36,787 nucleotides of DNA from the NCBI GenBank assembly GCA_016290195.1, contig JAEETF010000072.1, positions 1 to 36,787 on the forward strand, given 5' to 3'. Below are positions 1 to 36,787 of the stretch, one piece after another (the first letter of the stretch is position 1; each line of letters starts with the position of its first letter). The notes beneath the pieces are model-generated. The model was not told where the DNA came from. It searched no databases and saw nothing but the letters and a program-made list of their open reading frames with translations. Made by a program: the position numbers and the translations under genes. The stretch is from Bacilli bacterium (GTDB lineage: Bacteria > Bacillota_I > Bacilli_A > RF39 > UBA660).

Positions 1-1
1 T

Positions 2-157
2 AAAACAGATAAAATAGGTATTACATTACAACAAAAACAAAGAAGTAATATTTTAGAACATATTGATTTAGTAGTTGGTGATGATTTTGTTATGTTTTCA
101 AACGTTACAAAAGATGGTAAATTAGAAGTACATGAAAAAATTGAAAGAATGCTATAA
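2..157 (+). CDS. C-terminal end of an unidentified protein (truncated by window start)
   Basis: Open frame from position 2 (KTDKIGITLQQKQRSNILEHIDLVVGDDFVMFSNVTKDGKLEVHEKIERML*) ending TAA at 155-157. Confidence 0.6.
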   Translation, partial: KTDKIGITLQQKQRSNILEHIDLVVGDDFVMFSNVTKDGKLEVHEKIERML

Positions 158-213
158 ACATTCTTTTTTGTTTACTTTAAATATTTATTTCATAAAGTAT
201 ATTAGGTGATTAT

Positions 214-660
214 ATGCATATAAAAAAAGAAAATAATTTATTAATAATATATTTACCTAATAAATTATTTGATAGTAATCAAGATGTTGAAAAATATTTT
301 TATACATTATTTTCTAAATTAAAAAACAATTATAACATTTCTATTAGTGGATATTGTGATATTAGTATATATGGTGATGAATATTATGGGCATGTTATAG
401 AAATAAAAAGAGAAGAATTTGATTATTTAGATAGTAATATTGAAATGAATATTAAAATAAAGAAAACAAATTTTTTATATGAAATAGATACTATTACTAA
501 TTATGGTACTATTTATAAGTATCATAATAAATTTTATTTAAAATTAAATAAAAAAATAACTAATAATAAGTATTATCAGTTACTAGAGAATAGTAATTTA
601 ATATATAATGATTTAACAATTAAAATCATATCTAAAAATGATGTTGTAAAAAATATTTGA
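214..660 (+). CDS. hypothetical protein (148 aa)
   Basis: Uninterrupted ORF, ATG start, preceded by AGGTGATTAT; no family recognised. Confidence 0.7.
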   Translation: MHIKKENNLLIIYLPNKLFDSNQDVEKYFYTLFSKLKNNYNISISGYCDISIYGDEYYGHVIEIKREEFDYLDSNIEMNIKIKKTNFLYEIDTITNYGTIYKYHNKFYLKLNKKITNNKYYQLLENSNLIYNDLTIKIISKNDVVKNI

Positions 661-684
661 AAAATATTAATTTTTTGATATAAT
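657..684 (+). promoter_or_regulatory. SigA-type promoter for 710..1150
   Basis: TTGAAA (657-662), 16-nt spacer, TATAAT (679-684), followed by AAGGAGG RBS before ATG 710. Confidence 0.6.
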
Positions 685-709
685 ATAGTATATAATAAGG
701 AGGGTATAT

Positions 710-1150
710 ATGAACAATGATGAAATAGAATTTTTTGAAATAGATGATAGTACAGCTAATACTTCACCTGTGACTCAAAATACACAACCTATTAATGTTA
801 ATAATCAAGTAAATAATAATCAAACTGTTAATATTAATAATCAAGTAAATAATGAACAATTTGTTAATACTACTCCTGTGATTCAAAATATACAGCCTAT
901 TAATAATGAACAATCAGTTAGTGCTGTACAAACAAATCCAGTAGAACAAAAGCCTATTGATCCAAAACAAGTACGTAGTGTTTTTGAAGATCCAATTAAA
1001 TCAGAACCAAAGAAAAAGATTGAATTAGGTGAAAATCCACTTGTTGAAATGGTAAATAATAAATCTGCACTTAAATTTGTAGTTATAATTTTAATTATAT
1101 TATTTGCTGCAGTATTTTTGATGCCAATTCTTTTTAAGTCTGGTAACTAG
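710..1150 (+). CDS. Asn/Gln-rich low-complexity protein with a single C-terminal TM segment
   Basis: NNQVNNNQTVNINNQVNNEQ repeats; C-terminal hydrophobic helix FVVIILIILFAAVFLMPILF; strong AGGAGG RBS. Confidence 0.75.
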   Translation: MNNDEIEFFEIDDSTANTSPVTQNTQPINVNNQVNNNQTVNINNQVNNEQFVNTTPVIQNIQPINNEQSVSAVQTNPVEQKPIDPKQVRSVFEDPIKSEPKKKIELGENPLVEMVNNKSALKFVVIILIILFAAVFLMPILFKSGN

Positions 1151-1439
1151 ATAATTCAATTATTAAATCCATATTGTCGTCTTTAGCCATAATGTTTTTA
1201 TGGTTTTTTTTGCACTTTTCACAAGTGTATATAATTTTATATGTATCTTTAAATTTTTCAATGCTAATAGGCTTTAATAGGCCTTTACAGTCATTTTGTC
1301 TATCACCTGGCATAATATCTACATGCTTAGAATATAAACAAAAAGGACAATGATCTCTAGATGTATAATTTAATTTTTCTACTTCCATATTACAATGTTC
1401 ACAAATAAATCCTTGATCATTAGTTGTAAAGTTTTTCAT
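1134..1439 (-). CDS. RNHCP-domain zinc-ribbon-like protein
   Basis: CxxC pairs and an RDHCPFCLYSKHVD motif, which matches the RNHCP family signature; 3' end overlaps the convergent gene 710..1150. Confidence 0.75.
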   Translation of the reverse strand: MKNFTTNDQGFICEHCNMEVEKLNYTSRDHCPFCLYSKHVDIMPGDRQNDCKGLLKPISIEKFKDTYKIIYTCEKCKKNHKNIMAKDDNMDLIIELSSYQT

Positions 1440-1509
1440 ATAATCACCACAATAATTATAACAAAAATACTATATAAAACAAATAAAAAATGGTATAATA
1501 TTCTAGGAT

Positions 1510-2241
1510 GTGATTAATGTGGAATATAAAGTTACAATTGATGCCTTTGAAGGACCTTTAGATTTACTCTTACATTTAATTAAACAATCAAATATTAATA
1601 TATGGGATATAAAGATAGATGAAATAACTAAACAATATTTAGATTATATTAATGCAATGGAAAAAATGAATTTAAATATTGCTAGCGAATATTTAACTAT
1701 GGCAGCTGAATTAATTGAAATTAAATCTAGTAGTTTACTTCCTAAAAAAGAATTACCAGAAGATGAATATGAAGAAGATAAAAGAGAAAACTTAATTAAT
1801 AGATTGATTGAATATGAACAATATAAAAATATGACTAGTATATTTAAAGAGATGGAAGATGCTAGAAGTGAAATATATACTAGAAATCCAAGTGAACTTA
1901 GTGAATATCAAAGTGATGTTAAATATGATGAGAAAGTTTTAGATTTAGAAGAATTAGTAAAAGCATTTAATAATTTTTTAAATAAGCAAGAACTTGATAA
2001 ACCACTTAATACAAAGATTACTGGACGTGAATACTCTGTAGATAAAAGAAATGTCGAAATAAAGGGTATTCTAAAAAAGAAAAAAAGAGTTGAATTTTTT
2101 GAATTATTTGATAAACTAGAAAAAGATTATATTGTTGTAACTTTTTTATCAATTCTTGATTTAGCTAAAAAACAAGAATTAGAAATTGTTCAAGATAAAA
2201 ATTTTAATAACATTATATTATTAGATAAGGAGCGTAGTTAA
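1510..2241 (+). CDS. scpA: segregation and condensation protein A
   Basis: YKVTIDAFEGPLDLLLHLIKQSNINIWDIKIDEITKQYLDYI is characteristic of ScpA; adjacent to scpB. GTG start at 1510 or 1519. Confidence 0.95.
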   Translation: MINVEYKVTIDAFEGPLDLLLHLIKQSNINIWDIKIDEITKQYLDYINAMEKMNLNIASEYLTMAAELIEIKSSSLLPKKELPEDEYEEDKRENLINRLIEYEQYKNMTSIFKEMEDARSEIYTRNPSELSEYQSDVKYDEKVLDLEELVKAFNNFLNKQELDKPLNTKITGREYSVDKRNVEIKGILKKKKRVEFFELFDKLEKDYIVVTFLSILDLAKKQELEIVQDKNFNNIILLDKERS

Positions 2242-2242
2242 A

Positions 2243-2806
2243 ATGAATTTAAAAGCTGTGCTTGAAGGATTATTATTTGTAGTTGGTGATGAAGGATTAT
2301 CTTTAAAAAAGATAGAAGAATTATTAAATACAAATGAAGCTGATACTAAAAATTTATTAAAAGAATTAGTAACAGAATATGCTAATGAAAATAGAGGAAT
2401 TAAACTTGAAATATTAGGTAATAAGTTTAAACTTACTACTAAAAAAGAACATAAAGATTATTATAAGAAATTATGTGATATGGAAAAAGATGAAGGTCTT
2501 AGTCAAACAGCTTTAGAAGTACTTGCAATTATTGCCTATAATCAACCAATTACAAGAAGTGAAATTGATCAAACAAGAGGTGTAGCAAGCAGTCATATTA
2601 TACGAAGACTTCTTATGAAAGATTTAATTATGGTAAAAGATAAATCAGATTTACCAGGAAGACCAAATTTATATGGAACAACTGATAGTTTTCTTGATTA
2701 TTTTGGATTATCAAGTATTACAGATTTACCTGCAATGAATATAAATAAAGAAGTAATTCCTGAAGAAAAGGATTTATTTAATTCAAAATATACGGAGGAT
2801 AAATAG
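2243..2806 (+). CDS. scpB: segregation and condensation protein B
   Basis: LEGLLFVVGDEGLSLKKIEELL ... ALEVLAIIAYNQPITRSEIDQTRGV; immediately follows scpA. Confidence 0.95.
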   Translation: MNLKAVLEGLLFVVGDEGLSLKKIEELLNTNEADTKNLLKELVTEYANENRGIKLEILGNKFKLTTKKEHKDYYKKLCDMEKDEGLSQTALEVLAIIAYNQPITRSEIDQTRGVASSHIIRRLLMKDLIMVKDKSDLPGRPNLYGTTDSFLDYFGLSSITDLPAMNINKEVIPEEKDLFNSKYTEDK

Positions 2807-2835
2807 ATTTCCTCTTTTTGCGTGGGAGTGATATT

Positions 2836-3984
2836 ATGCGTGCAATAGTTTTATCTGGTGGTGGAGCTAAAGGTTCATATGAAATTGGTGTTTGGAAGGC
2901 ACTAAGAAAGAATAGAATAAAATTTGATATTGTTACTGGAACTTCAGTTGGTGCATTAAATGGTGTTATGATGGTTCAAGGTAATTATCACTATGCTACA
3001 AAAGTATGGTGTAAAATTGATCAAAGTAAGATTCTTGATAGAGATAATTTTAAAAGTAAAAAAGAAATGATTAAATTTTATGCTAAGAGTGGAATACATG
3101 GTGGTACAGAAGTTCAAGGACTCGAAAATATCATGGAAAGTGCTATTAATGAAAAGAAATTTTTTAAATCTAAAATTAATTTTGGGATTGTAACATTTAA
3201 TTTAAGTAAAATGAAACATTTAGAATTAAAAAAGAAAGATATTAAAAAAGGTTATTTAAAAGATTATGTAATAGCTTCTGCAACTTGTTTTCCATTTTTT
3301 AAACGAAAAAAAGTAGATGATAATCATTTTATTGATGGTGGTTATTATGATAATTTACCTATTAATTTAGCAGCTAAAATGGGTGCAGATGAAATTATTG
3401 CTGTTGATTTAAAAGCAGTAGGTATTAAAAGAAAAGTTGAAAATAAAAATTTAAATATAACTTATATTAGTCCTATTAATGATACAGGTGATTTTCTTGA
3501 TTTTAATGAAGAAAATGCTAAAAGAAATATTAGATTAGGTTATAATGATACTATGAAAAAATTTAAAAAATTAGATGGTGTTTATTTTACTTTTAAAAGA
3601 AGAAATTTAGAAAAATTTTATAATAAATACTATACTAAATTTTATAATAATATTTTAAATATTTTTGATAGTATTAATGATAAATCATTTTTTAAAGCAT
3701 TTAAGAATGATGAATGTGATAATTATTTTTATAATATTATTGAAGAATGTGGTAAATTATTTAATATTGATGAATCAAAAGTATATAGAGTAAAAAAATT
3801 TAATAAATTAGTATTAAAAAAATTGAATAATTTAGATGAAAAGAAAAAATTCTTTGATCGAAAGAGTAAAATAAAAGAAATAATAGAATTACTTAATAAT
3901 AATTCTATATCAAAAATTAAAAGAAAAAATATTCTTTCTCATAAAGAAGTAATTATGGCAATTTACTTGTATACAATACAATAA
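2836..3984 (+). CDS. patatin-like phospholipase family protein
   Basis: GGGAKGSYEIG oxyanion motif, GTSVGALNG nucleophile elbow, DGGYYDNLP Asp motif. ORF track begins at 2818; ATG at 2836 is likelier. Confidence 0.9.
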   Translation: MRAIVLSGGGAKGSYEIGVWKALRKNRIKFDIVTGTSVGALNGVMMVQGNYHYATKVWCKIDQSKILDRDNFKSKKEMIKFYAKSGIHGGTEVQGLENIMESAINEKKFFKSKINFGIVTFNLSKMKHLELKKKDIKKGYLKDYVIASATCFPFFKRKKVDDNHFIDGGYYDNLPINLAAKMGADEIIAVDLKAVGIKRKVENKNLNITYISPINDTGDFLDFNEENAKRNIRLGYNDTMKKFKKLDGVYFTFKRRNLEKFYNKYYTKFYNNILNIFDSINDKSFFKAFKNDECDNYFYNIIEECGKLFNIDESKVYRVKKFNKLVLKKLNNLDEKKKFFDRKSKIKEIIELLNNNSISKIKRKNILSHKEVIMAIYLYTIQ

Positions 3985-3995
3985 AATGTTATAAT
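3967..3995 (+). promoter_or_regulatory. SigA-type promoter for trpS
   Basis: TTGTAT (3967-3972), 17-nt spacer, TATAAT (3990-3995); overlaps the 3' end of the patatin gene. Confidence 0.65.
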
Positions 3996-4019
3996 CATAT
4001 GGATAAATGGAGGAAAATT

Positions 4020-5030
4020 ATGGATAGAAAAGTGATTTTGACAGGTTTACGCCCTACAGGTAATTTACATTTTGGACATTATTTTGGTGCTTTAACTAAC
4101 TGGGTTAAACTACAAGATGAATATGATTGCTTTTTTGAAATAGCTGATGTTCAAGCACTTACTGATAATTTTAATAATCCTGATAAAGTAAGAAAAAATG
4201 TGCGTGAGACAGCTATAGATTTACTATCAGTAGGAATTGATCCTAAAAAAGCTAATATATTTATTCAATCAGCTATCCATGAAATAGCTGAACTAACAGT
4301 TTATTATTCTAATTTAGTTACAATAGCTAGGTTATATCGTAATCCAACTGTTAAAACAGAAGTAATGCAAAAAAAAGGTATATTTGGTGAAAAAGGTGAA
4401 GGTGTAACTTATGGATTTTTAGGTTATCCTGTAAGTCAAGCAGCAGATATAACAGTTTTTGATTGTGATCTAGTACCTGTTGGAGAAGATCAATTACCAA
4501 TTCTTGAACAAACTAGAGAGATTGTTCGTAAATTTAATTCAATTTATGGTGAATACTTAAAAGAACCAAATCATTTACTTAGTAATAATCCAAGAATTAA
4601 AGGATTAGATGGTAATGAAAAAATGGGCAAAAGTTTAGGAAATGCTATATTCTTATGTGATAATGATGAAACTATTAAAGAAAAAATTATGGGTGCTGTA
4701 ACTGATCCAAATAAAATAAAAAAAGATGATCCAGCAAATCCTGAAGTATGTATGGTATATTATTATCATAACCTTGTTAATAAAGATAATTGCAGTACAA
4801 TTTGTTCTGAATGCAAAAAAGGTTCTAGAGGATGTGTTAATTGTAAAAAAGAATTAATTACTGCTATGACAGAATTTTTAAAACCAATTAGAGAAAAAAG
4901 AAAAATGTATGAAGAAAATCCTTCATTAGTAGATGAAATATTAATAAATGGTACTAAGAATGCTAAAAAAGTAGCTGAAAAGAAAATGAAACAGGTTAAA
5001 GAAGCTATTAAAATTAATTATTTTGAGTAG
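4020..5030 (+). CDS. trpS: tryptophan--tRNA ligase
   Basis: TGLRPTGNLHFGHYFGAL (HIGH-type) and EKMGKSLGNAI (KMSKS-type) motifs; GCVNCKK near C-terminus. Confidence 0.95.
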   Translation: MDRKVILTGLRPTGNLHFGHYFGALTNWVKLQDEYDCFFEIADVQALTDNFNNPDKVRKNVRETAIDLLSVGIDPKKANIFIQSAIHEIAELTVYYSNLVTIARLYRNPTVKTEVMQKKGIFGEKGEGVTYGFLGYPVSQAADITVFDCDLVPVGEDQLPILEQTREIVRKFNSIYGEYLKEPNHLLSNNPRIKGLDGNEKMGKSLGNAIFLCDNDETIKEKIMGAVTDPNKIKKDDPANPEVCMVYYYHNLVNKDNCSTICSECKKGSRGCVNCKKELITAMTEFLKPIREKRKMYEENPSLVDEILINGTKNAKKVAEKKMKQVKEAIKINYFE

Positions 5031-5036
5031 GTGCCT

Positions 5037-5468
5037 ATGAAAAAAATAATATATATACTTTTTATAGGATTATTACTTTCAGGATGTAATAAACAAACTG
5101 ATAAAACACTTGTTTGCAATAAAAATGAAAAATTAAATGAAAATGATGTTTTTCAAAAAATAGAATCTACTTATATAGATAATAAAATAGCTTTTGCTAA
5201 TCTAGATATTAAGATTGTTGTTAGTGACAGATATGTAGAATATATTAATGTTCTAGAGCAACAATTACTTGAATCATATAATGAGTTTCGTGATAAAGAT
5301 GGTGTGACTTTTTCATCTATTAAAGGTGATAGTGATATAAAAGTCTTAATTGGTGTTGATTTTAGTAAAATAAATGCACCAATAGAAGCACTAGGACTTA
5401 TTAATGACCAAAGTACTTATGATGATGCTTATAAAACATTTACTGAAATGGGATATAGTTGTAAATAA
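5037..5468 (+). CDS. putative lipoprotein
   Basis: MKKIIYILFIGLLLSGCNK signal peptide with LSGC lipobox. Confidence 0.75.
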   Translation: MKKIIYILFIGLLLSGCNKQTDKTLVCNKNEKLNENDVFQKIESTYIDNKIAFANLDIKIVVSDRYVEYINVLEQQLLESYNEFRDKDGVTFSSIKGDSDIKVLIGVDFSKINAPIEALGLINDQSTYDDAYKTFTEMGYSCK

Positions 5469-5495
5469 TAACACTAGAGTATACTCTAGTGTTAT
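5468..5495. terminator. bidirectional terminator hairpin
   Basis: Perfect 28-bp palindrome ATAACACTAGAGTATACTCTAGTGTTAT between convergent genes, followed by a T-rich stretch. Confidence 0.75.
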
Positions 5496-5692
5496 GTGTT
5501 TTTAATATGATTAAATAAAATTCCTATATTTATGATTCCAGTTAAACCAACTATTGTATAAATAATTCTTGAAAACATTGAACCATCACCAAAAATTAAT
5601 GCTACTAAATTAATATCAAGTAGACCAATAAGTCCCCAGTTTATTGCTCCTATTATTGTAAATACTAAAGCAATTTTTTGTATTGTTTCCAT
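5492..5692 (-). CDS. DUF378 (YuzA-like) membrane protein
   Basis: ALVFTIIGAINWGLIGLLDINLVALIFG...IIYTIVGLTGI is typical of the DUF378 family; RBS CGAAAGGAGC upstream. Confidence 0.85.
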   Translation of the reverse strand: METIQKIALVFTIIGAINWGLIGLLDINLVALIFGDGSMFSRIIYTIVGLTGIINIGILFNHIKNT

Positions 5693-5790
5693 ATTTTGCT
5701 CCTTTCGTTAAGTATTATTTTCAAAAAAATAAAAATTATACATAATTAATAATAATTTAAATATAATTTAATGAAATTAATTATGAGGTG

Positions 5791-6795
5791 ATGATTTTGA
5801 AAAAAAAGTTTTTTGTTTTTTTATTAGTAGTATTTAGTTTTATAATTACTGGATGTAATAAATATGATAAAAATGATATTACTAAAAATTTAAAAAAACT
5901 ACTTGATAAAAATAAGGGATATTGTTTAAATGGTGAACTTGAAATATTTAATAATGAAGATAGTTATATTTATGATGTTAATGTTTATTATAGTAAGGAT
6001 GATAATTATAAAGTATCATTAAAGAATAAAATTAATAATCATGAACAAATTATTCTAAGAAATAATGATGGTGTTTATGTACTTACTCCATCATTAAATA
6101 AAAGTTTTAAGTTTCAAAGTGAATGGCCATATAATAATTCACAAAGTTATTTAATTCAGACTTTATTAAAAGATATGGAAAATGATGAAAATATAAAATT
6201 TGAAAAAAATGATAATGGTTATATAGTAACTACTAAAGTTAATTATTCAAATAATAAAGATTTAATTAAGCAAAATATTTATTTAGATAATAATATAAAT
6301 ATAACTGATGTTCATATATTGGATAAAGAAGAAAATGTTAAAATGAAAATGCATTTTAATAAAATAGATTATAATAATGGTTATGATGAAAATTTTTTTA
6401 CACTTGATGAAAATATGGCATCTGTAACTTATGAAAAAGAAGAAACAGTAAGTAAACTTGAAGATATTATATATCCAATGTATTTACCAACAGGTACTTA
6501 TTTAGGCTCACAGGATGTTGTTGCAACTGATGATGGAGAAAGATTAATATTAACATTTGAAGGTGAAAAACCATTTATGTTTGTACAAGAAACTGCTGCA
6601 ATACCTAATAATTTAATGACTATACCAGTAGATGGAGAACCAGAACTAATAGCTGATACAGTGGCAGCATTAACTGATTCATCTATCGCTTGGTCAAACA
6701 ATGGTGTTGAATATTATGTAGTTTCTGATACCTTAAATAAAGATGAACTTTTAAGTGTAGCTAAATCAGTAAGTGTTATGCCAATAGCAAAATAA
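5791..6795 (+). CDS. lipoprotein with LolA-like N-terminal region and DUF4367-like C-terminal region (possible sporulation/germination lipoprotein)
   Basis: Lipobox ITGC; LolA-fold-like beta-strand pattern; C-terminal LTFEGEKPFMFVQETAA...SIAWSNNGVEYYVVSDTLNKDELLSVAKSV resembles DUF4367. Exact start uncertain. Confidence 0.65.
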   Translation: MILKKKFFVFLLVVFSFIITGCNKYDKNDITKNLKKLLDKNKGYCLNGELEIFNNEDSYIYDVNVYYSKDDNYKVSLKNKINNHEQIILRNNDGVYVLTPSLNKSFKFQSEWPYNNSQSYLIQTLLKDMENDENIKFEKNDNGYIVTTKVNYSNNKDLIKQNIYLDNNINITDVHILDKEENVKMKMHFNKIDYNNGYDENFFTLDENMASVTYEKEETVSKLEDIIYPMYLPTGTYLGSQDVVATDDGERLILTFEGEKPFMFVQETAAIPNNLMTIPVDGEPELIADTVAALTDSSIAWSNNGVEYYVVSDTLNKDELLSVAKSVSVMPIAK

Positions 6796-6820
6796 GACAT
6801 AAAAATATGTCTTTTTTTTT
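6794..6820 (+). terminator. intrinsic terminator
   Basis: AAGACAT-loop-ATGTCTT stem followed by T9. Confidence 0.75.
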
Positions 6821-6893
6821 ATTTTCCTATTAAAAAATAAGAAATTTATAGTATTTTTTTAGAAATTATGTTATACTTTTGTTGGTGATATTA

Positions 6894-7562
6894 ATGGAAA
6901 AGAAAGAAAAAAAGACAAAGAGTAATAAAAAGGGAACCGCTAGTACAAATAAAAAATCTACTTCCAAAAAAGTAACACCAACTACTGCTGAAGTAAAAAA
7001 AGATACTAGTATAAAAAAAGAAATTGTTAAAGAAGTAAAAGTACAAAAACCTAATGTACCAGAAACTGAAGAAGAATTTGGTGGCGATGAAATTCGTAAA
7101 CTTCTAATTATTATTGGTGCAGTTTGTGCAGTTATGTTAGCATTCTATTTCATAACATCATTTGTTATTAAACCAAAAGAAGAAAAGAAAGATGAAACAG
7201 AAGAAACTACTACAGTACAAACTATTCAATATGAACAAATTCTAATGGGTGAATTATTTAATCAAAATGAAAATGATTATTATGTATTAGCTTTTGTTGA
7301 AGATGATCCAATGTTAGAAGTATATACAAGTTATATAAAATTATATAGTGAAAAAGAAGATGCTGCTAAATTCTATAGAGTTAATTTATCTGATGATATG
7401 AATAAATCATATATTGGTGATGAAATCTATCTTGAAGGATCAAATATTGCTAAGATTAAAGTTAAAGGTACAACTTTAATTAGAATTAAAGAGCATAATA
7501 TAGCTACAAGTTATACAGATTATGATGCAATTAAAGGTAAATTTGAAAGATTAATGAACTAA
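6894..7562 (+). CDS. Lys/Thr-rich single-pass membrane protein of unknown function
   Basis: Basic N-terminal tract, one TM segment (LLIIIGAVCAVMLAFYFITSFVI), extracytoplasmic C-terminal domain. ATG 6894 more likely than the upstream start at 6879. Confidence 0.7.
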   Translation: MEKKEKKTKSNKKGTASTNKKSTSKKVTPTTAEVKKDTSIKKEIVKEVKVQKPNVPETEEEFGGDEIRKLLIIIGAVCAVMLAFYFITSFVIKPKEEKKDETEETTTVQTIQYEQILMGELFNQNENDYYVLAFVEDDPMLEVYTSYIKLYSEKEDAAKFYRVNLSDDMNKSYIGDEIYLEGSNIAKIKVKGTTLIRIKEHNIATSYTDYDAIKGKFERLMN

Positions 7563-7579
7563 TCATTAGTCTTTTTTTC

Positions 7580-7608
7580 TTGAAAGAAATATATATATAT
7601 AGTATAAT
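7580..7608 (+). promoter_or_regulatory. SigA-type promoter for the VWA/XpaC/TelA operon
   Basis: TTGAAA (7580-7585), 17-nt spacer, TATAAT (7603-7608), with AAGGGATGA upstream of the first gene. Confidence 0.7.
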
Positions 7609-7633
7609 TTTAATAGTGTAAAGGGATGATTTG

Positions 7634-9238
7634 ATGGAAAAGAAAAGAAGTTCAAGTTTACCTATAGTATTATTTTTAGCTTTCTTTTTTATAATATTTA
7701 CAAATATGATCGATAAATCTATTAATAATAATTCTAATAAGGAAAAAACAATTGATAATGGAGTATTTGATTTATTAGTTAGTTCTGAAAATAAAGACTT
7801 AGAAGATGTTATTAAAGATTATTTTAAAAAGAAGAATGTTAAACTTAATATTGAATATGCAGGAACTATAGATATTATGGAAAAAATCAATAGTGGAGAA
7901 GCATATGATGCAATATGGGCTTCTAATTCTATATGGCTTTATATGCTTGATAATACATCTATAGTTAAAAATTCAAAATCAACTTCTATTAATCCTATAG
8001 TTTTTGGAATTAAAAAATCTAAAGCAGAAGAATTAGGATTAGTAAATAAAGAAGTATATACAAAAGACATATTAAATAAAATTAAAAATGGTGATTTAAA
8101 TTTTGTAATGAGTTCAGCTACTAGAACAAATACAGGTGCTTCTGCATATTTGGGATTTGTAACAACACTTGCTGGTAATCCTGAAGTTTTGACTATTGAA
8201 GATTTAGATAATAATTCTTTAAATGAAAAACTTGTAAATTTTTTATCTGGTGTTGAAAGAACATCTGGTAGTGATGAATTTTTAGATACACTATTATTAA
8301 ATAATAAATATGATGCTGCAGTTGCATATGAATCTTCATTTATTAATTTAAATAAAAAATTAGCAAGTGAAGGAAAAGAACCATTTTATTTAATATATCC
8401 AGTAGATGGAGTTACAATATCTGATTCACCACTTGCATATTTAAATAATGGCAATAAATATGAAAAAGAATTTAATGAATTTCAAAGTTATATTTTGAGT
8501 GATGAAGGACAAAATGAACTTGCTAAATATGGAAGACGTGTTTGGTATGGTGGGGTAAATCCTAATGCCGATAAAGATGTATTTAATAAAGAATGGGGTA
8601 TTGATACTTCTAAATATGTTGTTCCAATTAAATATCCTAGTGTTACAGTTATTAAAAAAGCTCTTAGTCTATATCAATCTGAACTTAGAAAACCAACTCA
8701 TACAGTATTTTGCCTAGATTATTCAGGAAGTATGTCTGGTAAAGGTAATGAACAATTAGTAGATGCAATGAAATATATTCTAACTGAAGAAACAGCATCT
8801 AAAAATCTACTTCAATTTTCAGCTAAAGATAAAATAACTATTATTCCATTTGCAACCATTGTCATGCCAGAGGTAACTACTACAGATGGAACAAAAGTTG
8901 AAAAATTAATATATGAAGTAGAAAATACTGAAGTTGGACATACTACCAATATATATGGTTCTTTGGAAAAAGCTATTTCAATACTTGAAAAAGAAGACAG
9001 TAATAAATACAATTTATCAATTATACTTATGACTGATGGAGAAGGTAATGAAGGTTCCTTTAAAAGTTTTTCTAGAGCATATGATAAAGCAGGAAAAGAT
9101 ATACCAATATATGGAATACTATTTGGAAGTGCTGATGATGATCAATTATTAGAAATTAGTTCTTATACTGGTGGTAAAGTTTTTGATGGCAGAAGTAACT
9201 TACTTGCAGCTTTTAAAGAAGTAAGGGGTTATAATTAA
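7634..9238 (+). CDS. membrane-anchored extracellular solute-binding-like domain fused to a von Willebrand factor type A domain
   Basis: N-terminal TM anchor; substrate-binding-like region (DLLVSSENKDLEDVIKDYFKKKNVKLNIEYAGTIDIMEKI...); C-terminal VWA with full MIDAS (DYSGSMS ... TTN ... LMTDGEGN). Confidence 0.85.
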   Translation: MEKKRSSSLPIVLFLAFFFIIFTNMIDKSINNNSNKEKTIDNGVFDLLVSSENKDLEDVIKDYFKKKNVKLNIEYAGTIDIMEKINSGEAYDAIWASNSIWLYMLDNTSIVKNSKSTSINPIVFGIKKSKAEELGLVNKEVYTKDILNKIKNGDLNFVMSSATRTNTGASAYLGFVTTLAGNPEVLTIEDLDNNSLNEKLVNFLSGVERTSGSDEFLDTLLLNNKYDAAVAYESSFINLNKKLASEGKEPFYLIYPVDGVTISDSPLAYLNNGNKYEKEFNEFQSYILSDEGQNELAKYGRRVWYGGVNPNADKDVFNKEWGIDTSKYVVPIKYPSVTVIKKALSLYQSELRKPTHTVFCLDYSGSMSGKGNEQLVDAMKYILTEETASKNLLQFSAKDKITIIPFATIVMPEVTTTDGTKVEKLIYEVENTEVGHTTNIYGSLEKAISILEKEDSNKYNLSIILMTDGEGNEGSFKSFSRAYDKAGKDIPIYGILFGSADDDQLLEISSYTGGKVFDGRSNLLAAFKEVRGYN

Positions 9239-9239
9239 T

Positions 9240-9875
9240 ATGAAGAAAAAATATATTATATCAGGTATTTTAGGGGGCAGCTTTTTTGCAGCATCTAATC
9301 TAATAATTGGATTAAGTGTTTTACCTTCAATAGCTATTGCAGCTACATCTTTTCTAGCAAGTGCAATGATATTTAAAGAAGATTATGATCTTGATGATTT
9401 AGGAGAACAAAATAAGAATACTTATCGAAAACTTTTAATTGATAGTAATAAAGATTTAGAATCTTTGAAAAAGTTAAAACACAATATTTCTGATTATAGT
9501 ATTAATGATAATATTGAAAATATTATTAAAACTGCTGAAAAAATAATTAAAGTGTTGCATAAGAAACCAGATAAAATTAGTTCAGCAACTAAATTTTTAA
9601 ATTATTATTTACCAATTACAATTAAAATATTAGAACGTTTTGATGAAATAGATGAACAAAAATTAACTAGTAAATCTAGTAGAGATTTTTTAGAAAGAAC
9701 AAGAAAATTAACTGTTAAAATTGAAAATGCTTTTGAAAATCAACTTAATAATTTATATAATGATGAATTAATTGATACAAATGCAGAAATAAAAGTATTT
9801 GAATCAGTATTAAAATCTGATGGTTTACTAGATGATGCTATCATTAATAAAAAGGATGGTGATAAAGATGAATAA
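9240..9875 (+). CDS. xpaC: XpaC-like (5-bromo-4-chloroindolyl phosphate hydrolysis family) protein
   Basis: Two N-terminal TM segments followed by helical region with LKHNISDYSINDNIENIIKTAEKIIKVL...KFLNYYLPITIKILERFDEI, characteristic of XpaC; followed by telA. Confidence 0.8.
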   Translation: MKKKYIISGILGGSFFAASNLIIGLSVLPSIAIAATSFLASAMIFKEDYDLDDLGEQNKNTYRKLLIDSNKDLESLKKLKHNISDYSINDNIENIIKTAEKIIKVLHKKPDKISSATKFLNYYLPITIKILERFDEIDEQKLTSKSSRDFLERTRKLTVKIENAFENQLNNLYNDELIDTNAEIKVFESVLKSDGLLDDAIINKKDGDKDE

Positions 9876-10986
9876 AAGTATTAAAGGAATAGGAATTGGC
9901 GTACTTGTTTTACTTATTTTAATTCTTGGAGTAATAGAAGGTAAAAAAATATTTAAGGAACAAACATCTACTATTACTATTTATGGTGCAGTAGGTGGAG
10001 GTAAAGAGAATTTACTTGAGGATGAAGAATTTCTTCAAATTGTAAAAAAAGAATTTAAAGCAGAAGTTGTTAATGATACTTGGAGTAATGGTAAATTAAT
10101 AGTTAAAGATGTTGTGAGAGAAGATGGTTCAAAATATGATTTTATTTTCTTCTCAGATCAAAGATTTTATGACTATTATAAAACTCCAGCAAATAAAGAA
10201 AACAATGAAGCTGATAGATATACTGTATTAAAGGGAAGTTTAACGCTTAATACACCAGTTGTTATATATAGCTGGGATGAAGTAGTTGATGCACTTATTA
10301 AAGAAGAAATTGTTACAGAACAAAATGGAGTATATTACATTACAGGAATGGAAAAACTTTTAAATTATATATTAGAAGGAAAAACATGGAGTGATATAGG
10401 TCTTAAAACTTTATATGGAAAAATCAATATTGATTCTACTGATCCTGTAACATCATCACCTGGTGCGACATATTATGGTTTAGTTGCTTCTATTATGGCA
10501 GGTGGACAATTAACGGATGAAAACTATAAAGAAATTTTACCTAAATTAAAAGAGTTTTATATTAAATCTGGTTATATGAATAATACACCAGCTGATTTAT
10601 TTCAATTATATTTAAAGACAGGTATGGGAGCTAAACCAATGATAGTTGATTATGAAAAGAGTATTATTGATTTTGCTAATTCAAATCCAGATGGATATAA
10701 TCAAGTAAAGGATCGAATTAGAATTCTTTATCCAGTTCCAACAATTTGGAATTCACATTGTATAGCATCTTTATCAGAAAATGGTAATACTTATTATGAT
10801 ATTTTTGAAAATAAAGATATTCAAAAAATTGCTTGGTCTAAATATGGATTTAGAACAGGTGTAACAGGCGGTAATTACGATGTATCAGATGTTATTGTAA
10901 AAGGAATACCACAAAGTATTTCAGCTACAGTTTCAAGTTTAAAAATGAATTATTATAATGAAATGATAGATTATTTAAAAAATTAG
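9868..10986 (+). CDS. membrane-anchored solute-binding-protein-like protein
   Basis: N-terminal TM, then ITIYGAVGGGKENLLEDEEFLQIVKKEFKAEVVNDTWSNG..., periplasmic-binding-like. ATG 9868 overlaps the xpaC stop by 8 nt. Confidence 0.7.
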   Translation: MNKSIKGIGIGVLVLLILILGVIEGKKIFKEQTSTITIYGAVGGGKENLLEDEEFLQIVKKEFKAEVVNDTWSNGKLIVKDVVREDGSKYDFIFFSDQRFYDYYKTPANKENNEADRYTVLKGSLTLNTPVVIYSWDEVVDALIKEEIVTEQNGVYYITGMEKLLNYILEGKTWSDIGLKTLYGKINIDSTDPVTSSPGATYYGLVASIMAGGQLTDENYKEILPKLKEFYIKSGYMNNTPADLFQLYLKTGMGAKPMIVDYEKSIIDFANSNPDGYNQVKDRIRILYPVPTIWNSHCIASLSENGNTYYDIFENKDIQKIAWSKYGFRTGVTGGNYDVSDVIVKGIPQSISATVSSLKMNYYNEMIDYLKN

Positions 10987-10995
10987 GAGGTAAAT

Positions 10996-12129
10996 ATGGA
11001 AAATAATTTAGAAATTAAGGTTCTTGAAAATTTAGAACCAATTAAAACAAATATTGATGGAGTAACAAATGTTACAGAAGAACAAGTAGCTTCTTCTCTT
11101 GATTACAATAATTTAACTGTTCAAGAAAAAGCTGCTATTGATGAATTTGTAGGTAAAATTGATGAAAAAGATACTAATGTAATAATTAGCTTTGGATCAC
11201 CTGCGCAAACTAAAATTTCACAATTTTCTGATGAAATATTAAAAAGTGTTAGAACTAAAGATTTAGGACAAGTTGGTAATTTACTTGCTGATTTAGCTGG
11301 TGAAATTAAATCATTTGATGGTGGTATTAATGTTAATATGAAACCAAGTTTGTTTAATTCAATTAAAAAACAAATTAATAGAATACTAGCTAAATTCAGT
11401 AAAGTAGAAACTAATATTAATAAAATTGAAAAACAACTTGAAGGGCATAAAGTACAAATGATGAAAGATATTGCAATCTTTGATGAAATGTATGAAAAAA
11501 ATATTGAATATTTTAAAGAATTATCTTTATATATAATTGCTGGAAATAAAAAACTTGATCAAATTAGAAATGAAATTATACCAGCACTTCATGATAAAGC
11601 AGAAAAAACTGGTGAACAAAATGATGTACAAGCATATAATGATATGATTAATATTGCTAATCGTTTTGAAAAAAAATTATATGATTTAAAAACAACTCGT
11701 ATTATTTCTATTCAAATGGCACCACAAATTAGATTAATTCAAAATAATGATGCAGAACTAGTTGATAAAATTCAATCTTCAATTATTAATACTATTCCTT
11801 TATGGAAAAATCAAATGGTTATAGCACTTGGACTTACTAATGCAAGTAGAGCTTTAGATGCACAAGAAAAAGTTACTAATTTGACAAATGATATGCTTAA
11901 GAAGAATAGTGAAATATTAAAACAAGGTTCTATTAAAATAGCTCAAGAATCAGAAAGAGCAGTAGTTGATTTAGAAACTGTTAAGAAAACTAATCAAGAT
12001 TTGATGGATACTATTGAATCAATAATTAAAATTCATGAAGAAGGTTCTCAAAAACGTGCTCAAGCTGAAAATGAATTAAATAAAATTGAAAATGATCTTA
12101 AAGCAAAATTATTAGAATTAAAGGCATAG
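10996..12129 (+). CDS. telA: toxic anion resistance protein TelA family
   Basis: IISFGSPAQTKISQFSDEILKSVRTKDLGQVGNLLADLAGEIKSF ... IPLWKNQMVIALGLTNASRALDAQEKVTNLTNDMLKKNSE are TelA-family signatures. Confidence 0.92.
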   Translation: MENNLEIKVLENLEPIKTNIDGVTNVTEEQVASSLDYNNLTVQEKAAIDEFVGKIDEKDTNVIISFGSPAQTKISQFSDEILKSVRTKDLGQVGNLLADLAGEIKSFDGGINVNMKPSLFNSIKKQINRILAKFSKVETNINKIEKQLEGHKVQMMKDIAIFDEMYEKNIEYFKELSLYIIAGNKKLDQIRNEIIPALHDKAEKTGEQNDVQAYNDMINIANRFEKKLYDLKTTRIISIQMAPQIRLIQNNDAELVDKIQSSIINTIPLWKNQMVIALGLTNASRALDAQEKVTNLTNDMLKKNSEILKQGSIKIAQESERAVVDLETVKKTNQDLMDTIESIIKIHEEGSQKRAQAENELNKIENDLKAKLLELKA

Positions 12130-12148
12130 AGTAATCTTGCCTTTTTTC
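12121..12148 (+). terminator. intrinsic terminator after telA
   Basis: AAGGCA ... TGCCTT stem followed by T-run. Confidence 0.7.
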
Positions 12149-12221
12149 ACTATAATTTCACAATACTAACATAACTTTAACAATAATATATAGTATGATG
12201 TTATCGTGAAAGGAAGGAATT

Positions 12222-13724
12222 ATGAATAAAGAAAATAAAATAATATTAGTCATTTTAAGTATAATTTTAGTATTAGTAATATGTATAGTTGTTGTAATAA
12301 ATAAGACAAGTAGTACAAATAATGATACTAATAATAGTACACAAAATGCAAATAGTACTGTAAATGATGATAGCAAAGATGACAATACAAAAACGTCAAG
12401 TGATACAGCAAATAATACTGAAAAAGATTTTAGTGAATATCCAGCTTACGAAATAAATCTTTCAGAAAAAAGTGATAAGGTTGAAATTGTTGAAAAGGGA
12501 GTTTATACATTAACTGGAACTTTAAAAGGTTATGTTTACGTAAATACTGAAGAAAATGTAAAATTAGTATTAGATAATGTAACTATAGAAAATAGTAGTG
12601 GACCAGCAATATATATAGTATCAGCTAAAAATACTTATATTGAACTTGTTGGTACTTCTAAACTTTCTGATGGAAATACTTATAGTGAGTTTGATGAAGA
12701 AGTTAATGCTGTAATATATAGTAAAGATGATTTATTTATAATGGGTGAAGGCACATTAAATGTAGTAGCAAATTTTGAAGATGGTATTATAAGTAAAGAT
12801 GATTTAACTATTTATAATGGAACCATTAATGTTACTTCTGCTGATGATGCTATTAGAGGTAAAGATTCAGTAACAATATATGATGGAAATATTAACGTTA
12901 TATCTGGTGGTGATGGAATTAAAACTACTAATTCTGAAGATACAGAAAAAGGTAATATTGTTATTGAAAAAGGTAATATTAAGATTGAATCATCAAATGA
13001 TGGTATTCAAGCAGAAAATAGTGTTACGCTAAATGGTGGAACTTATAATATCGTTACTAATGGTGGTAGTAAAAGTGCTATGACATATAGTGAATGGAAT
13101 AATAGTTCAAGTGAAGAGGAAGAATCTACAAAAGCCATAAAAGCTGGTGTTGATATTACTATAAATGATGGTGAATTTAATTTTAGTGTAACTGATGATG
13201 GTATACATTCTAATAATAATGTGATAATTAATACTGGTAATTTCAAAATAACTAGTGATGATGATGCTATTCATGCTGATGGCATGGCAGAAATAAATGG
13301 TGGAATATTTAGCTTAACTGCTCATGAAGGTATAGAAGCAACATATGTAAAAATAAATGATGGAACAATTAATATAGAAGCTTCTGATGATGGTATAAAT
13401 GCAGGACAAAAATCAACAGAGTATGCAGTATTAATTGAAATAAATGGTGGTGATATTACTATAAAAATGGGTAGTGGTGATACTGATGGAATTGATTCTA
13501 ATGGTGATTTATATATTACAGGTGGTACTATAAATGTTACTGGTAATTCAGCATTTGATTATGATGGACAGGTAAAATATACTGGTGGAAAACTAATTGT
13601 TAATGGAAAAGAAACAACCACAATTACTAATCAAATGATGGGTGGAGGTATGATGGAAAACCGCGGTAATATGCCTTATGATCAAATGAATGGTGAAATA
13701 CCACAAGGAAGAATGATGAGGTAA
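12222..13724 (+). CDS. carbohydrate-binding domain-containing (DUF4353-like) repeat protein, membrane anchored
   Basis: N-terminal TM, Ser/Thr/Asn linker, then repeats of (A)DDGI.. / GGxxxI (SADDAIRGKDSVTIYDGNINVISGGDGIKT..., SDDGINAGQ...) typical of DUF4353 beta-helix proteins; Met/Gly-rich tail. Confidence 0.85.
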   Translation: MNKENKIILVILSIILVLVICIVVVINKTSSTNNDTNNSTQNANSTVNDDSKDDNTKTSSDTANNTEKDFSEYPAYEINLSEKSDKVEIVEKGVYTLTGTLKGYVYVNTEENVKLVLDNVTIENSSGPAIYIVSAKNTYIELVGTSKLSDGNTYSEFDEEVNAVIYSKDDLFIMGEGTLNVVANFEDGIISKDDLTIYNGTINVTSADDAIRGKDSVTIYDGNINVISGGDGIKTTNSEDTEKGNIVIEKGNIKIESSNDGIQAENSVTLNGGTYNIVTNGGSKSAMTYSEWNNSSSEEEESTKAIKAGVDITINDGEFNFSVTDDGIHSNNNVIINTGNFKITSDDDAIHADGMAEINGGIFSLTAHEGIEATYVKINDGTINIEASDDGINAGQKSTEYAVLIEINGGDITIKMGSGDTDGIDSNGDLYITGGTINVTGNSAFDYDGQVKYTGGKLIVNGKETTTITNQMMGGGMMENRGNMPYDQMNGEIPQGRMMR

Positions 13725-13742
13725 CATTAGTTACCTTTTTTA
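13720..13742 (+). terminator. intrinsic terminator
   Basis: GGTAAC-ATTA-GTTACC followed by T-run. Confidence 0.75.
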
Positions 13743-13816
13743 ATTTATAAAAAAAATATACAAATTTAGTAATTTTGTGATACAATAATGTATAGGATAG
13801 GAATAGGGGTAGTTAT

Positions 13817-15097
13817 ATGAATTTTATTAAAGAAAGATTAAACTATGTAATTATATTTTTTGCAGCTGTTGCTATTATAGCTTGTTTATTCCCTTTTGCC
13901 ACAGTTTCAACAACCACAAATAAGATTACTACTTCAATGGCTATGTTTTTTTTAAATCTTGATGGCAGTGGAAGTAGTCCAATAGGTATAGTTGTCGCCT
14001 TAATTTTAATTGCAATAATAATACTATCGTTTTTTAGAAATAGAATTCCTAAATTGTTAGTATCAATATTTTTATTATCTGTATCCGCATTAGGAATTAC
14101 TGCATATTATATTTTTAATATTAGAGGAATTGCTAGTAGTGTTACATCTGCTTCTGAAGATGTAAAACTTGGCTTTGGTTGCTATTCAATAGTATTATGT
14201 TTATTAGTTATTATTGGTATAAGTGGTTATGACTTATTTTCTAGATATAAAAAAGGTAAAAAAGAAGAAGTTAAAAATGTACCAGAAAATAATGATTTAC
14301 AAAATGTAATGCCTTCTATGGAAAGTGCAAATGCAATAGTGCAACCAAATCTTGTTATACAGCAACAAGAAAATTTACAACCATTAAATGAGGTTTCAAC
14401 TATACCGCAACCAGAAAATTTACAACCATCAAATGATGTTTCAACTATGCCACAACCAGAAAATTTGCAACCTTCAACTGTACCATTACAAGAAAATATA
14501 CCAAGTACTGATGCACCTGCTGCAATTGAACAATCACTTTATTTTGCTAATCCAGAAGAGCCAGCTGAAGTAACAGTACCACCACTAGTACCAGAAGTTG
14601 CTACTACTAATAATGTTGAAAATAATGATGTAACTACTGATATAAATGAATTTGGTGAGCAATTAATGAATTCAAATGAGCCAGTTACTAATCGATTTTT
14701 TCAAGTACCAACAACGGTACCTGTAGAAACTACTGAAACAGATAATAATATGGCAATATTCAATCAGACTACGGACAATAATTCTGTTTTAGGTTCAGAA
14801 ATAAGTAATAATCAAATACCTACAACAGTTCCTATAGAAAATAGTGAAGCAAACATATTTAATAATTCTAATTTGGTTGTAGATTCAAATAATACTCAAT
14901 CATCTGAACAAAATAATATATTTAATCAAATGCCAATTAATAATGAAATGAATAGTACTGATGCACCAGTAGAAACAAATATATTTAATAATCAACCGAT
15001 TAATGAATCTAAAGATGAAATAGAAGTATTAGATATATTTGATGAACCAACAACAAATGATAATTCAAATTTTGATAATGATGAATTTAAATATTAA
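13817..15097 (+). CDS. multi-pass membrane protein with long low-complexity cytoplasmic or surface tail
   Basis: About four hydrophobic segments in the first 150 aa, then Asn/Gln/Pro/Thr-rich tail with ENLQPxNxVSTxPQP repeats. Confidence 0.75.
   Translation: MNFIKERLNYVIIFFAAVAIIACLFPFATVSTTTNKITTSMAMFFLNLDGSGSSPIGIVVALILIAIIILSFFRNRIPKLLVSIFLLSVSALGITAYYIFNIRGIASSVTSASEDVKLGFGCYSIVLCLLVIIGISGYDLFSRYKKGKKEEVKNVPENNDLQNVMPSMESANAIVQPNLVIQQQENLQPLNEVSTIPQPENLQPSNDVSTMPQPENLQPSTVPLQENIPSTDAPAAIEQSLYFANPEEPAEVTVPPLVPEVATTNNVENNDVTTDINEFGEQLMNSNEPVTNRFFQVPTTVPVETTETDNNMAIFNQTTDNNSVLGSEISNNQIPTTVPIENSEANIFNNSNLVVDSNNTQSSEQNNIFNQMPINNEMNSTDAPVETNIFNNQPINESKDEIEVLDIFDEPTTNDNSNFDNDEFKY
14369..14475 (+). 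repeat. 45-bp in-frame tandem repeat (2 full copies plus a partial third)
   Basis: GAAAATTTACAACCA..AATGA.GTTTCAACTAT.CC.CAACCA copies start at 14369, 14414 and 14459 (exact 45-nt spacing). Confidence 0.9.
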
Positions 15098-15107
15098 TGA
15101 TATTTAT

Positions 15108-15132
15108 GCTACCGTTTGGTAGCTTTTTTTTT
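15108..15132 (+). terminator. intrinsic terminator
   Basis: GCTACC-GTTT-GGTAGC followed by T9. Confidence 0.8.
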
Positions 15133-15179
15133 ATCAAATTTTTATGATATAATAAATTTGTAAAAGAGGAGTGTACAAA

Positions 15180-15572
15180 ATGAAAGAAGTTTATGATTTT
15201 TTAAAAAAATGTGGGACATTTTATATAGCTACAATTGATGGTGATAAGCCAAGGGTAAGACCATTTGGAGTAGTAAATATTTTTGAAGGAAAATTATATA
15301 TCCAATCTGGTAAATCAAAAAATGTATCAAAACAAATACAAATTAATCCTAATATAGAAATATGTGCTTTTTTAGATGGTAAATGGATAAGAATTGAAGG
15401 AAAAGTTGTACGTGATGATAGAAGAGAAGCTAAAGTAAGTATGTTAGATGCTAATCCAGTGTTAAAAAGCATGTATTCAGCAGATGATGATAATACAGAA
15501 GTACTATATTTTGAAAATGCAAAAGCTACATTTTATTCATTTACAGAAGCACCTAAAGTAATAGAATTTTAA
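15180..15572 (+). CDS. pyridoxamine 5'-phosphate oxidase family (flavin-binding split-barrel) protein
   Basis: FYIATIDGDKPRVRPFGVVNIFEGKLYIQSGKSKNVSKQI ... WIRIEGKVV, typical PPOX-like family. Confidence 0.85.
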   Translation: MKEVYDFLKKCGTFYIATIDGDKPRVRPFGVVNIFEGKLYIQSGKSKNVSKQIQINPNIEICAFLDGKWIRIEGKVVRDDRREAKVSMLDANPVLKSMYSADDDNTEVLYFENAKATFYSFTEAPKVIEF

Positions 15573-15581
15573 TTATATAAA

Positions 15582-15609
15582 AACGATTTAGAATTGACTA
15601 AATCGTTTA
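15582..15609. terminator. bidirectional terminator
   Basis: AAACGATTTAG-AATTGA-CTAAATCGTTT between convergent genes; A-run on one side and T-run on the other. Confidence 0.8.
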
Positions 15610-16394
15610 TTTTTTATAATTCTTTCTAATATGCAAACTAAGTAATACATTATAGTTGATAATATACAAAGTAATAATACTCCTGTCATTACTAAATGAA
15701 GATTAAATACTTGTGAACCATACATAATTAAATATCCTAATCCTTCTTTTGATACTAGAAGTTCTCCCATTGAAACACCGATTAAAGACATACTAATATT
15801 TACTTTTAATGTACTAATAATATTACTAATATTACTAGGAATAAGTAGTTTAAAATAGATTTGTTTTTTATTTGCTTTTAATGCTTTCATTAATTTGAGT
15901 TTATTATTATCAATTGATTCAAATCCTTGATAAATATTAATAATAGTAATAATTAATGATATTAATAGAGCCATTAATATAATCGATTTAAAACCTGCAC
16001 CACACCATATAATTATTATTGGACCTAGTGCTACTTTAGGAAGACTATTTAAAATTGTTAGATATGGATCTAATATTTTAGAAATAGTTTTTTTATGCCA
16101 AAGAAAACTGGCAAATAATAATCCTAAAATAGTACTTAATGTAAAACTAATAATAGTTTCTATTGTTGTGATGTAAATATGATGAAATAAGTTATTTGTT
16201 TTAAATAGTTTTATAATTGTTTTAATAATATCTAATGGACTAGAAAATATAAATCTATTTATTAAATTAAAACTAGTAAGTAATTGCCATAAAATAATAA
16301 ATATAATTATGATACTTAACTGCATTATTTTAATAAATATTTTTTCTTTTTTCTTTTTATTTAAATATAAAATATGTTCTTTACTATACATCAT
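15588..16394 (-). CDS. ABC transporter permease (NitT/TauT type)
   Basis: IIWCGAGFKSIILMALLISLIITIINIYQGFESID and LNSLPKVALGPIIIIWCGAG (EAA-like loop); coupled to ATPase gene. Likely start M(M)YSKEHI overlapping ATPase stop. Confidence 0.85.
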   Translation of the reverse strand: MMYSKEHILYLNKKKKEKIFIKIMQLSIIIIFIILWQLLTSFNLINRFIFSSPLDIIKTIIKLFKTNNLFHHIYITTIETIISFTLSTILGLLFASFLWHKKTISKILDPYLTILNSLPKVALGPIIIIWCGAGFKSIILMALLISLIITIINIYQGFESIDNNKLKLMKALKANKKQIYFKLLIPSNISNIISTLKVNISMSLIGVSMGELLVSKEGLGYLIMYGSQVFNLHLVMTGVLLLCILSTIMYYLVCILERIIKNKRFSQF

Positions 16395-17133
16395 AATCAA
16401 GTTCTTTCCATATTTGATCATAATAGTCATTAAATTCTTTACATTTACGATTATTAATAGGATTTGTTTTATTTGTTAAATTAATTATATGTTCTTTTTT
16501 GATAGTAGCTGGTCTTTTAGTTAAAACAATAATTCTATCTGAAATAGAAATTGCTTCGGCAATATCATGAGTTACTATAATCGCACTTTTTCTTTCATCT
16601 TTTAAAATATTATATACATCATTGGAAACATTAATTCTTGATTGATAATCAAGAGCAGAAAAAGATTCATCAAGAAGTAAAATATCGGGTTTAGTAGCAA
16701 GTGTTCTAATTAGAGCTACACGCTGTCTCATACCACCAGATAATTCACTAGGTTTACTATTAATAAAATCTTTTAATCCATATTTATTTAATAATTCTAG
16801 AACATATTTTTTATTTTCTATAGTATTTTTATTTTGTATTTCTAATCCTAGCATACAATTATCAAAAACACATCTCCAGTCAAATAAACAATCAGATTGC
16901 AACATATAACCAACTTTTTTATTATTTTCAATATTTATTATGCCATCAGTTTTATTTTCTAAACCACAAATAATAGATAGTATAGTTGATTTTCCACATC
17001 CTGATGGTCCAACAATAGATATAATTTCACCTTCAAATAAATCAAATGAAATATCTTTAAGAGCTACTATTTCATCATTATCAGTGTGATAATTCTTTTT
17101 TAAATTTTTAACTGTTAATATTTTCTTTGGCAT
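16384..17133 (-). CDS. ABC transporter ATP-binding protein (NitT/TauT type)
   Basis: Walker A GPSGCGKST, signature LSGGMRQRVALIR, Walker B DILLLDESFSALD, H-loop VTHDIAEA. Confidence 0.92.
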   Translation of the reverse strand: MPKKILTVKNLKKNYHTDNDEIVALKDISFDLFEGEIISIVGPSGCGKSTILSIICGLENKTDGIINIENNKKVGYMLQSDCLFDWRCVFDNCMLGLEIQNKNTIENKKYVLELLNKYGLKDFINSKPSELSGGMRQRVALIRTLATKPDILLLDESFSALDYQSRINVSNDVYNILKDERKSAIIVTHDIAEAISISDRIIVLTKRPATIKKEHIINLTNKTNPINNRKCKEFNDYYDQIWKELDYDV

Positions 17134-18109
17134 ATCTATTATCTACTAATTTCTCAAATGGTGCATATGGATTTTCAACACCAGCATTTGCCATTATTTC
17201 TTGAACATGGTTAAAATCTTTTTCATTTATATAAGTGGTATCATACCAAGAATCAATGCTTCTATATCTTTTTACTATTGCTTCTAAGTCATTAAGTGAT
17301 ACATCTGGAAAATATGGTAATATTGTTTCTGCAACTTCTTTATCAGTATGAGTATTTACATAATCAATTCCTTTTTGAATAGCTTTTGAAAAACCTTGGA
17401 TAACTTCTGGATTATTTTCAATATAACTTTTACGGGCATTATAAGCAGTATATGGAATAGTACCACCTAATTCACCAAGAGAAGCAACTACATATCCAAA
17501 ACCTTGTTTTTCTAGTTGTAAAGCAGTTGGTTCAAATAAAGAGACATAATCACCAGTGCCACCAATAAATGCTCCGCTCATAGCAGCAAATGCAATACTT
17601 GTATCAATTTTTACATCTTTATTTGGAATTATATTATTTTGTGTTAATATCCATTCAAGTGTCATTTCTGGCATTCCATATTGGCGTCCACCAATAATGA
17701 ATGATCCTTTTAAATCCTCAAGTTTAAAGTTGTCTTGCTTTGCTCTAGATACTAAAAAACTACCATCTCGTTTAGTTAATCCAGCAAAATTTATAAGATA
17801 GTCTTTTTCGTTTTGATTGTATACATAAATTGTTGCTTCACTGCCACAAAAACCAATTTGAACATCACCTGATAATACAGCTGCTGTAACTTTATCAGCT
17901 CCAGATGCTAAAACTATTTCTACATAAAGTCCTTCTTCTTCAAAATAACCAAGAGCATGTGCAGCATATTGTGGCGCATAAAATACACTATGAGCTACTT
18001 CAGCAAGTCTTACTTTTCTTAAATCATTAGTTTTATTTTTAATTGCTATTAAGAATATTGTTATAATAATTATTATAAATGAAACTATTGGAAAAATAAT
18101 TCTTTTCAT
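17108..18109 (-). CDS. ABC transporter substrate-binding protein (NMT1/THI5-like / NitT-TauT family)
   Basis: VRLAEVAHSVFYAPQYAAHALGYFEEEGLYVEIVLASGADKVTAAVLSGDVQIGFCG; adjacent permease and ATPase. Confidence 0.88.
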   Translation of the reverse strand: MKRIIFPIVSFIIIIITIFLIAIKNKTNDLRKVRLAEVAHSVFYAPQYAAHALGYFEEEGLYVEIVLASGADKVTAAVLSGDVQIGFCGSEATIYVYNQNEKDYLINFAGLTKRDGSFLVSRAKQDNFKLEDLKGSFIIGGRQYGMPEMTLEWILTQNNIIPNKDVKIDTSIAFAAMSGAFIGGTGDYVSLFEPTALQLEKQGFGYVVASLGELGGTIPYTAYNARKSYIENNPEVIQGFSKAIQKGIDYVNTHTDKEVAETILPYFPDVSLNDLEAIVKRYRSIDSWYDTTYINEKDFNHVQEIMANAGVENPYAPFEKLVDNRYAKENINS

Positions 18110-18206
18110 AAAATCCTCCTTAAATTCATAATATTATATTCATAAAATATAAAATAGTGTGTTTTTAAAAACAATAAATTATGATATCATATAGAAGGTG
18201 GTAAAA

Positions 18207-20303
18207 ATGAAACTAGATGGATTAAATGAAATGCAACGAAAAGCTGTTGAAAAAACAGATGGACCACTTTTAGTATTAGCTGGTGCTGGAAGTGGAAAAA
18301 CAAGAGTATTAACTACAAAAATAGCTTATTTGATCGAACATAATAATATTAATCCATATAATATACTTGCAATAACATTTACAAATAAAGCAGCTAGAGA
18401 AATGAAAGAAAGAATTGAATCTATGCTAGGAGATATATCAAAAGGTATACAAATTTCTACATTCCATTCTTTTGGCCTTACAATTGCTAGAGAAAATTAT
18501 GAAAAATTAGGATTAATGAAAAATTTTACTATATTAGATAGTGAAGATTCTTTAACTATTATTAAAAAAATAATGAAAGAATTAAATATTGATGCAGAAA
18601 AATTAAAACCTAAATATGTTAGAAATCAAATAAGTGGAGCTAAAAATGAAATTCTTTCACCACTTGAATATGAAAGATTTGCAAATACAGATATAGAAAA
18701 ACAAGTAGTAGATATTTATAAATTATATGAACAAAGACTTAAAACTAGTAATTCAGTAGATTTTGATGATTTATTAATAATGCCTATAAATTTATTTAGA
18801 AAAAATCCTGATATTTTAGATTATTATCAAGAAAGATTTAAATACATTCTAATTGATGAGTATCAAGATACAAATGAGGCTCAATATATTTTAGTAAAGA
18901 TGATAGGAGCTAAATATAAAAATATATGTGTTGTCGGAGATAATGATCAATCAATTTATAGTTTTAGAGGAGCTAATTATCAAAATATTCTTAATTTTGA
19001 AAAAGATTATAAAAATGCTGAAACAATTATGCTTGAAGAAAACTATCGTTCAACGCAAAATATTTTAAAAGTAGCTAATGAAGTTATTGAAAAAAATACT
19101 AAACGAAAAGATAAAGTGTTGTGGACTGAAAATGGTGAAGGGGATAAAGTTAGATATTATCGTGCCAATGATGAAAAAGATGAAGCTAATTTTGTATCTT
19201 CTGAAATAGAAAAATTAATTGAAAGTGGAATTAGAAAATCAGATATAGCTGTTCTTTATAGAACTAATGCTCAGTCAAGAAATATAGAAGAAACTTTACT
19301 TCGTAAAAATATATCTTATAAAGTAGTTGGTAGTGTATATTTCTATAATCGTAAAGAAATAAAAGATTTAATTAGTTATTTAAAACTTATTCATAATAAT
19401 TATGATGATAATAGTTTATTTAGAATTATTAATGTTCCAAAAAGAGGAATAGGAGAAAAAACTATTCAAAATTTAACAGAACAAGCTACATTAGAAAATA
19501 AATGTGTATATGATGTTATTAGTAGTGGAAAAGAATTAAAATTTAAAGAAATAATTGAAGAAATAAAAAAAGAAGCAGATAATTGTTCATTAACTGATTT
19601 AATAGATTTAATATTAAATAAAACTGGTATGAAACAAGATTTACTTTCAGATAAAACTATTGAATCTGAAATAAGACTTGAAAACCTTGAAGAATTTAAA
19701 AGTATTACTAAAAATTTTGAAGAAAAATATGGTATTATTTCACTTGATGAATTTTTAGATGAAATAAGCTTAGTAGCCGATGTAGAAGAACATAAGAACG
19801 ATACAGAAGTTGTAACACTTATGACTATTCATTCTGCTAAAGGACTTGAATTTAATTATGTATTTATAATTGGTATGGAGGAAGGAATTTTTCCACATTT
19901 TAATTCATTAATGGATTTTAATCAAATAGAGGAAGAAAGAAGATTATGCTATGTAGCAATTACTAGAGCTAAACAAAAACTTTGGATAATAAATGCTAAA
20001 AGAAGAATGCTATATGGAAAAGATAGTGTTAATCCTCCAAGTAGATTTTTAAGTGATATAAAAAGTGAAGATTTAGATATTCTTGAAAAAGAAGAAAAAA
20101 AGGATTATACTATAAATAGTATTATGACTAACATAGACAAAGATGTGAATTATAAGTTTGGTGAAAAACTTATTCATGATACGTATGGAGAAGGTTTGGT
20201 TGTTGGTATTGATGATAGTCTAGTATCAGTTGCTTTTCCTCATCCAATAGGTATTAAAAAATTCATTAAGGGTCATAAATGTTTAAGAAAGGAAAATGAA
20301 TAA
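18207..20303 (+). CDS. pcrA: ATP-dependent DNA helicase PcrA/UvrD
   Basis: LNEMQRKAVEKTDGPLLVLAGAGSGKTRVLTTKIAYLI, ILIDEYQDTN, VVGDNDQSIYSFRGA, TIHSAKGLEF, YVAITRAK motifs. ATG 18207 (MKLDGLNEMQRKAV). Confidence 0.95.
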   Translation: MKLDGLNEMQRKAVEKTDGPLLVLAGAGSGKTRVLTTKIAYLIEHNNINPYNILAITFTNKAAREMKERIESMLGDISKGIQISTFHSFGLTIARENYEKLGLMKNFTILDSEDSLTIIKKIMKELNIDAEKLKPKYVRNQISGAKNEILSPLEYERFANTDIEKQVVDIYKLYEQRLKTSNSVDFDDLLIMPINLFRKNPDILDYYQERFKYILIDEYQDTNEAQYILVKMIGAKYKNICVVGDNDQSIYSFRGANYQNILNFEKDYKNAETIMLEENYRSTQNILKVANEVIEKNTKRKDKVLWTENGEGDKVRYYRANDEKDEANFVSSEIEKLIESGIRKSDIAVLYRTNAQSRNIEETLLRKNISYKVVGSVYFYNRKEIKDLISYLKLIHNNYDDNSLFRIINVPKRGIGEKTIQNLTEQATLENKCVYDVISSGKELKFKEIIEEIKKEADNCSLTDLIDLILNKTGMKQDLLSDKTIESEIRLENLEEFKSITKNFEEKYGIISLDEFLDEISLVADVEEHKNDTEVVTLMTIHSAKGLEFNYVFIIGMEEGIFPHFNSLMDFNQIEEERRLCYVAITRAKQKLWIINAKRRMLYGKDSVNPPSRFLSDIKSEDLDILEKEEKKDYTINSIMTNIDKDVNYKFGEKLIHDTYGEGLVVGIDDSLVSVAFPHPIGIKKFIKGHKCLRKENE

Positions 20304-20464
20304 TGAACGTTTTGGATATTTTAGATGATATAAAAAGTTTTTTTAAACCAGTTACAGATTTTTTTGTAGAAAATTATGATAATCCAATTTTTTGGCTTGT
20401 TATAGTAGGATTTATTGTTGGCATTTTTCTTGTTACATATACAGCAAAACCAAATAAAAAATAA
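20303..20464 (+). CDS. small single-pass membrane protein (53 aa)
   Basis: ATG 20303 overlaps pcrA stop; MNVLDILDDIKSFFKPVTDFFVENYDNPIFWLVIVGFIVGIFLVTYTAKPNKK*; not in the supplied ORF track. Ends in a terminator. Confidence 0.6.
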   Translation: MNVLDILDDIKSFFKPVTDFFVENYDNPIFWLVIVGFIVGIFLVTYTAKPNKK

Positions 20465-20485
20465 CACTTAAGTGTTATTTTTTTA
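20462..20485. terminator. bidirectional terminator
   Basis: AATAACACTTAAGTGTTATT palindrome followed by T-run, between convergent genes. Confidence 0.7.
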
Positions 20486-20879
20486 TTATATAAATAATAA
20501 TTCCTAAAAGAAGTACTCCAGAGCCAATAATAATATATATATAATTATTATTTTCATTTGTTTCAGTAGTTACAATCTCTGGTTCATCATTTTCAATTTT
20601 AATTACATACTCGCCATTTTCTTTTGAATATGAATATTCTTCTCTAGCATAACGAGTAATATATTCAGGATCTTTTAGTTTTTCAATTTCTGTTTTTAAA
20701 TTTTCAGATTCATGTTTTAAAGTACTAAGTTTTAAATTTAAATCTTTTTCTTCTTGTTTTAATTTTTGAATATCTATGTTGTATTTAATAAAAGTTGCAA
20801 CAAAGTATACAATTCCAATAATTGCTAGTAATCCAAAAACAATTACTGGTTTTTTTACTTGTTTCTTTTTCTTTGGCAC
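20475..20879 (-). CDS. divIC: septum formation initiator family protein (DivIC/FtsL-like)
   Basis: Short N-terminal cytoplasmic region, TM, coiled coil, then DPEYITRYAREEYSYSKENGEYVIKI (FtsB/DivIC motif); downstream of yabP-yabQ as in Bacillus. Extra C-terminal TM. Confidence 0.85.
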   Translation of the reverse strand: MPKKKKQVKKPVIVFGLLAIIGIVYFVATFIKYNIDIQKLKQEEKDLNLKLSTLKHESENLKTEIEKLKDPEYITRYAREEYSYSKENGEYVIKIENDEPEIVTTETNENNNYIYIIIGSGVLLLGIIIYIIKK

Positions 20880-20910
20880 TTTATCACATCCCTCTATTAT
20901 GCTAATTGTA

Positions 20911-21195
20911 TCATTTTTTTAATTTATTTTCAATTAGTTTACTAATACTTGACTCTATAAAAAATCCAAATATTAGTAGCAATAAAGAATAGATATGGAA
21001 AATACCAAAACAGTATTTTTGAAGACATTTAAAATAAATATATGCGAATAAAATTATAAATAATAGGTGTGATATTATTTTAATTAATATATGTTTATTA
21101 TGAAGTAATTTATAAATAAGATTATATGTTAAAGAAAAAAGAAAACCAATAGTAAATGATATAGTAATAATATTAATCTGAGTATTTAAATTCAT
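20911..21195 (-). CDS. yabQ: YabQ-like spore cortex membrane protein
   Basis: Small multi-TM protein positioned between yabP and divIC; start/stop overlap with yabP. Confidence 0.65.
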   Translation of the reverse strand: MNLNTQINIITISFTIGFLFSLTYNLIYKLLHNKHILIKIISHLLFIILFAYIYFKCLQKYCFGIFHIYSLLLLIFGFFIESSISKLIENKLKK

Positions 21196-21485
21196 TATTT
21201 AAATAATTTAGTAAAAATACTTTCTTCTTTATCTTTCTTTTTAATATTTTCTATATATCCTAAACTATTTATTTTACCTTTAATAGATACATTTCCTTGA
21301 AAAGTGTCAAGCTTTACTATCTCTAATCCTTCTCCTTTAATAACTATATATCCCATATTTGTTTCAAGTAGAAATTCTTCATTATCAAAACTATCAATTT
21401 TTTTTACACCACTAATTATAATATTTTTTCTTTCATTAATTGTTATAGAATGACTTATAGTACTAAATGTTTCATTTTTATCCAT
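21195..21485 (-). CDS. yabP: sporulation protein YabP
   Basis: SHSITINERKNIIISGVKKIDSFDNEEFLLETNMGYIVIKGEGLEIVKLDTFQGNVSIKGKINSLGY is diagnostic of YabP/YqfC family. Confidence 0.92.
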   Translation of the reverse strand: MDKNETFSTISHSITINERKNIIISGVKKIDSFDNEEFLLETNMGYIVIKGEGLEIVKLDTFQGNVSIKGKINSLGYIENIKKKDKEESIFTKLFK

Positions 21486-21527
21486 CTTAACACTCCTTTC
21501 AATTAATGATATGATTATATTTTTTTA

Positions 21528-23471
21528 TTATTCCTCTTTGAATGTTGGTAATAATTCATCGAGTGTATATTCTTCATATGGTTCAGTACCTTTAATATAG
21601 AAAAACATTTTTTTATTATCAGAATTTGTATCTCCAGTTACAGGATCTACTAACATACCAACAACATTTTTAGGCATTACATACCAATTATTTTCTTTTT
21701 CTTTTAAAGCATCTTCCATTGCATCTACCCACATATTTTTAGTAGCTAAACTATCTGTAGAATTAACTTCTTTATTATCATCATATCCAGTCCAAATACC
21801 AATTAATAAATCTTTATTATATCCAAATATTAAATGATCAGTATCTGTAGTACCTGTTTTAATTGCATATTTTTTTGTCATTTTTGGTTTAATAACTAAA
21901 CATGTTGGTAGGGCATAATCTTTAATTTCTTCTGCATATGTATTTGTTAACATTTCATTTAATATAAATGTTAAACTTTTATTTAAAATTTGTTCTGGTT
22001 CATTATCAAATTCATATAGTACATTATTATTTAAGTCTGTAACTTTAGTAATCAAATGTGGTGTAATACTATATCCTTCATTTGCAAATGTACTATAAGC
22101 TGTAATCATTTCTAAAAGACTTATATCATAAGTACCAAGTGCAAGTGATGGAACGGGATCTAATTTTTCTTTAATACCTAATCTTTTGGCAGTATCTACT
22201 AAAACTTCTTCACCTAAAAATAAATGAGTTTTAACAGCAAAAATATTATCTGATAAAGCAACAGCAGCGCCCATAGTAATTGGTTTGTTAGCATAATTAT
22301 TACCATAATTTTGAGGACTATATATTTCATTTTCTCCAAACATAAAAGTAGTGGGTGAGCTTTTGAAAGTTGTGGACATAGTAAAACCATTTTCTAAGGC
22401 AGCATAATATAGAATTGGTTTCATTGTAGAACCAACTTGTCTTTTAGCATTTATAGCTCTATTATATTCACTTTTTAAATAATCACGACCACCTATTAAT
22501 CCTAAAATATTACCATTGTTTGGATTAATAGCAATCATAGCAACTTGAATATCTTTGTTATATTCTAAGTTTTTAAGCATACTTTCTTCTAAACTATTTT
22601 GAACATTATAATCATATGTTGTATATATTTTTAAACCACCGGTTTGTAATAGTGATTTAGGAATTTCTGATATAGTTTTTAATTCTTCATATACAGCATC
22701 TTCAAAATAATCTTGTGTTAAAAGTGTTTTTTCAGTATTATTTGTATTATAGATTAATTCTTCTTTTAGTGCTTTTTCTTTTTCATTTTTAGTTATATAT
22801 TTGTTATTATACATTGCATCAAGTATTAATTCTTGTCTTTCTTTAGCAGCTTCTTTATTTACAAATGGGGAATATTTAGATGGCCATTTAGGTATCCCAG
22901 CAAGCATTGCACTTTCAGCAATTGTTAAATCTTTTGCACTTTTATTAAAATAGTATTTTGCAGCATTTTCAATACCAAATACACCACCATAATTAATAGT
23001 ATTTAAATATCCTTCTAAAATTTGTTCTTTAGAATAATGAGCTTCTAATCTTATTGCTAGCCATGCTTCATCAAATTTTCTTTCCCATGTTTTTTCAAAT
23101 GATAAAAATAAGTTTTTAGCATACTGCTGAGTTATAGTAGAAGCTCCTTGTAAATTATCTCCATTTTTTGTATTTATATATAATGATTTTAAAATACGTA
23201 GAAAATCAAATCCTTGATGTTTAAAAAAATTTTTATCTTCAGTTGCGATAGTAGCATCTATAACATGCTTTGACATATCTGAAAGGGCAATCCATTCATC
23301 ATTGGTATGTGAAAACAATTTACCATTATTATCATATAAATAATAACTATTAGCACTACTAATATCTAGTGGTGGTAATATAAAAGCATATATTTTAATA
23401 GCATAATAAAAAAGTAAAATAAGAATATAAAAAAATATGGATATTTTCCATACTACTTTTAAGAATTTCAT
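21528..23471 (-). CDS. class A penicillin-binding protein (PBP1A family)
   Basis: Transglycosylase motifs ATEDKNFFKHQGFD, GASTITQQYAKNLFLS; transpeptidase AKRQVGSTMKP (SxxK), SDN, KTGTT. ATG at 23471 preceded by GGAGGAAT. Confidence 0.93.
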   Translation of the reverse strand: MKFLKVVWKISIFFYILILLFYYAIKIYAFILPPLDISSANSYYLYDNNGKLFSHTNDEWIALSDMSKHVIDATIATEDKNFFKHQGFDFLRILKSLYINTKNGDNLQGASTITQQYAKNLFLSFEKTWERKFDEAWLAIRLEAHYSKEQILEGYLNTINYGGVFGIENAAKYYFNKSAKDLTIAESAMLAGIPKWPSKYSPFVNKEAAKERQELILDAMYNNKYITKNEKEKALKEELIYNTNNTEKTLLTQDYFEDAVYEELKTISEIPKSLLQTGGLKIYTTYDYNVQNSLEESMLKNLEYNKDIQVAMIAINPNNGNILGLIGGRDYLKSEYNRAINAKRQVGSTMKPILYYAALENGFTMSTTFKSSPTTFMFGENEIYSPQNYGNNYANKPITMGAAVALSDNIFAVKTHLFLGEEVLVDTAKRLGIKEKLDPVPSLALGTYDISLLEMITAYSTFANEGYSITPHLITKVTDLNNNVLYEFDNEPEQILNKSLTFILNEMLTNTYAEEIKDYALPTCLVIKPKMTKKYAIKTGTTDTDHLIFGYNKDLLIGIWTGYDDNKEVNSTDSLATKNMWVDAMEDALKEKENNWYVMPKNVVGMLVDPVTGDTNSDNKKMFFYIKGTEPYEEYTLDELLPTFKEE

Positions 23472-23564
23472 ATTATTCCTCCAATCTATATTTATTATTG
23501 GTAAAATAATAAAAAATATAATTAAAATTAACAAAATAATGTTACAATATATATAGGTGATAAT

Positions 23565-26093
23565 ATGGAAAAAATAATATTAGTAGATGGCAATAACCTG
23601 TTATTTAGAAGTTATTTCGCAACTGCTTATACAGGAAATATAATGCGAAATAGTAAGGGATTTCCAACTAATGCTTTATATGGATTTGTAAATATGATTA
23701 ATAAAATAGTTGAAGAAGAAAATCCAATTTATATATTAGTAGCATTTGATAAAGGAAAAACTTTTAGACATAAAGAGTATGCAGATTATAAAGGTGGTAG
23801 AAATGTAACTCCAGAAGAATTAATAATGCAGATGCCTTTTGCTAGAGAAGTACTTACTTATATGGGAATTAAATATTATGAAATAGATAATTATGAAGCT
23901 GATGATATTATTGGAACATTTAGTGAATATTGTAATAAAGATAAAGATTATGTAGGAACAATTATTAGTAGTGATAAAGATTTATTACAATTAATTAGTA
24001 ATGACGTAAATATTAAACTATTAAAAATGAAAGATTATATTCGTTATGATCATGATTCATTTGTTAAAGAATATGGTATTGAACCTAAAAGAGTAATTGA
24101 CTTAAAAGCTTTAATGGGTGATCCATCAGATAATATTCCTGGTGTTAAAGGAATAGGAGAAAAAACTGCTTTAAAATTATTAAGAGATTATGGAACATTA
24201 GATGAAATATATAATCATTTAGATGATATTGGTGGTAAGTTAAAAGAAAAATTAGAAACAGATAAAGAAAATGCTTATATGAGTTATCATTTAGCTACTA
24301 TTGTAAAAAATGTACCTGTAGATATTAATTTAGATGATATAAAACTAAGAGATGCTGATGAAGATAAATTGTATAAATTTTATGAAGAAATGGAATTTAA
24401 ATCATTTATCAAAAAAAGAGTAAAAAAAGAAAATGTAGAATTTAAAGTTTTTAGTGATAATGACAAAATAGTAAAAGATAATGAAGTTGCCTTATATCTT
24501 GAAATGTCTAGTAGTAATTATCATACTTCAGAAATACTTGGATTTGGTGTTTTTAGTGAACATAATAAATATTTTGTACCTAAAGAGTACTTTTTAAATC
24601 ATAGTGATATGTTTGATGATTTAAATATTATTACATATGATATTAAGAAAATAATAACAGCTTTAAAATGGAAAAATATAAAATTTAATAATAAAGTATT
24701 TGATATAATGATTGCTGCTTTTTTACTTGATTATACAGTTAAAGATGATATTGAAACATTTGCAAGTTTCTTTGGCTATTCTTTTAATGAAGAATTTGAA
24801 AAAAATGTAGTTTTAAAAGCTAAATTTTTATATGATATGAGACAAAATATGTATGATGGTTTAGTAAAAGAAGAATTAATTAATCATTATGATAATATTG
24901 AACTTCCACTTGCATATGTACTTTCTACTATGGAATATAATGGTGTTAATGTAAATAGTGAAACATTAAAAGAAATGGATAAAGATTTAACTATTAAAAT
25001 AGATGAAGTAGCTCATAAAATATATGAAATGGCTGGTTGTGAATTTAATATTGCTTCACCAAAACAATTAGGTGAAATATTATTTGAAAAATTAAATCTT
25101 AATCATGGTAAGAAAAGTCATCGTGGTTATTCAACATCAATTGAAGTATTAAATAAATTAAAAGGAGAACATCCTATTATTGATTTAATAATTGAATATC
25201 GTATGCTTAGTAAAATTGAAACAACATATGTATTAGGTCTTTTAAACTCTATTTTAAAAGATAATAAAGTTCATACAATATATACACAAACATTAACTAG
25301 AACTGGAAGATTATCTTCTATTGAACCAAATTTACAAAATATACCTGTGCGAAATGAATTTGGTAAACTTATTCGTAAAGCTTTTGAACCAAGTCCTAAT
25401 TCAGTTATTTTAAGTGCTGATTATTCACAAATTGAACTTAGAATTTTATCACATATGGCAGGAGTACAGTCTTTAATTGATGCATTTAATAATAATATTG
25501 ATATTCATGCGAAAACAGCTAGTGATATTTTTGGTATTAGTCCTGATGAAGTGACTTCAAAGGAAAGAAGAATAGCTAAAGCTGTTAATTTTGGTATTAT
25601 TTATGGTATTAGTGGTTATGGACTTGCTGAGAACTTAGATATTACTGTTAAAGAAGCAAAACAGTTTATTGATAATTATTTTGAGAGTTATCCTGGTATT
25701 AAAGAATATATGGATAAGTCAATTAAAGAAGCTTATGAAAAAGGATATGTTAAGACTTTATTTAATCGTAAAAGAGTTATACCAGAACTTCAAGATAAAA
25801 ACTATATGGTAAGATCTAGTGGTGAGAGAATGGCTCTTAATACACCAATTCAAGGAACAAGTGCTGATATTATTAAGAAAGCAATGATTGAAGTACAAAA
25901 TGAGCTTGAAAAACGCCAGTTAAAAACTAAAATGATTTTACAAGTACACGATGAACTTGTATTTGATTGTAATAGAGATGAACTAGAAGAAGTAATAGAA
26001 TTAGTAACCAATATTATGGAAGGTACATATAAATTATTAGTACCACTTAAAGTTGATATTAATTATGGCGATAATTGGTATTTAGCTAAATAA
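23565..26093 (+). CDS. polA: DNA polymerase I
   Basis: 5'-nuclease domain (LVDGNNLLFRSYFA ... GVKGIGEKTALKLL) and Pol A motifs (LSADYSQIELRILSH, RRIAKAVNFGIIYGISGYGL, QVHDELVFD). Confidence 0.97.
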   Translation: MEKIILVDGNNLLFRSYFATAYTGNIMRNSKGFPTNALYGFVNMINKIVEEENPIYILVAFDKGKTFRHKEYADYKGGRNVTPEELIMQMPFAREVLTYMGIKYYEIDNYEADDIIGTFSEYCNKDKDYVGTIISSDKDLLQLISNDVNIKLLKMKDYIRYDHDSFVKEYGIEPKRVIDLKALMGDPSDNIPGVKGIGEKTALKLLRDYGTLDEIYNHLDDIGGKLKEKLETDKENAYMSYHLATIVKNVPVDINLDDIKLRDADEDKLYKFYEEMEFKSFIKKRVKKENVEFKVFSDNDKIVKDNEVALYLEMSSSNYHTSEILGFGVFSEHNKYFVPKEYFLNHSDMFDDLNIITYDIKKIITALKWKNIKFNNKVFDIMIAAFLLDYTVKDDIETFASFFGYSFNEEFEKNVVLKAKFLYDMRQNMYDGLVKEELINHYDNIELPLAYVLSTMEYNGVNVNSETLKEMDKDLTIKIDEVAHKIYEMAGCEFNIASPKQLGEILFEKLNLNHGKKSHRGYSTSIEVLNKLKGEHPIIDLIIEYRMLSKIETTYVLGLLNSILKDNKVHTIYTQTLTRTGRLSSIEPNLQNIPVRNEFGKLIRKAFEPSPNSVILSADYSQIELRILSHMAGVQSLIDAFNNNIDIHAKTASDIFGISPDEVTSKERRIAKAVNFGIIYGISGYGLAENLDITVKEAKQFIDNYFESYPGIKEYMDKSIKEAYEKGYVKTLFNRKRVIPELQDKNYMVRSSGERMALNTPIQGTSADIIKKAMIEVQNELEKRQLKTKMILQVHDELVFDCNRDELEEVIELVTNIMEGTYKLLVPLKVDINYGDNWYLAK

Positions 26094-26104
26094 GGAGTGA
26101 TAAG

Positions 26105-26974
26105 ATGAATACAGTTATCTCAGTTATGTTAGTTAGCTTTTTTACTAATATTTTACTTGCTTTAATTAAAATAATTGTTGGATTTATTGGAAAATCTAGT
26201 GCGTTAATAGCCGATGGAGTGCATTCATTTAGTGATTTGACTACTGATGTTATTGCGATTGTGGGTAGTAAAATATCTGATAAACCAGCTGATGATAAAC
26301 ATCCATTTGGTCATGGTAAATTAGAATATTTAACAAGCTTTTTTATAGGACTTATAGTTATATTACTTGGATTATTTATTATTAAAGATGCTTTTAATAA
26401 AGAAATAATTGTTACAAGTACTATAGTAATCATTGTTTCAGTTATTACGATAATTGCTAAGTTATTATTATCTAGTTATTTAATTAGGAAAGGTAAAAAA
26501 TTAAATAATACTATTGTTATTTCTAGTGGTAAAGAAAGTAGAGCTGATGTTTTAAGTTCTATAGTAGTATTATTATCAGCTATTTTAATACAATTAAGTA
26601 ATAAAATTGAATTTTTAAAATATGCTGATGTAGTAGCAACTATAATAGTAGCTATATTAATAATTAGAGTAGGCTTTAATATAATTAAAGAAAATATTAG
26701 TAATTTACTTGGTGAATCAGAAACTGATGAAATTATAATTAATAAAATAAAAGAGCAAATATTAAAAATTGACAATGTATATGATATTGAAAATTTAAAT
26801 GTTATTAAATATGGTTCATATTATAAATTATCATGTGAAGTATCAATTAATAAAGATTTAAGCTTTATTGATGCTCATGATGTAGTTCATAAAATAGAAA
26901 AGAATTTAAAGAAAATGGATAATCGTATTAAGTATGTACTTATACATGCAAATCCATCTAAAAGTAGCAATTAA
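26105..26974 (+). CDS. cation diffusion facilitator family transporter
   Basis: SSALIADGVHSFSDLTTDVIAIVGSKISDKPADDKHPFGHGKLEYL is diagnostic of CDF transporters. Confidence 0.95.
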   Translation: MNTVISVMLVSFFTNILLALIKIIVGFIGKSSALIADGVHSFSDLTTDVIAIVGSKISDKPADDKHPFGHGKLEYLTSFFIGLIVILLGLFIIKDAFNKEIIVTSTIVIIVSVITIIAKLLLSSYLIRKGKKLNNTIVISSGKESRADVLSSIVVLLSAILIQLSNKIEFLKYADVVATIIVAILIIRVGFNIIKENISNLLGESETDEIIINKIKEQILKIDNVYDIENLNVIKYGSYYKLSCEVSINKDLSFIDAHDVVHKIEKNLKKMDNRIKYVLIHANPSKSSN

Positions 26975-26992
26975 AATTGCTACTTTTTTTGG
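26963..26992 (+). terminator. intrinsic terminator
   Basis: AGTAGCAATT-AA-AATTGCTACT followed by T-run. Confidence 0.8.
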
Positions 26993-27058
26993 TTTTTAGG
27001 TAGGAGTTTGTTAAATTTTTGAGTATATATAATTAGATGCTAATTGAAAGGAGGACTT

Positions 27059-28042
27059 GTGATAGAAGAAACAAATAAAATAAATATACCATTAGCATTT
27101 GATTATAAGTTTAAAAAAATGTTTGGAGATAATGATAATATAGAAAGATTGGAAACATTAATATGCTTATATTTTGAATTAAAAAAGGAAGATGTACATG
27201 GTAAAATAAGAATATTAAATAATGAAAATTTAATAGAAAATAGAAATAAAAAAAGATTAGTATCTGACATATATTTAGTATTAGAATTAGTAAGTGGAAA
27301 TATAAGAGTAGATATAGAAATAAGTGATAAGAAATTAAGTGAAAGTATATTAAATAGAAATATAATATATGGAGCATATTATGCATCAAATCAATTAAGA
27401 AAAAGTGCTGACTATAGTACATTAGAACCAATAATAGAAATATGTTTTGATAAAGGAATAGAAGGACTAGAAAGTGAAGAAATAGTAGATAAATATTACT
27501 TGCAAAATAGTAAAGGAATAAAGTTAACTGAAAAGTTACAAATTCATCATATAGATATTGAAAAGTGTTATAATATATGGTATTCTAAAAACGAAAAGAA
27601 ATATAGTGAATATGAACAAAAAATGATAAAATTTGGAGCATTATTATGTGCAACAAATATAGATGAATTTAATGAATGTTTAGGGGGAATACCAATGGAT
27701 GAAGAAGTAAAAAAGGATATAGAAATAACTAATAGAGCATTAAATGAAGAAGATGATTTATTATCATGGTATGATTATGAAAGAGATAGAAAAGCCATGG
27801 AATTAGGAAGACTTCATGATGCTGAGAAAAAAGCTACAAAAGAAGGTTTAGAAAAAGGTATGAAACAAGGCATGAAACAAGGCATGAAACAAGGTATGAA
27901 ACAAGGTATGAAACAAGGTATAAAAGAAGGTAAAAAAATAGAAAAAATAGAACTTGCTAAAAAATTAAAAAGTAAGGGAATTGATATGCAAATTATTTCA
28001 GATGTTACTGATTTAAAAATCAATGAAATTGAAAAATTATGA
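27059..28042 (+). CDS. Rpn family recombination-promoting nuclease/putative transposase (PD-(D/E)XK)
   Basis: N-terminal IPLAFDYKFKKMFGDNDNIERLETLICLYFEL, DIYLVLELVSGNIRVDIEIS and C-terminal charged GMKQG tract typical of this family. GTG start after AGGAGG. Confidence 0.82.
   Translation: MIEETNKINIPLAFDYKFKKMFGDNDNIERLETLICLYFELKKEDVHGKIRILNNENLIENRNKKRLVSDIYLVLELVSGNIRVDIEISDKKLSESILNRNIIYGAYYASNQLRKSADYSTLEPIIEICFDKGIEGLESEEIVDKYYLQNSKGIKLTEKLQIHHIDIEKCYNIWYSKNEKKYSEYEQKMIKFGALLCATNIDEFNECLGGIPMDEEVKKDIEITNRALNEEDDLLSWYDYERDRKAMELGRLHDAEKKATKEGLEKGMKQGMKQGMKQGMKQGMKQGIKEGKKIEKIELAKKLKSKGIDMQIISDVTDLKINEIEKL
27857..27928 (+). repeat. 12-bp in-frame tandem repeat, 5 copies plus one diverged copy
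   Basis: GG(T/C)ATGAAACAA at 27857, 27869, 27881, 27893, 27905, then GGTATAAAAGAA at 27917; encodes (GMKQ)5-GIKE. Confidence 0.95.
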
Positions 28043-28068
28043 AAGTGATTATTTCACTTCTTTTTTTT
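28043..28068 (+). terminator. intrinsic terminator
   Basis: AAGTGA-loop-TCACTT followed by T8. Confidence 0.7.
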
Positions 28069-28086
28069 GAAAAATTATAAGTATTC

Positions 28087-28115
28087 TTGTATAAATTGCT
28101 TAACTTTAGTATAAT
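28087..28115 (+). promoter_or_regulatory. SigA-type promoter for the murL-murD2-serS operon
   Basis: TTGTAT (28087-28092), 17-nt spacer, TATAAT (28110-28115). Confidence 0.7.
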
Positions 28116-28132
28116 ATTTATTGGTGATTAAA

Positions 28133-29512
28133 GTGGCTGATAATAGTATAAAATTTCGAGAACTTAGAGAAAAATATCCAGTATTTAATTATAATAGTTA
28201 TAATTATACAGAAGTTGATAATAAATTTATTATTACTTTTTCTTTTGAGATAGAAGGACTTACTATTTTTAATCCAACTATTTCAATTGATAAGAAATGG
28301 ATAACAGCAGATTTAAATAAAAAATTTTTTGATTATTTAGTATTTCATATAGGTCTTGTAGAACTAATTAGTTACTGGAAATGTACATGTAGTCCTATTG
28401 TTAATATTAAAGCTGGATATATATCGGATGAGCAAGTATCGTGGTTTAAAAAACTATACTATTATGGCCTTGGTGAATTTTTCTTTGTTAATAATATTGA
28501 TACAGATATTGATAATTTCATGCATATTAATCATGAAACTAAGCAAGAAATAATTTGTGTTGATTATGAAGGTAAAGGAAATTTAATACCTATTGGTGGA
28601 GGTAAAGATTCAGTTGTAAGCTTGGAGCTTTTAAAAAATAGTTTTAATTTTAATACACCATTTATGATTAATCCAAAAGAAGTACATTTAAATTGTGCTA
28701 AAGCAGGTGGCTATTTAGAAGAAGATATTATTACTATTAATCGTAAGATAGATCAAAATTTAATTACATTAAATAGTGAAGGATTTTTAAATGGACATAC
28801 ACCATTTAGTGCTTTAGTTGCATTTGTAACTTATTTTGTAGCATATATTACTAACAAAAAATATATAGTTTTATCTAATGAAGCAAGTGCTAATGAGGCA
28901 ACAGTTGTAGGTACTAAAATTAATCATCAATATTCTAAAACATATGAATTTGAAAATGATTTTAATAGTTATACTAAAAAATTCTTTGGTATAGATATTA
29001 AATACTTTAGTTTACTTAGACCACTTAGTGAGTATCAAATAGGAATGCTTTTTTCTAAATATACACAGTATCATAAAATATTTAGAAGTTGTAATGTAGG
29101 AAGTAAACAAAATCCTTGGATTTGGTGTAATAACTGTCCAAAATGTTTATTTGTTTATATTGTTTTAAGCCCATTTTTGTATAAAGAGGGATTAAAAAAT
29201 ATTTTTGGTGAAGATTTATTTGAAAAAGAAAGTTTATTAGATACATTCAAAGAACTTACTGGTAATGCAGATACTAAACCTTTTGAATGTGTTGGTACAA
29301 TTAGAGAAGTTAGATACTCGATTAGTTTAGTTATTAAAAAGTTAGAAGAAAATAATAAAGAATTACCATATCTTTTAAAATACTATAAGGATAATTATAG
29401 TACTGATTTTATTTCATTAAAATTAGAAGAAGAATTTAATTATGAGAATAATTTAGATGATGAATTCTTAGAAATATTAAAAGGAGCATTAAATTCATGT
29501 ATACAAAAATAA
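28133..29512 (+). CDS. murL: MurL-like UDP-MurNAc-L-Ala-L-Glu epimerase (PP-loop-like protein)
   Basis: PP-loop-like IPIGGGKDSVVSLELL, conserved NEASANEATVVGTKINHQYSKTYEFE, CNNCPKCLFVY; 3' end overlaps a murD2-like gene. Start GTG 28124 or 28133. Confidence 0.7.
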   Translation: MADNSIKFRELREKYPVFNYNSYNYTEVDNKFIITFSFEIEGLTIFNPTISIDKKWITADLNKKFFDYLVFHIGLVELISYWKCTCSPIVNIKAGYISDEQVSWFKKLYYYGLGEFFFVNNIDTDIDNFMHINHETKQEIICVDYEGKGNLIPIGGGKDSVVSLELLKNSFNFNTPFMINPKEVHLNCAKAGGYLEEDIITINRKIDQNLITLNSEGFLNGHTPFSALVAFVTYFVAYITNKKYIVLSNEASANEATVVGTKINHQYSKTYEFENDFNSYTKKFFGIDIKYFSLLRPLSEYQIGMLFSKYTQYHKIFRSCNVGSKQNPWIWCNNCPKCLFVYIVLSPFLYKEGLKNIFGEDLFEKESLLDTFKELTGNADTKPFECVGTIREVRYSISLVIKKLEENNKELPYLLKYYKDNYSTDFISLKLEEEFNYENNLDDEFLEILKGALNSCIQK

Positions 29513-30819
29513 TTGAATATTTAGAAAATAAAAATATTTCTATTGTAGGTTATGGTAAAGAAGGTAAATCAACTTATAATTTTATAAGAAAATATTTACC
29601 TAATCAAAAATTAACTATTATTGATAATAATGATAAATTAATTGAAAATAATCCTGAACTTAGGGAAGATGAAAACTTAGATTTTGTATTAGGAATAGAT
29701 GCATTAAATAATTTAAAAATATATGATGTTATTATAAAAGCACCAGGAGTTAAATTTAAAGATTTAGATATTAGTGAGTTTAAAGATAAAATAACATCAG
29801 AACTTGATTTAGCACTTAGATTCTTTAAAAATAATATTATTGGAATAACTGGTACAAAAGGTAAAAGTACAACTACTAGTTTAATTTATAAAGTTTTTAA
29901 AGAACAAAATTATGATGCCTATTTATTAGGAAATATTGGTATACCAATATTTGATTATATTGATCAAATTAACGAAAAAAGCAAATTAATAATTGAAATG
30001 GGTGCTCCACAGCTTGAATTTATTACAGCATCACCACATATTAGTATTGTTTTAAATTTATTTGAAGAACATTTAGATTATTTTGGTACAAAAGATAAAT
30101 ATTTTTTATCGAAAATGAATGCATTTAAATATCAAAATGAAAATGATTATGGCTTTTATTTAGGAAGTAATGAAACACTTAATAATTATATTTTAAAAGG
30201 TAATTATAAGAGTAAATTATATAATATATCTGATATGAAAATAGACAATGATTTTATTACTTTAAATAATAAAAAATTATATAATATAAATGATGAAAGA
30301 TTACTACTTGGAAAACATAATTTAAGCAATATAATGTTTGTATTATATTTAAGTGAAGTTTTAGGATTAGATTTAAATAAAACTATAAAAACAATTAATA
30401 CATTTGAAGGACTTGAACATCGTATGGAATATGTTGGCATATTTAACGGAATAAAGTTTTATAATGATGCAATAGCTACTATACCAGATGCATGTATCAA
30501 TGCATGTGAAACATTAAATCCAGATACACTTATTTTTGGAGGAATGGATAGAGGTATAGATTATAGTGATTTAATTGAATACTTTAATAAAAGTAAAATA
30601 TCTAATTTTATTTGTATGCCAGATACTGGTTATAAAATTAGTGACAAATTAAAAAATAAAAATGTATATAAAATAGAAAATTTAAAAGATGCAGTAGCTA
30701 AAGCAAAAGAAGTGACTAAAAAAATATGTGTTATGTCACCTGCTGCACCTAGTTATAATGCTTTTAAAAACTTTGAAGAAAAGGGAACATTATATAAAAA
30801 GTACATAAAGGAAGGTTAG
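29497..30819 (+). CDS. murD: Mur ligase, MurD/MurD2-like (UDP-MurNAc-L-alanine--glutamate ligase)
   Basis: GITGTKGKSTTTSLIY P-loop, LEHRMEYVGIFNGIKFYNDAIATIPDA, FGGMDRGIDYSDL; coupled to the murL-like gene. Confidence 0.85.
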   Translation: MYTKIIEYLENKNISIVGYGKEGKSTYNFIRKYLPNQKLTIIDNNDKLIENNPELREDENLDFVLGIDALNNLKIYDVIIKAPGVKFKDLDISEFKDKITSELDLALRFFKNNIIGITGTKGKSTTTSLIYKVFKEQNYDAYLLGNIGIPIFDYIDQINEKSKLIIEMGAPQLEFITASPHISIVLNLFEEHLDYFGTKDKYFLSKMNAFKYQNENDYGFYLGSNETLNNYILKGNYKSKLYNISDMKIDNDFITLNNKKLYNINDERLLLGKHNLSNIMFVLYLSEVLGLDLNKTIKTINTFEGLEHRMEYVGIFNGIKFYNDAIATIPDACINACETLNPDTLIFGGMDRGIDYSDLIEYFNKSKISNFICMPDTGYKISDKLKNKNVYKIENLKDAVAKAKEVTKKICVMSPAAPSYNAFKNFEEKGTLYKKYIKEG

Positions 30820-30824
30820 ACGTT

Positions 30825-32111
30825 ATGATAGATATAAAATTAATAAGAGAAAATAAAGAATTAGTAAAAGAAAATATTAAAAAGAAATTTCAAGATCATA
30901 AGTTGCCATTAGTAGATGAAGTATATGATTTAGATGAAAAATTTCGTAATTGTAAATTAGAAGGCGATAAATTACGCGCTGAAAAAAATAAACTTAGCGA
31001 TAGTATTGGTAAACTTGTTCGTGATGGGAAAAAAGATGAAATTGCTAAAATAAAAGAAGAAGTAGCTAAAGCAAATGATAGAATTACTGTATTAGAAGAA
31101 GAACAAGTAAAATTAGAAGAAGAAATTAAAAAGAGAATGATGGTTATACCAAATATTATTGATAAAACAGTTCCTATTGGTAAAGATGATAGTGAAAATG
31201 TTGAAATACAAAAGTTTGGTGACCCAGTAGTTCCAAAATATGAAATACCATATAATGCTGATATATTAGAAGCTGTTGGTGGTCTTGATAAAGAAAGTGC
31301 TGGTCGTACTAGTGGTAATGGTTTTTATTATTTAATGGGTGATATTGCTAGACTTTCTAGTGCTATGCTTGCATATGCTAGAGATTATATGATAGATAAA
31401 AACTTTATATATTGTATTCCTCCATTTATGATTAGAAGTGATGTTGTAACTGGTGTTATGAGTTTTGATGAAATGGATGCAATGATGTATAAAATTGAAG
31501 GTGAAGATTTATATTTAATTGGTACTAGTGAGCATTCAATGATTGGTAAATTTAAAGGTCAAATTTTAAAAGAAAATGAACTACCTATTACTATGACATC
31601 ATATTCACCATGTTTTAGAAAAGAAGTTGGTGCACATGGTATTGAAGAAAGAGGAATATATCGTGTTCATCAATTTGAAAAACAAGAAATGATTGTACTT
31701 TGTAAACCAGAAGATTCATTTGATTGGTACAATAAAATGTGGCAATTTACTGTTGAAATTTTTAGAAATATGGATATACCTGTTAGACAACTTGAATGTT
31801 GTAGTGGAGATTTAGCTGATTTAAAAGTTAAATCATGTGATATTGAAGCATGGAGTCCAAGACAACAAAAATATTTCGAGGTTGGTTCTTGTTCTAATTT
31901 AGGAGATGCTCAAGCAAGAAGACTTGGTATTAGAGTTAAAGGTGAAAAAGGAAATTATTTCTTACATACACTTAATAATACAGTACTTGCTAGCCCAAGA
32001 GGTTTAATAGCATTACTTGAAAATAATTATAATGAAGATGGTAGTGTTAATATACCAAAAGTATTACAACCATATATGGGTGGTAAGAAAAAATTAGAAA
32101 AAGTTAAATAA
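30825..32111 (+). CDS. serS: serine--tRNA ligase
   Basis: MIDIKLIRENKELVKENIKKKF coiled-coil arm; class II motifs TSYSPCFRKEVGAHG, RVHQFEKQEMI, class II motif 3 LASPRGLIALLENN. Confidence 0.94.
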   Translation: MIDIKLIRENKELVKENIKKKFQDHKLPLVDEVYDLDEKFRNCKLEGDKLRAEKNKLSDSIGKLVRDGKKDEIAKIKEEVAKANDRITVLEEEQVKLEEEIKKRMMVIPNIIDKTVPIGKDDSENVEIQKFGDPVVPKYEIPYNADILEAVGGLDKESAGRTSGNGFYYLMGDIARLSSAMLAYARDYMIDKNFIYCIPPFMIRSDVVTGVMSFDEMDAMMYKIEGEDLYLIGTSEHSMIGKFKGQILKENELPITMTSYSPCFRKEVGAHGIEERGIYRVHQFEKQEMIVLCKPEDSFDWYNKMWQFTVEIFRNMDIPVRQLECCSGDLADLKVKSCDIEAWSPRQQKYFEVGSCSNLGDAQARRLGIRVKGEKGNYFLHTLNNTVLASPRGLIALLENNYNEDGSVNIPKVLQPYMGGKKKLEKVK

Positions 32112-32141
32112 AAAAAGAAAAGATTAAACTCTTTTCTTTTT
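32111..32141. terminator. bidirectional terminator
   Basis: AAAAAGAAAAGA-TTAAAC-TCTTTTCTTTTT between convergent genes. Confidence 0.7.
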
Positions 32142-33005
32142 TAATACTCTACTAAATCCATTACAAGCAGCATCTTTTATATTTGATAATCCTTGTTCAA
32201 TTAAATCTTTTCCAAATGAGAATATTGTTCCTCCTTCAACTTCAGGAGCTCCTTCTATTTCTTCATCATCTTCAAAAACAATTTCTCTTCTTGGAATATA
32301 TATTCCTTCCATATATTGTTGATATAACTCAATAGCATTATTTTGTTGAGCAAATAATAACATAGCTATTTCCATTTGATTAATCACATCATATCTAATT
32401 TGATCTAATTTTCTTTCTCTAAGTCTATCTCTATATTCAATAACATTATCATTATCATCAAAGAATATAACATTATCAAGTAGTGATTCTAATAAATCAA
32501 TTTTATGAGCATTATATACTTCAAATATTCTTAATATATCATCTTTATTTTCAATAACAGGCATTCTATCACCATCAAGAATATCATATATTAACCATAT
32601 ATATTTTTGCTCTGATGACATAGAACTATTAGGATTCTCATTATATAAAGATACTATTTTATATATTGATTTCATTAAATCATCTAAGTGATTTATATAA
32701 AGAGAATTATCAAATTCATTTAAGTTAAAATCATAAGTATATTTTTTAATAATATTTCCATCTCTTATAACAATATCTAATACTCCATTATCATAAGACA
32801 TTGATTCTACAAGTCCACTTTGTATTTGTTCATGTATAATACTAAAGAATAATTGATGATCCATTAAGAAAGGCATTTTTTGTCCCTCAACATCAAAATA
32901 TAGTGTTGATGTATCACCAGCATATTTCTTAACATTTAATGTTAGTTTCTTTTCAATTTCTTTATGCTCTCCATTATTAATCTTTTTTATACAATAACTA
33001 GCCAT
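32124..33005 (-). CDS. hypothetical protein (293 aa)
   Basis: Long ORF with RBS AGGAGGATTATT; no family recognised. Confidence 0.75.
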   Translation of the reverse strand: MASYCIKKINNGEHKEIEKKLTLNVKKYAGDTSTLYFDVEGQKMPFLMDHQLFFSIIHEQIQSGLVESMSYDNGVLDIVIRDGNIIKKYTYDFNLNEFDNSLYINHLDDLMKSIYKIVSLYNENPNSSMSSEQKYIWLIYDILDGDRMPVIENKDDILRIFEVYNAHKIDLLESLLDNVIFFDDNDNVIEYRDRLRERKLDQIRYDVINQMEIAMLLFAQQNNAIELYQQYMEGIYIPRREIVFEDDEEIEGAPEVEGGTIFSFGKDLIEQGLSNIKDAACNGFSRVLKKKRV

Positions 33006-33123
33006 AATAATCCTCCTGAATAAGTATATATAATAAATCTAAAATAAATAAAAATCAATATAATAAGACATATTGATATTTTTTTATAAAATTTATATAA
33101 TAAAATTGTATTAGGGTGGTAAT

Positions 33124-34122
33124 ATGGGCTTAACTATTAAAAAAATATTTATTAGTATTGGTAAGTGTTTAAAAGAGACACATAAAACTATCAGCGCTGT
33201 TCAAAGAAGAAAATATAATCTAAGATTATTTATTCTTTTAGATTTAATATGGTGTAGATTAAGATATAGAATTAAATTAAAAGAATATGTAATATTTGAA
33301 TTTTATAGAATACCTGGATATATAAGAAATACATATATTAGTATTAAGACATATGAATCATATAAAAGATATTTATATAGTCCAAGTATATTACATATTT
33401 TAAATAATAAGAAACTATTATTTTCTAGATTAAAAGATTATTTAGGTAGAGAAGTAATAGATGCTAATGATGTTAGTTTTAAAGAATTTGAAACATTTGC
33501 TTTAAAACATAAAGATTTATTAGCAAGAAAATCAAATAAGAGTTTCTTGTTATCTAATAAAGTTTATCATTTAAAAGATTTTAGAAGTCATGCTTTTATG
33601 TTAGATAAAATTAAAGATGATAAGAATGTTATAGTTGAACCTTTATTTAAACAAGATCCTTTGTTAGATAAAATATCTACTAATTTAGTTACTATTATTA
33701 TAATAACTATATGTAATTCTAGAACTAGAAGAATTAGTGTAGTAGGAGCTTGTGTTAAATTTAGAGAAAAAGATACTACTATTAATGGATATATAGATGT
33801 GGGTTCTTTAAGTATTAAAGGTCACTTAAGAGACAATAATAATAGAATATATCCTAAAGATGTAGATGGTTATAAAATACCTTCATTACAAAAAGCATTT
33901 AATTTAGTAAAAGTACTTGCTAGTGAATTAGATGAAATTAGAGAAATAGAGTGGAGTATATGTTTAACTGATAAAGGAGAAGCATATTTGGTAGATGCTA
34001 ATGCTAGTGAAGATTTAGTTTTTGAACAAACACCAGAGTATTTAAGAGATAGAATAGGTTTAAAACCATTTTATAAACATCATATGGTTGGTTTAAATAA
34101 ATATCCAAAAGAGAAAGATTAA
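33124..34122 (+). CDS. sugar-transfer-associated ATP-grasp-like protein
   Basis: HILNNKKLLFSRLKDYLGREVID ... IREIEWSICLTDKGEAYLVDANASEDLVFEQ resembles ATP-grasp C-terminal metal-binding strand; preceded by GGTGGT RBS. Confidence 0.55.
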   Translation: MGLTIKKIFISIGKCLKETHKTISAVQRRKYNLRLFILLDLIWCRLRYRIKLKEYVIFEFYRIPGYIRNTYISIKTYESYKRYLYSPSILHILNNKKLLFSRLKDYLGREVIDANDVSFKEFETFALKHKDLLARKSNKSFLLSNKVYHLKDFRSHAFMLDKIKDDKNVIVEPLFKQDPLLDKISTNLVTIIIITICNSRTRRISVVGACVKFREKDTTINGYIDVGSLSIKGHLRDNNNRIYPKDVDGYKIPSLQKAFNLVKVLASELDEIREIEWSICLTDKGEAYLVDANASEDLVFEQTPEYLRDRIGLKPFYKHHMVGLNKYPKEKD

Positions 34123-34145
34123 ATTATATTTTTAAATCTTTCTCT
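34110..34145. terminator. bidirectional terminator overlapping both convergent 3' ends
   Basis: AGAGAAAGATTAAA ... TTTAAATCTTTCTCT stem (one bulge/mismatch) followed by T-run. Confidence 0.65.
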
Positions 34146-35363
34146 ATTTTTTATTGTTGAACAATTTTCAAGAGATGATGCTCTAAGTAAAGTAGTAGAA
34201 CCAAATCTATCGTTTATTTTATCAATTAGTTCTAAATATTCATTAGTATTATAATTTTCATCTTTATCAAACAAAGATATTTGTTCAGCTGTTTTATTAG
34301 ATAATCTTCCATAAGCAATACTAATTTTTCTAACAGGATAATTTTGTATATGCTTGTTATAAATATATTTTAATGTTTCAAATAAATAATCTCTGTTATC
34401 AGTAGATTCTGAAAGTGATATTGTTTCATGAAAAGATAATGAATAATCTTTAGAATAATTAATTCCTAAATAAACTATTTTAGTAACTAATCTTTTATTT
34501 CTTAATCTTTTATTTAACATATCATTCATTTCTTCTAATATTAGTAAAGCTTCTTTAGGATCATAATTTCTATATAATATTTGACTTATACTCATAGATT
34601 TATCATGTATTTGATTATTTAAATCTCTTACAGTTGTACTATAAATACCATTAGCTTTATTAACAATATCATTTCCCATAACTTTACCAAATCTTTTTAT
34701 ATAGAATTCTCTAGAATATTTATTTATATCACCAACTTTATATATATTTAAATTATTTAATTTCTTTTCGGATCTATATCCAAAACCCCATATTTTTGAT
34801 ATAGGAGATATGTTCCATAATTTGGTTTGTACATCATCATAAGTCCATTTAGATATATTATTTTTATTATGTTTAGCTTCTATGTCCATGGCAACTTTTG
34901 CAAGAAATATGTTTGGTCCTATACCTGCAGTAGTAGTAAGACCAAGTCTTTCTTTAACTGTTGCCATTATTTTTTCTGCTAGTTCTATATCAGTTAATTT
35001 ATAACATTTTAAATAATCAGTAACATCTATAAAAGCTTCATCTATAGAATAAACATGTATATCTTCAGGAGCAACAAATTCTTTATATATATTCATTACT
35101 TTTTTACTTGTTTCTTCATATAGTTTCATTCTAGGCAAAACATACATTATTTTAATATCTTTAGGTAATTCAAACAATCTACCTCTAGATTTAATACCCA
35201 TATTCCTTAAATAGGGCGATACAGCTAATGTTATAGCACCTTTTCCTCTAGTATAGTCCGATACTACTAAAGGGACTTTATAAGGGTCTAAACCTCTATT
35301 AACACATTCAGCTGATGCAAAGAAACTTTTTAAATCAATACTTATAATAGTTCTTTCTTTCAT
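34119..35363 (-). CDS. Y-family DNA polymerase (UvrX/UmuC-DinB type)
   Basis: IISIDLKSFFASAECVNRGLDPYKVPLVV, YSIDEAFIDVTDYL, TTAGIGPNIFLAKVAMDIEAKH. ATG 35363 (MKERT) with AAAGGTG RBS rather than track start 35420. Confidence 0.9.
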   Translation of the reverse strand: MKERTIISIDLKSFFASAECVNRGLDPYKVPLVVSDYTRGKGAITLAVSPYLRNMGIKSRGRLFELPKDIKIMYVLPRMKLYEETSKKVMNIYKEFVAPEDIHVYSIDEAFIDVTDYLKCYKLTDIELAEKIMATVKERLGLTTTAGIGPNIFLAKVAMDIEAKHNKNNISKWTYDDVQTKLWNISPISKIWGFGYRSEKKLNNLNIYKVGDINKYSREFYIKRFGKVMGNDIVNKANGIYSTTVRDLNNQIHDKSMSISQILYRNYDPKEALLILEEMNDMLNKRLRNKRLVTKIVYLGINYSKDYSLSFHETISLSESTDNRDYLFETLKYIYNKHIQNYPVRKISIAYGRLSNKTAEQISLFDKDENYNTNEYLELIDKINDRFGSTTLLRASSLENCSTIKNRERFKNII

Positions 35364-35381
35364 ACGAACACCTTTTCGTAT
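35362..35381. promoter_or_regulatory. candidate LexA/SOS box at the Y-family polymerase start
   Basis: ATACGAACACCTTTTCGTAT: 7-6-7 inverted repeat; CGAAC-N4-TTTCG is one mismatch from the Gram-positive consensus CGAAC-N4-GTTCG. Confidence 0.45.
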
Positions 35382-35472
35382 ATAATATAGCATTATTAAA
35401 ATCTTATAACAAGCGAACATTTATAGTTTTACAAATTTTTTTAAAGTGATATAATACTATTGGAGATAGAAT

Positions 35473-35841
35473 ATGAATCATGAGTATAATATAAAACTAT
35501 TAAAAGCGGCTGGTTATGATGTAGATAAAGCTATGAATGATCTTGGTGGTATTGAAATGTATGAAGAAATACTACAAGATTTTTATAATGAAAACTTAGA
35601 TAGAGTAAGAAAAATAATAGCTCTTAAAAAGAGTAATGATATAAAAAACTATACAATTGAAGTACATGCTATGAAAAGTGAATGTATGTATCTTGGAATT
35701 AATGAATTAGCTAATATGTGTTTAGAGCATCAACTAAAAGGTGAAGCAAATGATTTAAATTATATAAATTCACATTTTGATGAGCTAATGACAGAAGTAG
35801 CAAAAGTACTTACTATAATAAAAGAATATTTTGGAAAGTAG
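35473..35841 (+). CDS. Hpt domain-containing protein (stand-alone)
   Basis: Helical 122-aa protein with VHAMKSECMYLGINELANMCLEHQLK, matching the Hpt phospho-His motif HxxKS. Confidence 0.82.
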   Translation: MNHEYNIKLLKAAGYDVDKAMNDLGGIEMYEEILQDFYNENLDRVRKIIALKKSNDIKNYTIEVHAMKSECMYLGINELANMCLEHQLKGEANDLNYINSHFDELMTEVAKVLTIIKEYFGK

Positions 35842-35912
35842 GTGCTGATATGAGTATAAGTTATTGAGAATAATATAAATATTAAATTTAGCCCATTTTT
35901 AGTAATTTGTAC

Positions 35913-35941
35913 TTGTATCATAAATTTTATTATGTTATAAT
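35913..35941 (+). promoter_or_regulatory. SigA-type promoter for rimP-nusA
   Basis: TTGTAT (35913-35918), 17-nt spacer, TATAAT (35936-35941). Confidence 0.75.
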
Positions 35942-35956
35942 ACCTTTGACTGGAAG

Positions 35957-35986
35957 AGAGTGGGCAAAACCCACTCTTTAGTTTTT
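35957..35986 (+). promoter_or_regulatory. leader hairpin upstream of rimP (attenuator-like)
   Basis: AGAGTGGG-CAAAA-CCCACTCT perfect 8-bp GC-rich stem followed by TTAGTTTTT, immediately before AAAGGAGG RBS. Confidence 0.65.
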
Positions 35987-36001
35987 AAAAAGGAGGTAGT
36001 T

Positions 36002-36256
36002 ATGGAAGAAAAAATAATACATGCTATTGAAGGACCATTAAATGAAAAAAATATAGATTTGGTGGGGGTTCATTTTGGAGAAGAGGATGGACAAAAAACA
36101 TTATTTGTAACTATTGATAGTGAAAAAGGAGTTGATATTGATTTATGTGTAGAAGCTACACATATAGTTGATCCAATAATTGATTCACTAGATTTAGATA
36201 TAGAAGATTATGTTTTAGATGTTGGAAGTAAAGGAGTGAGTGAAGATGAGAACTAA
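36002..36256 (+). CDS. rimP: ribosome maturation factor RimP (N-terminal domain only)
   Basis: AIEGPLNEKNIDLVGVHFGEEDGQKTLFVTIDSEKGVDIDLCVEATHIVDPIIDSLDLDIEDYVLDVGSKGV; ATG 36002 after AGGAGG; just upstream of nusA. Confidence 0.85.
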   Translation: MEEKIIHAIEGPLNEKNIDLVGVHFGEEDGQKTLFVTIDSEKGVDIDLCVEATHIVDPIIDSLDLDIEDYVLDVGSKGVSEDEN

Positions 36257-36787
36257 AAAGACAAAAGAAGTAACTGAAGCTGAAAAAGCTGCAGAATTTA
36301 AAAAAGCATTAGATTTTATTGTTCAAGAAAAAGGTATTGATGAAGATACTGTTATTGAAGCAATGCAAACAGCATTATCTACAGCATTTAGAAAAAATGA
36401 AAAAGCAGATTATACTAGTCGTGTACTAATTGATAGAAATACTGGAGAAATAAAAGTATTTAAAGTTACAACAATAGTAGAAGACTATAAAGATGATGAT
36501 GATGAAATTGATCCAGAAACAGGAGAAGTTAAAGTACAACATGATTATTTAAATGAAATGACTATTTCTGAAGCAAAAGAAAAGAATCTAGATTATCAAG
36601 TAGGAGATGAAATATTAGAAGAAGTAACTCCTAAAGATTTTGGTAGAGTAGCTATTTCTGTTGCTAAACAAGTAGTATTACAAAAAATAAGAGAAGCTGA
36701 AAGAGAAAAAATTATGGGTGAATTTGAAGATAAAGAAGATGAACTTATGGTTGGTTTCTTAGCTATGGAAGATGTTAAAAATTATTA
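36246..36787 (+). CDS. nusA: transcription termination/antitermination factor NusA, N-terminal part (truncated by window end)
   Basis: FKKALDFIVQEKGIDEDTVIEAMQTALSTAFRK ... TPKDFGRVAISVAKQVVLQKIREAEREKIMGEFEDKEDELMVGFL; overlaps rimP stop by 11 nt. Confidence 0.93.
   Translation, partial: MRTKKTKEVTEAEKAAEFKKALDFIVQEKGIDEDTVIEAMQTALSTAFRKNEKADYTSRVLIDRNTGEIKVFKVTTIVEDYKDDDDEIDPETGEVKVQHDYLNEMTISEAKEKNLDYQVGDEILEEVTPKDFGRVAISVAKQVVLQKIREAEREKIMGEFEDKEDELMVGFLAMEDVKNY

Follow-up and report, generated by a model that had tools for sequence, protein, structure and literature searches.

The locus analysed here raises the question of why two membrane-anchored binding proteins, one of them carrying a VWA domain, should be encoded together with XpaC and TelA. 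Both XpaC and TelA are widespread, but their names derive from tellurite and from a dye-phosphate assay, and their function is poorly known. The locus lies in a stretch of 36,787 nt (the window; contig JAEETF010000072.1) from a gut bacterium of the Bacilli (RF39; UBA660). An original prediction, made from the letters alone, proposed a ligand- or metal-sensing surface complex connected to TelA through XpaC, rather than a transporter.

Four tightly packed genes, S1, XpaC, S2 and TelA, occupy window positions 7634–12129 on the forward strand. The open reading frames are at the positions originally given, and the intergenic gaps are exactly 1, −8 and 9 nt, as stated. S1 starts with ATG, with an alternative TTG 3 nt upstream. 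The site TTGAAA-N17-TATAAT at positions 7580–7608 (+ strand) matches the promoter consensus in 11 of 12 positions and is among the two best promoter-like scores of the stretch. The scan shows 44 promoter-like sites in all, compared with 47 ± 7 in shuffled sequences. As shuffles of this AT-rich DNA hold as many such sites, the promoter, although plausible, is without statistical support. The intrinsic terminator at positions 12120–12148 (+ strand), which overlaps the TelA stop codon, is real as judged by folding energy (−11.7 kcal/mol, z = −3.75, with 0 of 200 shuffles as good) and by the T run that follows the hairpin. It is absent from the terminator scan, probably because of its loop length. 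Hydropathy shows an N-terminal hydrophobic stretch on S1, XpaC and S2 and none on TelA, in agreement with the proposed anchors of S1 and S2, a membrane XpaC and a cytoplasmic-type TelA.

S1 (positions 7634–9238, + strand) has its hydropathy anchor at residues 5–31 of the open reading frame, followed by a binding domain at about residues 54–301 and a VWA domain at residues 358–517. The binding domain matches the Pfam family SBP_bac_11 (E-value = 4e-18; 66.6 bits against a cut-off of 25), which assigns it to the type-II solute-binding protein fold, and the VWA match has an E-value of 6e-14. The MIDAS residues (DxSxS...T...D) are D363, S365, S367, T439 and D469 in the numbering of the open reading frame. 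Their conservation across 78 relatives is at least 98%, and they are also intact in S1 relatives from three other phyla. Pfam and residue conservation thus bear out the fusion of a solute-binding protein to a VWA domain with an intact MIDAS. The binding domain is nearest to ModA-type molybdate binders, weakly (NCBIfam and PDB profiles), and PDB entry 6lkg is another weak profile match.

S2 (positions 9868–10986, + strand) is membrane-anchored and has no credible Pfam family. In relatives, S2 and S1 proteins display similarity to each other (blastp E-values down to 5e-7, about 29% identity), and the S2 and S1 profiles align across the binding domain (hhalign E-value = 5e-8). A search by sequence found no solved relative of S2. 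An AlphaFold2 model (pLDDT 74.7) was compared with the PDB by Foldseek, and the best matches are type-II solute-binding proteins throughout, with E-values to 3e-11. They include ferric (FbpA, FutA), molybdate (ModA), sulfate, polyamine and sugar binders, and the signalling protein 6lkg is the second-best match. The TM-scores are only about 0.5, owing to the medium quality of the model. It is well supported, by sequence and by the predicted structure, that S2 has a type-II solute-binding-protein fold homologous to the S1 binding domain, as proposed, a fold that does not tell the ligand. An absence of binding-protein folds from the N-terminal regions would have undone the original reading; the SBP_bac_11 match of S1 and the matches of the S2 model show the opposite.

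The two remaining proteins match their curated Pfam models over the full length. XpaC (positions 9240–9875, + strand) matches PF10112 with an E-value of 1e-22 (81 bits against a cut-off of 29.8; positions 4–190 of 191). Its N-terminus is hydrophobic at residues 5–45, probably forming two spans, and a helical domain follows. TelA (positions 10996–12129, + strand) matches PF05816 with an E-value of 1e-116 (390 bits against a cut-off of 30; positions 1–331 of 332) and has no hydrophobic span. It is predicted to be soluble and all-helical in a low-confidence model (pLDDT 59), too weak to hint at a mechanism, and no solved relative of TelA was found by sequence search.

Relatives of the XpaC-TelA pair have been described in several species. 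In B. subtilis, xpaC-yaaN is a core member of the sigmaW envelope-stress regulon (PMC3498285). The Listeria pair lmo1966-lmo1967 is induced by the bacteriocin garvicin KS, and a Listeria TelA mutant is reported there, from Collins 2010, to be 4-fold more sensitive to nisin and 2-fold more sensitive to tellurite (PMC12791056). The Lactococcus operon orf53-telA-telB-telC affects tellurite tolerance (PMC13109727). The better-documented relatives implicate envelope or cationic-peptide stress no less than metals (PMC3498285, PMC12791056). XpaC-TelA pairs also occur without S1 and S2, e.g. as XpaC-TelA-TPM in Vescimonas, so that the surface pair is not needed by TelA.

Whether the four genes belong together was examined by scanning 85,462 species genomes with S2 as bait. 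The scan yielded 150 relatives, of which 80 were kept; by title nearly all are uncultured Bacilli or Clostridia. Duplicates were removed, and the set was completed with the window itself and three further family genomes. The S1-XpaC-S2 order and strand are kept in all 81 loci with enough contig to show it (a further locus is truncated by the end of its contig), and TelA is next after S2 in 75 of the 81. No flanking gene is widely shared outside the block, the largest other sequence cluster having 14 genes. Because S2 served as bait, the counts show that S2 is always accompanied by S1 and XpaC. Evidence for the reverse is provided by a survey of the family, where S1, XpaC and an intact TelA are found in the same 5 of 37 genomes (G000, G001, G009, G019 and G020); another genome (G029) carries only a TelA, which is divergent. 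Among XpaC, S2 and TelA, pairwise distances correlate with r = 0.85–0.87, and those of S1 correlate with the rest at r = 0.62–0.68. The original reading would have failed had the genes not been conserved as neighbours; instead the block persists while its flanks change.

The module is rare but recurrent. It is present in 3 of 396 genomes of the phylum and in 2 of 300 genomes of a sample drawn around one Clostridia locus, the central genome being included in both counts. Recurrence of the same gene set, in order, in dozens of distant genomes means that the four genes are very probably one working surface-to-cytoplasm system. Co-conservation of this kind indicates shared function, not signalling.

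Several loci carry variations on the block. An AAA+ ATPase gene follows TelA in 35 of the 81 loci at a median gap of 15 nt; the protein belongs to the CbbX/SpoVK/EccA group and has its own N-terminal region of about 250 residues. It is confined to one clade of the S2 tree (support 94). There are 40 TelA-bearing loci without an adjacent AAA+ gene, some of them cut by contig ends, and the gene was not found anywhere in the assembled genome of the window. On the S2 tree the window groups with five other loci (L013–L017), outside the AAA+ clade and apart from the three other family genomes on the tree, which indicates either transfer or an old divergence with loss. TelA is missing from the operon in five loci that have a divergent XpaC. 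In L055, L069 and L080 an SPFH/Band_7_1 protein (Pfam was run on the L069 copy) is in the place of TelA, which fits a role in membrane stress; in L040 and L052 the operon has a small Cys-rich protein and TelA is elsewhere in the genome.

Relatives of S1 and S2 were also found together, by tblastn, on plasmid records from outside the Firmicutes. In Variovorax the genes run S2-TelA-(small ORF)-S1-208 aa protein, and in Sphaerotilus S2-TelA-S1-226 aa protein. Nonomuraea has S2-380 aa protein-S1-206 aa protein (on a record labelled plasmid although it is 11.85 Mb), and Deinococcus has S2-S1-212 aa protein. The S2 homology is solid in this set, with E-values from 1e-21 to 1e-32. Pfam matches confirm TelA in Variovorax and in Sphaerotilus, and the 380 aa protein of Nonomuraea resembles TelA in size, position and sequence. 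S2, TelA and S1 thus occur together in Pseudomonadota and Actinomycetota, and S2 with S1 in Deinococcota. The last protein of these loci has an XpaC-like size and N-terminal spans, with a weak colinear profile match (hhalign E-value = 4e-4, probability 35%), and is a probable distant XpaC. On a Streptomyces plasmid with an SBP-VWA protein, no TelA was found. A Wadjet system lies 3 kb from the Variovorax locus. The exchange of TelA for an SPFH protein and the recurrence across phyla are natural experiments on the module.

How might such a system work? Complex formation, outward orientation, ligand, direction of the signal and output are all matters that we infer. S1 and S2 would be held in the membrane by their anchors and expose their binding domains on the outer side. 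Either cleft, or both, may take a ligand, which could be a small anion, a metal complex, or an envelope-derived or antimicrobial molecule. The S1 VWA domain would bind a metal at its MIDAS and thereby an acidic residue of a partner, probably on S2 or on a cell-surface ligand. XpaC would relay the occupied state across the membrane to cytoplasmic TelA, and the helical TelA would change the tolerance to membrane or envelope stress. In the one lineage that has it, the CbbX/SpoVK-type AAA+ protein would remodel or reset the TelA complex.

That the four genes encode one trans-envelope complex, sensing a ligand or envelope stress via XpaC to TelA, has about an even chance of being right. The envelope-stress literature on XpaC-TelA speaks for a sensor, either of a ligand or of damage to the envelope, rather than for a transporter, with about the same level of confidence. 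The co-conservation of the genes, the lack of a transporter partner and the membrane anchors of the binding proteins also count in its favor, and 6lkg, a solute-binding protein deposited as mediating two-component signal transduction, is a precedent for such a protein acting as a sensor. The lower distance correlations of S1, the XpaC-TelA pairs that lack S1 and S2, and the failure to find the AAA+ gene in the genome of the window count against it. A wider version, in which paired binding proteins, one with a MIDAS VWA domain, would read an extracellular ligand and control TelA through XpaC across phyla, and in which the cytoplasmic partner could be exchanged (TelA alone, TelA plus AAA+, or SPFH), is more tentative and would have to be called possible rather than probable.

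Other explanations have to be weighed against the sensor. VWA domains often pair with AAA+ ATPases, and the presence of a CbbX/SpoVK/EccA-type AAA+ next to TelA in 35 loci could, by analogy to MoxR-VWA, RavA-ViaA and Mg chelatase, suggest a surface assembly or metallation machine that would keep up envelope components or supply them with metal, and whose binding proteins would capture a substrate and not sense it. This appears unlikely: the VWA domain is predicted to be outside and the AAA+ protein inside, the CbbX type differs from the MoxR type, and the AAA+ gene is limited to a single S2 clade, with 40 TelA loci (some contig-cut) lacking it next to TelA. S1 and S2 might instead bind a toxic tellurite-like oxyanion or a metal outside, leaving TelA and XpaC to handle damage with no signalling. 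The weak similarity of the S1 domain to ModA-type binders, the richness of the S2 Foldseek list in ferric, molybdate and sulfate binders, and the Lactococcus tellurite operon (PMC13109727) are consistent with this. However, a single membrane-bound binding protein in each complex makes a poor sink, the hosts are for the most part MAGs from the gut and are not known to be exposed to tellurite, and the general fold does not specify a ligand, so that sequestration is rather doubtful.

A patchy distribution, unconserved flanks, the Wadjet system in Variovorax and weak matches of the AAA+ protein to the PADLOC IetA models would suit a conflict or defence module, directed at phages or bacteriocins. 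The IetA/IteA matches, however, cover the AAA+ domain only and are far below the CbbX/SpoVK scores. A known anti-phage system was rejected, as none of the four window proteins matches PADLOC and no S2 is present on phage records; defence in general is improbable. Least probable of all is that S1 and S2 serve as orphan receptors of an ABC importer whose genes lie elsewhere, with the linkage to XpaC-TelA reflecting co-regulation only. The fold does normally serve ABC importers and an ABC transporter is located 3.5 kb away in the window, but this one, the nearest found (positions 15588–18109, − strand), has its own NMT1-type binding protein. There is no permease or ATPase gene in the operon, as was originally observed, and no family of flanking genes is conserved next to the block in the 81 loci. 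The pairing with TelA also persists across phyla, and import receptors are not known to be fused to VWA domains.

If the wider sensor reading holds, this would be the first system giving TelA an upstream input. A unit that ties TelA and XpaC to extracytoplasmic binding domains and a metal-dependent VWA domain is a concrete, testable input, and it gives a hint of function for proteins that NCBI names only "substrate-binding and VWA domain-containing protein". That product name for the fusion protein and the XpaC-TelA pair are already known. Full-text literature searches, whose coverage excludes most subscription papers, found no paper joining TelA, XpaC and VWA, nor XpaC-TelA combined with a second solute-binding protein or linked to a CbbX-type AAA+ or SPFH protein.

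The module can be compared with several known systems. The IncP (RK2-type) kla operon (kilA-telA-telB) likewise has a TelA family gene in a compact operon. KlaA is a paralogue of TelA, and TelA alone is common to kla and this module; homologues of KlaA and KlaC do not accompany TelA here. KlaC/TelB was considered as a relative of S1 or S2 and rejected, as it has no similarity to S1, S2 or XpaC. The Lactococcus cremoris orf53-telA-telB-telC operon, likened here by its description, is also a four-gene operon with TelA and is tied to tellurite tolerance (PMC13109727). The B. subtilis xpaC-yaaN and Listeria lmo1966-lmo1967 operons share adjacent XpaC and TelA genes and envelope-stress regulation, but as described they have no surface binding proteins, VWA or AAA+ (PMC3498285, PMC12791056).

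The HptA-type sensory protein (PDB 6lkg), one of the best structural matches, shows a type-II solute-binding protein used in signalling. HptA works with a histidine kinase, whereas no kinase is adjacent here. The wider Ter context includes both TelA and VWA proteins, and the locus was originally likened to a Ter-type stress module. The TelA and XpaC families are indeed present, but the label is loose: no TerB, TerC or TerD was found among the window proteins scanned (a part of the open reading frames) or as a conserved flank gene in relatives, and the VWA domain, unlike that of TerY-type proteins, is predicted to be extracytoplasmic and is fused to a solute-binding protein. The "substrate-binding and VWA domain-containing" proteins of Streptomyces, Variovorax and others are the same fusion with an intact MIDAS. 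Their loci in other phyla have a different gene order and a fourth gene that is only a probable distant XpaC (hhalign E-value = 4e-4), but in Variovorax, Sphaerotilus and Nonomuraea they too adjoin TelA and an S2 homologue.

A gene for a CbbX/SpoVK/EccA-type AAA+ ATPase lies directly 3′ of that of TelA in L009 (positions 542–2116) and L010 (positions 6297–7871), two loci with relatives of the module, and in 33 further loci. The ATPase encoded after TelA has a long N-terminal extension. No CbbX/SpoVK/EccA-type AAA+ protein of this TelA-linked kind was found in the window's genome.

Other loci display a different open reading frame after S2, in the position of TelA. In L055 (11011–11973), L069 (11098–12078) and L080 this encodes an SPFH/Band_7_1 protein, and the swap is accompanied by a divergent XpaC. 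In L040 and L052 (11086–11400 in both) it encodes a small Cys- and His-rich protein of 104 aa without a family; the genomes of these two loci encode TelA away from the S2 operon.

Additional copies are also present. Genome G000, from the window's family, has a second, divergent TelA-like protein of 447 aa (contig C53, L101:1243–2586; TelA E-value = 6e-13), and a diverged additional SBP-VWA fusion (L050:13869–15545) is found a few genes 3′ of a complete module.

Just 5′ of the module, window positions 5788–6795 encode a lipoprotein related to the germination lipoprotein GerS (a match below the cut-off). Immediately 3′ of the operon is a Cthe_2159-type carbohydrate-binding protein (12222–13724), a neighbour that is not conserved. 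Several Clostridia loci have putative spore-germination receptor subunit genes downstream of TelA and convergent with it. The Variovorax module (L142) is flanked by a flotillin/OB-fold pair on one side and a Wadjet-type system on the other (L142:1–2144 and 11502–15455).
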